IMG/VR virus record: IMGVR_UViG_3300032323_003754
Coordinates: 19,214 to 83,213 of that record
Origin: a virus
Length of the DNA stretch: 64,000 nucleotides
Reading direction: 5' to 3' (one strand)
Positions 1 through 64,000 of this stretch are shown here, one piece after another; the first letter of the stretch is position 1, and the number at the start of each line of letters is the position of its first letter. The notes under the pieces were generated by a model. The model saw only the letters and a list, made by a program, of their open reading frames with translations. It was not told the origin of the DNA and did not search any database. The translations under genes were made by a program, and so were the position numbers.

Positions 1-758
1 CCAGTGTTGGAGAGATTAATAGTAGAATGATGTTTATAGATTTAATGGCAAATCTATTAGCAATTGGCAGTGACTATGGTAAATTTTTAGTACCTCAATT
101 ATTAGTAGGATCAAATAAACAAGGTATTGGATTTCCTGGAGGTTCTAAGGGATTTGTTAAACATCTAACACACCCGGTAGAATTTCTAAATGATATGCTT
201 AAACTTAACTTCGAGGCTGAGGTAAAATCTAAGATAGAAAACATAAACGGCACTTTAGAAAAATCTAAAGCAGAGATTCAAGGTCTAAGTAAAGGACAAC
301 CCCTTCCTAAAGACGGGCAGGTTTACAAAACGTTAACTGCAATGCTAACCAATGATTTAGTAAACCAGTTAATCTATGAGCCTATAATGCTTTCCGGATA
401 TCCAACCGGTGAGTGGCACGTTGTCGTAGGAAATCCGCTGAATCCTATTGCTATGATTGGAAATCTAATATGCACTAACGTTACCATTAAACTTAATAAC
501 GTTTTAGGACCTGATGATTTTCCAACGGAGTTAACTGCGGTCTTTAGTATGAAAGCAGCAAGACAGAAACACAGGGGTGATTTTGAAAGCATGTTTAATA
601 GAGGCAATGGAAGATTATATCTCGGTAAACTGCCAATCTCTGATGCTACACTTAACGCCCAAGTTGGTGCACTTAGCGGTAATGATATACAAGGACAATT
701 ATCAGGTAACACCAGAACCGATGCGGGTATGTTTGCATCAAACCCTGATGGCCAATAA
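1..758 (+). CDS. Virion structural protein, C-terminal part (5' end outside window)
   Basis: The reading frame is open to the left edge (first whole codon at base 3), so the N-terminus is missing and the first visible Met (base 27) is probably internal. About 251 residues are visible. A Lys/Glu-rich helical stretch lies near the middle. It is followed by a beta-rich part containing GEWHVVVGNPLNPIAMIGN and the motif KAARQKHRGDFESMFNRG, and then a Gly/Asn-rich tail. The gene is followed at 13 bp by a gp53-like baseplate gene in the same direction, so a tail or baseplate role is inferred from context. I do not recognise the family by name. Confidence 0.6.
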   Translation, partial: SVGEINSRMMFIDLMANLLAIGSDYGKFLVPQLLVGSNKQGIGFPGGSKGFVKHLTHPVEFLNDMLKLNFEAEVKSKIENINGTLEKSKAEIQGLSKGQPLPKDGQVYKTLTAMLTNDLVNQLIYEPIMLSGYPTGEWHVVVGNPLNPIAMIGNLICTNVTIKLNNVLGPDDFPTELTAVFSMKAARQKHRGDFESMFNRGNGRLYLGKLPISDATLNAQVGALSGNDIQGQLSGNTRTDAGMFASNPDGQ

Positions 759-771
759 TAATTAAAATCTG

Positions 772-1365
772 ATGATCAGTATAGATATTTTAAATAACAA
801 GCAAGAAAAAATCATTAACGGTGTTAATGTGGTTGATCTAACAACTCAGTCGATTAATCAGGACGTTACACCGGGATATTCTAGGTTTATAGTTACCACT
901 GAAGAAATGACAATGAGAGCAGATCTTGTTTCTCATATGTATTGTGGGAGTCATGATAAAATGGGGACACTTTTAAAAATAAACTCAATAGGTAATCCAT
1001 TTTCGCTTGATAGTAATGAGGTTCTATTTATACCGGATTCCCCAACATTAAGTAATCTTCCAAGAAAACCAGCAGGAGAAGAACAAGGGGAGGTTAGAAA
1101 ATCTTTTAGAAAACAACTACAGGAAAGAGTATCAAAAGTGTCCGAGAACAGAAAAGAATACCTTAATTCGGTAAGTATTAGTGAGGCAACACAAGTACCA
1201 TTACCTCCTAACGTTGCACAGGAGGGATCAGAGCAATTTAAAGTTGAAAATGGAAAACTTATTTTTGGATCTGATATAGGAGTTTGTAGAACAAAAATAC
1301 AACAGAACAGATCTGTTGCAACCATAAAATCAAGATTTGCTCAAAGACAAATTTTTGAATCATGA
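772..1365 (+). CDS. Baseplate wedge protein, gp53-like
   Basis: A 197-residue protein. The segment from about residue 48 (MRADLVSHMYCGSHDKMGTL, then INSIGNPFSLDSNEVLFIP) has the gp53 pattern: a conserved aspartate, a short aromatic/Gly-rich piece, the asparagine-glycine-asparagine-proline turn and a final hydrophobic-Ile-Pro. In T4, gp53 joins neighbouring baseplate wedges; the fold is LysM-like. A charged helical segment follows at about residues 100-130. The C-terminus is basic. There is no Shine-Dalgarno sequence, only A/T-rich DNA before the ATG. The stop overlaps the next start (ATGA). The assignment rests on pattern and gene order. Confidence 0.6.
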   Translation: MISIDILNNKQEKIINGVNVVDLTTQSINQDVTPGYSRFIVTTEEMTMRADLVSHMYCGSHDKMGTLLKINSIGNPFSLDSNEVLFIPDSPTLSNLPRKPAGEEQGEVRKSFRKQLQERVSKVSENRKEYLNSVSISEATQVPLPPNVAQEGSEQFKVENGKLIFGSDIGVCRTKIQQNRSVATIKSRFAQRQIFES

Positions 1366-2873
1366 TAGACAGCAAAAAGACAATAGTACAATTAGATAAA
1401 GAAACTATAGTTCTTGATGAACTTTCTATTATAGATGAAATAGGATCATCCGATAAAAAAAAGGTTGAAACAACAGGAGCTAGAGAAGAAACATCGATAG
1501 GCTTTGGTGCTCCGTTGATTATCATAAACTCCTATATGGTTAGGAATATTGGATTTTTTAGACTAGATTTAAGCGAAAGAATACCCCAATTAATATTTAG
1601 ATTTACCCCAGAAGACGAAAGTTTTCTTTATACCTCATATCCTAAAGATGGAGATGTTGTTGGTCTTTATATAAGAGCAACATCTGAGCTTTATAAACCA
1701 ATAAGAATGGACATGCTAGTGACTGAGGTTCTTAGTCATTTTTCAATGTCTCCTATACCAGAAGACAGAGCAAACTCGTCTGGTGCATCTTTCACAATTA
1801 AAGCTCAAATGAGAATTCCTTCTCTATTTCAGCACATCTCTAAATCTTTTATAAATAAAACATCGTTTGAAACATTAAGAGAAATAGCAAAAGATCTTGG
1901 ACTAGGGTTTGCGTCTAACGAGAGAAATACTAACGACAGGATGAACTGGATATGTCCGAGTAAAACCTATTATAAATTCATGGAGGATGTAGGTAATTCT
2001 TCTTGGCTAGGCGAGGAAGATTTTTTTGATTGGTGGATAGATCAATATTATGTTTTAAATTTTGTAAATCTCAGAAAGCAATTATTAGAAAAAAGTAAAG
2101 ATGAGACTAAGATATTAGCAGCAATAGGAACCGAAAATGGAATTAGCGGAGGATTAAATGGAAATATTAAACCCAGTGAAATATCTATGCCTTTACTTAT
2201 AACAAACGATTCTTATTACAAAGAGTATCCTTTTTATATAACAGCTTATTCTGTTAAAAATTCATCCGGATATATTACAAACAATTTTGGATATTCTAGA
2301 GACTTAGAGTTTTATGATACTAGATTAGTTAGCGATAGACCTGTTAATAAATTTGTAAGTTATAATATTGAATATGTGACCCAAAAGAGTCTAGATCCTA
2401 GCAGTATACTTTTTAAAGGAAGAGTAAATGAGGATGTTTACAAGAACGAGAGAAAAAAAACATGGGCAGGAACTCAATACGGAGAGAATCAACACAAGAA
2501 TATACAACAAGCTTTAGTTCAAAATAGACTTAACAGATATGAGAACTTTAAGGTGTATCTAGAAACAAAAATGCACGCATACGTTCCGTGGGTTTATAGA
2601 GGACAAACTATACCAACCAGAATAGTTCATATGGATTCTATAACTGCAAGATCTAACTCAGTTGAAAGCAAACAGAATGATCCTATAGATGCTCAACAGC
2701 ACGAGGCTGGTAAAAAAGTAGATAATAAGTTTTTAAGTGGTGTGTATATGATCATGGGTTCTTATATTGAGTATATAGACAGTAGAATTACCCAGTCTTT
2801 TGTTTTAGGAAAAAGAGAATGGTTAATCAACGATGGAAGGGGATCAGATCCTGGACCTAAAGTATCTAAATAA
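1362..2873 (+). CDS. Baseplate hub protein, gp27/gpD-like
   Basis: A 503-residue protein whose start overlaps the gp53-like stop by 4 bp. The N-terminal third is beta-rich, with a GDVVGLYIRA-type strand and a fold pattern like tail hub proteins. The middle contains TSFETLREIAKDLGLGFASN followed by NDRMNWICPS and a DWWIDQYYVLNFVN motif. That order (TS-x-E-x-L-x-x-IA, LGLGF, D-x-x-x-W, IDQYY-x-L-x-F-VN) is typical of the T4 gp27 / phage late-control-D hub family. Such proteins form the trimeric ring that carries the spike. The spike-type gene two places downstream agrees with this. The exact T4 equivalent is uncertain. Confidence 0.55.
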   Translation: MIDSKKTIVQLDKETIVLDELSIIDEIGSSDKKKVETTGAREETSIGFGAPLIIINSYMVRNIGFFRLDLSERIPQLIFRFTPEDESFLYTSYPKDGDVVGLYIRATSELYKPIRMDMLVTEVLSHFSMSPIPEDRANSSGASFTIKAQMRIPSLFQHISKSFINKTSFETLREIAKDLGLGFASNERNTNDRMNWICPSKTYYKFMEDVGNSSWLGEEDFFDWWIDQYYVLNFVNLRKQLLEKSKDETKILAAIGTENGISGGLNGNIKPSEISMPLLITNDSYYKEYPFYITAYSVKNSSGYITNNFGYSRDLEFYDTRLVSDRPVNKFVSYNIEYVTQKSLDPSSILFKGRVNEDVYKNERKKTWAGTQYGENQHKNIQQALVQNRLNRYENFKVYLETKMHAYVPWVYRGQTIPTRIVHMDSITARSNSVESKQNDPIDAQQHEAGKKVDNKFLSGVYMIMGSYIEYIDSRITQSFVLGKREWLINDGRGSDPGPKVSK

Positions 2874-2876
2874 AAA

Positions 2877-4955
2877 ATGGCAAGTTTTTTAAACGAAATT
2901 AAGGATAATCTCAGCAGTGTAACTGATCCCAATCAGATACTAAACCGTGGTGTAGATAAGCAAAGAACCACTTTTCTTAAGGGATTAAAATCAACGTCTT
3001 CTGGACAAAAAGAGGATCCAACTTATACCGGATTTAGAATAATGTTTGATATGGGACATAATGGATTAGTAGATCCTGAGACATTTCTTCCAATAAGTCC
3101 TTTATTCTCTAACGGAAGAAGTGGAGAGGGAAATCCTAAAATGATGAAGATGGACGGATCCGTAGATTTTTTCCATCTATCCAGACAAAAAATGTATCCA
3201 TTTCCTAACTATACCGAAAAGATGCACTATATGACTGCTGAAGGATATCTTAGACAAAGAAGAAGCAAAGCAGAGAATGGACTAGGCGGGAATTTAACAG
3301 ATAACACTGGTAGAGTTATAGCCGGAGATAGAAGTCAAATAAATGACAGTTCTATATCACATAGAGCAGACTCTTTAGTTGGATTTAAAAATTTATTAAC
3401 TAGTATTAACGAAAAAAGTCCTTGGTTTATTCAATCCATAGAGGGTCTTGATAAAGTATTAAGTGTTACACCTCCTAGACAAATTGGTGGGGGATCTTCG
3501 TACAGGGAACAAAGATCTGGAATTTTAACTTTTGATTGTATGGATTCCATTGATTTAAGAATTAATGCAATGGCAGAGCTTTATAGAAAAGCAACATACG
3601 ATTATCAAAATCACAGAGAATTACTACCGGCTAACTTAAGAAAGTTTAGAATGTGGATTATAGTAACGGAGATTAGACAGATAGATTTACAGAAAAACCT
3701 AGGAGATGTTTTAAATCCATTTAATATGCCAGGTGTTTCAAGTGCTGTTGAATCAATCCGTAACATAGCAAGCTCTGCTGGTGTATTGAAAGATAAATCT
3801 ACCGAATCAGAAAATCCTAAGAGAGATTTGGAATCCTTTGTAAAATCCTTTGAGAGGATGCAGCCTTATATTATGATTTACCAATTAGATCTTTGCGAAT
3901 TTAATTTTGATGAATCTTATGCGTTTGGAACTCTTTCTAATTCTAACCTTTCTTCCGGATCGCCAGTTAAAAATAGATTTAAAGTTCACGTTGGAGCTGC
4001 TAAAGAATATAAGTTACAATACAATATACTTTCAGATCTAATTAGAAACGAATCTATATTTGCTCCAATATTAATACAGGATAGTTGGAATTTACTTGGA
4101 TCTAAAATTCTAATGAAGAATGCAACTACCGATAACAATACGAATCTTTTTAGAAACCTAGCAAGCAACTTCATTAACAATTCAGTTGCTTCTGTAGTAC
4201 AACAACAGGTTTCTCCTATTGTTACGGGAGCTCTTCTAGGAAATGCCTACGGATTTAGATTATCAGATGCTGTCAGATCCCTTAATTCAGTTCAAGATGC
4301 AGTTAATGGTCTAAGTAACATAAGATCTCCATTTCAGAATTCAACCCCGCAGGCTAACGGTCTTGGCGGACCTAGTGAAAGACAATATCAGGTAGTAAGG
4401 GAGGATGTTTATCCAAATAATGCTAATCCACCAGCAGGGGGGAGTCTTGGAAATATTTTACCTGGTGGGGGAGCTCCTGGAACAGTGGGAGCTAATGATG
4501 TTTATCCGAATAGCCCAGGTAGTGATCTTGGATTACCGTCTAGAATTTATCCAAAATCTAATGATGATGTATACAGAAACGTAGGTGGAGATCTTACTAA
4601 TAGTGATCTTGGTGTACCGGATAGGGTCTATTCAAATCTGCCAAAAGAGGACGTTTATCCAAATAGCCCAGGAAGTGATTTAGGACTTCCAAAAAGAATC
4701 TATGTGACTACTAAGAACGAGGATCTTTATTCAGATTCACCAGGTAAGGATCTTGGTGTACCTGATAGGGTATACAGACAAAGCGATGGTGGAAACATGG
4801 ATCTCTATCCAGATTCTCCAGGAACTAGCTTAGGTCTACCTGATAGATCGTATCCAAATAACAGCGGTGATGATCAATATCCTGACTCTCCAGGAAGTGA
4901 TCTTGGTGTACCGACCAGGAACTATAAAACAATCAACGAAAGAGTGTATAAATAG
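2877..4955 (+). CDS. Tail/baseplate structural protein with C-terminal tandem repeats
   Basis: A 692-residue protein starting 3 bp after the hub gene (TAAAAAATGG context). Residues 1-400 form a globular part with WFIQSIEGLDKVLSVTPPR and a motif where DSIDLRINAMAELYRKATYD leads into LLPANLRKFRMWI. I associate this pattern with tube- or baseplate-tube-interacting proteins of distant T4-like phages, without a certain name. Residues about 400-470 are hydrophobic/helical. From residue 541 the chain is made of six imperfect repeats (separate entry). The gene lies between the hub and the gp5-like spike, which suggests a part at the centre of the baseplate. The function of the repeat tail is unknown. 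Confidence 0.55.
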   Translation: MASFLNEIKDNLSSVTDPNQILNRGVDKQRTTFLKGLKSTSSGQKEDPTYTGFRIMFDMGHNGLVDPETFLPISPLFSNGRSGEGNPKMMKMDGSVDFFHLSRQKMYPFPNYTEKMHYMTAEGYLRQRRSKAENGLGGNLTDNTGRVIAGDRSQINDSSISHRADSLVGFKNLLTSINEKSPWFIQSIEGLDKVLSVTPPRQIGGGSSYREQRSGILTFDCMDSIDLRINAMAELYRKATYDYQNHRELLPANLRKFRMWIIVTEIRQIDLQKNLGDVLNPFNMPGVSSAVESIRNIASSAGVLKDKSTESENPKRDLESFVKSFERMQPYIMIYQLDLCEFNFDESYAFGTLSNSNLSSGSPVKNRFKVHVGAAKEYKLQYNILSDLIRNESIFAPILIQDSWNLLGSKILMKNATTDNNTNLFRNLASNFINNSVASVVQQQVSPIVTGALLGNAYGFRLSDAVRSLNSVQDAVNGLSNIRSPFQNSTPQANGLGGPSERQYQVVREDVYPNNANPPAGGSLGNILPGGGAPGTVGANDVYPNSPGSDLGLPSRIYPKSNDDVYRNVGGDLTNSDLGVPDRVYSNLPKEDVYPNSPGSDLGLPKRIYVTTKNEDLYSDSPGKDLGVPDRVYRQSDGGNMDLYPDSPGTSLGLPDRSYPNNSGDDQYPDSPGSDLGVPTRNYKTINERVYK
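4497..4952 (+). repeat. Six-copy protein-coding tandem repeat, DxYPxSPGSDLGxPxRxY
   Basis: This region codes residues 541-692 of the preceding protein. Six imperfect units of about 22-28 residues share the core D-(V/L/Q)-Y-P-(N/D)-SPGSDLG-(L/V)-P-x-R-x-Y. Spacers vary (PKSND, SNLPKE, VTTKNE, RQSDGGNM, PNNSGD). Copy 2 is the most diverged, with NVGGDLTNSDLG in the middle. The DNA copies differ at many third positions, so the array is old rather than a recent slippage product. It is probably an extended, flexible or strand-forming tail. Confidence 0.85.
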
Positions 4956-4997
4956 GGGTTTTAGAAACAGGGATAAATAAGGTAAAATATTGTTTGT

Positions 4998-5777
4998 ATG
5001 CCTTTAGACAATCTCCAAGAATCCAATATAGAAAGAAGCCAGCATTTCCTTGGTGTAATCGTCGATAATAAAGATCCTGAATTCAGAGCAAGATGTAAAG
5101 TCAGGGTTTTTGGTGTTTTCGATGATATACAAGACCCGGATCTACCTTGGGCTTTTCAAAGATTTGATATTTCTTTCGGAGATAACGGAGGATCTGGTAG
5201 GGTAAGTATACCGAAATTAGGAGCAATTGTTCATGTTCAATTTAATAATGGTAATTATTATGCACCTGAATATAAAGCTGTACAAGAACTTTCAGCAGAT
5301 CTGATAGAAGAACTAAAAAGTTCTTATGAAGGAGCACATTCCTTAATATACGATGGTATAGAAAATCTTAGAATATTTTATACAGTTGCAAAAGGACTAA
5401 CAATAGACTTAAAAGACTCAACCGTTGTTATATCTAATGATAATTCTATAACATTTACCCACGCTGGTCAAACGTGTACCCTTGAATTTAGAGGTGGAAA
5501 AATAACAGAGTTTGCAAATTCTGAAATCGAAAGCACCGCAACTACTAGAATTAAACAAAGTAGTAATGAAGTTTGGGTTGATGGAAAGGTAACTAAACTT
5601 GGACACTCCCCAGTATACTCTGCGGTACTTGCGGAACCTCTCTGGATGTTTTTAAAACAGATGGCTTCTGCAATAGACGCAAAACTTCCTTCTACACCTG
5701 GTGCTATGTCTAGTTTAGCAGAGAGCTATGAACAGCTATCAACATCCGATGTAGTTAAGGTAACAAAGAGCAATTAG
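4998..5777 (+). CDS. Baseplate central spike protein, gp5/VgrG-type OB-fold
   Basis: A 259-residue protein. Residues about 15-90 (FLGVIVDNKDPEFRARCKVR, DLPWAFQRF, PKLGAIVHVQF) match the gp5 N-terminal OB domain: V-D-x-x-DP-x-x-x-x-R-x-x-V-R-V-x-G, a Pro-Trp pair, and the P-x-x-G-x-x-V-x-V-x-F strand. Residues about 115-190 alternate like a beta-prism or beta-helix stem (KGLTIDLKDSTVVISNDNS). The C-terminus is a short helical tail. No lysozyme motif is present, unlike T4 gp5, so this is an enzyme-free spike; peptidoglycan digestion would need another protein. It follows the hub and precedes a large unknown gene. Confidence 0.7.
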   Translation: MPLDNLQESNIERSQHFLGVIVDNKDPEFRARCKVRVFGVFDDIQDPDLPWAFQRFDISFGDNGGSGRVSIPKLGAIVHVQFNNGNYYAPEYKAVQELSADLIEELKSSYEGAHSLIYDGIENLRIFYTVAKGLTIDLKDSTVVISNDNSITFTHAGQTCTLEFRGGKITEFANSEIESTATTRIKQSSNEVWVDGKVTKLGHSPVYSAVLAEPLWMFLKQMASAIDAKLPSTPGAMSSLAESYEQLSTSDVVKVTKSN

Positions 5778-5782
5778 TCTAA

Positions 5783-8700
5783 ATGGAAATAAACCCGGAT
5801 AAACTCCAAGATATAGTAGATCAAATCAAGAGCGGAAAAATAACTCCGCAGGATGCAGCAGGAATGTTGGGTGGGACATCAGACCCTATACCTACTGACG
5901 AAGAGATTATAGCAAACGGTAAAGAATTGGAAAATTCTATAGTTCCTGTTCCTCTGATATTAAGCGATGATGATATTAACGATCTTACGTGTACATATTC
6001 TGGTGAAGAATTAGCTAATAGAATGTTTTGGCTAATACTGGAAAGACAAGGATACCTTGACAGGATATCAGATGTTCCCGATTTTAGAACAAACAGGTCT
6101 TTCGATTCTTTTTTAACAAAAAAAGGATTGGAGATAGAATTAAACAGTGCCAAGGAAATGGTTTCTGATAATCTTGATCTGGATGGTATAGGAATTAAAT
6201 TTAGTGGGTCAAATAGAAAAGTAAGAAATTTCGGGATTGGACCTTTCCGGTTTCAAATTAATATTATAACAAATAAAGGAATACCCCTATTTTTTCATAT
6301 TGCACCTCCTAAATTAAATCTAGGCCAAATAGTAGATAGAATAAAATCAAGAATTACCCCGTCAGAGGGAAAATGCAAACAATCTACTATAGACGAGGAT
6401 TCAATGCTTCAGTCGTTGCAAGAACTTTTAGACCAGGAAGAAGAAAATAGAAATCTTAACAATCTGGATAATATTGTGGACGAAGTATTTTGTGAACCAA
6501 ACATACCAATTAATCCAGAAACTGGGGAACCACTATTCACAGAGAAAGACCTTAAAACATTTATACAAGAAATATGTGAGCCCGAACAGGAAACTCCAGA
6601 AGCACCTGTCATTCCAGAGATAGACATAGAGGATACTACTAAGTGTATAAATGAGACACTTTCACAGGCCAAGGGAATATTTAAAGATGTTAGAAGTAAT
6701 AATGAACTTAAATCTAGAAATGAAAAAGCAGAGAAGGAATTGGAGGAATTATTATATCACTATAGAATAATTCAAAATTTTTACAATACACTCAACTCTT
6801 CGTATAATCAAAAAATAAAAAACAAAAACAAGATAGATGCAGGGACGGTAACCCCATTAATAATAAAAAACAAAAGTTTAAGTTTTGTTAATGCGTTAAG
6901 ATCTTTTTCTGTTAGATTCAGCGGAAGTGATTTTACTACTTCCGGGTATACCGGAATTAATTTTGCTCTTTCGTATCCAACAGGACTTGGTAAATCTATA
7001 GAATACGAAACGGTAAAATCAGATTCCTCTAGTGAGCTATTATCTGACACATACCAAACCATTGACATAACTAAATTACAGTTAGGAATGGAGTTTTCAA
7101 AAAATGGTATACTAGGATCAGGAAATACCTCATTCTTAAAATCCTATAAAAATTTTATTACCTTAAAGGATCAAAATCCAAAGCTTAATAGTGAATTTTT
7201 CTCTTTTGTTAGCGACGTACAAAATACCAATAAATCAAAAGATGAAATAATAAAATCCATAGAAAAGGATCATGGATTTTTGTATTCTAATTTGTTAGAA
7301 TCATCTGCAAGTCCCTGGTTATTCTTTAATTCTACGGAAAGAGGAGATAATGATGCAAGAAAATCTGAGGATCTTAAACCGTCCAGCACAGATAGTGACG
7401 GAAATCCAAACCCAGAGTTTATAAATTTTTGGGGGGATTATAAGATTTCTTGGGACAAAAAATACACAAGTAAACAGAAAGAGATAGATCTCAAAATAGA
7501 GGAGATTAAAAAGATATCTGATGTCTTTGCAGAATCTCTTACTGATCACTATATAGTGTTTGGTAGCGGATTAGGCGACACACAAAAATCTCTAAAAGAA
7601 ACCTCAGATGCTATAGACGGAAGAGTTTTAGAGATAAAAAACCTATTGATGACTATCGGTGAATCTATACAAAAGCTTGACCAACAAAATTCTGGAGATA
7701 CATTATCTTCTAGAGCATCTTCGATAAAGTGTGGAAAAAATGACGATCCTGGGGTTAAAGTAAAATGTCCATCAGACTGTTGTGGACCTGCAGGATCTGG
7801 GTTAAATAAAGGATTAAATCCTAATACATCATACGGATCTGTAGATTGTCCAACTTTTTATACTAAATGTTATTGGAAGGAGTTTTCGAAAAAAGCTAAT
7901 ATAGTAGGATTACTCCCAGTATTAAACGGGGTTCCTCCTATTGAAAACCCAGCTCAATTCGCTCCTAATTTAGGAATGAAATATTGGCCAGTAGGATATC
8001 TACCGCCATCTTTTATTCCTCTACCTCCTCCGTTAGTTAATCCTCTAGACGGATTACCATTCATAAGAATACCAATGCCAATGATATGGACAAAGGTAGA
8101 TCCTATAGTTATACCTTTACCAGTAGGATTAATAGTAATATTCATTCCTTTTATAGGTGGGTTTATGCCTAGCCCTCTAGTATTTTTTTATGATTTCTTA
8201 ACCGGTAATTCTATATTTCTTTTAGGTATGAGAGGTTTTAGATTTATCCCTAGAAAATCTGATCCTGTTATACCAGACCCGTTGGAAAATTACAAAAAGT
8301 TTTTATCTTTTGGTATACCTAATTATCTTTTCCCTTTTAGTAATCTAGGAGGTGATAACGTAGATTCTTCTGGAAGATTACTACAAGAAGTAATTTCTAA
8401 TGTTGAAAAACAACTAACAAATGTACAGAAGAATGTTGATTTTTCTAAAATTCAAAAAGTACAGGATGACATTGCTAAAAAGAAAAAAGATTTAGAAGAT
8501 GAAGCACTTGAACTGAAAAGAAAAAGCGCAATCGAAGGAAAGGAAGCATACAATGAGAAGAAGAAACAATTAGAAGAAATATCTAAAAGTTTTGATTCAC
8601 TGAAAGAATCTTCGATAAAAGATACTCTTAAGGATCATTTAAAAAACTCTATAGATCTTCCTGATGTTACATTTCCTAAAAATTCAAAAAACCTAATAGC

Positions 8701-10084
8701 AGAAATACCTTCCCCTATAAAAAGAATACAGGACATAAACTCAAAAACAAAACTTGGAAGTTTACCCGAGGTCCCTTTTATAAATCTGCATTCCCGTATT
8801 TTAAGTAAGATCAATTCAGTAAAAATACCAGAGGATCCAAAGTTTAAAGAACAGAATAAAAATCTTTCTGCTGATTCAAAAATAGTAGCATCTTTTAATA
8901 ATAAGCTTTCTGAGATCAATAAAAGTGAAGAAGATCTATCTAAAATGAATAGTTTAGTTTCTAAGACTGTTGGTGATTATTTGAATTCCAAAGATTCACC
9001 CTTAAGTTCTAAATCTTTATTATCTTTTAAACCTAAAATAAATTCAATACCTAAGATTGGTGGAGAAACGATAGCTGCTGCAGGATTGGTAGAGAATATA
9101 CCTAACCCAGTAATAGACTCGTTAAAATCCCAATTAAGTAATGGGATTAAATTAAACACTAAAGACCTAACGGATCTTGTTAATAATACTGCTATAGGAG
9201 AGAATAAAGTATTAAGAGCTAGAGATTTAAAACTTATAGTAAAAAACACAGTGAATAAATCCCTTAGTGCGTTTCCTGTAGATCTTAAAAAATTCAGCAT
9301 ACCTGATCCTGCTAGTGCTGCTAACATAGCAAAAAGTATAAGTGGGTTTTCTTCATCCCTTGAAATTCCTCCATTTCCTCCTAAGAAAAGTGGAAATCCT
9401 GCTTCTCCCCTTGGAATAGGTGGTATTCCCCAAATACAAATACCGGGTAAGGTGATTAGTAATTTTTTGGTAGAGGGAATGTCGTCATCGATAGATTCAC
9501 TGGATATTAATTCAATTATTCCGGGTGGTCTTAATGCTTTTCAAGATTTAAGTGCAGATGATATTAAATCTATGGGAAAAAACATTGCAACAAATTTTAC
9601 AAAAAAAGCTAAAATTCCTGCAATAGAAAATATACCTCAAATTCCTTTAACTGCTAGACCCCAGGATTTTACCGAGTTAACGATGAACTTTTTACCTATT
9701 CATCCTTTTTCTGACATAGCTTTTACCCTTCTCTGGACAAAGTATAAAATGGTTCCTAGAATACCAGTACAATCCTCTTCTATAAAACCGATCAGAGATA
9801 TACAAAATGCATTGATTTATAATATACCTTGGCCGGTTGCTGCTTTAATGGGAAGAAATTTATTAAATATAATAAACCCTCTCTTTACTATAGATGATAT
9901 TCCTAGATGGGATAGAATGACTTTAAAGAATCCTTTTTTCGTTGTTTTCCTTGATGAGTTTTTAAGATCAGCAGCAGATATATCGGGAGGCTTTAAATTC
10001 TTTGTGGGTGCGGGAAAATTATTTTATCCCCTCCCAGATTCTGAAATTAATTTAGGGTTTGGTACTAAAATTAAAATAAACTAA
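5783..10084 (+). CDS. Large virion protein with hydrophobic Pro-rich core (1433 aa)
   Basis: A 1433-residue protein of unknown function inside the baseplate operon. In order: an acidic N-terminus; an alpha/beta region; a Lys/Glu coiled-coil-like region near residues 300-350; and a Cys-rich patch near 650-700 with spacing such as CPSDCC and DCPTFYTKC, which could bind metal. Next comes a striking hydrophobic, proline-rich segment at about 730-825 (for example LPPSFIPLPPPLVNPLDGLP and VIPLPVGLIVIFIPFIGGF). After that are coiled-coil-like Lys/Glu helices at about 870-940, a long Ser/Lys/Pro-rich stretch, and an aromatic C-terminal domain. Length and position would allow a tape measure or hub-associated role, but nothing proves it. 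It is followed by the S1-domain gene. Confidence 0.6.
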   Translation: MEINPDKLQDIVDQIKSGKITPQDAAGMLGGTSDPIPTDEEIIANGKELENSIVPVPLILSDDDINDLTCTYSGEELANRMFWLILERQGYLDRISDVPDFRTNRSFDSFLTKKGLEIELNSAKEMVSDNLDLDGIGIKFSGSNRKVRNFGIGPFRFQINIITNKGIPLFFHIAPPKLNLGQIVDRIKSRITPSEGKCKQSTIDEDSMLQSLQELLDQEEENRNLNNLDNIVDEVFCEPNIPINPETGEPLFTEKDLKTFIQEICEPEQETPEAPVIPEIDIEDTTKCINETLSQAKGIFKDVRSNNELKSRNEKAEKELEELLYHYRIIQNFYNTLNSSYNQKIKNKNKIDAGTVTPLIIKNKSLSFVNALRSFSVRFSGSDFTTSGYTGINFALSYPTGLGKSIEYETVKSDSSSELLSDTYQTIDITKLQLGMEFSKNGILGSGNTSFLKSYKNFITLKDQNPKLNSEFFSFVSDVQNTNKSKDEIIKSIEKDHGFLYSNLLESSASPWLFFNSTERGDNDARKSEDLKPSSTDSDGNPNPEFINFWGDYKISWDKKYTSKQKEIDLKIEEIKKISDVFAESLTDHYIVFGSGLGDTQKSLKETSDAIDGRVLEIKNLLMTIGESIQKLDQQNSGDTLSSRASSIKCGKNDDPGVKVKCPSDCCGPAGSGLNKGLNPNTSYGSVDCPTFYTKCYWKEFSKKANIVGLLPVLNGVPPIENPAQFAPNLGMKYWPVGYLPPSFIPLPPPLVNPLDGLPFIRIPMPMIWTKVDPIVIPLPVGLIVIFIPFIGGFMPSPLVFFYDFLTGNSIFLLGMRGFRFIPRKSDPVIPDPLENYKKFLSFGIPNYLFPFSNLGGDNVDSSGRLLQEVISNVEKQLTNVQKNVDFSKIQKVQDDIAKKKKDLEDEALELKRKSAIEGKEAYNEKKKQLEEISKSFDSLKESSIKDTLKDHLKNSIDLPDVTFPKNSKNLIAEIPSPIKRIQDINSKTKLGSLPEVPFINLHSRILSKINSVKIPEDPKFKEQNKNLSADSKIVASFNNKLSEINKSEEDLSKMNSLVSKTVGDYLNSKDSPLSSKSLLSFKPKINSIPKIGGETIAAAGLVENIPNPVIDSLKSQLSNGIKLNTKDLTDLVNNTAIGENKVLRARDLKLIVKNTVNKSLSAFPVDLKKFSIPDPASAANIAKSISGFSSSLEIPPFPPKKSGNPASPLGIGGIPQIQIPGKVISNFLVEGMSSSIDSLDINSIIPGGLNAFQDLSADDIKSMGKNIATNFTKKAKIPAIENIPQIPLTARPQDFTELTMNFLPIHPFSDIAFTLLWTKYKMVPRIPVQSSSIKPIRDIQNALIYNIPWPVAALMGRNLLNIINPLFTIDDIPRWDRMTLKNPFFVVFLDEFLRSAADISGGFKFFVGAGKLFYPLPDSEINLGFGTKIKIN

Positions 10085-10105
10085 AAATATCTAAAAACAA
10101 AAAAA

Positions 10106-11230
10106 ATGGCTAAGCAAAGACTTTACACAAGGGATGAGTATTCTCCGGAGGAAAGAGCTGTTATGGATGCCCTTTATGAAGGGCACTTTAAAAGTAATTT
10201 TACTGATAATAATATCAAATCTTATTCTAAGGAGCTAGAAGAAAATCAAGTATTAAGTGTTAAAATCACACAGGTAAGAGGAAACAGTGCAATAGGGGAA
10301 ACCTTAGTTGGACAATCCGTTTCGATTGATCTATCTAAAGAAGAAAAGGCAATCCGTAGATTAGGATTTCCTCCAATGGATGTTCAGGAGGGTACTCAAC
10401 TAGATGTTGTTATTTTCAAGGATAGATCCGGAGCATATAATGGTTCTCTTGCAGCAGGATATGAAAATTCTTTGAAAAATGAATTATCAGCATCTATTAA
10501 AGATGAAAACACTGCATACAGAGTTAGAATAGATTCAACATGTCCAGGTGGATTCATGGTAAACCTTTCTGGAATTAAATGCTTCCTTCCAGGATCTTTG
10601 GCAGCAGCAAATAGAATTATAGATTTCCAGTCATTTGTTGGTAAAACAATAAATGTTATGATTGAAACGTATGATGAAAAGAGAGATATCTTTGTTGTAT
10701 CGTTCAAAAAGTATCTAAAGCATATTATAGATGCCAAAGTAGAGGAACTATCTCTAACACAAAAATACACAGGAACAGTTACAGGAACATCTAATGCTGG
10801 TGTATTTGTTGAGTGGGACGAATACTATACTGGTTTAATTCCTGCCGAGGAATTTGAGAATAGTGGCACTAAAATGGAATTAAATGCAGGAGGAAGCGTA
10901 TCATTCTATGTTTCTGACTTCAGAAATCCTAATAGAATAGTATTAAGATTAAACCCACCTGAGGAAAAAGACAGGGAATTACAAGAGCTTAGAGACGTTT
11001 CTTTATTGGAAGATAAAGAAAATAAAATATATAGAGGAACAGTAACCAAAGTTAAAGGTTTTGGGGTTTTTGTAAAACTTGAAAACGGAATAGTTGGACT
11101 AGTTGAAAAGGACTATTTAGCAAAAAATCCTAAAGACTATGAGGTTGGGTCAGAAATGGCATTCACAGTCTTGGATGTAGAGCTACAGAGTTCGAAACTC
11201 TATTTAAAAGAAAAAATTGAAAATACTTGA
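10106..11230 (+). CDS. S1-domain RNA-binding protein (ribosomal protein S1-like)
   Basis: A 374-residue protein with three clear S1 OB-fold repeats at about residues 137-203, 218-283 and 306-368, and a diverged one at about 45-118. The third and fourth show the classical pattern: YTGTVTGTSNAGVFVEWDEY with GLIPAEEF, and YRGTVTKVKGFGVFVKLENG with GLVEKDYL. S1 domains bind single-stranded RNA; bacterial S1 brings mRNA to the 30S subunit. A phage copy could favour phage mRNAs or act in RNA handling; this is inference. It is shorter than host bS1 (normally six domains). It is preceded by an A-rich leader and overlaps the next gene by 14 bp, implying coupled expression within a structural operon. 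Confidence 0.85.
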   Translation: MAKQRLYTRDEYSPEERAVMDALYEGHFKSNFTDNNIKSYSKELEENQVLSVKITQVRGNSAIGETLVGQSVSIDLSKEEKAIRRLGFPPMDVQEGTQLDVVIFKDRSGAYNGSLAAGYENSLKNELSASIKDENTAYRVRIDSTCPGGFMVNLSGIKCFLPGSLAAANRIIDFQSFVGKTINVMIETYDEKRDIFVVSFKKYLKHIIDAKVEELSLTQKYTGTVTGTSNAGVFVEWDEYYTGLIPAEEFENSGTKMELNAGGSVSFYVSDFRNPNRIVLRLNPPEEKDRELQELRDVSLLEDKENKIYRGTVTKVKGFGVFVKLENGIVGLVEKDYLAKNPKDYEVGSEMAFTVLDVELQSSKLYLKEKIENT

Positions 11231-12680
11231 TCAAAATTTTTATTATGCAGCTCAAATAGGATTCGAGTTTGAATTCATGTCGTCTTTTACTAGAGACGAA
11301 ATAGCAGACAAAATTGGGGAAGATTTAGGGAAAAAAGTTAAGGTATTTAGAAAATACCACTCTAAATTTTCCCCAACTCGTGATATTTTTAAGTTAGAGC
11401 CTGATTTTTCCGGGGGTTTAAAAATGGTAGAGCTAATTACCGGACCGATGGATTATTTTGAGGCTATTCCAGTTTTAATTAGAATTCTTAAATGGATAGA
11501 CGAAAACGGATACACCACTGAAAAATCTGCATTACAATTTGGGCTAAGCTTTGATAGATTAAAATATCCATCGCTGGTTGATTTTAAGGAGTTAAATCCC
11601 TTGAAATTTGTTTTGGGTTTTGATGAGGAATTTATTTGGAAGAGATTTCCGGAAAGAAGAGGATCTTTATATGCTAAATCCATTAAGAGAATCTCCCCCT
11701 CTAATAAGTTCATTAGAGGATATAAAGACGTTTTAGGCGATCGAAATGCTTATAAAGTTTACACCGAGAAAAATATGGGTGTAAATCTAACCAAACTCGA
11801 AAAGGGCTATATGGAGGTTAGATACATGGGGGGTACAGATTATCAGAAAAAATACTCAGAGATAAAGGAAGTCATAGATTATACTATTAGTCATACCTTT
11901 AAATCGCTTTTAAGCAACGACACACTAAGCCAAAAAGAAACTGCTACCCTTAGTGAGTTAATTTCTAACGTTTATAAAGATACCGAGAGTTTTATTGATG
12001 CAGAATCTTTCATGAGAAATTATCCAAATTTTCATGTTAGCGTGGATTTAAGAGAAGATTTACAAATAATTAAAACATATTTTAATGAGGTTAGAAATAT
12101 CCTTTATAGCTTAATTGTTGAAAATTCAGTAACGGAAGGATTTTTAAACTACGACACCCAAATATCTAAATATCAATTAAAAGACGCGGTCACTAATAAT
12201 GCCAACATGATAAAGGATCTTGATTTGATCGAATGTGAGATAGAGGGAAATATTGGGAGATGTAGATTATTTGGTTGTGTATTAAATAATTGCCAGGTAG
12301 AGGATTCACAATTAGTTATGAACAACGATGTGAAAGAATCTAAAATAATAGATTGTGATCTAAGTTTTAGTAACAAGGTAATAAATTCCTATATAGATTC
12401 AAAGGATAGAGAAATCAGCTGTGAAATCGAAGGGGGAGTAATTAGATCTGGGTATATTACAAATCTGGCGGAGGTATCAAAAGAAACAGAAGTTATCAGT
12501 GATAGCGCAGATGCTAAAGGAAAGGATAAAGGAAAAGGCAAAGGCGGTAAAATGTTAGTGACCTCTGTATTTCCTGACAGAAATGATGACGGACAAATAA
12601 GGCCACAGGGACCTTTCAGCGATCTAAATAGCGGAAAACCTAGTTTTTCGATAAATAGATTGTTTAAAAATAACGAATAA
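11217..12680 (+). CDS. Amidoligase-like protein with C-terminal beta-solenoid-like region
   Basis: A 487-residue protein with a TTG start inside the end of the S1 gene. No upstream ATG is in frame, and the N-terminal AQIGFEFEFMSS motif would be lost with later starts. Residues 15-20 (GFEFEF), VELITGPMDYFEAIPVL, and the later MGVNLTKLEKGYMEVRYMGG followed by TDYQ follow the order seen in the amidoligase / GCS-like COOH-NH2 ligase family (GxExEF; vELxTxP; NL-x-x-L-x-x-G-x-x-E-x-R). The usual HVH motif is not evident (ALQFGLSFD in that place), so activity is uncertain. Residues about 330-430 have short I/C/D repeats (DLIECEIEG, RCRLFGCVLNN) resembling a pentapeptide/beta-solenoid. A Lys/Gly-rich linker and Pro-rich tail follow. 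Confidence 0.55.
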   Translation: MKILDQNFYYAAQIGFEFEFMSSFTRDEIADKIGEDLGKKVKVFRKYHSKFSPTRDIFKLEPDFSGGLKMVELITGPMDYFEAIPVLIRILKWIDENGYTTEKSALQFGLSFDRLKYPSLVDFKELNPLKFVLGFDEEFIWKRFPERRGSLYAKSIKRISPSNKFIRGYKDVLGDRNAYKVYTEKNMGVNLTKLEKGYMEVRYMGGTDYQKKYSEIKEVIDYTISHTFKSLLSNDTLSQKETATLSELISNVYKDTESFIDAESFMRNYPNFHVSVDLREDLQIIKTYFNEVRNILYSLIVENSVTEGFLNYDTQISKYQLKDAVTNNANMIKDLDLIECEIEGNIGRCRLFGCVLNNCQVEDSQLVMNNDVKESKIIDCDLSFSNKVINSYIDSKDREISCEIEGGVIRSGYITNLAEVSKETEVISDSADAKGKDKGKGKGGKMLVTSVFPDRNDDGQIRPQGPFSDLNSGKPSFSINRLFKNNE

Positions 12681-12683
12681 GCG

Positions 12684-13454
12684 ATGAATACCACGGAAGA
12701 TCAGTTGATACAGGAGGTTAAGGATGATATTTCTCACTCGTGTGCTTTACCATATGCCTTAAATGATGGAGAAATAAAAAGAATTATAAAAAGGGCCAAA
12801 GCTTATTTTTATGACAACTACCAATATGCTGTCGAGGATAAGATCTTGGTATTGCCCGCTGTAATATTTGCAGGACCCCAATTTAGAGCAACAAGACAGG
12901 TTCAACTTCCTGAGTGTGTAGTAAGTGTATGGGACGTGAGAGAGGTTGGGGGATCTGGAATAGTTGGTACTCCTGACAGAGATTTTGGAGATAGTAAATT
13001 ACTAGGTTCTGAGTTAATGCTAAGTCCTTTCGTTGGAGATAATTTAGTTTACAGAACAGTATTATATTCATTTTTCGATTTAGCAAAAGCATATCTATTA
13101 GAGACATTTGCTTTTAATTATAATAAAAATACCAAAAGACTGACAATAAATGGTAGAGACCCCAATAGAACAACATCCACTGGATTAACTATGGGCGGTA
13201 GAGACGTCGGGGTTAGAGCATTTATTGCAATTCCTGAGGAAAATCTTTATTCTGATGAACTTTTTGTTAGATATGTTTTAGCAGAGGCTAAAATCAATAT
13301 AGGTAGACTTTTAGGAACATTCTCATATAAATTACCAGGAGACGTCACAATTAACGCTACCGCTATTCAATCTATAGGACAGGCAGAGAAAACTGAGGTT
13401 ATGGAAATGATTAAAAGCGAAAACACCCCTAGCTACTTTTTACAGTGGAACTAG
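12684..13454 (+). CDS. Virion structural protein (neck/baseplate-type, unassigned)
   Basis: A 256-residue protein. An N-terminal helical part (LNDGEIKRIIKRAKAYFYDN) is followed by a beta-rich middle. The C-terminal half contains PEENLYSDELFVRYVLAEAK, IGRLLGTFSYKLPGDVTIN and a final helix leading to TPSYFLQWN. A C-terminal pattern of this kind (Y-x-x-x-A-K-x-x-x-G-R-x-L-x-x-F-x-x-K-LPG-x-V-x-x-N) recurs, as far as I recall, in virion proteins of cyanophage-like and other distant T4-like phages, without an agreed function. It follows the amidoligase-like gene by 3 bp and is the last gene before a putative late promoter. Confidence 0.5.
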   Translation: MNTTEDQLIQEVKDDISHSCALPYALNDGEIKRIIKRAKAYFYDNYQYAVEDKILVLPAVIFAGPQFRATRQVQLPECVVSVWDVREVGGSGIVGTPDRDFGDSKLLGSELMLSPFVGDNLVYRTVLYSFFDLAKAYLLETFAFNYNKNTKRLTINGRDPNRTTSTGLTMGGRDVGVRAFIAIPEENLYSDELFVRYVLAEAKINIGRLLGTFSYKLPGDVTINATAIQSIGQAEKTEVMEMIKSENTPSYFLQWN

Positions 13455-13481
13455 TCCCTTTAATTATCTTCTCCTAATATT

Positions 13482-13494
13482 TATAAATATATAA
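13482..13494 (+). promoter_or_regulatory. Candidate late promoter (TATAAATATATAA)
   Basis: The sequence contains an exact T4 late consensus TATAAATA (13482-13489) overlapping the TATATAA variant that recurs in this genome. It lies 8 bp before the gp25-like ATG in the 48-bp gap after 13454. Promoter function is inferred from recurrence and from T4 biology. Confidence 0.5.
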
Positions 13495-13502
13495 GGAAGA
13501 TA

Positions 13503-13874
13503 ATGATCAAAATTTCGGACATATACCCAAGAAATCCTGATGATCCACTTTATGTGCCAAATAAGCTGGAGACTGACGATGTCGTAGAATCCACTATAGG
13601 TATGATAAAGCAGATTATGCTAACCAAACCTGGTTCGGTTCTTGGTGACCCGTTTTTTGGTATAGATCTTGAATCACTTATATTTGATTTTGAGGTTTCC
13701 CAATCAGAGTTGGAAGAGGCAATAAGCTTACAGCTTTATACCTACTGTACATTTGCTAGGGGAATATTAAAAATAGATTTTAAGGTTGGATTCTACCAGG
13801 GAGACACCAGAGATAGTTGTGTTATTGAATTTGGAATCAAAGGAAACCCGGTATTAGGAATAAAGGTAATTTAA
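13503..13874 (+). CDS. Baseplate wedge protein, gp25-like
   Basis: A 123-residue protein of the gp25 / gpW-lysozyme-like family, a small baseplate component found in nearly all contractile tails. Visible family features: the N-terminal region, VVESTIGMIKQIMLTKPGSV with GDPFFGIDLESLIFD (family pattern: tR.GEr-x-x-PefGsgl-x-x-lf), and a C-terminal strand pair ending in the -GNPVLGIKV- type. In place of the classic R-G-E it has K-P-G-S-V-L, as in distant T4-like phages. The length is normal. It is followed after 3 bp by gp6, the usual order. Confidence 0.8.
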   Translation: MIKISDIYPRNPDDPLYVPNKLETDDVVESTIGMIKQIMLTKPGSVLGDPFFGIDLESLIFDFEVSQSELEEAISLQLYTYCTFARGILKIDFKVGFYQGDTRDSCVIEFGIKGNPVLGIKVI

Positions 13875-13877
13875 AAA

Positions 13878-15602
13878 ATGGATTTATTTAAAAAAAATCG
13901 GGCCAGAATACAGGATCTATTACAAGATACACTGGACCTTATACAAAGAAGATACAATCAAGCAAACCAGCTATTTACGGTGGCTTCTGCTTGGGGACAA
14001 ATTTTGTTTGTTTTACAGAACCTTTCCCAGCTTATTCTATTTTTTATAGAGGATTCGATCACTGAACTTGACATTAAAAAAGCAAGTAGAGAAAGCTCGG
14101 TTTATGGATTAGCTGCTTTAACCGGACATAATGCAACAAGGAGTAGTTCAGCAAGGGGTCAAGTAGAAATAATATGGAATGGCATAGATTCAACAACCGT
14201 TGGAGGTGGTGCAATACTAATTCCTAGATATGCCTCTATAAAATTTCAAAACGGAGGTACTGGATATCTTTTAAATCTACCACAGGATTTTGCTAGAATT
14301 AACCTTAATTCATCAACTAAAGTAACCTGCGAAATTATAGAGGGTAGTATAAGATCTACAGTTTTTACCGGTAATGGTACTATACTACAAAGCTATAACG
14401 TTTCAGATAGGGTAACATCTGCTATAGACAATTTTGAGGTTAAGGTTTTTGTCAATAGCGAGGAATGGAAGGTTTACGATTCTTTATATGACATACCATA
14501 TAACTACAAAGGATGTTTAGTAAAAACCGGAATAAGTAGTGGTATAGATGTTATATTTGGAAATTTAAACTTCGGAAGAATCCCTGCATTAGGCTCTACT
14601 ATTACTGTGCAGTATGTTGAGACGGTAGGAACTGGGGGTAATATTAATTCTATAGAACCTAATAAAATAGCATTTGAATTCGACGATGACGGAACGGACG
14701 TTTACGGAAACAACGTTTCTTTAAAGGAGTATCTAAAAGTTAGTTGTATAACTGCACCACAACTGGGAATCAATAAAGAGTCTATTCAATTGACCAGAAT
14801 ATTAGCTCCTAAAACTTCAAGATCGTATGTTCTTGCAAATCCGGATAACTATATTACATATTTTGAAAAATTCGGTACATTCTCTATTATAGAGGCATTT
14901 TCAACCTTTGATGATCAGTATTTAGATGACGACAATATTATTTACGTTCTATTGGTTCCCGATATCACACAGAAGCTAAAAACAAACGAGACGTACTTTG
15001 ACATCAAGGAATCTGAATTTACACTAACTTCATTTCAAAAAAATAGATTATTAAATTCTATTGAAGAGAGCGGACAAAAAATAGTTACCACCGAGGTTAA
15101 AATATTAGAACCTAAAATCTCAAGATACGTCATTAACGTATTAATTACGATGTTTGAAGGATATGATCCAGCAACGGTTAAAGGACAAATTATAGATTCA
15201 ATTAGTACCTACTTCATCGGGATCAGAAGAAGGGATAAAATACCAAGATCAGATCTTATTGCTATCGTTGAATCTATCCCTGGAGTAGATTCGGTAACTC
15301 TTTTCTTTGTTTCTCAGAAAAATGAAAACTACGCTATAAGCGTTTCCTCTTTATCTGATACTGATCCTAAGAAAAAAATAGTTTTAGGTTTGGATGAATT
15401 TGGTGATATCTCTTTTGATAAAGATGAGATTGCAATAATTACCGGTGGATGGTCAGACAGGGCTGGTCTTTTCTATGATAGGGGAGCGGATTTAAACAAA
15501 CTTTCTTCTATAAATATAGATGTTAGAAGCATAGTCCCTATCACGCATAATACTGAAATAAACCAGAGGAACAAGACCTTTATAAAAAATAGCACTCAAT
15601 AA
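13878..15602 (+). CDS. Baseplate wedge protein, gp6/gpJ-like
   Basis: A 574-residue protein following gp25. Residues 1-80 are helical. VYGLAALTGHNATRSSSARG is the typical start of the J-like domain (L-x-x-x-G-x-x-x-x-x-x-x-A-x-G). The middle is beta-rich with repeated Gly-Thr-Gly/Asn features. The C-terminal half has EPKISRYVINVLITMFEGYD, then DSISTYFIGIRRRDKIPRSD and LIAIVESIPGVDSVTLFF. This arrangement (beta-alpha domain, then I-P-x-S-D-L-x-x-x-I-x-x-x-x-G-V-x-x-V) is the hallmark of baseplate J / gp6 proteins that form the inner baseplate ring. Its stop overlaps the next ATG (TAATG). Confidence 0.8.
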   Translation: MDLFKKNRARIQDLLQDTLDLIQRRYNQANQLFTVASAWGQILFVLQNLSQLILFFIEDSITELDIKKASRESSVYGLAALTGHNATRSSSARGQVEIIWNGIDSTTVGGGAILIPRYASIKFQNGGTGYLLNLPQDFARINLNSSTKVTCEIIEGSIRSTVFTGNGTILQSYNVSDRVTSAIDNFEVKVFVNSEEWKVYDSLYDIPYNYKGCLVKTGISSGIDVIFGNLNFGRIPALGSTITVQYVETVGTGGNINSIEPNKIAFEFDDDGTDVYGNNVSLKEYLKVSCITAPQLGINKESIQLTRILAPKTSRSYVLANPDNYITYFEKFGTFSIIEAFSTFDDQYLDDDNIIYVLLVPDITQKLKTNETYFDIKESEFTLTSFQKNRLLNSIEESGQKIVTTEVKILEPKISRYVINVLITMFEGYDPATVKGQIIDSISTYFIGIRRRDKIPRSDLIAIVESIPGVDSVTLFFVSQKNENYAISVSSLSDTDPKKKIVLGLDEFGDISFDKDEIAIITGGWSDRAGLFYDRGADLNKLSSINIDVRSIVPITHNTEINQRNKTFIKNSTQ

Positions 15603-15856
15603 TGTTTACTACAGAAAGAAAAAGTTATTACGAATATATTGGATCAACAGAGGATAGAAGATCTAACGCGGGATTTGATTACGAGGGAAAAATTCTCGAA
15701 AAAACTATGTCTTCTATAACACTTAGCGGCGATTCCAGTAGAAAAAATATACTAGAGTCAATTGAAAAGGTTGTTTTTAGATTAATAGAGACCACAAAGA
15801 ATATTAGAAACTTTGTAAATTATAGAGTTCCTAAAAATAATAAGTACGTTAGATAA
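15602..15856 (+). CDS. Small baseplate-operon protein (84 aa)
   Basis: An 84-residue protein with start and stop overlapping both neighbours in TAATG junctions, which signals translational coupling between gp6 and the giant downstream protein. The N-terminus is polar (YYEYIGSTEDRRSNAGFDY). The second half is a likely amphipathic helix (NILESIEKVVFRLIETTKNI) followed by a basic end. No family recognised; probably a small wedge component or assembly factor, judged only by position. Confidence 0.6.
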   Translation: MFTTERKSYYEYIGSTEDRRSNAGFDYEGKILEKTMSSITLSGDSSRKNILESIEKVVFRLIETTKNIRNFVNYRVPKNNKYVR

Positions 15857-18800
15857 TGAGTTATAAAAATTTACTCTTTTTCAATAAATCGGGAAGCCAG
15901 ACAAACTTAATTTGGAATGGTGATTTTTGGGAAGCTAGACTAATGCTGCCTGCGGTTTCTGTTGATCTTTTTGAAATCGAGCATTTTTTTATTGTTGAGA
16001 AATTTAAAAATTCTCAGGGTGAGATAGTCTATGGATACCCACACATAACCCCGGATCTGTCAGGTACAACCTCTGCTTCAAAAATCTTTGGATCCTTTAT
16101 TGCTGGATCAAGGAAGGTTGTAACGGACGTTGAACCTAAATTATCCTATGTAGGAGCTAAGCTTTTTTCTGTCCAATTTCCTAACGGCAATGAGGTAGTA
16201 GCAGTAGATGTTTCTGCAAAGACATTAACCCTTAATGATCCAGCAACCTATAACGAAACCTTAGTACCACTGGTTTTTAATATGTGGAAAGCTTCGTTTG
16301 AAACAACTAGAAACGTTTTAGATTTTGATACTTTCCCATCTTTTAAAGGCGAAGTAGTTAAAGGCAAAGATTACATTACTACCAATATAGATCTAAACTC
16401 TATTAAGGAAAGCTCCGAGCATTTAATGGTTCTGGGAAATGGAATTCCTAAGGATGCTAGAATAACCAGCATATCCGGAAAAAATATTTACCTAAATAAG
16501 ATATGTGAGGTTTCTCTTAAAAACACCACAGTTTTTGTTTATCCAGTAGAGGAAAGAAATGACGTTTCTGATTATATCTTCCAATATGAATTATTAGAAG
16601 ATCAGACACTAGATGCACCCGTATTAAATTCGATGCAAGACTCCTATATTAAAATAGGATACGATCCATCGGAATCCATAATTGATAACACAAGAAATAC
16701 TAATTTAATAGATTCTTCTAGTGTTTCTATTAATATAGCTCTAAAATCTAGTGAAGAAGGTATTTTTGGTAGAACACTAGTTATAGAAGATCTTTCTTTA
16801 GGCTATCCAAAAATTATAGCACGCATAGAAATACATGGCGAGACTATAGGAGAAGATGAGAGATACAAAACAATGTTATCTAACTTTGGTAGAAGACTAA
16901 ATTCTGAAGATGCGTTTATCCTAAGAGATACCGATCCTAAAGAGCCTTATACCGATTATGAAATAGTAAACGCTAAAAGAAAAGAATTACTTCTAGAGGG
17001 TCATGAGATTTTTCCATATTTAGGATCTTATAAGGGTTTAATTAATGCAATTAGATTTTTTGGATATCAGGATTTAAGAATTAAAGAATACTGGCTCAAT
17101 ATTAAAAAATCAGATACCGCAGAATCTGCTTTAAAACAAAATTCAGACTTTGTTGAGAAATTAAAATCTGAACCAAAGAGTCAATCGACTTTAATCGGAA
17201 GTTTGCTTGATGATGAAAACTCAGACAAATACAAGCAGATAGAAATATACGGAAAAAAGAAAGACGGAACCTACGGATTAAAATCCCCTATTGAAAATTT
17301 ATTTCCTTCTTCAAGTTTTAAGAAAACATCTCTGTTTGGATTATTTTATGATATCAATAAAATAGTAGAAGACGAATTTGATCAATTTGGTTATCCAGTA
17401 GTTGAAAATGCTTTTTTGTTTTCACCAGATGAAGTTTTAATGAAGCTGTTTGGTCTTAAAGAAAAACTAAAAAAAGATTACCTCCCACTTAATGCAAGAA
17501 TAATTGATATCACGGGGGAAGGTGTGTATTTCGGTGTATACAAAACCAGAGGATGGGTAGATAATTTAAAAATAGACGAACTAAATCAGGGTTTAGATGT
17601 TGAGATAAAGGCTTATCCTGAGTATGGTTATATCGAGGATTTAAGACCGTTTGGAATAAGGACAAACAGAACAACACCATACGTTCCTTTTGTTGGGTCT
17701 AATCAGTCCGTTTATAAGTTAAGCAATTATGGAAACACCGTACAACCTTTACCAACAAATCCAGTTTTAAGAGGTTCGGAATCTAAAAGACTTGCAGATG
17801 CTATCATTAATTTTTATGATGAAAGAAATTTCTTAGGAATAGAAAAATTTAGATTAGGCGATGGAGATAGTAAAAATGGGGGTTACCTTAAACTTTCCGA
17901 TGGGTTAAAATATGAAGTGCCCGCAGGATTTCCTACAGTTTTAGAAGTTACGTCCTTTATATTAACTTGGGACGAGATAACAAATAAATGGGAGGGATTG
18001 GACAGAAACGTTTCTACCTACTCAACCCAGATTGCATCTTTTAGTGATATCTTAAATTATACAGGAGATACCCATATTGATTCATCCTTTAATTTTACAT
18101 TTAATCTTAATACTCTTTTTGGTACGATATTCAATGTTACCCTACCTACTGGTATATCCTTTTTGAATCCAACGGTAGGAAAGGTTCAGATTAAATTCAC
18201 ATCTACTGATGATTCCGCTTGTCACTTTGTTGCCGAGGTTCAATCCTATAATACTTTAACCGGTGCTTGTGTTTTAAAACTTTTGAATGTTAAAAACGAA
18301 GGGGCGTTTAGTTCATGGGATATTGAATTAACAAACATATCCTCTAGTAGATTGGATGTAGAATATTATGACTATTCTTTTAATCCTGATGGATTCTATT
18401 CGTGGGAAAACCTAAGATTTGCTGGATTTTACGAGATAGAATGGACAGTAGAGAAGAAAGATGATAACCCCTTCTATTACGAATTTAGAGGCCGTTTAAG
18501 CGACTATTATAAAATCCCAGTGGTATTACCGTACGATGGAATATACTCCGTTAAATGCAGAGTATGGGACGGATTCAATGATATATGCTCAGTATATTAT
18601 GAAAACTATATCGAGGTTAAGAAAAGAGATATAGAACTTGCAAATGTTGCTAGATTTAGAGAGACTGAGGTCTATACCTGGGAAAATACCAAAAAAGACT
18701 GGAACAGTTATGGTTCAATGTGGTTATACCCGATAGAAGGAACTGAAAGAATTAAAATATCTAATCAGATACTTAATTTTAGCGAATATGGAAATCAATA

Positions 18801-21800
18801 TAACGAAGGACAAAACTGTAAGGTACTTAAGCAATTTGGTGACACTATAGCAACAGCCCCTGCTAGTTTTGGTCTTCAAAAAATACCTCTTTCTGCATTT
18901 ACTAGTAATTATCCAGGTGGTGGGATAGGTCCTGCAATTTTAACCTTAAATTCCTCATATCTTCCACACGAATTTGTAGAGGGAGAAAGGGTTACACTAA
19001 TAGATAACTTCAATCCTATTTCATCGAGTATTTCGGGTGTGTACAGAATCAGTAGGGTTACCTCTACTGGATTTTCAATTCCTGTTATATTGTCGGGTTC
19101 TGTAACTGCTTCACAATTCTCAGTTATTAAAAACGGTTCTATAACAATTAACTATAAGGGAAAAAGACAGGCTCGAGTAGAATTTAACGGAAGATTAGAT
19201 ACGACCCTTGGTAATTTAATGAGTGCATTAAATAATTCCAAAAAGGATCCATCTTTCGGTATAGACACTATATTAAGCTCTTCCATTTCGGATTCATTAG
19301 TTCAGGAATGGATGGATGTTACATTTAAAGCTCCAATTGGATCTGGTAATTTATATAATGGTGAGAATCTTGAAATTGTAACAACAGGAGGATTATATTC
19401 TTATGATGGAACATCCCGTGTTAAATCTACCTCAGCATTGATAGATGGCGGATCAAATTCTTATTCAGATTATGTTGACTATAATTTCGATGGCGATATT
19501 CCAGTAGAAAATATAAGATATTACGGGACTAAAAAACTAGATTGGGATGCTTTTGATGCTTTAGAGTGGGATAATTTATATTCTCAAACATGGCAACTCT
19601 ATGATTATCATCATGATTGGTTAGGTGGATTTTCCCTTTACAATTTACAAAGCGGTGATAAAATCAGGATTGGAGCTGATACTAAAGGAACAGTACTGGG
19701 TGACGCTTCGTCTCCAGACTATAGCCCAGGATATCTAGATTTAAGGGAAGCAGCAAATCAACTTAGTATTTCTACTGAGGCTGGTATTTCTAAATTCTAT
19801 TATGAAGTTAGAGGGTTTTCTAAATTACAGGGTAGCTTCAGACCTAACGGATTAATAAGACCGGAAAAGGAATTTATTGCAACCGCTTCGCAGACTAATT
19901 TTATTTATGAATATACACCAGATCATATAGAGGTTTATGTTAACGGGACTAAATTAACCTCCCTACAATATACTGCAAATGACGGTAATGTAATTAATAT
20001 ATCTTCTTCTATTTCTGCTGGTGATATAGTTAAAATAGTAGATCTTCCAATCTCGTGTCTCGCAATACCATATAACGGATCTACTGAATCATATGATGTT
20101 CAGCCTGGATTCTCACCAGGGGTAGGTGCTCCTACTTCGATAGTTCAAAGCAAAGATGGAGATATTGTAATGGGCGGAGATAACTTAACTGTATTTAGAT
20201 CTCCAACAGAAATTGATACTTATTACATCTCTTCTGAATATCCAGGATCAGTTCCTAGAAAAGTACAGACTGATGAATATAATAACTGGTGGTGCTATGG
20301 TGAAAGATGCGATGTTCCCCTTGTTATTTATAATAAACAAAATCCAGAAAAAACCAGGATTATTTCAACCACCCCTGTTGCTGGGTTTTCTAGACCAGAT
20401 CTTAATTTAATTCTTAATATACCGGATTCTAGATTTCAAGTAGTTGCCCTTGCGGTAGACAACTTAACCGATAACTTTGTAATGTATATTAAATACTATC
20501 AGTCTTATACATCGTCTGCACAAGATACTGTATTTAGATTGATTGAATATAATGCATCTACTAAAGAATTTGTTAATATATCCACATTAGGTCCACAGTG
20601 GTTAGGATCTAAAACGTATGATGTGGGAAGTATAGTTAGTCGGAACGGTAAATCCTATACATCATTATTAGGATCAAATTTCAATAAAAATCCAGAAACC
20701 AATCCAAATTATTGGAAGCTAATTTATCAAGAAAATATTGGTATTGTAGATGTTACCTCTATTTCAGTTAGACAAATGAAATTCGAATATGTTGGGGATA
20801 AATCTAAACTTTGGATGGCTACCAATGATGGAATTAAAATCTACGACGGAATTAAGATAAAGACTTTAAAGACGGGTAACTCTGGATTAGATTCCAATAA
20901 TACCTATGCTATTACGTTTGACGAGGTTGGTGGTAAATGGATTGGAACAACCGATGGTATATTCTATTTTGACGGCGGAAGATGGGGTGGATGGACAACT
21001 ACTTCAACCCCTTCACTACCCGCGGGAAAAACAAGAAATATAGTTAATCTTAAAAATGGCAGAATCTTCTACATGATTGAAACTGGTACAGGAACATACA
21101 AACTGGTTTATTTCAATGGAATAGAGTTTAAGATTTATGACAATGACCCAGGAACAACTAATCAATTTAGTCCTGCAGTTAACTTAGATTATGATTACGA
21201 GGAAATATATTTCTTTGCAAATAATGTTAAAACAATTTCGGGGGATTATACCAGATACGTAGGAGATCTTTTCTATCTAGGAGATGATGTAGGTCAGGAT
21301 GTTTATCTTAGAAAAATAAATTATACAATACCTTATATTCATGCATCCGCTAAAACTCCAGGTACGGCTGGATGGGATTTCATATATCATCTATCATATA
21401 GACCAATTCCTGATCCTATTTATTTGAAAAACAAGGGTCTAGGATCAGTTGAGGTTAATTTTAATTTAATTGTTGGTCCTTTATATACATCTTCGGTTAA
21501 CATAGGTAAAGATCCACAGTTACCTTATGTTGACACAAAAAGCTGGAAAATCCCTTCATGGATAAAATACGATTTTGAGAATGTTATAAACTCCCATCCA
21601 TCGATAAATGCTGATGATTTATTTTTAGATGCTCCACTTAGAGATATTATCTCAGGAAAAACTTCCCAGGAGAGTTATTGGAGAAATTCAAACGTTATAA
21701 GAAGTGCTCAGAGAGATAAAGGAAATATAGTAGATAGTTTTGAGTGGGTTATTAAGATAGGAGATTCTAATGATGATAGAGGAATTAAAACGTATATCGA

Positions 21801-23502
21801 CGAAGAAGGATTTGTGTATGTAACTGGATATTTTAAGGGCTCTGTTACATTTGGCTCTTCTAATAATATAGCATCAGGAACTGCTAATACGACGGAGATC
21901 TCTAATAATTGTCAATCTATATTTGTTGCTAAATACAACCAATTCGGTGTAATACAATGGGTTAGAAAATATGGCGATACCGGAATTCCTAATGATTATG
22001 ACTTTACCCCAACCGGGATTAAAGTTGATTATTTAGGAAATATTATAGTTGTAGGACATAAGAATAAAAACAGAAGCGTAGTAAGTGCAACCCCAGATTT
22101 ACCTAGTAACATTTACGTTAAATGGGATTGGAACGCAGATTTAGTTACAGCTACCACATTATTTACTCCTTCCAGCGGTACTATCGATGATATTATAAGC
22201 GATCTTGCAATAGATCAAGTGGGTAACGTTTATGTTACTGGTGTTTTTGATGGCACATTAAGTTCTGGCTTAAATACTATAACATCCACAAGTAGCGATC
22301 CTGAGGTTTTTGTTTCTCGAGTAGAAGGTGACGGAAACGTTAAATGGATTTATAAAATAGGAAGCGGGGGAAGTGAGACTAGCCCTCGTATACAAATAGG
22401 ATATGCATACGAAGATCTTTATGTTACGCTTAATGCTAACTATGGGTCAACCCAGGAGATCTTGCTTAGAAGATATTCTAGCTATGATTTCCATTTAGAT
22501 TGGAGCAAATCAATACCAAACCAAAATTATTCTGGTATACCTACCAAGCCACATATTAAATTATCGACCAATGGTGAAATTGCTTTAGGAGCAACATTTG
22601 CTGGAAATTTATCTGTTGAGAATATTAACATTGAATCTGAAGGACTAAGCGACATAGCAATATTTAAATTTAATGGATTCAAGGCACTCTGGGGTAAGAA
22701 CGTGGGATCAACCGTTTCAGATTTTTGTCATGATGTTGAAATAGATTCAGAGGGAAGTATATTTGTTCTAGGATCATACGGTGCATCATTAATCGCTTCA
22801 CCTGAATTTTCTTCACCTAATTATTACCCAGCACCTGAAGGTAATCTCGATCTTATCATGTTTAAATATTCTGGGGTGGGAACATTACTTGATATAGTTG
22901 ATGCAGGAGGTATAGCTAAAGACGAAGGAATTTCATTGTCTATAGACAAGGAGGATAATATTTATCTAACTGGTTATATCTCAGGGGAAGCTCAATTCTC
23001 TAACTGGATAGCTTCACCAAGCGGTGGGGAAGATGCCTTTATAGCTAAAATATCAAACCTGAGATACAGAAAAGGAAATAAAATAGGTAATCCTTTCTCC
23101 TGGTTTGGATCTTCTGCCTGGGCTAATGGAGATGTTAAGCTTTTTTCTAAGGAATTTGAAATACCATTGGGTACAACGGTAGTATTCAATCCTATAGATT
23201 CTTTCATTCCCGGGAAGAAAAACCACGTATGGAAATTAATAAAAGGCGAATCTGACGAGGAGCTAATAAATATTAAAGATGCACAATCCTTTATATGGAC
23301 ATTTAATCAGCCAGGATTTTATGATCTTTATGCTTCGATAGAAGATAGCAACGGTAATAAATCAATATTAGACAAAAAGGGATACATTAGAGTCATAGAT
23401 CACAAAAATCCAGCTCCGGGCGAAATAGTTAACACTGTAACTAGTGACACCTTCCGCAGAAGAGCAATTTATGAACCAATAACTAAAGGAGTACTTCTTT
23501 AA
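15856..23502 (+). CDS. Giant chimeric baseplate/tail protein (2548 aa) with propeller and PKD domains
   Basis: Its position after gp6 is that of T4 gp7. A tail-protein-like motif at about residues 388-415 (YLGSYKGLINAIRFFGYQDL) resembles domains used to attach peripheral baseplate proteins. Beyond about residue 600 come several beta domains. Residues about 1577-1620 (WLGSKTYDVGSIVSRNGKSY ... NYW) look like a CBM5/12-type carbohydrate module. About 1640-1715 has two ligand-sensor propeller repeats (KLWMATNDGIKIYDG; KWIGTTDGIFYFDGG). About 1958-2400 has SBBP-type repeats (DKEDNIYLTGYISG; DAFIAKIS). About 2425-2515 is PKD/Ig-like (HVWKLIKG ... FNQPGFYDLYASIEDSNGN). Reg_prop and SBBP repeats are common in Bacteroidota proteins, suggesting capture from hosts. 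It probably works at the baseplate rim in surface sensing or adhesion (inference). Confidence 0.7.
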   Translation: MSYKNLLFFNKSGSQTNLIWNGDFWEARLMLPAVSVDLFEIEHFFIVEKFKNSQGEIVYGYPHITPDLSGTTSASKIFGSFIAGSRKVVTDVEPKLSYVGAKLFSVQFPNGNEVVAVDVSAKTLTLNDPATYNETLVPLVFNMWKASFETTRNVLDFDTFPSFKGEVVKGKDYITTNIDLNSIKESSEHLMVLGNGIPKDARITSISGKNIYLNKICEVSLKNTTVFVYPVEERNDVSDYIFQYELLEDQTLDAPVLNSMQDSYIKIGYDPSESIIDNTRNTNLIDSSSVSINIALKSSEEGIFGRTLVIEDLSLGYPKIIARIEIHGETIGEDERYKTMLSNFGRRLNSEDAFILRDTDPKEPYTDYEIVNAKRKELLLEGHEIFPYLGSYKGLINAIRFFGYQDLRIKEYWLNIKKSDTAESALKQNSDFVEKLKSEPKSQSTLIGSLLDDENSDKYKQIEIYGKKKDGTYGLKSPIENLFPSSSFKKTSLFGLFYDINKIVEDEFDQFGYPVVENAFLFSPDEVLMKLFGLKEKLKKDYLPLNARIIDITGEGVYFGVYKTRGWVDNLKIDELNQGLDVEIKAYPEYGYIEDLRPFGIRTNRTTPYVPFVGSNQSVYKLSNYGNTVQPLPTNPVLRGSESKRLADAIINFYDERNFLGIEKFRLGDGDSKNGGYLKLSDGLKYEVPAGFPTVLEVTSFILTWDEITNKWEGLDRNVSTYSTQIASFSDILNYTGDTHIDSSFNFTFNLNTLFGTIFNVTLPTGISFLNPTVGKVQIKFTSTDDSACHFVAEVQSYNTLTGACVLKLLNVKNEGAFSSWDIELTNISSSRLDVEYYDYSFNPDGFYSWENLRFAGFYEIEWTVEKKDDNPFYYEFRGRLSDYYKIPVVLPYDGIYSVKCRVWDGFNDICSVYYENYIEVKKRDIELANVARFRETEVYTWENTKKDWNSYGSMWLYPIEGTERIKISNQILNFSEYGNQYNEGQNCKVLKQFGDTIATAPASFGLQKIPLSAFTSNYPGGGIGPAILTLNSSYLPHEFVEGERVTLIDNFNPISSSISGVYRISRVTSTGFSIPVILSGSVTASQFSVIKNGSITINYKGKRQARVEFNGRLDTTLGNLMSALNNSKKDPSFGIDTILSSSISDSLVQEWMDVTFKAPIGSGNLYNGENLEIVTTGGLYSYDGTSRVKSTSALIDGGSNSYSDYVDYNFDGDIPVENIRYYGTKKLDWDAFDALEWDNLYSQTWQLYDYHHDWLGGFSLYNLQSGDKIRIGADTKGTVLGDASSPDYSPGYLDLREAANQLSISTEAGISKFYYEVRGFSKLQGSFRPNGLIRPEKEFIATASQTNFIYEYTPDHIEVYVNGTKLTSLQYTANDGNVINISSSISAGDIVKIVDLPISCLAIPYNGSTESYDVQPGFSPGVGAPTSIVQSKDGDIVMGGDNLTVFRSPTEIDTYYISSEYPGSVPRKVQTDEYNNWWCYGERCDVPLVIYNKQNPEKTRIISTTPVAGFSRPDLNLILNIPDSRFQVVALAVDNLTDNFVMYIKYYQSYTSSAQDTVFRLIEYNASTKEFVNISTLGPQWLGSKTYDVGSIVSRNGKSYTSLLGSNFNKNPETNPNYWKLIYQENIGIVDVTSISVRQMKFEYVGDKSKLWMATNDGIKIYDGIKIKTLKTGNSGLDSNNTYAITFDEVGGKWIGTTDGIFYFDGGRWGGWTTTSTPSLPAGKTRNIVNLKNGRIFYMIETGTGTYKLVYFNGIEFKIYDNDPGTTNQFSPAVNLDYDYEEIYFFANNVKTISGDYTRYVGDLFYLGDDVGQDVYLRKINYTIPYIHASAKTPGTAGWDFIYHLSYRPIPDPIYLKNKGLGSVEVNFNLIVGPLYTSSVNIGKDPQLPYVDTKSWKIPSWIKYDFENVINSHPSINADDLFLDAPLRDIISGKTSQESYWRNSNVIRSAQRDKGNIVDSFEWVIKIGDSNDDRGIKTYIDEEGFVYVTGYFKGSVTFGSSNNIASGTANTTEISNNCQSIFVAKYNQFGVIQWVRKYGDTGIPNDYDFTPTGIKVDYLGNIIVVGHKNKNRSVVSATPDLPSNIYVKWDWNADLVTATTLFTPSSGTIDDIISDLAIDQVGNVYVTGVFDGTLSSGLNTITSTSSDPEVFVSRVEGDGNVKWIYKIGSGGSETSPRIQIGYAYEDLYVTLNANYGSTQEILLRRYSSYDFHLDWSKSIPNQNYSGIPTKPHIKLSTNGEIALGATFAGNLSVENINIESEGLSDIAIFKFNGFKALWGKNVGSTVSDFCHDVEIDSEGSIFVLGSYGASLIASPEFSSPNYYPAPEGNLDLIMFKYSGVGTLLDIVDAGGIAKDEGISLSIDKEDNIYLTGYISGEAQFSNWIASPSGGEDAFIAKISNLRYRKGNKIGNPFSWFGSSAWANGDVKLFSKEFEIPLGTTVVFNPIDSFIPGKKNHVWKLIKGESDEELINIKDAQSFIWTFNQPGFYDLYASIEDSNGNKSILDKKGYIRVIDHKNPAPGEIVNTVTSDTFRRRAIYEPITKGVLL

Positions 23503-24183
23503 TTATCTGTCGTTATACTCTGTGTAAATTCCCAATATTTCAGGTACAATAGGGTGTCTGTGATTTTTCTTAAGGTTGATAATCTTTACACCATCTACTC
23601 TAGATGCTACTGTATTTAAGAAATCGAGGCCTGAATCCTTTTTAACCTTTAAATCTATTTGTGAAACGTCACCGCAGATCATAATTTTTGAAGCTACTCC
23701 AAGTCTTCCTAAAACCATTTCCATTTGATTGTTGGTAACGTTTTGTGCTTCGTCTACAATTACACAAGAATTCAAAAATGTTCTACCCCTCATAAAAGGA
23801 AATGGAAGTATTTCTATTACCTGCTCTTCAACCATTTTATCGATCTTTTCCTTTTCGTATAACATATAAAGATTAGAATAGATCGGTGCTAGCCAAGGAT
23901 CCATTTTCTCTTTTAGATCCCCGGGTAAAAATCCAATATCTTCTTTTGCTACTGTTGGTCTGGTAATAATGATTTTTTCAGCCTCTCTATTAAAAAGAAG
24001 ATCTAATGCAATCTGACAAGCTAATAATGTTTTTCCTGATCCAGCCATTCCCCTGATAACAGTTACTGGATTTTCTAGAATTAGTGATTTTGCTTCTTTT
24101 TGTTCATCATTTAGCGTAAGCTTAAACTTGATTGGACCTTTAACTTTCCCCTTTACCTGCGGTTCTTTTGATGTTCTCTCCAT
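23503..24183 (-). CDS. phoH: PhoH-like ATPase
   Basis: A 226-residue PhoH-family P-loop ATPase. From the ATG at 24183: Walker A GMAGSGKT (residues 45-52), the motif IITRPTVAKEDIGFLPGDL, Walker B VIVDEAQN, the sensor stretch MICGDVSQIDL, and the C-terminal NHRHPIVPEILGIY arginine region. This matches the PhoH core; phage homologues are common and their role is unclear (RNA- or phosphate-stress-linked). An alternative TTG start at 24264 would add 27 residues of poor composition. It is alone on the minus strand, converging with the giant baseplate gene (1 bp apart) and diverging from the next structural gene. Confidence 0.9.
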   Translation of the reverse strand: MERTSKEPQVKGKVKGPIKFKLTLNDEQKEAKSLILENPVTVIRGMAGSGKTLLACQIALDLLFNREAEKIIITRPTVAKEDIGFLPGDLKEKMDPWLAPIYSNLYMLYEKEKIDKMVEEQVIEILPFPFMRGRTFLNSCVIVDEAQNVTNNQMEMVLGRLGVASKIMICGDVSQIDLKVKKDSGLDFLNTVASRVDGVKIINLKKNHRHPIVPEILGIYTEYNDR

Positions 24184-24274
24184 AAAATTGTTGGTTTTTT
24201 TAATAGAAACTAATGTATATTTTACTGTATGATCTCTACATGAAGGATTTATTTCTTCATTCAAGCTTATTTGA

Positions 24275-24282
24275 TATATATA
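24275..24282 (+). promoter_or_regulatory. Candidate late promoter (GATATATATA)
   Basis: TATATATA preceded by GA, 20 bp before the ATG at 24303, in the divergent region between phoH and the next structural gene. It belongs to the TATATAAA-like set seen upstream of many genes here. Confidence 0.35.
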
Positions 24283-24302
24283 TTCAGAATAAAAAACAGC
24301 AA

Positions 24303-25253
24303 ATGATTACTATACAGGAGATCCTAGGAACAGACTCGATCGCAGCTTCGAGACTAACGATTAACTCAAATTTTCTTCTAGTTGAAAATGAAATTAATGA
24401 CCTAGAAAACACATTTAATATTAATGTTGTAACGGGAGCAATGGATATTTCCCAGGCAACTAGCGGTCAGCTTAAAGCCAAATCCCTTTATGCTAACCAA
24501 GCAGCTTTTCCTGCATCTGGAACGCCAACGGTAAATATTTATGGAACAGGAGCAAGCGCTGGTAATGCATCTTTTTCTGGGATCGTTTCAGCAGCTCAGC
24601 TTTCAATTTCCGCAACCGGCTCATTTAACCAAGTTAATGCCTCAGGAGCAGCTATTTTTGGCTCTACTGTTAGAATTGATGGTGATACAACTTCTAACGC
24701 ATCTTTTATAAACGGACCAACCGGATCTTTTATTGAAAAAAATGCGATAGCTGCTGGTGGACCAACTAATGCTTTTTCTATTCCGTCTAACGGGGGTGGA
24801 GGTATTACAGGAACATATAGTAATCCTTATGCATTAACCTTTGATGAAAGCGTGATTTATGCTAACTGTGCAAATGTCAGTTCAGTAGGGGCAGACTCTG
24901 CAAACCAAACCGGGTTCTTCTTTAAGGTAAATGCTTCGGGCACTGCACCTTCAGGAACACCTCCGAGCGTTCCCCAGGGATTTAGATTAACAATTATTAA
25001 TACAAACTCTGCTGAGGGACGTATAGCAACTGGGGTAACCGGACCAGGTGATCAATACTATACTGGGTTTAACCAGAGTGCAGGTGGTTGGTCAGGTAAT
25101 TATTTAAGAGTTCCAGATTCTGCACCATACAGAACTTCAGTGACCCTACAATGGGAAAATAGAATAGGAAAGGGAGCAGGATCACAAAATGGATCTTGGG
25201 TGGTTGTATCATCTTCCGGATTTGATGGAGTATCAGATTTTGCAACACAATAA
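24303..25253 (+). CDS. Fibre-like virion protein (316 aa)
   Basis: Start chosen at 24303 (MITIQEILGTDSIAASR) because the promoter-like motif lies just upstream and the longer version (24213) begins with an unlikely hydrophobic stretch. The N-terminal segment SIAASRLTINSNFLLVENEI is similar in style to the N-terminus of the collar fibre at 36715 and may be a virion-attachment part. The rest is Gly/Ser/Ala/Thr-rich and beta-rich, with few charged residues (SGIVSAAQLSISATGSFNQV), typical of trimeric fibres. Function inferred from composition and neighbours. Confidence 0.55.
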   Translation: MITIQEILGTDSIAASRLTINSNFLLVENEINDLENTFNINVVTGAMDISQATSGQLKAKSLYANQAAFPASGTPTVNIYGTGASAGNASFSGIVSAAQLSISATGSFNQVNASGAAIFGSTVRIDGDTTSNASFINGPTGSFIEKNAIAAGGPTNAFSIPSNGGGGITGTYSNPYALTFDESVIYANCANVSSVGADSANQTGFFFKVNASGTAPSGTPPSVPQGFRLTIINTNSAEGRIATGVTGPGDQYYTGFNQSAGGWSGNYLRVPDSAPYRTSVTLQWENRIGKGAGSQNGSWVVVSSSGFDGVSDFATQ

Positions 25254-25269
25254 TAAAAAATAAGAATTA

Positions 25270-27456
25270 ATGGCGAAGACCCCATATATTAGGCCCTTAC
25301 AGTTACAGGGCGGAACTTTTTACACATTCAGTTCTGCTGCGGAGGATCTTGCTTTAACTTTTAATAACACTGTTAATAAGTTTAGATTTTCTAAATACGT
25401 TCTTTTAAACATCCCAGAATTCAGAAATCCGGTCTATGGAGAAAATACCATACAGTTTGATTCAATGGATTCTACGTTTTTGGATGTAGCAGAAGGATCT
25501 TTCGATTTAGTTAGTCCAAACAATCTAAGTCCTAACTTAGAGGTATCCTTTCAGAATTATTGTTTAAATCTGGAAGCAACCATACTTTCCGATAACAATT
25601 ATAACCCATCTTTAAAAAGAAACGTTTCTGAAAGAGTTTTTTGGAAATGGCTTAAAGAACTAGGAGCTGTTAGATTCAGACCAGCTAACTCTAACGAGGT
25701 TATACCAACGTTAGATCAAAACGCTACTGGACTAACTGGAGGATTCCCATACTCTGATAAGAGATGGACAGAAGAGGACGATTTTTTCACTGGTAATGGT
25801 AGTGTAACTCCTAGATATTCTAGAGTAGTTAAATATATCGGGGAGTGTGACATAGTTAACTCAGTTCAGCATAAGAACAATTCTTATTCCGAGGTTTATA
25901 TACACGTACCAACTAGCGACGGGCATACCCCTTTAGTTATGTTTAAAACTAAAGCAGATGAGAATTATTATCCTGGTCAAATATTAACAAACAGGCCAAG
26001 CGATCCCCTGGATTCTGAATATCTTCAAGGTAGAAGCTCTTCTGCTGGTCCATTCGGTCCTAATGGATTACCAACCTTTGCTATTTTTGATCAAGATGTA
26101 GTAGGTCAACCAGGTATTACTGGTACTTCTGCAACGGGAGCTGCTTTTTTTAATCAATGGTACTATCCTAGAAATACAGCTAATTCATATTACACCGAAT
26201 CTAGTTTCTTTAATTCCGATACCGAAGATATCACAAAATATATTAAAAACGGTACAGGAACACAGGTTACTTATAAAAGAAATAAACTTGATGGAATTCA
26301 ATTAGATTTCGATGCGGATAATTATAAACCTATAGTAGATAATCCTTCGATTAGTACAATAGAGGAATATAACTCAACGGTAGATTCTAGCTCATTTGAG
26401 TTTAATGCGGTTTTACTCTATTACGATGTTTACGATCCTAATAATCCAGCCGATTCTGAAACCAATCTTTATGGTGTTTTATTTTTAGAAGATATCGAGC
26501 CAATATCGAATTCTGCTGGAAAAATACCAACCTTTAAGAAATACAAACCTGACGCAGTTACAAAGCTTAATGGTAATTCATATGGATTAAAGGTAAATCT
26601 TAAATTCGATACTGATGTAGATAATACAGGGGTGGAACTTGCAGTAAATGATTACTCGTCTTTTTCACTTTCCATGTTTATGGATGCAGCTAACGTATTA
26701 CAGGAAGCTTCTAGAACATTAAATGATCAAACTACAGAAATTATAAATCTATCAAATAGAGTTTCTAACGTAGAAGATCTTATAATCACAATGGACGATA
26801 ACACATCTCTTAGTGCTAGAATTAAAGCACTAGAAGATGCAATGGTAGCAAACCAGTCATTGTTTAAAAATACGCAGGATATATTAGGACTGATTGAAAG
26901 AAATTATTCCCTTACTAATAATCTTTTAAACGGTAGAACTGATATTAAGCTTTCTTATGATCTGGATCTTGTTAGAAGTGGAAAGGGAATTAATGTTGAC
27001 AGATCTACACCGAACAAGTTAATACTAAATAATACAGTTCAGCATTATAACATAACAGAAGGTGTAAACTACAACTTTAACATTAACCAAACCAGCGGAA
27101 ATACCCTCGTACTTAACGAGTTTAATAATTATTATAAGCACACTAATTTCGGACTAACTATCAATCTGGTGAATGATTTGGTAATAAAAATAGACGACAC
27201 AAACAGTAAGTGGCATAAGGGACAAACACTTAGATTGGTTTTTGATGATATGGTGGTTCTTAATGGTAATAATATTTTAATATACACGGACATAAAAGGT
27301 GCATATCCTCTAAGTGCACCATCTGGAGTTCCATACAGCGTTCTAATTGGAGGATTTACACAAAGCATTTTCGCTTCTTCTAACAACAAACCGATATTTG
27401 ATATCGTTTGTGTTGACGAAAAGAATTTAGTTTTTGAAATAGATCAAATAAGATAA
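25270..27456 (+). CDS. Virion structural protein with coiled coil (728 aa)
   Basis: A 728-residue protein starting 16 bp after the previous gene. The N-terminus (TPYIRPLQLQGGTFYTFSSA) is followed by long beta-rich, aromatic and Asn-rich domains. Residues about 470-545 form a probable coiled coil (LNDQTTEIINLSNRVSNVED; SARIKALEDAMVANQSLFKN), suggesting a trimeric rod. The C-terminal 170 residues are again beta-rich. Composition, size and operon place it among baseplate or fibre proteins. Family not recognised. Confidence 0.6.
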   Translation: MAKTPYIRPLQLQGGTFYTFSSAAEDLALTFNNTVNKFRFSKYVLLNIPEFRNPVYGENTIQFDSMDSTFLDVAEGSFDLVSPNNLSPNLEVSFQNYCLNLEATILSDNNYNPSLKRNVSERVFWKWLKELGAVRFRPANSNEVIPTLDQNATGLTGGFPYSDKRWTEEDDFFTGNGSVTPRYSRVVKYIGECDIVNSVQHKNNSYSEVYIHVPTSDGHTPLVMFKTKADENYYPGQILTNRPSDPLDSEYLQGRSSSAGPFGPNGLPTFAIFDQDVVGQPGITGTSATGAAFFNQWYYPRNTANSYYTESSFFNSDTEDITKYIKNGTGTQVTYKRNKLDGIQLDFDADNYKPIVDNPSISTIEEYNSTVDSSSFEFNAVLLYYDVYDPNNPADSETNLYGVLFLEDIEPISNSAGKIPTFKKYKPDAVTKLNGNSYGLKVNLKFDTDVDNTGVELAVNDYSSFSLSMFMDAANVLQEASRTLNDQTTEIINLSNRVSNVEDLIITMDDNTSLSARIKALEDAMVANQSLFKNTQDILGLIERNYSLTNNLLNGRTDIKLSYDLDLVRSGKGINVDRSTPNKLILNNTVQHYNITEGVNYNFNINQTSGNTLVLNEFNNYYKHTNFGLTINLVNDLVIKIDDTNSKWHKGQTLRLVFDDMVVLNGNNILIYTDIKGAYPLSAPSGVPYSVLIGGFTQSIFASSNNKPIFDIVCVDEKNLVFEIDQIR

Positions 27457-27457
27457 A

Positions 27458-30400
27458 ATGGCAGGTACTAAAAATTCAATAAGTTCATTACTAGCACAGT
27501 TTCTTAGACTGCAGAAAAATTCTCTGGAGATAATAAACAAACTAAGTAATGCTACGACATCTAAGCAAGACACCGTTAATGTGGAATTCTTGGATGATAA
27601 CAACGTTACGAGTATTGTTTCAATACCTTCCTGGGGTTATATTATAAATGAGATAAAGAGATTAGATTCCAATATTAAGACTTTAACCGGTTTGGATGAT
27701 GGAAATGCTAATGTTAGAAATGCAGATGGTACTGTTTCTAGAATATATCAGTCAAAGCCTCTTATTGATCCTATTGCTCCATCAACTTTACAAGTTCCAT
27801 CGAACTTTAAATTTAGGAGCAATCATTTTTTTGAAAGCTTTTTAAACCCTTTATTATTTGTTACCTTTGATCTTGATGGTCAGGTTGATCCTGGAACTAA
27901 AAGAGTTTTTGTTAAAAGAATCATAGCAAATACGTCAACTGATGCACAAAGAAATTATTTTGATACCAACTTAAAGGGTAGAAATGATATCTCTGATGCT
28001 GATTATATGAACTCACTTTTTGGTCAGGGAATAACATATACTATAGACGAAAGTCCTGAAGATTTACCTTTACAGGTTATAAGATACAGAGGAACTTTTT
28101 CGGTTCTAAGAGTTTTTGATCAGACATTACCTGTTACAGTAGGTGGACAGACAATCAATCAAAACGTAAGAAAATATAAACTTGATGTTGTATCGTATAA
28201 AGATACCATATCAAACTCAACAAATCCTGATAGACAATTAAAGATCGGAGATCTTTTAATGACCTCTACCGGAAGTAAATTTGAAATTACCAATGTGGAT
28301 ATTTCAGAATCCACTGTGGTGTTAAAAAGAATTAATGGATATGACCCAGTACCTATTGGTCTTAATGCCTTAACACTTGCGTCCGAGATGCTTTCTCCAT
28401 TACAGCTTAATGTTAATGTTGGACATGATGAAAGACAAGCTATTTTTATAAAAGCTATTAATGACGAAAAAAATGTAACAGGATCTTCATACAGTAATGG
28501 TGTAGTATTTCATTCAAATGAGATGCTAATCAATACCACAGACGGTACAATGAATCTTGATGACTTTTATAAAAGTCAGGTTGCAGACTTCGGTGCTCAG
28601 TTTCTTGGAAATACCAAAGAAAAGGTAATACCTTCGGTTTATGGTTTAACCCCCAATTCTCCTTCTTTAAGCGCTTCTAGTTTTAAAGTTGTACAGATCA
28701 ATAAACAAATAACACAGACAAATACCTCCGAAAAATTTGCTAATACTGTACAGACCAAAGTAAAGCTTCAAAACGAGATCGAATCTATTAATAAATCTAT
28801 AGATCAAGCAAGAAGTGAAATATCTCAATTGGTTACAACCTCTGTTACAACATCTAGTGGTTCTACCAGAGAAAGCTTACTTTCTAAAATAGATTCATTA
28901 ACAAAAGAAAAATCAACAAAGACTTCTTTATTACAAACAGTAATACAGGATCTAAATAACTTAACAGCAACTGCTCCAGAAATAACGGAATCTCCTAAAT
29001 ATAGAATCAGGGGATTCTGGCCAATGCCATCTCCAGTAACCGATGGAAAAACTGGAAATCAAGATGTAGTTCAATTTAGAGTTAGATATAGATATTTAAC
29101 AAAGCAAGGAAATTCTACCTCTACCGACGAGATTAAATTTATTGATAACGACGGTACGGAAAGAAGGGCAACATACAGTAATTGGATAGAGTATAAAACC
29201 GATATAAGAAAGAAAGGATACGATACCAATACTAAAAAATATTTCTGGTTGGATGAAGACGTTCAAAACGCAGACGTTCCTAATATTAATCAGGTTGATA
29301 TACCTATAACAGCTGGTGAAAAAGTTGAAATTAAAGTTGCATCTGTATCAGAAGCAGGCTGGCCGTTAAATCCTTTAGAATCCGATTTTTCTGCACCGAT
29401 TACTGTGGATTTTCCGGAAGAGTTTGTAACAGCTAACGGAAACTCTCAATATGTTGATCAAAACAAAAATGATCAAGTTCTAGTTTCTCTACAACAGGAT
29501 CTATCTTCTAGAGGTTTAGATTCACATCTTTCTACCGCATTTAACAGCGGTGACAAATACTATGCACACGTGGCTGATACGATTTCATCAGGATTTTTCG
29601 ATTCGACCGGGAAATCCTTAGATCTGTACCAGAAAATACTTTCAATGGATAAAGAAATAGCATCTCTAAAAGCACTTATATCCGTTGCTAAAGGAGTTCT
29701 TTCTGTCTTTGTTAAGGATAACACGGGAAATATGATTAGCGTCAAGAGAGGATCGGTTGTTGAGTTATTTACTGGATATTATAACGAAATTTTAGATCTT
29801 ACCAATTCTTCTAATTATGGAAAAATAGTTTCTTCTCTTTATACCATAGAGCTAAGAAATGATACTGCTTCTCCATTAGAATTATCCTCTGTTATTCCTG
29901 GGGGACAAAATTTAATAGCATTACCAAATACTGATGCAACGGCATCATCAGACTATAGAGATTTTAGAAAATATGATTTAACTCCAATTTCCCTTACCGG
30001 AATTAAATCCACTGATGTGGCAATAGGATTAACAGGATCTAATTTTTTCATACATCCTTCTCCTTTCCAATCATCAAATTCCAATTCACAATTTGTGTAC
30101 TGTAGATACAAGAGTGTTGGTTTTGATGAAGATCTTTATTTTACTCCTCAATCTACTAGCGCATGGGACGAAAACACAGGGGTTAGCGGGATTCCTTTAG
30201 ATCTAGGAATATTGCTACCATTTAATCCTACCGGAACATCTACACCTGGTGTTAGTAACTCGTTTGTTTGGGGTGGAACATATGACACAGTAAATAAAAT
30301 CCCACTAGGAAACGGAAAGCTAAACGAATTTTGCGTTCATATAGATCACCCAATAGTTTCTAATGAATCGAAGCAATCTTCTCCTAAGACTTTCAAAGAA

Positions 30401-31015
30401 TTAGTTAAACCTTCTCAGGGACCTGTAGGAACAAGAGGATTTGTATATCCTGCATTTAGACATTCATCAGGTTTCGAGGCTTCGAGCACCGAGGTATTTA
30501 GTCCTACTGTTACAAATCAAACAAAGGGATACCAGCAACTTGCATACAACAAAGTAGCTAATAATAGCTATGGCGTTGCTGGAGATAATCAATCATACCC
30601 AGAAAAACTTGGATTTAGCCCTGATGATGAATTTTTAATAGGCAAATATTCATGTGGCTCTTATCTTTACATGGCACCTTCTAGCCATTATCCTATACAG
30701 GTAGAAGGATCAACATCATTAGCAGTAAAAACTCTTTCTCCAGGAACAGAAAATGCAATAGTTATACCGGTTTTATTCCAGATGAGATGTCAGGATAAAC
30801 TAGGATTTGTTGGAGGATTTAGAAACAGTGGTACGATTAGAAACGTAACATATACCAAAAAAATAGGAATAGATATAAAAGTAAGTAACGAAGAGGTATT
30901 TTCTTTTGATCTATCTATATCAGGAAGTTATACTAAATCAGCTCTAGCATCTCCGACATATTCGAATTTTAAAGACACTCTTGGATATAGAAGATTTGAC
31001 CAAGCCCAACCATAA
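27458..31015 (+). CDS. Large virion protein, probable tail/baseplate (1185 aa)
   Basis: A 1185-residue protein starting 1 bp after the previous stop. The N-terminus is helical (SISSLLAQFLRLQKNSLEII). Residues about 440-510 form a coiled coil with Ser/Thr-rich hinge (NEIESINKSIDQARSEISQL). A fibronectin-III-like stretch follows near 525-650 (YRIRGFWPMPSPVTDG, FRVRYRYLTKQGNST, KVEIKVASVSEAGWPLNP). The last 350 residues are beta-rich with receptor-binding-like composition. It is encoded between two other large structural proteins. No firm homology; assigned to the virion by context and composition. Confidence 0.6.
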   Translation: MAGTKNSISSLLAQFLRLQKNSLEIINKLSNATTSKQDTVNVEFLDDNNVTSIVSIPSWGYIINEIKRLDSNIKTLTGLDDGNANVRNADGTVSRIYQSKPLIDPIAPSTLQVPSNFKFRSNHFFESFLNPLLFVTFDLDGQVDPGTKRVFVKRIIANTSTDAQRNYFDTNLKGRNDISDADYMNSLFGQGITYTIDESPEDLPLQVIRYRGTFSVLRVFDQTLPVTVGGQTINQNVRKYKLDVVSYKDTISNSTNPDRQLKIGDLLMTSTGSKFEITNVDISESTVVLKRINGYDPVPIGLNALTLASEMLSPLQLNVNVGHDERQAIFIKAINDEKNVTGSSYSNGVVFHSNEMLINTTDGTMNLDDFYKSQVADFGAQFLGNTKEKVIPSVYGLTPNSPSLSASSFKVVQINKQITQTNTSEKFANTVQTKVKLQNEIESINKSIDQARSEISQLVTTSVTTSSGSTRESLLSKIDSLTKEKSTKTSLLQTVIQDLNNLTATAPEITESPKYRIRGFWPMPSPVTDGKTGNQDVVQFRVRYRYLTKQGNSTSTDEIKFIDNDGTERRATYSNWIEYKTDIRKKGYDTNTKKYFWLDEDVQNADVPNINQVDIPITAGEKVEIKVASVSEAGWPLNPLESDFSAPITVDFPEEFVTANGNSQYVDQNKNDQVLVSLQQDLSSRGLDSHLSTAFNSGDKYYAHVADTISSGFFDSTGKSLDLYQKILSMDKEIASLKALISVAKGVLSVFVKDNTGNMISVKRGSVVELFTGYYNEILDLTNSSNYGKIVSSLYTIELRNDTASPLELSSVIPGGQNLIALPNTDATASSDYRDFRKYDLTPISLTGIKSTDVAIGLTGSNFFIHPSPFQSSNSNSQFVYCRYKSVGFDEDLYFTPQSTSAWDENTGVSGIPLDLGILLPFNPTGTSTPGVSNSFVWGGTYDTVNKIPLGNGKLNEFCVHIDHPIVSNESKQSSPKTFKELVKPSQGPVGTRGFVYPAFRHSSGFEASSTEVFSPTVTNQTKGYQQLAYNKVANNSYGVAGDNQSYPEKLGFSPDDEFLIGKYSCGSYLYMAPSSHYPIQVEGSTSLAVKTLSPGTENAIVIPVLFQMRCQDKLGFVGGFRNSGTIRNVTYTKKIGIDIKVSNEEVFSFDLSISGSYTKSALASPTYSNFKDTLGYRRFDQAQP

Positions 31016-31025
31016 CTATTAAAGA

Positions 31026-34000
31026 ATGGCCGAAAAGAAAGACAAATACAAATCATCGTTTGGAGTAGTAAGAGCCAACCCTAGAATTTCTGGTAATTTA
31101 AAACTTACCGTTGATTCAGGTTCTAATATATGGCTTAACTCTATAGATTCTAACGATGAAATGTCAAAGAACGAGTATAAAGGATATAGGATATCTCCTG
31201 ACGGAGATTTCTCTCAGGACGTTTATAACTTCTTTAATAAAGGAAAGACCCCAACTAATTTTATATTTGGTATAAAGAATGAGGAAAAACCACAAGAAAC
31301 ATATACAAGCTCGTTAGATCTTCAATATGATGGGTTTTATCACATGGGGGTTACCCCATTAATATCTGACGTTTATAGTGAAGACTTTTCATACCTTGCA
31401 CCAATGTGGCTTGGTACGGACATTCCTAAATATTTTGTTATTTTTAGAGTAGATGATCCTATAGATTTTTCATATCTAGTAAAAGTTACTTCATTAGAGA
31501 TTGGAAAAAATTATAAGGTTATTGAAAATTACGGGGTGGATACAACATCTCCTCAGTATCAACAGTATCAAATTAAATCCGACGGAATTACATATTCTTC
31601 AGGAACTATCTTTATTGCAACATCTTCAAACTTTACATCCTTATCCGGTAACGGTAGTGTTATTCTTTTGGATGGTAATTATAACAAGCAATTTGTAGGT
31701 GATATACAAGATCATTTCGTGGAGAATATACTTCCTAAATCGTCTGTTGTTGCAACCTTTTCCTTACAGGGGGATACTAAGGTAGGAAAATATATTAGAA
31801 AAATCCAGGCAAACTCAAATTATACGCAATCCCTGATTGATGTAAAGTTTGAACAAAATTCACTTAGCACATATAATGGCGTTTCTGTTAAAGATGGGGT
31901 ATACACTAAAAAAGGAGAATACTTAAATTCTAACTTTGTTACCGATTCTACTGTCATAGAGTTAGACCAAATAGTTACTGATGGATTTAAAAGAAATGAT
32001 ATAATATCTTACAATCTATTAAATCTTGAGTTTTTATTTACTGACGAAAATGCAGATCTTTACACCATAAATAGATATTATGGATTTTATGTTGATGATA
32101 TTACTACTGGAAAATTTAAACTTTCCGGAGAATCATTTTATCAAAACTCCCTAACTGAAGGAAATTTTCCGGAGCCTAAATCTGCTACACAGATCTCCGA
32201 TAAAATGACTTCATCTTTTTATCAAACTAACGAAAATGGGGTTAAACTATTTGTAGATCCTTCGTCTAAATGGGGATATGTTCCAACATCGGATGATGTA
32301 CACATTAATGATAGATTAAAGATATTTTACGTAAAAGATAAAAATCATAATTTCCATTCATATAAGCAAGTTAAGGATTATCAAAACTCTGCAACAGATA
32401 ATGATAAATGGGGAACCGGTACACCGTCCGAAGATTTAATAATTCTCAAAAATAAAATAATAGATCTTTCTATTTTTTCCGGAGCGGACAAAACTAAAAC
32501 TAAAGAATATAAGGGCACTTTAACAAAATCTGGTGGAAGATCATACTCTACCATTAAAATAACAGACGAACTTACACCAAATGATGCAATAGTTCTTTAT
32601 CACCCTTTTGGAGAAAACCTAATAAACAGTAGGAGATATGACTATTTTGTTGCATCAGATCTAACATACGTTAAACCCGGATGGGGTCCAGGAAGTTTTA
32701 GCGACGAAGGAGGTGCTTATTATTTTCATCCGTTTGGAACTAATGAAGAAATAGCATTGTCTATCACTAATGTTTTAAATAGCGTTAATTATAAATCATA
32801 TAGAGCTTTCAATTCTGGAAATGAGATTATTATCAGAACAGAAGGAAGCGATCGCAGAAACGATGGAATGTTTTCCCTTTTTATCTATAAAGATTTTTAC
32901 AACAAATCTCAGTTTACTGATACTGGAAAAATTTATTTTAACGACATTGATGGTAAGGATTTAACCGATGTGTTGAATTTTATAGGAGGTTCCGAGTACA
33001 CCAATACTAGAATTAAGGTTACAAATATAGATGCTAGTAAAATCTCGGTAGATAAAAGTTACGTTAGAACTAATTTCGGTTTTTCTAAGGTTAAATTTAT
33101 AGGAAAATGTATAGACTACGACCCGACTGAGATAGAGTTCAATCGTATAAAAAATTATGATACACATTCTGTAATAGAAATAGAAAACAATACCCATACT
33201 ATATTAGTAGGATCCAATAGTACAATCGTAGTAGAGGAATTAATTGATGTAGAGACCGGGGTATTTTCTATGTATGGTCTTAAAGATCTGGACGTGGATT
33301 TCTGGTCCAGTAACTACGGAAAAACCCCAACTGAGGAGTATTATAGATATGTCGATGTCCAGCCTGATGGGATAACTCCTATTATACAGGGTATAGACTA
33401 TGCTGTAGCTTTAGGTTCTATTGTTGAATACATGGGTACTAACTATGGTCAAGGAGCTACTGCAGGATTCATTTTTAGAGGTGGAACTGGTACTGCTTAT
33501 AAACTAATTCAATCATCAAATACCTCCAGATCAAATGTGGTACCTGCACCCTTTGTTAATTCTATAACGAATGCAGCTTCTGGAATAAACGATCCTTTAG
33601 TCGATATTGATAAATTTCCTGGATTCCTGGGATTACAAGATATTAAATTTTTAAATGATACCTCTACTATACTAACAAAAGAGGATCAGATGTATTTTGG
33701 AAAGGTTGATAGTGAGTACGATGTATTAAAGGAAAATTATATCAGAAATCTTTCAAACGTATCTAGAGTTATTCCATATATCACTAAATGGGTATATCAA
33801 GGGGGAATAGATGTTAGGGGAAATGATTATAGATTAAACTCTAGCCCTGCATTTACACCTCTTAACTTTTCACCTAGCTTTTTTAGTCCAGGAAGAGATC
33901 CTTTATATTTTACCAACGAGTGGTATTTATTAGAAAATCCTCCAATACTAGCAACACAAAAACTTATTGCGGATACAAATAATTATTGTACAGGGAGTAT

Positions 34001-36683
34001 TTCTTTATCATCCTTACAAAATGCTGATCCTTCAGAGGAGGATTATTTTGTTAACTATTTTACTGTTGATGGAAACGACTACTACAATTTAGATCCTGTT
34101 AAATTTAGTGAAATAAAAAGTAAGGCTGCAGATCAGAGATATACATATTTTACATACGATTCTGCATCCGGATTTTCTGAAACTCTATTTAGAGGAGTTA
34201 AAGTTAGGATCAAAGAAAGAACCGATACTTCTTTAAAAACAAAAGAGAGAAACCTATTTAAGTCGGGGGATCAGAAATTTAAGGGTTATAAGTTTTCTTG
34301 TATTCTTAAATCGATAGATGATCCAGATCCTTATTCTGTAACATCACCGGTCACGTTTAATGTTATACAGAATGATACATTCAAAACTGTTACTCTGGTT
34401 ATTACTATCATTAACAACGATCTAAGATTTACTGATTTTGAATCTCTGTCTGATGTATTGTATAATCCTAATTCGGATGCTAATCTTTTATTTAGCAGTG
34501 CTACTGGTTCTTGGTATTATAATCCGACTGGTATTTATGGAGGATCAGATTACTTTGGTTTATACTCCATTAGTAACAAATATAGACATTCGGTTACTGG
34601 TAGTTCTTCTTTATCTGAAAGAGCTAGATTATTAGGGGGAGGAACACTTTCATCTATGATAGGTGATGTTAAATTAAGCTCTGGGTTAAATGTAACCACT
34701 AGAGCAACCATAGGAATATCTTCTTATGTTGGATTTGATAGTTTTAATGGAAGCGGTATAATTCCTATAGTAGTTAATGAAGGATACGACACAGATTTGA
34801 GAGAGGAAGTTAAATTCTTTTCTCCATCAACACCCGTTTCGGGTCCTTCTACTAGACCTTCTTCTTTTAGGGATCAATATACCCTATTCTCTCCTAAACC
34901 TAATGACCCTGGTCAGTACTGGGAGAAAATACCTTGGCCTACCGGTGCTGGTAAAAACTATTTAAATTTTAATGAGGTATCTACGGTATCTTCATATTTG
35001 TTTGATTTTACTAATCTTGGCTATAGCCCGCCATTATTTACCAAAGTCCCTGTTGCTATTTCTTACAGTATGATTCAAAATAAATCTGTATATCAATTTT
35101 CATCCGGTGAAAATTATTGGGAGTATGTTTTTAATAAAATATCATTTCCCGAGATTTATAAACTCTTTTCAGAAGATAATGGTTATATTAATTACACCAG
35201 AACTTATTGGGATTCTTCTAGATCACTAACTGTCACTGAAAGCGATACGTATGTTTTAGAATTCACCAAACCATCATCGTTTATACAGAACTCAAGAAAA
35301 ATCCCTCTGGAGGATAATTTTAAGCCTGAGAAATATTCAAATACACTAGTAGGATATCAGCTTATAAACGAAAACAGTGTTACTGAATTTTTTAGATATG
35401 GCGGGGGATACTCTCCTAAATTCGTTGATGTCCTTCCTTTCTCTAATATAAAAGACGATTATTTAAGTTCGGATAGAAACAATCCTAATTCTTTAGATGT
35501 TATAGTTTCACTTAGAGAAAAAACAAGAGAAGATTCTAAATTTTATGGAGTAGGATCAATCTATGAAATATTGATAGATGGATCGCCTAGGAAAAAATTA
35601 AGACTTGTTAAAGGAAACACCTATAATTTTATTTTTGATAATTTCCGTTCAACGCTTCATAGTGGAGCTTTCCCTATAAAGAAGGATTTTGTAATATCCT
35701 TAGTTGAAAATTCGGGGGATCCCCAGAATTCGTACACTACAAAGTACACATTAGGAACGACAAGTTCAACTTTTACTGTTCCTGAAAATATACCTAACGA
35801 AGTATATTATGAACTAGAGGGGGAAAACTTCTCTGGTGGATCCGCTACCATAGTTGAAAGTTTAGAATATAAAAATACAACATTCGGTATAGAAAAAGAT
35901 TCTTTTGCAACTGTTAAGAATCTAAATTTCTATAAATATGCGAAATCAAATCCGTTCGGTATAGATCCTGAATCTGGATATAAATTACAATATCCACTTA
36001 TAGGAGAAACCCCAATAGACAGAAGAGATCTATTTATTTTTGAAAGTACCTGGGATGCTGGGAGATATCAAGAATATCTTGCCCCTACGACATATCAATA
36101 TCTACCAGGAACGAAGAATATGATAGAACAAAAATCTTTCTTAGGAAGTAAGGCAATGAAAACCCCGAATCTTATAAAAGAACAACTACAGCTTAAATAT
36201 CCTTCTTCGGTTAATGACGTTTTTAACTCAAATTCGGACCTTTATCCTAAGTATGAAATTATATGGGAAGAAACCGATACTGAGATAAAGGCCTTACTAT
36301 TGATCAATAGAACAGCGATAAAGCATTTCCAGAAGGGTGGAATAGACAAGAGATTTTCAGAATTACTTGTTTCTGAGTTTGGTATCGGAAATGATACGAC
36401 CTTAACTGACGATGTGGATGAATACATTAAAAATAACATTCTCCCACAATACGAAGCAAAAGAAATAAGCGTGTATATTAAAAAGATACAAATTACACCA
36501 GGTGTAGATTTACAACCAATAATTACAGATCTTTCTGACTATCAAAAGATCTCTAGTGGATTTTTAAAATCTACCAATAACGATATAACAAAAAAATCAC
36601 CTCTCGAGTATGAATTTAGACTTAGAAAAGATCCTTCTTTTGATTATTCAGTAGCTTTCTCTTTTCTGGTCGGAAAAATATAA
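31026..36683 (+). CDS. Very large virion protein (1885 aa), unassigned
   Basis: An 1885-residue protein beginning 10 bp after its neighbour. The N-terminal part contains FGVVRANPRISGNLKLTVDS and YKGYRISPDGDFSQDVYNFF, then LDLQYDGFYHMGVTPLISDV and APMWLGTDIPKYFVIFRVDD. Most of the chain is beta-rich with many Tyr, Asn, Ser and Gly residues and no membrane segments. The C-terminal 130 residues are more charged and helical. It has no enzymatic motif that I can see. It is probably a baseplate-peripheral or long-fibre protein, encoded between other virion genes and upstream of the collar fibre. Confidence 0.55.
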   Translation: MAEKKDKYKSSFGVVRANPRISGNLKLTVDSGSNIWLNSIDSNDEMSKNEYKGYRISPDGDFSQDVYNFFNKGKTPTNFIFGIKNEEKPQETYTSSLDLQYDGFYHMGVTPLISDVYSEDFSYLAPMWLGTDIPKYFVIFRVDDPIDFSYLVKVTSLEIGKNYKVIENYGVDTTSPQYQQYQIKSDGITYSSGTIFIATSSNFTSLSGNGSVILLDGNYNKQFVGDIQDHFVENILPKSSVVATFSLQGDTKVGKYIRKIQANSNYTQSLIDVKFEQNSLSTYNGVSVKDGVYTKKGEYLNSNFVTDSTVIELDQIVTDGFKRNDIISYNLLNLEFLFTDENADLYTINRYYGFYVDDITTGKFKLSGESFYQNSLTEGNFPEPKSATQISDKMTSSFYQTNENGVKLFVDPSSKWGYVPTSDDVHINDRLKIFYVKDKNHNFHSYKQVKDYQNSATDNDKWGTGTPSEDLIILKNKIIDLSIFSGADKTKTKEYKGTLTKSGGRSYSTIKITDELTPNDAIVLYHPFGENLINSRRYDYFVASDLTYVKPGWGPGSFSDEGGAYYFHPFGTNEEIALSITNVLNSVNYKSYRAFNSGNEIIIRTEGSDRRNDGMFSLFIYKDFYNKSQFTDTGKIYFNDIDGKDLTDVLNFIGGSEYTNTRIKVTNIDASKISVDKSYVRTNFGFSKVKFIGKCIDYDPTEIEFNRIKNYDTHSVIEIENNTHTILVGSNSTIVVEELIDVETGVFSMYGLKDLDVDFWSSNYGKTPTEEYYRYVDVQPDGITPIIQGIDYAVALGSIVEYMGTNYGQGATAGFIFRGGTGTAYKLIQSSNTSRSNVVPAPFVNSITNAASGINDPLVDIDKFPGFLGLQDIKFLNDTSTILTKEDQMYFGKVDSEYDVLKENYIRNLSNVSRVIPYITKWVYQGGIDVRGNDYRLNSSPAFTPLNFSPSFFSPGRDPLYFTNEWYLLENPPILATQKLIADTNNYCTGSISLSSLQNADPSEEDYFVNYFTVDGNDYYNLDPVKFSEIKSKAADQRYTYFTYDSASGFSETLFRGVKVRIKERTDTSLKTKERNLFKSGDQKFKGYKFSCILKSIDDPDPYSVTSPVTFNVIQNDTFKTVTLVITIINNDLRFTDFESLSDVLYNPNSDANLLFSSATGSWYYNPTGIYGGSDYFGLYSISNKYRHSVTGSSSLSERARLLGGGTLSSMIGDVKLSSGLNVTTRATIGISSYVGFDSFNGSGIIPIVVNEGYDTDLREEVKFFSPSTPVSGPSTRPSSFRDQYTLFSPKPNDPGQYWEKIPWPTGAGKNYLNFNEVSTVSSYLFDFTNLGYSPPLFTKVPVAISYSMIQNKSVYQFSSGENYWEYVFNKISFPEIYKLFSEDNGYINYTRTYWDSSRSLTVTESDTYVLEFTKPSSFIQNSRKIPLEDNFKPEKYSNTLVGYQLINENSVTEFFRYGGGYSPKFVDVLPFSNIKDDYLSSDRNNPNSLDVIVSLREKTREDSKFYGVGSIYEILIDGSPRKKLRLVKGNTYNFIFDNFRSTLHSGAFPIKKDFVISLVENSGDPQNSYTTKYTLGTTSSTFTVPENIPNEVYYELEGENFSGGSATIVESLEYKNTTFGIEKDSFATVKNLNFYKYAKSNPFGIDPESGYKLQYPLIGETPIDRRDLFIFESTWDAGRYQEYLAPTTYQYLPGTKNMIEQKSFLGSKAMKTPNLIKEQLQLKYPSSVNDVFNSNSDLYPKYEIIWEETDTEIKALLLINRTAIKHFQKGGIDKRFSELLVSEFGIGNDTTLTDDVDEYIKNNILPQYEAKEISVYIKKIQITPGVDLQPIITDLSDYQKISSGFLKSTNNDITKKSPLEYEFRLRKDPSFDYSVAFSFLVGKI

Positions 36684-36691
36684 GGGAGATA

Positions 36692-36699
36692 TATATAAA
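36692..36699 (+). promoter_or_regulatory. Candidate late promoter (TATATAAA)
   Basis: Exact TATATAAA preceded by GATA in the 31-bp gap before the collar fibre gene, 15 bp upstream of its ATG. Part of the recurring set; function inferred. Confidence 0.5.
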
Positions 36700-36714
36700 A
36701 ACTAATAGAGCGAG

Positions 36715-39700
36715 ATGCCGCAAATAAACATACTAAATATTCTTCCTGGTGATCAACAATCAATACTAGTTGACAAGGTTAATTATAACTTTGACCAGAT
36801 ATTAACAGCTGGTGGAGGACCACAAGGACCGCAAGGTATTAGGGGTGCTACAGGGGCTATAGGACCTCAAGGAATTCAGGGACCTACCGGACCTCAGGGA
36901 TTAAGAGGAGCTAGATGGTACGTACAGCCATCTGCACCAGCTACTGGAAATCTTTTAAATACCCCTTGGGGGGAACCTGAACTTGGAGATTATTGGCTTT
37001 CTGGAACAAGCGATGCTAATCCTCTTGGCGTATATGTTTATGATGAAACCGTCCCAGGAACACTTAATTGGGTATATTCTAATGTTTCTTTTAACAATAC
37101 ATCGGTATTTACTGCTATTGATAATCTGAATAACACAAATGACAGGGCTTTAATTCACGATACGGAGTTTAGTAATAAATATGGACTAGTTCTTAGTGAT
37201 TACGGTGTTGTTGGCGGGGAAACTAATTTCAATTATGATTCTGCATTTGTTAGTAAATTTACAATAAACGCAGAAAGAGCTAAATTAAAAATAGCTACTG
37301 ATCCTGTGCAGGGTGCATCATCTTTGATTTCATTTGGTCGTGCAAATCTGGATAACGCAAACGGAGAAACTGGAGCTTCTTTCAGTCAAGGACACAACCC
37401 AAGATTTCAATGGAAAGTACCAGCCGCAACGAATGCTAATTATGATATTCAATTTTTTAGCCCCGTTGGAAATTTCGAGATACTTGCATCTGCTAGCACG
37501 TTTGGTGTAACTGGAGCAAATATTAGAATGTATGCTTCCTCTAATATAACATTAATAGGAAATACATTTACAATCACTAGAACAGGAGCGGGTAACACAT
37601 ATACCTCTACAGGGACTGGAACTTATGATGTGAGTGGATCTCAAATAAGATTTTCTCCAACATACACAGATACTATAGGTAATTTTATAGTTGGAGACGC
37701 TGTTAATACTGGTGGATCTAAAGGTATAGTTATTTCAACATCTGCAAATACCCCAGGAAGATCCTTAGTATTTAAAAGTCATCAATCTTTAGCTACTGAT
37801 TCTGCTTATGGTAAAATAGCAGCAGAAAAGCAAAACGGAACATCCCCGGTTTCTAGTATAGGGTTTGTAGCAGATGGTACAGGTACAAGAATAGATTTTT
37901 CTGTAAGTAACGGAAGTTCAAACGATTTAAATAGATTAAGACTTGATAAAGATGGTAACCTACAATTTAGAGCGGTTGATTCTTCGATTTATATGCAGGA
38001 CGTTGGTACTGGTGCTGCCGGATTAAATCTTTCTATATCTGCAGGATCAGGTGGAGGCGGTGGTAATCTGATACTAAACGGAGGATCCGTTCCTGGAGGA
38101 TTTACAAGCGGTAAGGTTATTATAAATCCCGGAGCAGTTGCTTCGGGGTCTGGATCTAGTCTTGGTAGTGTTTATTTACATACTACCCAATCCAATAAAA
38201 CAAACGTCAGTGGTGTTTCTATAGGAATAGATTCTAACACATCAGTTGATGCAGCATTAGTAGTTGCAGATACCAACTATAACATACCTGCAGGAGATAT
38301 ATTCGAGCTTAAAACGTATGCACAAAGAGCAATTGCTAGAAACACGGATCTTTCAGTTGATACCTCTCATTTCTTTGGATTTGACGGAGATGGGTATGCA
38401 ACTAAGGGCTTACCGTTCAACCCGACACTTGGATCTGGTGGATATGCATTATCCTCTGATAATTATAATTTGGACTATTATGCAGAAGGGGATTGGAACA
38501 GTAGTTTATCTCTAACTACTATAGGATCAGTTGCTGGCTGGGATTCAAGTAAATATAAAATAGTTAAATCTAGATTCACAAGAATAGGTGATACTGTTCA
38601 AGTGGATTTTGTTATAAAAATTGATTCTCTAACTTCCGGCATTGCTACACCTTCTCCTGCATCTAATGGATTTATGTATATTTCTGGATTTCCTTATTCC
38701 CCAGATTTTAGTAGAGTTAGATTAGGAACTGCAACCAACTTATACACAGCACCTGCTATGCCACTTGTATCGATTAAAGGATCCGGATTTGGTAATTCCA
38801 TTAATACCGGAGGAGGAAATCCAGTAGGGACTATACAAATATATCCTGGTGCTAATATACCTGCAGGATGGCTAACCTGCGACGGGTCTGCTATATCAAG
38901 AACAACGTATGCTGATTTATTTGCGTCAATAGGAACAACCTACGGGAATGGTGACGGTGGAACAACATTTAACCTTCCAGATTTAAGAGGTAAATTTATT
39001 AGAGGTTTAGGTGGAAATTCGTTGGGATTAACAGAAACACAGGCTGATGAGATAAAATCTCACTCTCACGTTCTTAATTACAAAAAAGGAGCATCCGACG
39101 ATAATGAATCAGGAATCTCTGGAGAATATATGAGAAAACTCGGTGCAGGAGGGGGATCCAATTATGGTAATGGAACAACTACCACGGAAACTTCAGGAAG
39201 CGGCATAGAAACCAGACCGGTCAATATGGCAATGAATTACATTATCTATGCCGGATCTACGTCAGGGGCTTCAACACAGACTGAACTTTCTGGTGCATTT
39301 GTTAACGAGAGTAATGGAAGATTTTATATCTATAATGGAAGCGGTAATTTGAACGTTTCTAATGTTCCTGCAGGAACTGGGGTTACCTCATATTTATATG
39401 GTAGTTTTAGTTATTTCACACTAAGTTCTACTACTTACAGTGGAATTGCTACTCCTAGTCCGATGGCACCACCACCTTCTCCAACTCCGACACCAACTCC
39501 GACACCAACACCGACGCCAACACCAACACCGACGCCAACACCGACGCCAACACCGACGCCAACACCGACTCCAACGCCAACACCGACTCCAACGCCAACA
39601 CCGACTCCAACGCCGACTCCAACGCCACAGCTATATTATTATCTTGTAGAAACTTGTGGTGGAGGTGAGCAATTTTATATTAGTACGAGTACCCAAACTG

Positions 39701-39921
39701 ATATAGGTAATGCAGTTAAGGTAAATGGAGTATGCTGTTTGGTAATTTCAACCGATAGTACTGGTACGGCCCTAGTGGATGAAACTAAATATATAGATTG
39801 CTCTGCATGTAATTCAGGGACTCCACCACCATCACCAGCACCAAGCCCAGGTGGCGGAGAAACACCAACGCCATCACCAACACCAGGAGGGCCGGGAGGA
39901 GAAGAAATACCTAATCCTTAA
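36715..39921 (+). CDS. Tail fibre with collagen-like, tail-collar and Pro-Thr hinge regions
   Basis: A 1068-residue protein. Residues about 32-66 are collagen-like G-X-Y triplets (GPQGPQGIRGATGAIGPQG). A beta-rich shaft follows. Residues about 703-766 form a phage tail collar domain: VGTIQIYPGANIPAGWLTCD, TYADLFASIGTTYG, FNLPDLRGKFIRG. The collar domain is the T4 gp12-type receptor-binding head, seen in short fibres. Another small beta domain leads to a P-T dipeptide tract (about residues 923-971). The last 97 residues are Cys-containing (VETCGGGEQF, NGVCCLVIS, DCSACNSG) and end in a second Pro-rich tail. Placing a disulfide-capable small domain after a long hinge is unusual and suggests an extra binding tip. 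Confidence 0.8.
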   Translation: MPQINILNILPGDQQSILVDKVNYNFDQILTAGGGPQGPQGIRGATGAIGPQGIQGPTGPQGLRGARWYVQPSAPATGNLLNTPWGEPELGDYWLSGTSDANPLGVYVYDETVPGTLNWVYSNVSFNNTSVFTAIDNLNNTNDRALIHDTEFSNKYGLVLSDYGVVGGETNFNYDSAFVSKFTINAERAKLKIATDPVQGASSLISFGRANLDNANGETGASFSQGHNPRFQWKVPAATNANYDIQFFSPVGNFEILASASTFGVTGANIRMYASSNITLIGNTFTITRTGAGNTYTSTGTGTYDVSGSQIRFSPTYTDTIGNFIVGDAVNTGGSKGIVISTSANTPGRSLVFKSHQSLATDSAYGKIAAEKQNGTSPVSSIGFVADGTGTRIDFSVSNGSSNDLNRLRLDKDGNLQFRAVDSSIYMQDVGTGAAGLNLSISAGSGGGGGNLILNGGSVPGGFTSGKVIINPGAVASGSGSSLGSVYLHTTQSNKTNVSGVSIGIDSNTSVDAALVVADTNYNIPAGDIFELKTYAQRAIARNTDLSVDTSHFFGFDGDGYATKGLPFNPTLGSGGYALSSDNYNLDYYAEGDWNSSLSLTTIGSVAGWDSSKYKIVKSRFTRIGDTVQVDFVIKIDSLTSGIATPSPASNGFMYISGFPYSPDFSRVRLGTATNLYTAPAMPLVSIKGSGFGNSINTGGGNPVGTIQIYPGANIPAGWLTCDGSAISRTTYADLFASIGTTYGNGDGGTTFNLPDLRGKFIRGLGGNSLGLTETQADEIKSHSHVLNYKKGASDDNESGISGEYMRKLGAGGGSNYGNGTTTTETSGSGIETRPVNMAMNYIIYAGSTSGASTQTELSGAFVNESNGRFYIYNGSGNLNVSNVPAGTGVTSYLYGSFSYFTLSSTTYSGIATPSPMAPPPSPTPTPTPTPTPTPTPTPTPTPTPTPTPTPTPTPTPTPTPTPTPTPTPTPQLYYYLVETCGGGEQFYISTSTQTDIGNAVKVNGVCCLVISTDSTGTALVDETKYIDCSACNSGTPPPSPAPSPGGGETPTPSPTPGGPGGEEIPNP
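39481..39627 (+). repeat. Pro-Thr microsatellite, 12-bp unit (ccaacaccgacg / ccgactccaacg)
   Basis: 147 bp encoding P(TP)24 inside the collar fibre gene. The 6-bp (CC-A-AC-A/G type) and 12-bp periodic units are nearly identical and in frame, so slippage would change hinge length by Pro-Thr pairs without frameshift. The tract is much more GC-rich than its neighbours. Confidence 0.95.
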
Positions 39922-39951
39922 TAGAGGCTATTAATTCTAAATTTAATTAAT

Positions 39952-40239
39952 ATGAATAAGCAGGAAACTGAAAAAATAAAATCGATAATAAATAATTATA
40001 AATCGATCCACCAAGAACTTAATTCCTATGAAAAAAGATTAGAAAATATGTCTTTAGGAATTGAGGAGAAACTCGAAGATGAGATCTTCTTAGTTGGGAG
40101 TAAAATTAAAAAGTGTATAAAAAAACTAGAAGACGAAAGAATTCTGGAAAGAAAATTCTATTCATCCCTTGAAAAAAAATATGGGCCGGGTGAATTGGAC
40201 ATAAATACTTTAGAATATAAAAGTAAAAAGACAATATAA
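39952..40239 (+). CDS. Small coiled-coil protein (95 aa)
   Basis: A 95-residue, strongly charged, almost wholly helical protein (NNYKSIHQELNSYEKRLENM; KIKKCIKKLEDERILERKFY). It ends with a short polar tail. No signal peptide or membrane segment. It precedes the membrane-anchored coiled-coil gene by 8 bp and is likely co-transcribed with it. Function unknown; a chaperone or partner of the next protein is possible. Confidence 0.6.
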   Translation: MNKQETEKIKSIINNYKSIHQELNSYEKRLENMSLGIEEKLEDEIFLVGSKIKKCIKKLEDERILERKFYSSLEKKYGPGELDINTLEYKSKKTI

Positions 40240-40247
40240 AATTAATC

Positions 40248-41003
40248 ATGAAGGAAGTAAAACAAAAAGTTGAAAAACAGATAGAGGTTGTACAAAAATT
40301 TAAAAATAATAATATAAAGCTTCTTGTAGTAGCAGCTCTTTTTATATTAGCGTTTTTACTATATGGTACATTTAGCAATAACTATCACAAAAAAGAAATC
40401 AAAGCTCTTGAGAATGAGATTAGTGTAGTCCAAAAGAAGTTTGATGCTGCAGTAGAAGAAAAAGAAAAATTAAGAGATTCTTCCGAGACCTACGAGGATT
40501 TGGCCAAGGAGGAAGGGATAAGAGCTGACATTTTTAGAGCAAAAGCTGCAAAGGAGAAAAAAGATAAGGAAGCAGCTTTAGCAGCATTACAAAATTTACC
40601 AAAAGATGTGATTGATACATTTTTTATTAAAAGATACGCAGAAGTTCCTAAATCTGACATTGGTTTAGAATTAGACAAAAACGTAGGTAATGCTATAGTT
40701 GTAGAATTAGTTGAAAAAGATCATTTAGTTGGACAATTAGCAACTTCTGAGAATTTGGCAGTAACCCTTACATCCCAGGTTAATACTTTACAGACCTCTT
40801 TAAATTTTTCTAAATTGGCTCTTGTGAGTGCAGATTCTGCAATCGTAGCTAGATCTAAACAATTTGAATTACAACAGCAGGTAAGTAATCTATTAAAACA
40901 AGATTTAAAAGAAGCTAAGAAAAAAGCCTTTTGGAACAAAATAAAAGGAACTGCAGTAGGTGTAGCAGTTGGTTTAACTGTAGGTCTTATTGCAGTAAAA
41001 TAA
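40248..41003 (+). CDS. Membrane-anchored coiled-coil protein, possible spanin
   Basis: A 251-residue protein. After a basic N-terminus there is one clear membrane segment at about residues 24-42 (LLVVAALFILAFLLYGTF). A long charged coiled coil follows (KALENEISVVQKKFDAAVEE), then a short globular part (IDTFFIKRYAEVPKSDIG), and a second coiled coil. The protein ends in a Lys-rich stretch and a Gly/Val-rich hydrophobic terminus (GTAVGVAVGLTVGLIAVK). An N-in/C-out protein with a periplasmic coiled coil suits a spanin-like lysis factor, and the terminal hydrophobic part could engage a second membrane. Alternatively it is a structural scaffold. No endolysin or holin is visible nearby. Confidence 0.5.
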   Translation: MKEVKQKVEKQIEVVQKFKNNNIKLLVVAALFILAFLLYGTFSNNYHKKEIKALENEISVVQKKFDAAVEEKEKLRDSSETYEDLAKEEGIRADIFRAKAAKEKKDKEAALAALQNLPKDVIDTFFIKRYAEVPKSDIGLELDKNVGNAIVVELVEKDHLVGQLATSENLAVTLTSQVNTLQTSLNFSKLALVSADSAIVARSKQFELQQQVSNLLKQDLKEAKKKAFWNKIKGTAVGVAVGLTVGLIAVK

Positions 41004-41090
41004 TTTTTAGCGAATGTCCATAGATAGAAAGCAATCGGTTAAATCCGTGCGGAAATTCGGTATGATATTATTGGATGATAGAAAACTTGA

Positions 41091-41098
41091 TATATAAA
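41091..41098 (+). promoter_or_regulatory. Candidate late promoter (GATATATAAA)
   Basis: Exact TATATAAA preceded by GA, only 5 bp before the ATG at 41104, in a 100-bp intergenic region. If it is a -10 element the mRNA would be nearly leaderless. Confidence 0.5.
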
Positions 41099-41103
41099 AG
41101 AAT

Positions 41104-43440
41104 ATGTCAAGTTTCACCTATACCAGTAAATTCTTTAGTCTAGCTCCTTATTTATTAATGGAGTACAGGTACGGTAGTCAGCCTAATCCTGAATTTCATC
41201 CCGTAAGCTTCGGAGCATCTGCGGTTGGGTTTGAAAAGATAACCAATGGATATTTAAACGGAGCAGTTCAAATCCTTAATAGAGACGAGGATACACAAAC
41301 TACAGGAAACGTAAGGGATAGGAGTTCAGTTCAAATCTCCCAAAACACCTTTGTTAGACTCGATATTGATAGATCTGTCCAGTATTTAGATTATGATGAT
41401 AAATTAACTAATGTATCAAATCTACCGGTAGCATTTGAAAGCAATCTAAACGTTTATTATGATACCGTAAGATATCACTTTTTAAGCGGATTTGATTTTG
41501 GAGCCAGGGACGGAGCTATTCTACAAATTCAATTTTCCGAAAGAAATGGTAAGAAATCTACAGTTTCCCAAATAACATACGAAAAAGGGGATATTGATAT
41601 TACTACACCAAATCCTACCCCTATTTATTTTAATGCTGGTATTTACGATCATTTTATAGAAGTAAAGATCCCATCATATTCACAGATAACTTATGAGTAT
41701 GACACCCAGGTAAATGCTGCTACTGCATCACAAACTACTGCTGCTAAAATAAGCTCTGACGGATCTGGATTTATTAGAAATCAGCCATTTAATGTTACTC
41801 TATTTGAAATAGAATCTACTCAGGATTTAAATGGGTTCTATTATTACCAGACATCCATAAATAGTATAGCTACTATAACTCCTACGGACGAGTATTCTGA
41901 ATTAGCAGCTAACGTAACGGAAAACACAGATTTTGATTACTTCGAATATTATCCTAGCTGGAAAGGTAATTTTATCGAGGATTTCATTTATACTGAAAGT
42001 TCACTTGGAAATATCTATTACATAATACATGACGTAGAGCTGCTTGAGCAGGTTGGATTGAGAAGAATTTCAACACAAAAAATTCAAGTACTTCAGGATA
42101 AGGATTTTAATGCACCATATATTTATAGACCAGTAGTAATGAGCCCAAAGGCAACTAGTTTTTCTATTAATTACTCTATGAGACTAGTTAATAAATTTGA
42201 CAACGTTTCTATACTAAGGGTAGCAACGCTAACAAGCACCGAGGTTGATAAGTATGGACCAGGCATTAAAAAAATCAATCTTTTAAACCAGCCTTATCCA
42301 CAGAAAGTTTATAATAAGGTTGTTGAACCTGTTGTTACCAAAGCATACACACTAAATGTTAATCCAATAGAAAGAGTAATAACTAAATACGTTCCTGCTT
42401 TCTTCGAAAGGGAAAACATAAATATTACGGAAGAGAATCTAACAATAGATAGCCTAGGCGGATTAACACAATCAACTACTTCTGATTCCACTGTCGCTTT
42501 TGGCCAGGGTAAATCCAAAATAGTAGTAAATCCGTATGATAACTATTATAAGTTTAGAATATTTACCAAGAATGATGGAAAAGAAAATACGGTATTAGAT
42601 CTTGGTACTAATTCAGACTTTTATCTAGTTTTTGAAGGAGGAGACAGCAAGACTGTTAGAATTTCAAGTTTATCCGATAGCACCTTCCAAAATCCAAATA
42701 AAGGAGAATTGGTTTTCAGAGTGGTTGAAGCGGATTCTAAAAAAATATCATCCTTTACCGAAAGAAATTTTCACATCGTTTCCAAAACAAATAATGGGAT
42801 AGAAACATCGATCTATCATGGATACTGGATACTTCCTTCGGAGAGAGATCAAAAACCGATTGCCGAACCTGTTGTTACACCAGCTCCAGCACCAACTCCT
42901 GTTGTAATAGCTTCTGTTCAAAACACAACAACACCAGTTGTCGATGTCATTCCACAGCAACCTAAAGATTACTTTGATATAAAAAATGATGCTGTAGTAT
43001 TGAATGTTGAACCTGCTGTAATTAAACAAACACCAGAGGTTCAGCCACCAGTGGTTAAGCCAAGACTTAAAGCAGATCTAGATACCCTTGCTAATCTAAT
43101 TAGCACTGATGAGTCAGCAGGAAAAAGTTTTAGTCAGATTGCAGATTACTATACCGTACCAGGAAATCCTGGAAATCTATTATATGAGGGAATAAGTGTT
43201 ACATTCTTCTTGAATGCAGTTAGGCTGGTACATCCAGATACAGATGGACAAAGAAGCACTCAATTTATCCAATACTCTAATTACCTAGGAGTAATCTATG
43301 AGCCATTTGAAAATCAGAGATATAGCGCAGGAGGCGGAGGTGGAATACCACAGTATTTCAACGATGGAGGATATGGTGTGGATAGAAGGGGATTCAACGA
43401 AAATAATGACTCAGGTCAGGGACAAACTTTTTATTTATAG
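41104..43440 (+). CDS. Virion structural protein with Pro-rich linker (778 aa)
   Basis: A 778-residue protein. The N-terminal 550 residues are beta-rich (FFSLAPYLLMEYRYGS; SNLNVYYDTVRYHFLSGFDF). About 585-655 is a Pro/Val-rich linker (PVVTPAPAPTPVVIASVQNT). A small helical/beta domain follows at 665-745 (LATLI-like DTLANLISTDESAGKSFSQI). The end is Gly-rich and disordered. It starts a unit together with the tube-like gene 6 bp downstream. Probably part of the tail or neck; not recognised further. Confidence 0.55.
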   Translation: MSSFTYTSKFFSLAPYLLMEYRYGSQPNPEFHPVSFGASAVGFEKITNGYLNGAVQILNRDEDTQTTGNVRDRSSVQISQNTFVRLDIDRSVQYLDYDDKLTNVSNLPVAFESNLNVYYDTVRYHFLSGFDFGARDGAILQIQFSERNGKKSTVSQITYEKGDIDITTPNPTPIYFNAGIYDHFIEVKIPSYSQITYEYDTQVNAATASQTTAAKISSDGSGFIRNQPFNVTLFEIESTQDLNGFYYYQTSINSIATITPTDEYSELAANVTENTDFDYFEYYPSWKGNFIEDFIYTESSLGNIYYIIHDVELLEQVGLRRISTQKIQVLQDKDFNAPYIYRPVVMSPKATSFSINYSMRLVNKFDNVSILRVATLTSTEVDKYGPGIKKINLLNQPYPQKVYNKVVEPVVTKAYTLNVNPIERVITKYVPAFFERENINITEENLTIDSLGGLTQSTTSDSTVAFGQGKSKIVVNPYDNYYKFRIFTKNDGKENTVLDLGTNSDFYLVFEGGDSKTVRISSLSDSTFQNPNKGELVFRVVEADSKKISSFTERNFHIVSKTNNGIETSIYHGYWILPSERDQKPIAEPVVTPAPAPTPVVIASVQNTTTPVVDVIPQQPKDYFDIKNDAVVLNVEPAVIKQTPEVQPPVVKPRLKADLDTLANLISTDESAGKSFSQIADYYTVPGNPGNLLYEGISVTFFLNAVRLVHPDTDGQRSTQFIQYSNYLGVIYEPFENQRYSAGGGGGIPQYFNDGGYGVDRRGFNENNDSGQGQTFYL

Positions 43441-43446
43441 TAGGTT

Positions 43447-43998
43447 ATGTTATTAAACTCTAGGCAGAATGGTTTTATATTTAATTTTCCTAAAGGATTC
43501 TTCTCGGATGCTTTAGAGGAAAAATATCATGGCTATGTTAAGAGGATGCCCATTCCTTATGACACATTAAGGGATTTTATGAATTCCACAATTCAACAGG
43601 TTTCATTTCCAACGTTTCAAAGTATAGATAACGTAGAGCAAATTAGGCCAGGAGGATACAAGCAGAATTATAAAAGCTCAACAAACATACAGAATCTGAT
43701 ACAAAGAAATTTCAGTGTTAGTTTTAAACTCGGTGAGGGATTTATCAATTATTGGATTATGTACGAAAGCATTGTTAATTTCCTGGATTTCAGTAACCCA
43801 GAACAGGTTCTTCCAGATTTAACCCTAAGACTTCTTGATCACGAGGGTATAATAATGTCCACTGTTTCTTTCCAGCAACCTATATACACATCTCTGTCAG
43901 AAGCTCAGTTGAACTACTCCAGCACTACTCCTCAATTCTCAACTTTCAGTGTTGGATTTAGATGTAACTATGTAGATATTAAATTGGAGATAGGATAA
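43447..43998 (+). CDS. Tail-tube-like protein (gp19-type fold, tentative)
   Basis: A 183-residue protein. MPIPYDTLRDFMNSTIQQVS is followed by FPTFQ, a loop, NFSVSFKLGEGFINYWIMYE, LTLRLLDHEGIIMSTVSFQQ and a final strand YSSTTPQFSTFSVGFRCNYV. The order (hydrophobic start, I-x-x-V-x-x-P, strand with F-x-L-x-x-G-x-x-N-Y-W, strand with D-x-x-G, then F-x-V-x-F at the end) is that of gp19-like tube or tube-initiator proteins of T4-like phages. The C-terminus converges with the glycosyltransferase gene (adjacent stops, no terminator). Confidence 0.45.
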   Translation: MLLNSRQNGFIFNFPKGFFSDALEEKYHGYVKRMPIPYDTLRDFMNSTIQQVSFPTFQSIDNVEQIRPGGYKQNYKSSTNIQNLIQRNFSVSFKLGEGFINYWIMYESIVNFLDFSNPEQVLPDLTLRLLDHEGIIMSTVSFQQPIYTSLSEAQLNYSSTTPQFSTFSVGFRCNYVDIKLEIG

Positions 43999-44829
43999 TT
44001 ATCTAAAATACCATTCCCTTATTAGGTTATAGAAATCATTATTAGGAAAATCAGCTATATTATGATTTGGAAATGATGATTTTTTAAATAGTGGATCACA
44101 GGAGTAATGTGCAAAATAGTGATTTTCCCTATTAAACCCATTTACGTTTGGAAAATATGTATTATCTTGACTTATACATTTTATTCTATTATTGTGGCAA
44201 GCAATCTGGAATGCCCACATTTGCATCCACCAACCAAAAGGACTTTCTAGATAATTTCTAGCTATTAAGATGCTTAGATCTATAACTTCTTCGATTATTT
44301 TTTTTAATGTTTTAATCCTTATTATAACAGGAACAAATCCTCCATCCATGTATTCATACTCCTTGTGTTTTAGGTATGGTTCAACAACATAGAAATTTTT
44401 CTTGGACGGATCTTTCATAAACATGTGCCAATCCTCGTACATATTACAGGTCACTACTTCTCCTTCACCTGGTAATATACCATCATATTTTTTAAGGGAA
44501 ATTACGTCGCAGTCTACTATACATAAAAATTCTTCCTCATTAAGATCTGATATTATTTGATTGATTGCAAAAAATAAATTTCCTGCGGAAAAATAAGAAT
44601 GATTATCAGATTCAGAAAGAACCGAATGTATGCCCTTTACTATTTTGTAGGGTATATTTATATTCCAGTCTACCTCTTTAACTATGTTCCCGTGCGAATT
44701 TCTATCCACTATTAACAGGGTAGAATTTAATGCTGATTGTGTACCGTATACTTTTTTTTGCGCATATTGGAATAAACTGCTTTGCCACTGAAATAACTTA
44801 TTAGGGGCTGCAACTGGAACGGTTATCAT
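43999..44829 (-). CDS. Glycosyltransferase-like protein (GT-A fold, DXD motif)
   Basis: A 276-residue protein. Beta-strand FLCIVDCDVISLKK places a DXD metal-nucleotide-sugar motif at residues 106-108, as in GT-A glycosyltransferases. Further typical parts: YMDGGFVPVIIRIKTLKKII (acceptor-loop strand), FGWWMQMWAFQIACHN and a late His-rich segment (HYFAHYSCDPLF). The overall pattern recalls peptidyl O-glycosyltransferase-like (HPAT/SGT-type) proteins, but the donor and acceptor cannot be deduced. It could modify phage fibres, host surface glycans or DNA. It lies downstream of the RuvC-like gene (9 bp) on the same strand and is likely co-transcribed from the minus-strand motif at 45515. Confidence 0.6.
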   Translation of the reverse strand: MITVPVAAPNKLFQWQSSLFQYAQKKVYGTQSALNSTLLIVDRNSHGNIVKEVDWNINIPYKIVKGIHSVLSESDNHSYFSAGNLFFAINQIISDLNEEEFLCIVDCDVISLKKYDGILPGEGEVVTCNMYEDWHMFMKDPSKKNFYVVEPYLKHKEYEYMDGGFVPVIIRIKTLKKIIEEVIDLSILIARNYLESPFGWWMQMWAFQIACHNNRIKCISQDNTYFPNVNGFNRENHYFAHYSCDPLFKKSSFPNHNIADFPNNDFYNLIREWYFR

Positions 44830-44838
44830 GTAAATTTT

Positions 44839-45510
44839 TTAGATATTATTTCTTTCGACCTCATTCTTTAAAAATCTTGCTACCCAGATTGAATCGATTA
44901 TATCTTCAGTTGGTTTCTTTACAGTACCGCTTTTAGTCACCATCATTTCTTTCTTTTCCTTGATTAGGGTTATAAATTCTGAATTAACCTCTGTTTGTGA
45001 GCAAAGAGAATCGTACATGTCTATCTTTTTAAAATTTCCCTTACCTGCAAACTTTTTAATTGCAGTTGGGGAAAATACAAAAAATCTCCCCGAATCATTT
45101 CCAAGTATTTTTAGTATCTCACTTCTTAGTATTCCCGTCAGCATGGAAATATCAATAAGGCTATTTCCGGGCGAACCGAAAGAAATGCCCTCCATTCCTA
45201 TATACACATCGTCATCATCCCCTATAGATTCGATTATAGCATCCTTTATCTCATTAGCTAGAGATACGAAGTTGGATATTTTTTCCCTCTCTCTAATGTG
45301 ATATTCTTTGGATTTATCCAGCTCTTTATTTTTTAGAATCATCTTTAATTCACTGCACTCCCCGAGAAGTGTAAAGTGGTCGTTTCTGCTAAAAATCTTT
45401 TCTATATTATTGTCCGTCTTAAACACTGAGACCAAATTCACTGAATTTTCCCTCAAAATGCATATCCCGGTTGAATTTAAACTCAAATCTATTCCTATAA
45501 TTGTTTTCAT
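44839..45510 (-). CDS. RuvC-like Holliday junction resolvase
   Basis: A 223-residue RNase H-fold nuclease. Catalytic acidic residues in order: D8 in IIGIDLSLNSTG, E107 in YIGMEGISFG, and D203/D206 in TEDIIDSIWVARFL. SLIDISMLTGILRSEI and FSPTAIKKFAGKG match the RuvC substrate-binding helix and lysine-containing loop. It takes the place of T4 endonuclease VII for resolving branched DNA before packaging. The region around residues 25-80 is longer than in bacterial RuvC. ATG at 45510, with a TATATAAA motif 4 bp upstream on its own strand. Confidence 0.85.
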   Translation of the reverse strand: MKTIIGIDLSLNSTGICILRENSVNLVSVFKTDNNIEKIFSRNDHFTLLGECSELKMILKNKELDKSKEYHIREREKISNFVSLANEIKDAIIESIGDDDDVYIGMEGISFGSPGNSLIDISMLTGILRSEILKILGNDSGRFFVFSPTAIKKFAGKGNFKKIDMYDSLCSQTEVNSEFITLIKEKKEMMVTKSGTVKKPTEDIIDSIWVARFLKNEVERNNI

Positions 45511-45514
45511 ATTC

Positions 45515-45522
45515 TTTATATA
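45515..45522 (-). promoter_or_regulatory. Candidate late promoter on the minus strand (TATATAAA)
   Basis: The reverse complement reads GGTATATAAAGAATATG: an exact TATATAAA 4 bp before the resolvase start. Its presence in the correct orientation on the other strand supports a real signal rather than AT-rich chance. Confidence 0.5.
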
Positions 45523-45608
45523 CCTTGGATATATAGATGGAACTTTTTGAGACAGTTAGGTATAACTTAGGAATCAATTTTAGTTAATTTAAAAAATTTA
45601 GAAAAAAC

Positions 45609-46595
45609 ATGGAAAATTTTGACATTTTTAGCCTGGACAACGAGGACTTCTTAAAGCCAGAACCAGCATCAACAGGAACAGGAGATGCTAACATTTACAA
45701 ACCTTATCCTGAATTAGGAAAGGACGGGGTATACAAATCCCTTATTAGATTTCTACCTAACGTAGCAAATCCTAAAAAATCCAAAATCCACAAATATTAT
45801 GTTTGGTTGAAAGACCCAGTAGACAATAGCAATTTCGTTGCAGATTGTCCTTCTACTGTTGGTAAAAAATCAATTCTGAAAGATATTTTTTGGAAATTGA
45901 AGAATTCCCCATCTGCTAAAGATCAGGAATTAGCAAAATCATTTGCTAGAAAAGAAGATTATTATTCTTTAATCCAAGTCGTTAAAGATCCTAATAAGCC
46001 TGAATTAGAGGGTAAAATTATGGTTTTTAAATTCGGTAAAAAGGTTGCAGATATGATCGAGCAACAAATTAAACCGGAATATGGTACACCATGTAATCCT
46101 TTCGATTTGTTCGAAGGTAAAAACTTTGGTGTTCATGTAAGAAAAGTTGGAGACTGGAATAATTATGACCTCTGTCAATTTGTTGGCGAAAAAGAGGGAA
46201 TCAGAATTAATGGTAAACAAGTTGAAAAAACAGATGCTGATCAAAAGCTAATCATCGATTATTTGAAAGATGGTCCACAGGATCTTGTTGAAAAATACGA
46301 TTACAAGGAATGGACAGACGAGGATAGAGATAAGATTACGTCTATTATCAGAAATATTGTACCAGACGGAAGAATGGTAGCTGAGATTCTATCAGGATCC
46401 CCTGATTCTAAACCATCATATCAAGCTGCTTCTAGTTCTAATAATCCACTTAAAAACGAAGCTAAGAAAAGTCCATCACCTGCTGACGATTTCTTCGGTG
46501 AAACCAAATCCGACGAGGAGGAAGAAGCACCAAGATCGTCTCCTAAAAAGGCAGCATCCTCAGGTAGCTTAGATGATTTATACAACGATCTTTAA
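45609..46595 (+). CDS. Single-stranded DNA-binding protein, gp32-like
   Basis: A 328-residue homologue of T4 gp32 with the OB-fold core: KSLIRFLPNVANPKKSKIHK (T4: AVIRFLP), FVADCPSTVGKKS (ENCLSTIG), ARKEDYYSLIQVVKD (RLSYYANIVVVKD), MVFKFGKKV, PFDLFEGKNFGVHVRKVGDW. The C-terminal tail is acidic (KSDEEEEAPRS) and ends GSLDDLYNDL, the part that in T4 recruits replication partners. T4 zinc ligands His64/Cys77/Cys87/Cys90 are not kept: only H61 and C80 remain in that region. It heads the replication operon. Confidence 0.9.
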   Translation: MENFDIFSLDNEDFLKPEPASTGTGDANIYKPYPELGKDGVYKSLIRFLPNVANPKKSKIHKYYVWLKDPVDNSNFVADCPSTVGKKSILKDIFWKLKNSPSAKDQELAKSFARKEDYYSLIQVVKDPNKPELEGKIMVFKFGKKVADMIEQQIKPEYGTPCNPFDLFEGKNFGVHVRKVGDWNNYDLCQFVGEKEGIRINGKQVEKTDADQKLIIDYLKDGPQDLVEKYDYKEWTDEDRDKITSIIRNIVPDGRMVAEILSGSPDSKPSYQAASSSNNPLKNEAKKSPSPADDFFGETKSDEEEEAPRSSPKKAASSGSLDDLYNDL

Positions 46596-46615
46596 TATTC
46601 AAAATATGAGATCGT

Positions 46616-47668
46616 ATGCAAAAGCTAGGACTAGAAGAGGTAAAGGGTCTTGTAACTAAGATCCTGGAGAAATCTTTTCCGGGTAATTCCGGAAAGCAAA
46701 AGATCTATTCCTCTACCAACAGATTAAATTTTTCTTGTCCGTATTGCGGAGACTCAAATGATCCACGTAAAAAGAGAGGCAATCTTTATTTAGATAGCCT
46801 CTCTTTTAAATGTTATAACGGTGGATGTGGTCAATTTAGGGATTTTATTGGTTTATTATATGACCACGAACTGTCCCGTGAATTAAGTATTGAACAGCTC
46901 GAAGAAGCTAAGAACACAATCACACTTAAGAAAAGTAACAGGAGGATCTCTGCAAACGTTGATGTTTTTATTCTTGAGAATTACAAAGAGGTTTTAGTCG
47001 AAAGAGAAACTTACAAAAACAAGCTTAAACTTATAGAGTTACCAAGGCCTGTTAAAGAATATTTAACAAGCAGGAATCAGATTGTGGATGAAAGATATCT
47101 TTATTGCCCTATTAAAAAGTCAATACACATTCTAAATCTAACATCCGATGGTAAGTATATACTAGGACTACAGCTTAGAAACATGAAAAAGAATGCGGTT
47201 AACAAGTACTTCACTTACAAGCTAAGTGGTATACATAAGAACTTGCTAAGGAATTTTGATCCCGCCATTATATCAAAGGCAGAGGAGCTTGATCCTATTT
47301 CTTTGGTGTTTGGGTTTTCAACTGTCAACCTAGATGAAACAGTTACTATCTTTGAAGGACCTCTGGATTCATTTCTTTTTCCTAATGCTGTTGCACTTTG
47401 TTCTATCAATAATCCATTTCCGTTTGACATACCAAACAAAAGATGGTTCTATGACGGAGATGAAGCTGGAAGGGATGCTCTTAGAAAAAAATTATCGATA
47501 GGTGACACAGTATTTCTCTGGGACAAATTTATAAAAGAAAATGATTTACCAGAAAGAGATAAATGGGATTTGAACGATCTAGTAAATTATCTTAGAGAAT
47601 CTGGAAAGAAAATCAAAAGATTAGAAAAATATTTTAGCAACGAACAATGGGATTTAATTGGAATTTAA
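46616..47668 (+). CDS. DNA primase, DnaG/gp61-like
   Basis: A 350-residue primase. N-terminal zinc ribbon: C41-x2-C44 (CPYCGD) and C66-x4-C71 (KCYNGGC). Then a helical region, followed by a Toprim domain with the glutamate in TVTIFEGPLDSFLFPNAVAL and the DGD in RWFYDGDEAGRDALRKKL. It is similar in size to T4 gp61, which makes short primers together with the gp41 helicase (not in this window). Its end overlaps the next ORF by 22 bp, as in a compact operon. Confidence 0.9.
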   Translation: MQKLGLEEVKGLVTKILEKSFPGNSGKQKIYSSTNRLNFSCPYCGDSNDPRKKRGNLYLDSLSFKCYNGGCGQFRDFIGLLYDHELSRELSIEQLEEAKNTITLKKSNRRISANVDVFILENYKEVLVERETYKNKLKLIELPRPVKEYLTSRNQIVDERYLYCPIKKSIHILNLTSDGKYILGLQLRNMKKNAVNKYFTYKLSGIHKNLLRNFDPAIISKAEELDPISLVFGFSTVNLDETVTIFEGPLDSFLFPNAVALCSINNPFPFDIPNKRWFYDGDEAGRDALRKKLSIGDTVFLWDKFIKENDLPERDKWDLNDLVNYLRESGKKIKRLEKYFSNEQWDLIGI

Positions 47669-47874
47669 CAAAGGAGGAAATCGAGGCAATAGAACATAAA
47701 AAATCTTTGCTGAAAGTTCCAGTATCATACATGGTAGATTCTGATCTGGAAATACCAGATCTTGAAAATAATTTTACACCTAATGAGGTAAAGGTATCTA
47801 AAAGATTAAAGACTGAAGTTGTTGATATAAAGAAAAATAAAACTAAAAATAAAAGTAATAAACTGTATGAGTAG
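47647..47874 (+). CDS. Small unknown protein in the recombination operon (75 aa)
   Basis: A 75-residue protein whose start lies within the end of the primase gene and whose stop overlaps the UvsY-like start by 8 bp. That arrangement supports a real, coupled gene. N-terminal helix (LTKEEIEAIEHKKSLLKVP), a central acidic stretch, and a Lys-rich C-terminus (DIKKNKTKNKSNK) that may touch nucleic acid. No family recognised. Confidence 0.55.
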   Translation: MGFNWNLTKEEIEAIEHKKSLLKVPVSYMVDSDLEIPDLENNFTPNEVKVSKRLKTEVVDIKKNKTKNKSNKLYE

Positions 47875-48313
47875 CGAACCACAATCAGAAATGGAATCAC
47901 AGTTTGGAGAAGAAAGATCTGAATGGACCGAAAGAGTAAGAGAACTTTCTATCAGAATGAAAAACATCAGAGAAATCGGGGAGGTTCAGGTTGAACTTTA
48001 TTCTGATCGTCAAAGGCTCTTAGAATACGCATACAAACTTGGACAGATCCTTACTAGATTAAATAGTAAGTATAGAGCTGAGCGTAGAACTAAAATGGTT
48101 TATTATTCCGAAGAACATAACACAAGATATGGAGCCAACGAAAAAACATCGCTGATTGATGGAGATTTAGCGGACATAAAAAGAAAGATAGATTTAGTTG
48201 ACAATCACATGAGTTTTGTGAATGAGACAACAAAAACTGTCGACCATATGTTATATGGTATAAAATCCAGAATTTCGCTTGAAGAATTCATGCGCGGAGG
48301 AGGATTAAAATAA
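47867..48313 (+). CDS. uvsY: Recombination mediator, UvsY-like
   Basis: A 148-residue, helical protein. In T4, UvsY loads UvsX recombinase onto gp32-covered DNA. The spacing of RRTKMVYYSE (T4: KARLDYYSG), a run of helix with D-x-x-x-x-x-K-x-x-x-x (LADIKRKIDLVDNHMSFVNE) and the last helix MLYGIKSRISLEEFMRGGG (T4: DAIKSRGFAIKHIQDMRAFE) fits the family. It lies between primase and UvsW, a place consistent with T4 recombination genes. Sequence similarity by eye is modest, so the name is probable but not certain. UvsX itself is not in this window. Confidence 0.6.
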   Translation: MSSEPQSEMESQFGEERSEWTERVRELSIRMKNIREIGEVQVELYSDRQRLLEYAYKLGQILTRLNSKYRAERRTKMVYYSEEHNTRYGANEKTSLIDGDLADIKRKIDLVDNHMSFVNETTKTVDHMLYGIKSRISLEEFMRGGGLK

Positions 48314-48322
48314 AAACATTAA

Positions 48323-49864
48323 ATGTTAAAATTTATAGTATCTGAAGACCTTCAATGGTTAATTTTACAAGACTATGATGAAGAGGTTGACCGAAAACAA
48401 CTTGAAATATCTTTAACCAGAAAAATACACAATCATTTTTTTCACCCCTTAGTGAAGAAAAAACATTGGGATGGTGCAATATGCTTTGTAGATAAAAGAG
48501 GACCGTTCTGGAAGGTTCCTTCTGGATTATGGAGTGAGGTATTCGATATATGCGAGAAGTATAAGATAGAATGCGAAATACTAGGACTTGATAAGATTGT
48601 AGATGGAAATTTATCTCTGGAAGAATTTACTCAATGGGCTAATGAATTTTTTGCTGATAAGGAATTAAAGCCAAGAGACTACCAAATAGAAGCTGCTTGG
48701 AAAATTGTTAAATTCAGATTCTCCTGCTTAGAAATTGCAACATCATCAGGAAAAACTCTTATTGCATTTATTGTACTTGCTTATCTGAAGAATGTAAGGG
48801 GTATAAATAAATTCTTGATGATCGTTCCGAATACGACACTGATCATACAGGGATCTGAAGACTTCGAGGGATATGGATTAAAAGAATTAGACAACTGTGA
48901 TATCCAATTAATACACGGAGGAAATAAAAATAAAATCTCCGGAGGTTTAATGATCGGAACATATCAGTCTCTCGTTAAACAAGACGATGATTTTTTTGAT
49001 GGCGTTGAAGCTATCTTTGTTGACGAATCACACCAGTCACACTCTAAATCAATCAAGGAAGTTATATCAAAGTGTAAGGACTCTAGATATAGATTTGGTC
49101 TTTCCGGTACATTAACCAATAGAAATACAGCAGAACATTTAACCATCCAACAGTATCTTGGACCATTAACTATGGAGATTAGTCCTAAGTTTCTGTTTGA
49201 TAATAAGTACGCAACCCCAGTCGCTATTAAAATAGTAAAGATGGATTGGTTAGATGAAAATCTAAAACAAAAATTATACGAGCTAAGAAGCAACAAAAAC
49301 AGTAAGGACACGGAGAAACTCGAGGGAAGCGAAATATTTACTGTTGAAAGAAAACTTGTAATCTCTTCTGACAAAAGATTAAAGTATATTGTAGATTTTA
49401 TTGCCAAAACAAGCAAAAATTCTCTCGTACTTTTTCAGTCAGTTGGAGAGGGATACGGAAAAAGAATATATGAGTATTTAAGAGAGATTCAGGCGGATAA
49501 GGAGGTTTTTTATATAGACGGAGATACTGAGCCCGAAAGAAGAGATTATTATAAGACAAAGTTGGAAGAGGGAGCTAATAAGGTGATGGTAGCTAGCTTT
49601 GGTACACTTAGTACGGGGGTTTCCGTTAAGAATATCCATAATATATTCCTTGTTGAATCTTACAAATCCGAGGTTTTGATTAAACAAAGTCTAGGAAGAG
49701 GAATGAGATTGTATGAGGGAAAGGAAAGGGTTAACATTATCGATTTCGTTGACGATTTCTCCTATAATGGATCAATGAATTATCTAATGAAGCATTCTTT
49801 AGAAAGAATTGAGATCTACAAAAGGGAGAAGTTCGAATATAAGATATATGACGTTACTCTTTAG
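48323..49864 (+). CDS. uvsW: ATP-dependent DNA helicase, UvsW-like
   Basis: A 513-residue SF2 helicase. Q-like start PRDYQIEAAWKIV; Walker A ATSSGKT with K144; motif Ia LMIVPNTTLI; Walker B/II as DESH (234-237, IFVDESHQSH); motif III GLSGTL; motif IV LVLFQSVGEGYGKRI; motif V VMVASFGTLSTGVSVKNI; motif VI LIKQSLGRGMRL. An N-terminal UvsW-type domain (KKHWDGAICFVDKRGPFWKV) precedes the core. UvsW unwinds branched DNA and R-loops and helps switch T4 from origin- to recombination-dependent replication. Length is close to the T4 protein. It ends the operon. Confidence 0.9.
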   Translation: MLKFIVSEDLQWLILQDYDEEVDRKQLEISLTRKIHNHFFHPLVKKKHWDGAICFVDKRGPFWKVPSGLWSEVFDICEKYKIECEILGLDKIVDGNLSLEEFTQWANEFFADKELKPRDYQIEAAWKIVKFRFSCLEIATSSGKTLIAFIVLAYLKNVRGINKFLMIVPNTTLIIQGSEDFEGYGLKELDNCDIQLIHGGNKNKISGGLMIGTYQSLVKQDDDFFDGVEAIFVDESHQSHSKSIKEVISKCKDSRYRFGLSGTLTNRNTAEHLTIQQYLGPLTMEISPKFLFDNKYATPVAIKIVKMDWLDENLKQKLYELRSNKNSKDTEKLEGSEIFTVERKLVISSDKRLKYIVDFIAKTSKNSLVLFQSVGEGYGKRIYEYLREIQADKEVFYIDGDTEPERRDYYKTKLEEGANKVMVASFGTLSTGVSVKNIHNIFLVESYKSEVLIKQSLGRGMRLYEGKERVNIIDFVDDFSYNGSMNYLMKHSLERIEIYKREKFEYKIYDVTL

Positions 49865-49874
49865 AGTATTCGGA

Positions 49875-49882
49875 TATATAAA
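49875..49882 (+). promoter_or_regulatory. Candidate late promoter (GGATATATAAA)
   Basis: Exact TATATAAA with preceding GA, 11 bp before the ATG at 49894, directly after uvsW. Same motif as the other candidates. Confidence 0.5.
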
Positions 49883-49893
49883 ATAAAAAAGCG

Positions 49894-50571
49894 ATGAAGC
49901 ACCTTAAGCCATATGAACTTTTAGAAAGCAGCGGCAGAAATCTAAGCAATTTTTCAAGCCAAAGGTTTAAATCTATTACTGGAAATGATTCGGCCCCTGG
50001 ATTTACTGGTTGGATGCACGGCCTTCTAAAAACCATGCAAAACCGCTTTGAAGGAATGGATAATTTTTTCAAGAGCGATATTTATATGAAATCATCAACT
50101 GGTACAATAGACACCGGACTAGGCTGGCTTTTAGGAACAGCTGGATCTCTAGCAACCGGCGTTCTTGCTAAAATATTTGAACCTGGAGATTTTATATCCA
50201 AAAATCAAAATTGGGGATCAGGCAGTAGTGGTGATCCGAGTTTACCAAAATCAGAAGCTGACGTTAAGCCAGAACACCTTAGGTTAATGAATAACAAGTT
50301 TGTTAATAACGATCTACCTAATATTAATAGTGATTCTCAAATGCAGGATTATATAGGTAATTCTTACAAAAAATGGGGGGTTTCTCCTGGTCAAAGTACA
50401 GTTGCCGACGATTTGGTTGCAACTAATGCTAATACCTATTATAATAAAACTAAGGGATATCCTGTTGCTTCTAAACTACCTTCTATGGGTGATATTGGAA
50501 ATGCAGTAAGCTTAGCAGCAAATTTCATTCCAGCAGGCAGAGCAGCCAAGGTAATAAGTAAAATAACATAA
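49894..50571 (+). CDS. Putative internal head protein with CTS-like N-terminus (225 aa)
   Basis: A 225-residue protein. The first 12 residues (MKHLKPYELLES) look like the T4 capsid-targeting sequence of internal proteins (T4 example: MKTYQEFIAEA). They are short and amphipathic and end in L-x-E (L9-L10-E11), the cleavage rule of prohead protease gp21. The rest is Gly/Ser-rich with a moderately hydrophobic part at about 70-95 (GLGWLLGTAGSLATGVLAKI) and another near the C-terminus (VSLAANFIPAGRAAKVI). A late-promoter-like motif lies upstream. Function unknown; a packaged protein delivered with the DNA is inferred. Confidence 0.5.
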   Translation: MKHLKPYELLESSGRNLSNFSSQRFKSITGNDSAPGFTGWMHGLLKTMQNRFEGMDNFFKSDIYMKSSTGTIDTGLGWLLGTAGSLATGVLAKIFEPGDFISKNQNWGSGSSGDPSLPKSEADVKPEHLRLMNNKFVNNDLPNINSDSQMQDYIGNSYKKWGVSPGQSTVADDLVATNANTYYNKTKGYPVASKLPSMGDIGNAVSLAANFIPAGRAAKVISKIT

Positions 50572-50580
50572 AATAAATAA

Positions 50581-50850
50581 ATGAAAAAAGTATCACAAAT
50601 CCAAGAAAACCTTAAGGTTCAGAGTGCACACGCTATCTCTAAAATGGATGAAGCAAATAAGTACCTAAACTTTGCTAAGAAGTATTACAAGAAGCATGGT
50701 GTTTCCGGTCCGTTTGATGAGAAGTTCAAAGGAGATAAAAAGGCTCAAGAAAAATTCATGGAAGAATTAGGAAAGGCCTGGGCAGACTATAAAAAAGAAC
50801 ACAACATCTCAACGGGTGCAGGTAGCAAACCTTGGGACAAGAAAAAATAG
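50581..50850 (+). CDS. Small basic helical protein (89 aa)
   Basis: An 89-residue, Lys-rich, mainly helical protein (MDEANKYLNFAKKYYKKHGV; FMEELGKAWADYKKEHNIST) with a start like MKKVSQIQENL, in which I-Q-E could also satisfy the gp21-type cleavage rule. The aromatic/basic spacing is loosely like small DNA-binding proteins, but I cannot assign a family. It is 9 bp downstream of the putative head protein and probably co-expressed. Confidence 0.5.
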   Translation: MKKVSQIQENLKVQSAHAISKMDEANKYLNFAKKYYKKHGVSGPFDEKFKGDKKAQEKFMEELGKAWADYKKEHNISTGAGSKPWDKKK

Positions 50851-50876
50851 TAGGAATTAAATCCAATACTTATTTT

Positions 50877-51305
50877 ATGAATGATATACTTTTCCCCATC
50901 ATTGAACATTATATAGGAACTAGTGTTTCTGGTATTCGAAGAGATGATGAATTAGTTCTTTTTAAAACAAGTGCTGGCAGGGGAGGAAGAATTGAAAAAA
51001 ATCTATACGGTGATTGGGACCTATTAGTAGGAAATGAAAAGGTGTGCGAGATAGAGGATGTACTTTTTTCAATTTTCTGTGATTACGAGAGCCAACCACC
51101 AATTGATAAATATTATAAAAAACTACTAAAACTAAAATCGATTGGAACATTAAATCAAAGATCTAACATTCTTGTTGATCAATTGATGTTTTCGATCGAA
51201 TTTTTAATTATGAATATGGAGGTTAATTTGGAAGAACCAATTAAGATTGGACCATTCCTAGCTTTCAGTCACAACGGAAACAAACATGTTTTAGGACTAA
51301 ATTAA
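50877..51305 (+). CDS. Unknown protein (142 aa)
   Basis: The start is placed at 50877 (MNDILFPIIEHYIG) because the longer frame from 50832 runs into the previous gene and begins with low-quality sequence. The protein is of mixed alpha/beta type: IEHYIGTSVSGIRRDDELVL, then GRIEKNLYGDWDLLVGNE, a helical part and a C-terminal strand (PFLAFSHNGNKHVLGLN). No motif recognised. It lies 5 bp upstream of the RNA ligase fusion. Confidence 0.5.
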   Translation: MNDILFPIIEHYIGTSVSGIRRDDELVLFKTSAGRGGRIEKNLYGDWDLLVGNEKVCEIEDVLFSIFCDYESQPPIDKYYKKLLKLKSIGTLNQRSNILVDQLMFSIEFLIMNMEVNLEEPIKIGPFLAFSHNGNKHVLGLN

Positions 51306-51310
51306 AAGAT

Positions 51311-53305
51311 ATGGCGGGTATTAAACATTTAAGTGAGATTTATAAAAAACAAGGAAACGATTTTCTTAATGAATTATTTGGAAAGGATCTTACTGTTTCT
51401 GAGAAATTAAATGGTATGAGTTTCTCCTTCGAGAAAAATTTATATGATGGATCACTTTCTTTTTATAAGAGAGACCAGATAAATCCTATTTCTAAAATTG
51501 ATAGGGTTTTAATGAAGTACTATGAATCTCCAATTTCACATGTGCAAAGTTTAGATAATTTAGTATTAAGTGAGATTCCAAACGGCTGGAGATTTGGTAT
51601 GGAATTTTTTATAAATCCTAGTCCCGTATTAGTATCATATCAGAGAATTCCAAAAAATGGATTAGTTCTTACACACATTATAGTTAAGAATGAATTTGGA
51701 GATATTGAAAAAACGATAGTTGAAAAAGAAGAACTTGAGTACTGGGCGAATTTAATAGGAGTTGAAAATCCCCCTATTATATTTCAGGGAAAATTGTCAG
51801 ATGAGCAAAAAGTTGAAATTAACGATTTTATTAATTCACCTAACGATAAACTCAAGGATCAGTACGGAACCAAAAGCTTTGCTAAATTCTTAATTACCTT
51901 ACTGAATAAAGATATTAATAAAACCCATCTTAATAACTCATTAGAAGAGCCTATAGAAGGTGTAGTTTTTAGATTTGGTCCAATAGACGGAACAGGAGAT
52001 TCTTTTACTGCAAAGATCCTTGATCCTATGTTTGAAGATATCACCAAGCAAAATAATGTTAAGAAAGCAAGTTATTTTCCTAGTGACATATACGGTATTA
52101 CCATCCTAGAGGTAATGAATTTCATTCTTGATAAAAATGTAGATAGTTTTTCTTTTGATGGCGATGATCCACAGGACAAATACATTTCTTATATTTCTTC
52201 AGTCTTTAATGCTTTCATTGAGGAGAATGGAGAAAAATATCTAGGATTAGATTTTCAAGAACCAGAATTCCTCAGACAAGAAGGATTTGAGATTAATCTA
52301 GAATTAATTAAGGACGAGAAAACTAAATCTATAATAGAGGAAGAAGAAAGTTATCAATCTCTTTTTAAACTCATACTTTCTGCATTCAGAAAAATAAAGA
52401 AAAGACCGGGTGGATTTTTTACGCAAGGAGCAATTGAACAGTTTAATATACTGGTAAGAGAAATCTCGAATTATTTAAATAATAGTTTATCCGTTGTTGA
52501 ATCGATGATTCCAACTTTTGACCAGTTTAGGAAGGGTAAAAAGACGTTCGTCCCACAAGAGGAAACTGACGACGAGGAAGAAATTGAAGATATAGAGGAT
52601 GAGGTTGAAGAAGCACCAAGAGCAGAAGTTGTAGAAACCCCGGAAGAGGATCAGTCAGAAGATCCGGTTGTGATAGAAGCACCCAAGGAGGGAGAGAATG
52701 AAGAAGATGCTATCCCTGTTGATTTAGACCTAGTAAATCAGATAAAGGATATCCTGGGACAGAACGATCCCATATCCGATCAAACCTTAGTTAATCCAGG
52801 AAAAGAGGTAAACATAGTAATTGGTAAATTCCAGCCATTCAATAATGGTCACTTAAAGCTCATAAAAAAAGCAAATCAGAGTAATGGATTACCTGTAGTA
52901 ATAATGGTCGTTAACGGACCTAAAAACTTCATTAAAGGAGAAATTATGGACAAGATGATGTCGATAATTTCTGGTGAACTACCTGATGTTGTTGATTCCT
53001 ATAAATATATCGATAATGATCTTCTTTCTAGCGCTCTAGATGGATTAGGAACTAAATACAATCCTAAGACACTAACCATTGGTACAAAGAGACTGGATAA
53101 TTATTTATTGCAGGCAAGATCTCTAAAAAAGAGAAAAAAACTAGATAAAGACTTTATTTTGCAAACCGCACCGGAATGGGTTAGCAGCAGTGAAATATTA
53201 AATGATCTGGGTGAGAAAAACTACATCAATTTTAAAAAGAACGTACCAAAGGGGTTAGCATCTATATGGGAAGAATTAACCAGGTGTTACGAATCCTCTA
53301 AATAA
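51311..53305 (+). CDS. RNA ligase domain fused to NMN-adenylyltransferase-like domain
   Basis: A 664-residue protein with two catalytic folds. Residues 1-260 form an Rnl2-type nucleotidyltransferase: motif I SEKLNG with the lysine nucleophile K32 (KxxG), motif III-like RFGMEFFI, motif IV EEPIEGVVFRF (E216) and motif V SFTAKILDP. Residues about 260-420 are helical. About 425-480 is a very acidic linker (TDDEEEIEDIEDEVEEAP). Residues about 498-655 form a nucleotidylyltransferase with IGKFQPFNNGHLKLI (504-518; the first His of HxGH is Asn) and the late signature WVSSSEILNDL in place of the ISST loop. The ligase half should join or repair RNA. The second half resembles NadM/NadR NMN adenylyltransferases, so it may make NAD or another adenylylated product. 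The fusion is unusual. Confidence 0.75.
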   Translation: MAGIKHLSEIYKKQGNDFLNELFGKDLTVSEKLNGMSFSFEKNLYDGSLSFYKRDQINPISKIDRVLMKYYESPISHVQSLDNLVLSEIPNGWRFGMEFFINPSPVLVSYQRIPKNGLVLTHIIVKNEFGDIEKTIVEKEELEYWANLIGVENPPIIFQGKLSDEQKVEINDFINSPNDKLKDQYGTKSFAKFLITLLNKDINKTHLNNSLEEPIEGVVFRFGPIDGTGDSFTAKILDPMFEDITKQNNVKKASYFPSDIYGITILEVMNFILDKNVDSFSFDGDDPQDKYISYISSVFNAFIEENGEKYLGLDFQEPEFLRQEGFEINLELIKDEKTKSIIEEEESYQSLFKLILSAFRKIKKRPGGFFTQGAIEQFNILVREISNYLNNSLSVVESMIPTFDQFRKGKKTFVPQEETDDEEEIEDIEDEVEEAPRAEVVETPEEDQSEDPVVIEAPKEGENEEDAIPVDLDLVNQIKDILGQNDPISDQTLVNPGKEVNIVIGKFQPFNNGHLKLIKKANQSNGLPVVIMVVNGPKNFIKGEIMDKMMSIISGELPDVVDSYKYIDNDLLSSALDGLGTKYNPKTLTIGTKRLDNYLLQARSLKKRKKLDKDFILQTAPEWVSSSEILNDLGEKNYINFKKNVPKGLASIWEELTRCYESSK

Positions 53306-53310
53306 TATTA

Positions 53311-53335
53311 AATCCTGCTAAATGCAGGATTTTTT
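53311..53335 (+). terminator. Rho-independent terminator after the ligase gene
   Basis: Stem AATCCTGC / GCAGGATT with 5-nt loop TAAAT, followed by a T run ending TTTTTG. It lies just after the stop at 53305 and before a new promoter-like region. Confidence 0.85.
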
Positions 53336-53369
53336 GTTTATACATTATTTTTACTCGGGGGTCCAACCT

Positions 53370-53377
53370 TATATTTA
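53370..53377 (+). promoter_or_regulatory. Possible Bacteroidota-type -7 box (TATATTTA)
   Basis: TAnnTTTA, one change from the Bacteroidota -7 consensus TAnnTTTG, placed 24 bp before the ATG at 53402 and behind a terminator. It has no convincing -33 TTG at normal spacing, so it is only tentative. Confidence 0.3.
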
Positions 53378-53401
53378 CAGTGTAAATTAAAAATATAAGT
53401 A

Positions 53402-54187
53402 ATGGCTCAAACAATAGATTCTCCGGGATATTCTAGGGAAGGTGTCACAGAAACCCAAGAAAGAAGTCCAGGAATAGACCAAAATGCCAGGAAAAAAATC
53501 ATCAATTGTAAACTACTTTTGATGACAAAGGCTGCTTTTTTTGGTCAACTCTCGATGAGTTTGGATTTCATAGAAAGAAGGGATCTCCCACATAGAACAA
53601 TGGCAACTGACGGATTTAAGATCTATTATGATCCGGACTTTGTGAACTCGAAACCCGATTATGAAATCAAATGGGTTATCTGCCACGAAATCATGCATTG
53701 TGCATTACACCACTTCTTAAGAAAGCAAGCTAATCCAACAGTTTGGAATGCAGCAGCGGACTATGCTATAAATCAGCTCATAGACGGATCCGGATACAGC
53801 GATCCTACTCAATCACCCTTTGGTGTTATGCCGAGTGGCGGATTGCTAGATAAAAAATACGAGGGATGGTCTGCAGAACAGATCTACCATCATCTAATCG
53901 AAAATAACGTACAACTACCACCCGAAGAAGGATGGAATTATGGAAACGTCGAGCCCCCAGTTTTTGTTGAGGTTATATCAGGCGATGATTTAGATACTGA
54001 TGATTTAGAGGAATGGGGAGAAAAAGCAAGTGTTGGTGACTATGTTACATTACCTGACGGAAAATTTGGGAAGATTGATGCCATAGATGATACCAACGGC
54101 GATGCAACTATATCTCCTCTGACGAAAAAAGAATTAGTAAAGATTATAGAATCACAAACCGGTAGAAAGATTAAAAAAATAATTTAA
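53402..54187 (+). CDS. DUF2201-type putative metallopeptidase
   Basis: A 261-residue protein. Zinc-protease motif at residues 95-99 in WVICHEIMHCALHHF, followed by the family motif NPTVWNAAADYAINQLI (Asp120 as possible third ligand). Upstream lies a helical start and IYYDPDFVN, the usual layout of the DUF2201 N-terminal domain. Residues about 155-180 are linker. Residues about 213-245 (GDYVTLPDGKFGKIDAI) resemble a KOW/SH3-like barrel. In most cellular proteins of this family the metallopeptidase-like domain is fused to a VWA domain. Here it ends and the VWA follows as a separate gene 6 bp later. Probably works with the VWA protein and the MoxR ATPase. Confidence 0.75.
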   Translation: MAQTIDSPGYSREGVTETQERSPGIDQNARKKIINCKLLLMTKAAFFGQLSMSLDFIERRDLPHRTMATDGFKIYYDPDFVNSKPDYEIKWVICHEIMHCALHHFLRKQANPTVWNAAADYAINQLIDGSGYSDPTQSPFGVMPSGGLLDKKYEGWSAEQIYHHLIENNVQLPPEEGWNYGNVEPPVFVEVISGDDLDTDDLEEWGEKASVGDYVTLPDGKFGKIDAIDDTNGDATISPLTKKELVKIIESQTGRKIKKII

Positions 54188-54193
54188 GGTATT

Positions 54194-55129
54194 ATGCTAG
54201 TAAACGTAAAAGAATTAAGAAAAGTAGAGGTTGAGTATGAGCCTGTTGATCCGGATAAAGAAAAGGAAAAAGAGGAAGCGGAGGGAGAAGGACCCGGCGG
54301 AGATTTTCCACAAGGAAAAAAACCTTGGAATGAAAAACAAGATCCTAATGACGAAAACGGATCTGGAAATAAAGGAAAGGGAGCAGTTTCTTTAAAGCCA
54401 AAGATGGTAACAAAAAAACCAACCGATGAGGAGGGTTTAAAGAAATTCTGGAAACAAAAACTGGAAGAAGCTAAAGACAGATCTGCAGGATCAGTTCCTG
54501 GAAATTTACTTCGAGCTATCGAGAGATTACTTGGTGTTAAAATAGATTGGAAGGGTCAGCTTAGAAAATTTGTAATTAGCATGTCTTCTAAATCTCAATA
54601 CTTTCTGCCAAATAGAAGATTCTTAGGAGGCGGGAACGTATTATGGGGAGCTAAGAAAAAGAAAGAAAGCTTCGAGACTCTAGTAGTTATTAGTGATACA
54701 TCAGGATCGGTTTCTGACAAGGAACTTCATCAATTTGTCACCGAGGCTTTGGGTGTAATGGAAAGCTTCAACCCTAAAGAAACGTATTTGATTTGGTGCG
54801 ACACTACGGTGTATGAACCTATAGATATTGTTAAGAAGGGAGAGAAATTTACAGTCAAACATGCACCCGGAAGAGGCGGTACAAGTTTCATTCCTCCTTT
54901 CCAATGGATAGAAAATAATCTTCTAGGTAAAAAGAAACTAGGTCCTGTTTTATTCTTTACTGACGGATACCCTAATACAGGAGAGAACGGAGGATGGCCA
55001 ACAGAGGATATGTTTAAAATAAGAAGCTATTCAAATAAAGTGTTTTGGATTATAATCGGTAATGGATCACCTAACAATGATCCGAATATAAAAATACCGT
55101 TTGGCAAGAGAATAGATCTGGTTATGTAA
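54194..55129 (+). CDS. VWA-domain protein (DUF2201 C-terminal type)
   Basis: A 311-residue protein. Residues 1-80 are very charged and disordered (DKEKEKEEAEGEGPGGDF). Residues about 80-160 are helical with a basic patch. A von Willebrand A-like fold starts at about 163: LVVISDTSGSVSD gives an intact MIDAS D168-x-S170-x-S172. Then come YLIWCDTTVYEP, the second metal-site loop GRGGTSFIPPFQWI (Thr), and VLFFTDGYPNTGE (Asp). It is the partner half of the preceding metallopeptidase-like protein. The stop is followed by a separate promoter-like box and the MoxR gene. Confidence 0.75.
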   Translation: MLVNVKELRKVEVEYEPVDPDKEKEKEEAEGEGPGGDFPQGKKPWNEKQDPNDENGSGNKGKGAVSLKPKMVTKKPTDEEGLKKFWKQKLEEAKDRSAGSVPGNLLRAIERLLGVKIDWKGQLRKFVISMSSKSQYFLPNRRFLGGGNVLWGAKKKKESFETLVVISDTSGSVSDKELHQFVTEALGVMESFNPKETYLIWCDTTVYEPIDIVKKGEKFTVKHAPGRGGTSFIPPFQWIENNLLGKKKLGPVLFFTDGYPNTGENGGWPTEDMFKIRSYSNKVFWIIIGNGSPNNDPNIKIPFGKRIDLVM

Positions 55130-55167
55130 AAAGTGTTGATACAGAAAAATATCTCGCGATTCACCCT

Positions 55168-55175
55168 TACATTTG
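55168..55175 (+). promoter_or_regulatory. Candidate Bacteroidota-type -7 box (TACATTTG)
   Basis: Exact TAnnTTTG, 23 bp before the ATG at 55199. A TTG at 55136-55138 is about 29 bp upstream, longer than the usual spacing, so the -33 part is doubtful. The leader is A-rich. Confidence 0.35.
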
Positions 55176-55198
55176 GAACATCAATTAAAAATTAAAAA

Positions 55199-56410
55199 AT
55201 GGAAATTTTACCTTATCCTTCAACAGACGTCGTAAACATAGACGCTGCAACATTAAAATACGAGGTCACCGCTAGATTTGAAAGTACAATGGAGGGCGGA
55301 TTCAATAAACCTATTTTCATATTTGGAGCACCAGGAATTGGGAAAACCGAAATAGTATCACAGGTGTGTGAAGAACTTAAAATAGATCTATTGACTGTGG
55401 ATTTACAATTTATGGACCCAGCAGATTTTCTGGGAGTACCATCGGTTGTTGAAGTATCCTCTGATGGAAAATATGGAGAAGGTGTAACAAGAACCAACCC
55501 TCCGATTTGGCTTCCTAGAGATAAAAACAGTAGGGGAATTATTTTCTTTGATGAGCTTAATCGAGCTGCAGATCCGGTAATTACTGGCATGATGAATCTG
55601 GCTCAGAGCAGAAGAGTAAATACCTATAATATGCCAGATGGATGGTTAATCATTGCTGCTGGTAATAGACCATCTGACGATAAGCCAGAAGCTGTTAAAG
55701 ATCTGGGAACAGCTCTTGCGGATAGATTTTCTATTTTCAATCTTGTTCCAACAGTAAAGGGATTTATTGATTATGTGCTTCGTTCTGAATCCCCATTAAA
55801 GGGAGCAATGGGTGCTAAACCAAGAGAAGTAGTTTTACCAGAATTGCTAAGCTTTTTGGAATTTTCCGAGGATTACTTCCACACACTTAATCCAAACAAA
55901 CCGGATGTTAAATTTGCTACACCCAGAGGCTGGATAGATGGATCTAAATTTTTATATTCAAGACTAAGGAAGTTAAAGGATCAAGGAAAGGAGGACATCA
56001 GTCCTGACGAAATTCTAAGAATATTTCAAACAGAAGTTGGATATACCCCTGCAAATGCCTTCGTTAAATTCTATAACATAGTACAAAGTATTCCGATTGG
56101 TGATGTAGTTAAAGTTTTTGATGAGCCAAACAAAGCACCTATTCCTAAGAAAACTGGTGGAAGATATGAACCCGATGTAATGTTTGCTACACTGGCAGCT
56201 ATTGTTACAAAATCAGAAAAGCTTAAGCCTTTGAAACCCGAGCAGTTTTCGAATGCGATTGACTATTCGATCAGAATAGATTCTGCTGAATATGCTTCTT
56301 CGTTCGTTAATATGATGATGTCTAAGCATGGCGAATATGTTAAAACTGATAGAAAATACTCTATACACATTAAGAAGTTTAACGAGTACTATCTTAAACC
56401 TTTACAATAG
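55199..56410 (+). CDS. MoxR-type AAA+ ATPase
   Basis: A 403-residue AAA+ protein. Walker A FGAPGIGKT (K49), Walker B GIIFFDELNRAADP (D118-E119), sensor 1 LIIAAGNRPSDD and arginine-containing LGTALADRFSIFNL. This sequence order (GxPGxGKT, FxDExNRA, AxxNPxxx, LDRF) is that of MoxR/RavA-class ATPases, which usually pair with VWA proteins to load metals or remodel partners. The DUF2201 metallopeptidase and VWA genes upstream support one functional module. The C-terminal 100 residues are helical. A terminator follows. Confidence 0.85.
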   Translation: MEILPYPSTDVVNIDAATLKYEVTARFESTMEGGFNKPIFIFGAPGIGKTEIVSQVCEELKIDLLTVDLQFMDPADFLGVPSVVEVSSDGKYGEGVTRTNPPIWLPRDKNSRGIIFFDELNRAADPVITGMMNLAQSRRVNTYNMPDGWLIIAAGNRPSDDKPEAVKDLGTALADRFSIFNLVPTVKGFIDYVLRSESPLKGAMGAKPREVVLPELLSFLEFSEDYFHTLNPNKPDVKFATPRGWIDGSKFLYSRLRKLKDQGKEDISPDEILRIFQTEVGYTPANAFVKFYNIVQSIPIGDVVKVFDEPNKAPIPKKTGGRYEPDVMFATLAAIVTKSEKLKPLKPEQFSNAIDYSIRIDSAEYASSFVNMMMSKHGEYVKTDRKYSIHIKKFNEYYLKPLQ

Positions 56411-56419
56411 CATTTTAAG

Positions 56420-56446
56420 ACCCCAGGTAAATCCTGGGGTTTTTTG
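56420..56446 (+). terminator. Rho-independent terminator after the MoxR gene
   Basis: Stem ACCCCAGG / CCTGGGGT, loop TAAAT, followed by TTTTTG. It has a very strong GC stem in an AT-rich context. Confidence 0.9.
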
Positions 56447-56470
56447 TGGGACTATGTTTTTGTTTTTGAA

Positions 56471-56478
56471 TATATAAA
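56471..56478 (+). promoter_or_regulatory. Candidate late promoter (TATATAAA)
   Basis: Exact TATATAAA, 13 bp before the ATG at 56492 and just after the terminator, which makes promoter function likely. Member of the recurring set. Confidence 0.55.
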
Positions 56479-56491
56479 GAAAAGGAATTAA

Positions 56492-57031
56492 ATGAAATTC
56501 ATTAAAGATTTTAAAAGCTACAAATTAAACGAGGGAGCTGGATACGCCAACGATTATTATGTAGACCAAAAAGTAGAGAAATCACAGTACTACTTTTTTA
56601 AGGTAGGAGAGGGTAAAGATGAAATAGGATTAATAGCCAAAATTGGGAAATTTTCTAGGTCCTCAGTTATATCAGAGACCGAAAGAAGCTATGGAGTTAT
56701 TCACTTAGAGGCTATTACCCCAAATGATATGGACGATTATCTAGTAAATGATAGCGAATACAAATCTAAGGAAGATGAGAAGATTTCTATCCCTCTTGAT
56801 TTACTAAACCAAGCATTTGTTATCATACAGAAAGCACTGGATAATTATTTGGAGAAAAATCCAAAGGTGACAAAATTCTATGACGAAATTTTGGAAAATC
56901 TGGAAATGAGTCCAGAGGATTATACAAGCTTTGTAACACCTAAAATAGAAGAATGGTCCGACGGAAGATGGAGCGTACAATCCGGGGCAACCGAGAGTGT
57001 TTTAATTTATATGAAAACATCCCATGAATAA
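56492..57031 (+). CDS. Putative internal head protein with CTS-like N-terminus (179 aa)
   Basis: A 179-residue protein. MKFIKDFKSYKLNEG is a short basic/aromatic helix ending in L12-N13-E14, matching the gp21-type L/I-x-E cleavage motif of T4 capsid-targeting sequences. The rest is a charged alpha/beta domain (QYYFFKVGEGKDEIGLIAKI; LLNQAFVIIQKALDNYLEKN; EEWSDGRWSVQSGATES). No known fold recognised. A late-promoter-like motif upstream and the next gene, which has a similar N-terminus, support a packaged role. Confidence 0.5.
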   Translation: MKFIKDFKSYKLNEGAGYANDYYVDQKVEKSQYYFFKVGEGKDEIGLIAKIGKFSRSSVISETERSYGVIHLEAITPNDMDDYLVNDSEYKSKEDEKISIPLDLLNQAFVIIQKALDNYLEKNPKVTKFYDEILENLEMSPEDYTSFVTPKIEEWSDGRWSVQSGATESVLIYMKTSHE

Positions 57032-57341
57032 TCTTAAGAAATACGGGGAATTCATCAACGAGTCTTTAACCCCCGTAATGTATATGAGTGTTAAAAACCC
57101 ATTAAAAAATTCCATAGTGAAGTTTTTATACGAAAAAGATAAGGCCACTAGGAAAGAAATATTGGAATTTGCTGCGACACTCGGCGAAAGCGGTCAATCT
57201 GTAGATAGAAGATGGATTTCCAGAAACAAGCAACTAATTAAATGCATAGTTTCTGAGGAGGGACCCAATCATTATGCCCTAACAAAATTGGGAAAAAGAT
57301 TTGCTAAAACCCTAATAGTTAATGAAACTAAAGGGGCATAG
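57024..57341 (+). CDS. Small winged-helix-like protein with CTS-like N-terminus (105 aa)
   Basis: A 105-residue protein whose start overlaps the previous stop by 8 bp. MNNLKKYGEFINES has the same layout as the neighbouring CTS-like starts, with I11-N12-E13. The remainder (IVKFLYEKDKATRKEILEFA, RRWISRNKQLIKCIVSEEGP, HYALTKLGKRFAKTLI) has the helix-turn-helix-wing order of small winged-helix DNA-binding proteins. It could be packaged and act on host or phage DNA at infection, or may simply be a regulator. Confidence 0.5.
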   Translation: MNNLKKYGEFINESLTPVMYMSVKNPLKNSIVKFLYEKDKATRKEILEFAATLGESGQSVDRRWISRNKQLIKCIVSEEGPNHYALTKLGKRFAKTLIVNETKGA

Positions 57342-57366
57342 TCAATATAATCAATAAATACTTTTT

Positions 57367-57549
57367 ATGGAAAGCTACGAAAAATTAGTTGCACTCTTAG
57401 AGTCAATGAAAGAAAATGTCGAAAAATTCTTTGTTAAAGGTAATAAATCTGCCGGAACAAGAGTTAGAACTCAAGCTCAGGAAATTAAAAAATTAGCGCA
57501 AGAACTTCGTTTAGATGTCCAAAATGCTAAGAAGACCACAGAGCAATAA
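57367..57549 (+). CDS. Histone H1-like (Hc1-type) DNA-binding protein
   Basis: A 60-residue protein. KFFVKGNKSAGTRVR followed by KKLAQELRLDVQNAK is the signature of the Hc1-like histone H1 family of Bacteroidota (FxxKGNKxAGTRxRxxxQxxKxLAQExRxxxQ). Chlamydial Hc1 condenses DNA; small Bacteroidota members are abundant and presumably bind DNA. Here it lies 25 bp after the winged-helix-like gene, before a terminator. It is a strong host-lineage marker. Its role may be to compact DNA in the head or in the cell (inference). Confidence 0.8.
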   Translation: MESYEKLVALLESMKENVEKFFVKGNKSAGTRVRTQAQEIKKLAQELRLDVQNAKKTTEQ

Positions 57550-57563
57550 GATAAAAACTTGGA

Positions 57564-57587
57564 AACCAGCCTTAGGGCTGGTTTTTT
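57564..57587 (+). terminator. Rho-independent terminator after the histone-like gene
   Basis: Stem AACCAGCC / GGCTGGTT, loop TTAG, then TTTTG. It lies 15 bp after the stop at 57549. Confidence 0.9.
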
Positions 57588-57598
57588 GTGATCCCTGA

Positions 57599-57606
57599 TA
57601 TATACA
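57599..57606 (+). promoter_or_regulatory. Candidate late promoter variant (GATATATACA)
   Basis: TATATACA preceded by GA, 17 bp before the ATG at 57624 and following a terminator. It differs from TATATAAA at one position. Confidence 0.4.
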
Positions 57607-57623
57607 ATCAATAGATATTATCA

Positions 57624-58451
57624 ATGGCAATAAGGGACGTAAAATACAACAGATTCGGTGCATCAGTTCCGGGTGCAACCAATAAAGGAACCCTAGCAAT
57701 AGCAGATGGAACTGATACCGTTGATTACAGTTCAAATGATTGGTATGGCGGGGTAGAAGATGAGGGATATTACGTGATAGCAACAGACACATATTCGATG
57801 GGTTGGGAAATACAAGATAATGCTAAGCCCACTTTTTGGAGATGCAACCAAACAGATGCTGATCTTTTAATCCTTATAAATCAATTGCCAGAAAGAGATA
57901 TTCAAAATGGAGGATCACATTTCAATAATATCACTGATGCATTAAACTGGCTGAATGGTACAAACAAATATGCTTTATTACCTTTAGAAACCGGAGGTCC
58001 AATAGGTTCGTCCGGGCAATGGGTTCTGGAAGTAGGAGCTCATGGATTTCAGCCTGCATTTGAGAATGGTTCAATGACTCTTACTATCTATGATGATGAG
58101 ATAGGATCTAATAATTTTAATGTTATTGCTGGATTGACTGTAAATGATTACGGTCTTTATATAAACGGGAAAGATTCTGCAGGCAACGATCAATCAGCTT
58201 TATTACAAAGTGTAATAGGACATTCGGGAACAATCGAGTTTGTTCAAGGACCTCATAATATAAAACTTGGATTTGGTCCGGGGACTTTTGGTGTCAACAA
58301 CTATGGAGATATAGATGGGATCATGACAGAAGGCAATAATAATCCTCTTCTTTCGATAATTTCAACGTCCAATACTGCATTTACGGGATGGGATGGATCT
58401 GGAATTCCTAACACAAGTCATCTATTAACAATAACAATCACAATAACTTAA
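57624..58451 (+). CDS. Probable virion-associated beta-rich protein (275 aa)
   Basis: A 275-residue, Gly/Asn/Thr-rich, low-charge protein with many short strands: GVEDEGYYVIATDTYSMGWE, LEVGAHGFQPAFENGSMTLT and a C-terminal HLLTITITIT strand. A helical middle part (ADLLILINQLPERDIQNG; ITDALNWLNGTN) is present. The composition resembles a capsid decoration, fibre or head-associated protein. Upstream late-promoter-like motif. No family recognised; role inferred. Confidence 0.5.
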   Translation: MAIRDVKYNRFGASVPGATNKGTLAIADGTDTVDYSSNDWYGGVEDEGYYVIATDTYSMGWEIQDNAKPTFWRCNQTDADLLILINQLPERDIQNGGSHFNNITDALNWLNGTNKYALLPLETGGPIGSSGQWVLEVGAHGFQPAFENGSMTLTIYDDEIGSNNFNVIAGLTVNDYGLYINGKDSAGNDQSALLQSVIGHSGTIEFVQGPHNIKLGFGPGTFGVNNYGDIDGIMTEGNNNPLLSIISTSNTAFTGWDGSGIPNTSHLLTITITIT

Positions 58452-58452
58452 T

Positions 58453-58689
58453 ATGAGCCAATATCGAATAAATCTTTATGTTCTAAACAACCAAGGCCAA
58501 GTTGTGGAAGATACTATTTTAAAAATGGATCTACCAAATCAGATAACTGCAAGAACTCTGAAAATGTTACTGAATAATGAAAAATACCCAGATCCTTTGT
58601 CCGAGCATTTAACAGCAGGACCTAAATCTTTTAACGATGGGGATAAAGTAGCTGCTCCTTTTTTGACTTATACAATTAAATTGAAATAG
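58453..58689 (+). CDS. Small unknown protein (78 aa)
   Basis: A 78-residue protein starting 1 bp after the previous stop. INLYVLNNQGQVVEDTILKM is followed by a helix (ITARTLKMLLNNEKYPDPLS) and a final strand (AAPFLTYTIKLK). Nothing recognisable. Close coupling suggests it works with the 275-aa protein. Confidence 0.55.
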   Translation: MSQYRINLYVLNNQGQVVEDTILKMDLPNQITARTLKMLLNNEKYPDPLSEHLTAGPKSFNDGDKVAAPFLTYTIKLK

Positions 58690-58728
58690 AGGAATTGAAA
58701 CAACCGGACAGCTTTTGACTTTAATTGA

Positions 58729-58736
58729 TATATAAA
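58729..58736 (+). promoter_or_regulatory. Candidate late promoter (GATATATAAA)
   Basis: Exact TATATAAA preceded by GA, 10 bp before the ATG at 58747, in a 57-bp intergenic gap. Confidence 0.5.
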
Positions 58737-58746
58737 ACAATAAATT

Positions 58747-58965
58747 ATGGCTTATTATCAATGTAAAGTAACGTTTGATTCCGGGGAAACAAACAAACAA
58801 GGAAAACCAATGATCACTAAAACTGTGATGCTAGTAGAGGCTACTGGTGTAACCGAAGCAGAAGCACGGATCACTGATCATTTAAAATCTGATATTATGG
58901 ATTTTGAGGTGACCTCGGTTTCTTTGTCTAACATCGAATCGGTGTTGCAAGAAAAAACTAAGTAA
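58747..58965 (+). CDS. DUF4494-like protein (72 aa)
   Basis: A 72-residue protein. YYQCKVTFDSGETNKQGKPM, TKTVMLVEATGVTEAEARIT and DFEVTSVSLSNIESVL match the DUF4494 pattern (W/Y-x-C-K-V-x-x-x, G-K, V-x-A-x-x-x-TEAEARI, ..V..I). That family is, to my knowledge, largely confined to Bacteroidota and their phages; function unknown. It starts a run of tightly packed small genes. Confidence 0.65.
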   Translation: MAYYQCKVTFDSGETNKQGKPMITKTVMLVEATGVTEAEARITDHLKSDIMDFEVTSVSLSNIESVLQEKTK

Positions 58966-58966
58966 A

Positions 58967-59167
58967 ATGAAAAACCAAAAATCTCCTGTAGAAGATCAAA
59001 TCAAAGAAGGCGGCAAAGCAGATATCTCTAATTATGAGGTTCCTGATAGCCCAGTTAAAATCCCGGACAACGATACCGGATTTGAAATGGTTAAGAAAAA
59101 CTACAGGAGATTTATTTGGACAATGGACGAACACTCCAAGAAAAGAGTCTCTGGAAAGGATAAATAG
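58967..59167 (+). CDS. Small unknown protein (66 aa)
   Basis: A 66-residue hydrophilic protein starting 1 bp after the previous stop (MKNQKSPVEDQIKEGGKADI; GFEMVKKNYRRFIWTMDEHS). No recognised domain. The basic helical end may bind nucleic acid or protein. The stop overlaps a small palindromic hairpin. Confidence 0.5.
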   Translation: MKNQKSPVEDQIKEGGKADISNYEVPDSPVKIPDNDTGFEMVKKNYRRFIWTMDEHSKKRVSGKDK

Positions 59168-59187
59168 TATTAAATATAAAATACTAT
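59164..59187 (+). other. Perfect hairpin between stop and next start
   Basis: Stem ATAGTATT (59164-59171) / AATACTAT (59180-59187) with an 8-nt A/T loop. It contains the upstream stop codon TAG and ends 1 bp before the next ATG. There is no T tract, so it is not a terminator. It could influence translation of the downstream gene. Confidence 0.4.
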
Positions 59188-59188
59188 T

Positions 59189-59533
59189 ATGCCAGCAGTA
59201 ACTCGGACACAGCAAAGACTATTTGGTCAAGCTTATGGCGTTAAGAAATTTCGCAGTACTAAAGGTAAGGAAGGACTTAATCCTAAAGATATCAATCCCA
59301 AGTATAAAGATGAAATCCTTAAATTAGCTGATTCTATGTCCATGGCAGAGCTTGAAAAGTATGCAAGTACTAAACACAAGAAATTGCCAGAAAGAGTTAA
59401 AGAAGGAGCTATAAAGGATATCTATTTCCATTTAAGTCCAGATGCTCAATACGATCCTTCTAAGGAAAAAGAGAGAAGGCTTGGAAATCTAGCTGATTAC
59501 AGAGAGTACATAAAAAAGAATAAAAGTAAATAA
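59189..59533 (+). CDS. DUF3008-like protein (114 aa)
   Basis: A 114-residue protein. PAVTRTQQRLFGQAYGVKKF at the N-terminus and SMSMAELEKYASTKHKKLPE in the middle match the DUF3008-type pattern (PAVSxAQQRxFGxA; M-x-x-x-x-L-x-x-F/Y-A-x-TKHKxLP) found in many phages. Basic and helical; function unknown. A hairpin lies immediately upstream. Confidence 0.6.
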   Translation: MPAVTRTQQRLFGQAYGVKKFRSTKGKEGLNPKDINPKYKDEILKLADSMSMAELEKYASTKHKKLPERVKEGAIKDIYFHLSPDAQYDPSKEKERRLGNLADYREYIKKNKSK

Positions 59534-59534
59534 T

Positions 59535-59984
59535 ATGGGAACTGAACAAATCAACGAGGAATGCGGTTGTGGTGCATCGACACCAGTAAGCGTTCCAGTA
59601 AGAGAAATAGATCCCTCCGTAGGAAAAATGGCTTCTTTGGCTGATGGAAGAAATGGAAAGATTAACGATTCGATCAGGAATTCAAGAGGAGAGGTTATTG
59701 GATACGTTATGAATAACGAAAAAGGAACGTTTAGAGTTTTCAAAGATAAGGTTACTAATATTTACGAGAGCGAAGGAGGAATGGCTTCTCTTGAAGGTAC
59801 ACCAGGTATGGGAGAGGTACAACCCCCTACTAGAACCTCTGATGGATCTGGAGATGTCTTTCCTACACTAACTGCAGGAACAGGATCGGCAAAGAAAGGA
59901 AAAAAGAAATCCAATAAGCCTTTACCTAAATCTGTTTTAGATTGGGAAACATTCAGGAAAAATATGCTTAAAAATCAATCATAA
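59535..59984 (+). CDS. Unknown protein (149 aa)
   Basis: A 149-residue protein starting 1 bp after the previous stop. It has a Cys-containing N-terminus (INEECGCGASTPVSVPV), a middle beta part (GEVIGYVMNNEKGTFRVFKD), a Gly/Ser-rich linker with poly-Lys (AKKGKKKSNKPLPK), and a terminal helix (VLDWETFRKNMLKNQ). Not recognised. The I-N-E at residues 6-8 recalls the cleavage motif of internal head proteins, but the preceding residues do not fit well. Confidence 0.5.
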   Translation: MGTEQINEECGCGASTPVSVPVREIDPSVGKMASLADGRNGKINDSIRNSRGEVIGYVMNNEKGTFRVFKDKVTNIYESEGGMASLEGTPGMGEVQPPTRTSDGSGDVFPTLTAGTGSAKKGKKKSNKPLPKSVLDWETFRKNMLKNQS

Positions 59985-60021
59985 GGTGACAAAATTTCTA
60001 AATTAATCAACTAACATATGT

Positions 60022-60057
60022 AAAAATGTCTTAATATCAATTAAGGCATTTTTTTTG
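60022..60057 (+). terminator. Rho-independent terminator upstream of hsp20
   Basis: Stem AAAATGTCTTAA / TTAAGGCATTTT (one G-T pair), loop TATCAA, followed by a T run. It lies within the 103-bp gap after 59984. Confidence 0.75.
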
Positions 60058-60087
60058 TAATTTATTAGTTAATATAATTTATAAACT

Positions 60088-60447
60088 ATGCCTACAAGAA
60101 TTTATTCACCAGCAACTAGACTTCTAGACATCTACAATGGTTTAGATTTATTTCTAGGAAACAACATCAAGGAAGAAACCCCAATTCTTTCTTTTGATGT
60201 ACCAGGATTTTCTAAAGATGATCTTTCTGTTGTAATAGATCAGGACGAATCACTTTTAACTATTAAGGGGGAGAAAGAGATCAACGGTAGAGTAAGAACA
60301 ATCAATAAAAGTATTAGGGATTACCTGTTCAGAAACCTTGATCTAAAGAAAATAGAAGCGAAGGTAGAGAATGGGGTTCTGACCATTGATTTAAGAGATG
60401 CTGAAGACAAGAACAAATTGAGAAAAAAAGAAATTTCTCTTAATTAA
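60088..60447 (+). CDS. Small heat shock protein, Hsp20 family
   Basis: A 119-residue alpha-crystallin-domain protein. PILSFDVPGFSKDDLSVVID (start of the domain), LLTIKGEKEINGRV, then the late NGVLTIDLRDAED with the G-V-L motif. The short C-terminal tail carries no clear I-x-I/V anchor (ends KKEISLN). The N-terminal arm is only about 25 residues, shorter than usual. Cyanophages and other T4-like phages also carry Hsp20, thought to help virion assembly or protect proteins. A TTATAAA lies just upstream of the start. Confidence 0.9.
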   Translation: MPTRIYSPATRLLDIYNGLDLFLGNNIKEETPILSFDVPGFSKDDLSVVIDQDESLLTIKGEKEINGRVRTINKSIRDYLFRNLDLKKIEAKVENGVLTIDLRDAEDKNKLRKKEISLN

Positions 60448-60453
60448 ATCCTT

Positions 60454-60461
60454 TATATTTG
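60454..60461 (+). promoter_or_regulatory. Candidate Bacteroidota-type -7 box (TATATTTG)
   Basis: Exact TAnnTTTG, 4 bp before the GTG start at 60466. No TTG at standard -33 spacing is seen. If used, the transcript would be almost leaderless. Confidence 0.35.
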
Positions 60462-60465
60462 GTGT

Positions 60466-60855
60466 GTGGAAAAACTCGATTTAATACAGACGCACTACGA
60501 AGATGATCCGTGGAAGATAATGATTTCATGTATTCTTCTAAATCAAACTTCTAATGTTCAGGTAAGACCTGTTATTAAAAAGTTTTTTGAGATTTTTCCC
60601 ACACCAAATTCTTTAAACGAATCACACCAAAATTTAATCTCTTCGATTCTACAACCAACGGGCTTTCAAAACGTCAAGGCCAAGAGAATCATTAATTTCA
60701 CCAATGTCTGGAATTTGGGGGAAAGAGATCCGAATAAATTTCCAGGTATCGGTCCATATGGTAGGGACTCTTGGAAGATATTCATAGAGGGAAAAACAGA
60801 TTTTAGTCCTGCGGATAAAAAACTATCTGCCTACCTACTCCAGTTAAATTCATAA
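60466..60855 (+). CDS. HhH-GPD DNA glycosylase, MBD4-like
   Basis: A 129-residue protein, GTG start. DPWKIMISCILLNQTSNVQV (family: W-x-x-x-x-x-x-x-L-N-x-T), LISSILQPTGFQNVKAKRII, the helix-hairpin-helix FPGIGPYGRDSW (92-103) and the catalytic-type aspartate D117 in FSPADKKLSAYL match the MBD4/HhH-GPD glycosylase core (PxDxKLxxY). MBD4-type enzymes remove T or U from G mismatches. No iron-sulfur cysteines, as expected for that group. It is only a core domain and lies upstream of the DNA polymerase, next to a dUTPase gene further on, suggesting a uracil/mismatch-control theme. Confidence 0.75.
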   Translation: MEKLDLIQTHYEDDPWKIMISCILLNQTSNVQVRPVIKKFFEIFPTPNSLNESHQNLISSILQPTGFQNVKAKRIINFTNVWNLGERDPNKFPGIGPYGRDSWKIFIEGKTDFSPADKKLSAYLLQLNS

Positions 60856-60909
60856 AATCGAATTCATTTACTGAAACTACCTTTGTTATTTTGCGTATAA
60901 CAAAGGAAT

Positions 60910-62319
60910 ATGATAATCGACATTGAAAATCTCGGGGAAAGCTTAAGGGTTTCCCACTACACGGAGGAAGGTGATTTAGCCTACCTAGATTTAAAGATAC
61001 CACAATCTGAAAGATACACGTGGAGAAAGTGTTCAGCTGCTGATAGGAGTCGGGAAAAAGGTTGGGCTTCTTGGGACGGTTTTCCTGTTAAGAAGCAATC
61101 AACTTTGAAGTACGACAAATATCGGCAAGTTGAATTACTTGAATCCTTCGATCGGGATATTACAAAACCCCTTTGGGAAACACAAACCCCTAAAAAATAC
61201 TTTGTCGATATTGAGGTTGAGATCACGGACAATCGTGCGGATTCTCTAGATACCTTACGTGCTAACAACAAAGTTCTCACAATTGCAATTGCATCATCAA
61301 CAGGAAAGATTCTAGTTCTTGGTTTAGATAAAATGGATTCTCCAAAAATTCTAAACATCGAGAAAAGAGTTAATGATCATTTTAAGGATCTTCCTTACGA
61401 TACTAAATGGACTTTCAATTACAGATCTTTTGAAAGTGAGTTTGATATGATTTACACGTTCATGTCTAAGCTCATGCATAAAATGCCTCTAATCACTGGA
61501 TGGAACTGGTTTGGATATGACTGGCCTTATTTAAGTAATCGTGCTAGGAAATTAGGTATTGATCCTAAGATATCTTCACCAAGCGGTGTACTACTAGGAA
61601 AGGATCAAATCCCGATGCACGTATTAATGGTCGATTATATTCAGATCTATAAGAAATGGGATAGAGTAATTAAAATTAGAGAATCAGATTCATTAGCATA
61701 CGTTTCTAATGCAGCACTAGGAGTTTCTAAAATTACATACAATGGAACTTTAAAAGATTTGTATGAATCTGATTTCGAGACTTATATTTTTTATAATGCA
61801 ATTGACTCCTGTCTAGTACATTATATTGACCAGAAGCTAAATACGCTTGCTACGTTCTTTAAAATAGCAAATGTAAGCGGTGTAGAAATTAACAGAGCAC
61901 TTTCTCCCGTTTGGACAACGGAGGTATTAATGCTTCGAAAATTCAGAGAAAGAAATCGTGTTATTGTATACGACAGAAAGGATGAAGAGCATACTAGATT
62001 CGAAGGAGCATATGTTAAACAACCAATAAAGGGTTTACATGAATGGGTTGTCTGCTTTGACTTTGCATCACTATATCCAAACACAATGATGCAATGGGGT
62101 TTGTCTCCTGAAATATTCATAGGTAAAAATCTAGCAAATCCACCAGAAGGAGCAATCAAAACTGCAGGAGGTGCATACTTCTTACCAAAGCAAGGCGAAG
62201 AACCAATACTGAGGGACGTTCTTACCACACTATATTCCATGAGAAAATCTGCAAAGAAAAAATACCTCGAGTGTGAAACAAAAATAATGGAATTACAAGA
62301 AATATTAAAATCAAAATAA
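60910..62319 (+). CDS. Family B DNA polymerase, N-terminal half (exonuclease plus motif A)
   Basis: A 469-residue protein related to T4 gp43. 3'-5' exonuclease: Exo I FVDIEVE (D100, E102), Exo II NWFGYDWPYL (N199, D204), Exo III YNAID (Y295, D299). Polymerase motif A CFDFASLYPNTMMQWGLSP with D384. The chain then stops after TTLYSMRKSAKKKYLECETK and a short helix, where T4 gp43 continues into the fingers. Motif B (KxxxNSxYG) and motif C (DTD) are absent here and in the remaining window. This matches the split gp43A/gp43B arrangement reported for some T4-like phages, so a separate C-terminal half should exist elsewhere. No frameshifted continuation was seen. Confidence 0.9.
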   Translation: MIIDIENLGESLRVSHYTEEGDLAYLDLKIPQSERYTWRKCSAADRSREKGWASWDGFPVKKQSTLKYDKYRQVELLESFDRDITKPLWETQTPKKYFVDIEVEITDNRADSLDTLRANNKVLTIAIASSTGKILVLGLDKMDSPKILNIEKRVNDHFKDLPYDTKWTFNYRSFESEFDMIYTFMSKLMHKMPLITGWNWFGYDWPYLSNRARKLGIDPKISSPSGVLLGKDQIPMHVLMVDYIQIYKKWDRVIKIRESDSLAYVSNAALGVSKITYNGTLKDLYESDFETYIFYNAIDSCLVHYIDQKLNTLATFFKIANVSGVEINRALSPVWTTEVLMLRKFRERNRVIVYDRKDEEHTRFEGAYVKQPIKGLHEWVVCFDFASLYPNTMMQWGLSPEIFIGKNLANPPEGAIKTAGGAYFLPKQGEEPILRDVLTTLYSMRKSAKKKYLECETKIMELQEILKSK

Positions 62320-62321
62320 TC

Positions 62322-62801
62322 ATGGCAAACGTAGACAATTCATGTTCTCATTTAGAAGTGGAAGACGTATTTACTGAATCCCAAAATACATTAGCAGATC
62401 TTTACAATTTACAAAAGGATATACAAGAAAATGTATATGGTTACGATTTCGATCAGCTTAGATCTAAACCCCTTAATGAATTCCGTCAGTTTTTTGATTG
62501 GAATTATCATGCCATTCAGGATGAACTCAGGGAAACGTTTGATGCTCTTGGAGGTATTAAAGATGGTATAGGTAATGGTGTATGGAAACCTTGGAAAAAG
62601 TCATATCATGAAAAAGCCCCGGAGATGAGTTTTAATTCTCTGAGTGAATCTGATAAAAAAGAATTACAGATGGAATTGATCGATATTCAACACTTTCTTT
62701 TTAATATGATGCTAGCATCTGGATTAACCCCTGCTGATCTAATGAATATGTATTTTGCAAAAAATAAAGAAAATAGAGAGAGACAAAAAAGAGGATACTA
62801 G
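62322..62801 (+). CDS. Dimeric dUTPase / dCTPase-dUTPase (gp56-like)
   Basis: A 159-residue, all-alpha nucleotide pyrophosphatase. HAIQDELRETFDALGG gives the first glutamate pair (E-x-x-E). KPWKK resembles the substrate loop. ELIDIQHFLFNMMLASG gives the ExxD motif. MYFAKNKENRERQKRGY is the signature C-terminus of the dimeric dUTPase family (Y-x-x-KN-x-x-N-x-x-RQ-x-x-GY). T4 gp56 belongs to the same class, cleaving dUTP and dCTP. It starts 2 bp after the polymerase half and should keep dUTP low. Confidence 0.85.
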   Translation: MANVDNSCSHLEVEDVFTESQNTLADLYNLQKDIQENVYGYDFDQLRSKPLNEFRQFFDWNYHAIQDELRETFDALGGIKDGIGNGVWKPWKKSYHEKAPEMSFNSLSESDKKELQMELIDIQHFLFNMMLASGLTPADLMNMYFAKNKENRERQKRGY

Positions 62802-62833
62802 GGCATAATAATGCCAATAAATTAATCATTTAC

Positions 62834-62862
62834 AAAAGAAGACCGTATGGTCTTCTTTTTTT
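62834..62862 (+). terminator. Rho-independent terminator after the dUTPase gene
   Basis: Stem AGAAGACC / GGTCTTCT with loop GTAT, followed by a T run (TTTTTT). A second small hairpin GGCAT-AATA-ATGCC lies just before it near 62804. Confidence 0.85.
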
Positions 62863-62896
62863 GCCTTTAAATATATCTTAACCAAATTCACTATGA

Positions 62897-62903
62897 TATA
62901 TAG
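62897..62903 (+). promoter_or_regulatory. Candidate late promoter variant (GATATATAG)
   Basis: TATATAG preceded by GA, 21 bp before the TTG start at 62925 and after a terminator. Position suits the family of motifs seen elsewhere. Confidence 0.35.
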
Positions 62904-62924
62904 GGTTGAATAAAAGTACTAGAG

Positions 62925-64000
<1,076 letters not shown>

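Follow-up and report, generated by a model that had tools for sequence, protein, structure and literature searches.

Putative T4-type capsid-targeting leaders on unrelated proteins of a probable Bacteroidota jumbo phage

Genes and Features of the Locus

The window analyzed here is a 64-kb stretch covering positions 19214-83213 of an 83,213-bp IMG/VR record, and coordinates refer to it unless the record is named. It is AT-rich (35% GC), and Shine-Dalgarno sites are absent from most of its genes. Because the relatives of a 1185-aa window protein are confined to 31 phage records (Prevotella Lak phages, uncultured phages of 462-735 kb, phages of Tenacibaculum, Chryseobacterium and Flavobacterium, and PAU), and because PAU infects a Sphingobacterium (PMC3738902), we infer that the record most likely represents part of the genome of a Bacteroidota jumbo myophage. 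The relatives include LR756500 (462 kb), about 31% identical to the record in the 1185-aa protein, together with the contigs G006 (482 kb), G005 (374 kb) and G003 (219 kb).

An initial annotation had singled out three plus-strand genes of this window, and their reading frames lie where it had placed them, with the starts it had given and with mutually different bodies. The first (49894..50571, 225 aa, start MKHLKPYELLES) follows directly on a UvsW-like helicase; its leader, MKHLKPYELLE (49894..49926, profile p 5e-5), is predicted to be cut before Ser12, and the function of its body is unassigned. The second (56492..57031, 179 aa, start MKFIKDFKSYKLNEG) carries the leader MKFIKDFKSYKLNE (56492..56533), with a predicted cut before Gly15, on an alpha/beta body without a confident fold match. 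The third (57024..57341, 105 aa, start MNNLKKYGEFINES) joins the leader MNNLKKYGEFINE (57024..57062), predicted to be cut before Ser14, to a winged-helix fold of the MarR/ArsR-like kind. All three leaders end in the gp21-type motif [L/I]-x-E, and the strict T4-derived pattern [YF]xEF[ILV]xE is matched in the window by 57024 only.

Pfam and PHROG scans of these window bodies returned nothing convincing. The AlphaFold model of 57024 is a winged helix whose best PDB matches are MarR/ArsR-type regulators (E ~0.01), which agrees with the earlier description of one body as winged-helix-like; we conjecture that a DNA-binding protein entering the host together with the phage DNA might affect early transcription. 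For 56492, the model shows an uncertain alpha/beta fold (model confidence 60), and a fold search with it gave no usable match. The leaders of both proteins are among the least confident regions of their models.

Homologs from other contigs keep the leader while body identity falls to 29-34%. Those of 57024, in five other contigs, retain M(S/D)NLxKYxxFxNES, and in those of 56492 a leader persists where overall identity is only 26-32% (MRKIFTFDRFVNEN; KVLNFNDFIFEAEE). A viral-contig search with 49894 found no relative; homologs were present in contigs fetched for other reasons, with the leaders MRHLQSYELLES and MKYIRSYALYES.

The late-promoter-like element TATATAAA, which had been reported ahead of two of the three genes, indeed lies 11-13 nt upstream of 49894 (49875..49882, plus strand) and of 56492 (56471..56478, plus strand); the third gene, 57024, overlaps the preceding one by 8 nt. 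When counted within 60 nt upstream of a gene, the element precedes 2/5 tagged and 6/72 other genes of the record, which is not significant (p 0.08). The corresponding counts are 8/18 versus 11/209 in G003 (p 1e-5), 4/5 versus 3/62 in G001 (p 2e-4) and 4/5 versus 4/50 in G002 (p 1e-3). It also stands upstream of likely tail genes, which we infer to fit a late promoter.

A possible weak case, MKKVSQIQE/N (the slash marks the predicted cut, here and below), is found at 50581..50850 (plus strand, 89 aa, start MKKVSQIQEN). Its homologs retain IQE[SN], and their starts, MKK(V/I)(S/T)QIQES, are similar to the PAU-type leader MKTLTQLYES. Only the G003 homolog reaches p<1e-3 with a PAU profile, so that this gene, proposed as a weaker fourth example, remains weak. 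Further proteins with the same start, which the initial annotation had suggested looking for, occur in large numbers in relatives and three times in the record beyond the window: an acidic protein at record 3858-4415 (minus strand, MEKKILSFEEFSKQYTEG), a second at record 4731-5423 (minus strand, MKVIKYSQFKLDES) and a third, with a TTG start, at record 5501-6106 (plus strand, MKHIFSYKDLFES).

Two untagged plus-strand genes of the window have tagged counterparts elsewhere. Homologs of a DUF2201_N-like metallopeptidase-domain protein (53402..54187) in G001/G002, G003 and LR756500 bear the leaders MSKLVKWKDYSKIYED, MRKIRNFAEYGILLEN or MKYIKSYENFIFEN, and homologs of a MoxR-type AAA ATPase (55199..56410) have about 103 additional N-terminal residues beginning MARIKKFSDYVNED. 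To judge from these N-termini, the tag is gained or lost on bodies, both proteins being tagged in relatives and bare in the window. They form a trio with a VWA protein (53402-56410) that is flanked by tagged genes, and this trio may be packaged, given that its first and third members are tagged in relatives. The same neighborhood holds a 664-aa protein (51311-53305) whose C-terminal part matches cytidyltransferase and NMN-adenylyltransferase families; it is conserved in LR756500, G005 and G006, with MAGI(K/Q/A) near the start.

Statistical Support for a Shared Leader

To avoid circularity, the N-termini of the record were scored with a profile built from LR756500 alone, with shuffled N-termini as the null. 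The three window genes scored 23.0 bits (56492), 20.4 bits (49894) and 19.1 bits (57024), with p from 2e-5 to 5.5e-5, and the gene at record 3858 was a fourth match at 15.4 bits. In all, 4/77 genes of the record reached at least 14 bits, versus 0.03 expected; across the profiles trained on other phages, the four stand at p of ~5e-5, with ~0.1 expected. A profile trained on G006 recovered the same four genes (p 5e-5 each), and one trained on G005 lent support mainly to 49894. A tblastn search of the phage collection with a 30-residue two-copy leader consensus gave no match, the query being too short for the method.

In the survey of relatives, the genes of each genome were clustered by their N-terminal 15 residues, with a threshold taken from shuffled N-termini. 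Gene calls came from a simple ORF script, and the counts of tagged genes are therefore approximate; Lak genomes were left out because TAG is recoded there. The largest set was that of G006, with 74 tagged proteins of the MKHIKLFEEFLNE type and two minor related clusters (5 and 3 members), followed by LR756500 (38, MKYIKEYEEFLLEA type), PAU (19, MKTISKLYEAKLNEA type), G005 (15) and pT24 (3). By this clustering, no tag cluster was present in PTm1 or MaF61. After removal of the first 20 residues, the bodies fell into 73 homology groups for the 74 proteins of G006, 19 for 19 in PAU, 15 for 15 in G005 and 27 for 38 in LR756500. In LR756500, 12 tagged proteins belong to one body homology group, and at least six (in L019 and L028) match leucine-rich-repeat families.

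These data bear on the possibility that the resemblance is fortuitous, short amphipathic starts ending in E being common, or that diverged paralogs have kept one N-terminus. A loose leader regex, taken alone, gives only a modest excess, a point in favor of chance, and was replaced by the profiles trained on other phages. Those independent profiles, with p near 5e-5 for each gene, sustain the claim that three unrelated N-termini share one leader type; together with the diversity of body families in G006 and the conservation of leaders across species, they refute an origin by chance or paralogy, which we regard as scarcely tenable. Conservation at the DNA level was likewise ruled out as the cause of the shared leader: its conserved residues are encoded by several different codons, and it is therefore the peptide, not the DNA, that is conserved.

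Across the record and its relatives the leader is 9-20 residues long, and in the relatives it ends in [L/I/V]-x-E/[small], the same as the T4 gp21 site. The motif [ILVF]xE[ASGNDE] occurs within residues 5-20 of 64/74 tagged proteins in G006, 18/19 in PAU, 23/38 in LR756500 and 10/15 in G005, versus 9-11% of untagged proteins; from 5% to 40% of the tagged proteins per phage have no clear motif there. This frequency is partly circular, because the residues that define the clusters (2-15) partly cover the site. Mature proteins, as predicted after the cut, often begin with G-[VIFL]-[FWL]..[LI] and a short amphipathic stretch (NE/GVFQKLKDWGSSLF, NE/GIWDLIKSLGSTL, NE/GFFKNLVNRVGSFL), as at record 4731-5423 (minus strand), L019:12212-12634 and L088:13762-14610.

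Protease, Capsid Protein and Cut Sites

The capsid-targeting proposal called for a gp21-like protease in the genome, and one was seen only outside the record. A PF03420 search of the 83-kb record found none, because the head genes lie beyond its left end; an S77 protease is encoded in a contig that overlaps that end, and in other relatives. The terminal 430 bp of this contig (L173) and the opening 430 bp of the record are 94.7% identical. Upstream of this shared stretch, L173 has the gene of a 693-aa S77 protease (Pfam Peptidase_S77, E 2.7e-8, over the cut-off), which adjoins that of a Gp23-family major capsid protein (PF07068, E 2.4e-39). Since the record is without a head module, the link between protease and record rests on this 95% identical overlap and on the relatives.

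Peptidase_S77 was detected in 8/9 named relatives at E<=1, with six over the curated cut-off; the carriers include LR756500, PAU, PTm1, pT24, MA9V-1 and Lak-C1. It also passes the cut-off in three IMG/VR jumbo contigs, G003, G005 and G006, and in MaF61 neither S77 nor a tag cluster was detected. In the alignment, the proteases of the relatives retain the T4 motifs GELNHP (His85) and SSRG (Ser140) as GE[LMV]xHP and S[ST]R.

The gp23-type capsid protein bears a cleavage motif of the leader type in its predicted propeptide, HSLNE/SAGAYN, and the SLNES site recurs in 73/80 major capsid protein loci fetched from relatives; processing itself is inferred. The tail of the L173 protease is a period-14 array, YSEYLAE/NLDKNIS, whose 14 [LIV][AG]E sites almost all follow one another at intervals of 14 residues. 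Fusion of S77 to a long tail is seen in L173:7906-9987, G003, G005, G006 and LR756500; in most of these the tail consists of 14-residue repeats, with a single cleavage-like site per repeat. From its sequence, the fusion looks like a protease-scaffold that would digest itself into 14-mers. Beside the S77 and capsid genes of L173 are tagged proteins beginning MASRIKKFNDWVLNE/D and MKKYSEFITE/N. The T4 controls read MKTYQEFIAE/A for IPII and IPIII and FLTE/A for gp23. The T4 start and cleavage motif cited by the initial annotation are seen in these controls, and the capsid propeptide and scaffold repeats end in [LIV]xE as the leaders do.

In G003, L173 and PAU, tagged genes are located in the head module. 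Many of the 19 in PAU adjoin the S77 gene, and PAU gp270 (NC_019521), which starts MKGLHNLYEAKLNEA, is annotated, on grounds not known to us, as an internal capsid protein. Could the leader be another N-terminal sorting signal, for a phage compartment, a membrane or a host protein, with the LxE ending incidental? Tagged proteins are very numerous, many of them small and in long clusters away from head genes (G006, 457-476 kb), and some leaders lack a clear cut site, all of which would suit such a signal. It would leave unexplained that LxE/[SN] also closes the capsid propeptide and recurs along the fused protease-scaffold, that tagged genes sit among head genes and that T4 leaders of proven function share the core pattern, and we consider it unlikely.

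Cargo Bodies

The tagged bodies of relatives match a broad range of families: ADP-ribosyltransferase (ART-PolyVal), the large polyvalent protein domain LPD11, NUDIX, GNAT, DNA polymerase beta, type IB topoisomerase, HNH and ParB-like nucleases, polynucleotide phosphatase, and CHAP, phosphoribosyltransferase, LRR, MoxR/VWA (MoxR AAA) and DUF2201 domains. ADP-ribosyltransferase is the activity of T4 Alt. Of the PHROG families listed as matches to tagged proteins, none carries a tail or DNA-packaging annotation, and a structural component is named by only one, 'portal protein' (phrog_15528, 2 members).

Some tagged proteins may instead be structural core or scaffold that is cut up in the prohead and not delivered to the host. 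Two head-module proteins of G003 (132644 and 133762), and the acidic one at record 3858-4415, resemble core proteins such as gp67/gp22 in place and composition. Set against this are the enzymes among the other bodies (NUDIX, ADP-ribosyltransferase, nucleases, topoisomerase) and the winged helix of 57024; for a subset of the proteins we regard the structural role as possible, if doubtful.

Interpretation and Significance

We favor the interpretation, with a probability of roughly 80%, that the three window N-termini are T4-type capsid-targeting sequences. It draws on a leader recurring on unrelated bodies, a cleavage-like motif, the protease and capsid site of relatives and a late-promoter-like element, all of them features of sequence; packaging, cleavage, ejection into the host and any effector role are inferred only. 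A leader carried by 15 to ~80 proteins per relative therefore probably marks a large set delivered with the phage DNA. In the proposed mechanism, tagged proteins would be expressed late and their leader would bind the scaffold core of the prohead, while the S77 prohead protease would be produced as a fusion to the scaffold. Cutting after [L/I/V]-x-E, the protease would remove the leader and shred the scaffold at its repeated LAE/N sites. The mature bodies would remain in the head with the DNA and then be ejected, probably to serve as early effectors.

Several findings count against the capsid-targeting interpretation: the record is a fragment without head genes, a clear cut motif is missing from part of the tagged proteins, PTm1 has S77 without a tag cluster by this clustering and pT24 only three tagged proteins, ~80 tagged proteins in one phage far exceed the handful of T4, and two tagged proteins match the PHROG 'portal protein'. 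No virion proteome of these phages or of any relative was found in the searched papers. In a broader form, co-injected proteins would account for up to a tenth of all genes in Bacteroidota jumbo and mega phages. They would share a single exchangeable N-terminal tag, which proteins gain and lose in evolution, and would be matured by a protease joined to a self-digesting scaffold with the cut site written into its 14-residue repeat; we hold the chances of this generalization to be evenly balanced.

Function is known for only a minority of the genes of huge phages, and a readable head-packing tag would assign well over a hundred of the others to a class of proteins delivered with the DNA. This set is where early anti-defense effectors would be expected, as with T4 IPI and IPIII (PMC3012670, PMC9391042). 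The leader would also serve as an existing address tag by which proteins could be directed into Bacteroidota phages.

Comparison with Known Systems

The capsid-targeting sequences of T4 internal proteins were reportedly the subject of work by Mullaney and Black in 1996. In T4, IPI, IPII, IPIII and Alt carry such sequences, which are cut by gp21 (PMC3012670, PMC5694885), and their presence on hypervariable anti-defense internal proteins of T-even phages is established (PMC3012670, PMC9391042, PMC5694885). With T4, the phages examined here share a short leader on unrelated proteins, with the core Y-x-E-F-[IL]-x-E/[ASN], and, in the relatives, an S77 protease alongside a gp23-type capsid protein with a matching site. 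They differ in that the leader is usually 2-3 residues longer (MKxIKxYxEFLxE), that 15 to ~80 proteins are tagged instead of a handful, that AAA/MoxR, LRR and ADP-ribosyltransferase proteins occur among the bodies, and that the protease forms a fusion with a scaffold made of repeats.

phiKZ and SPN3US, which are giant phages too, likewise package many proteins and have a prohead protease (PMC5694885, PMC10052503). Their propeptides, however, mostly have at least 100 residues (one is reported at 20), and many of their ejection proteins are uncut (PMC5694885, PMC10052503); a phiKZ-type propeptide of ~100 residues was not seen among the 9-20-residue leaders described here. The searched papers, which left most subscription journals and preprints uncovered, report neither this short leader for Bacteroidota jumbo phages nor any count approaching 74 tagged proteins per genome. 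The 'internal capsid protein' gp270 of Sphingomonas phage PAU (NC_019521) bears a leader of the same kind and is one of the 19 in that phage. Capsid targeting itself is known; the novelty lies in the scale of tagging and in its use in this Bacteroidota lineage.
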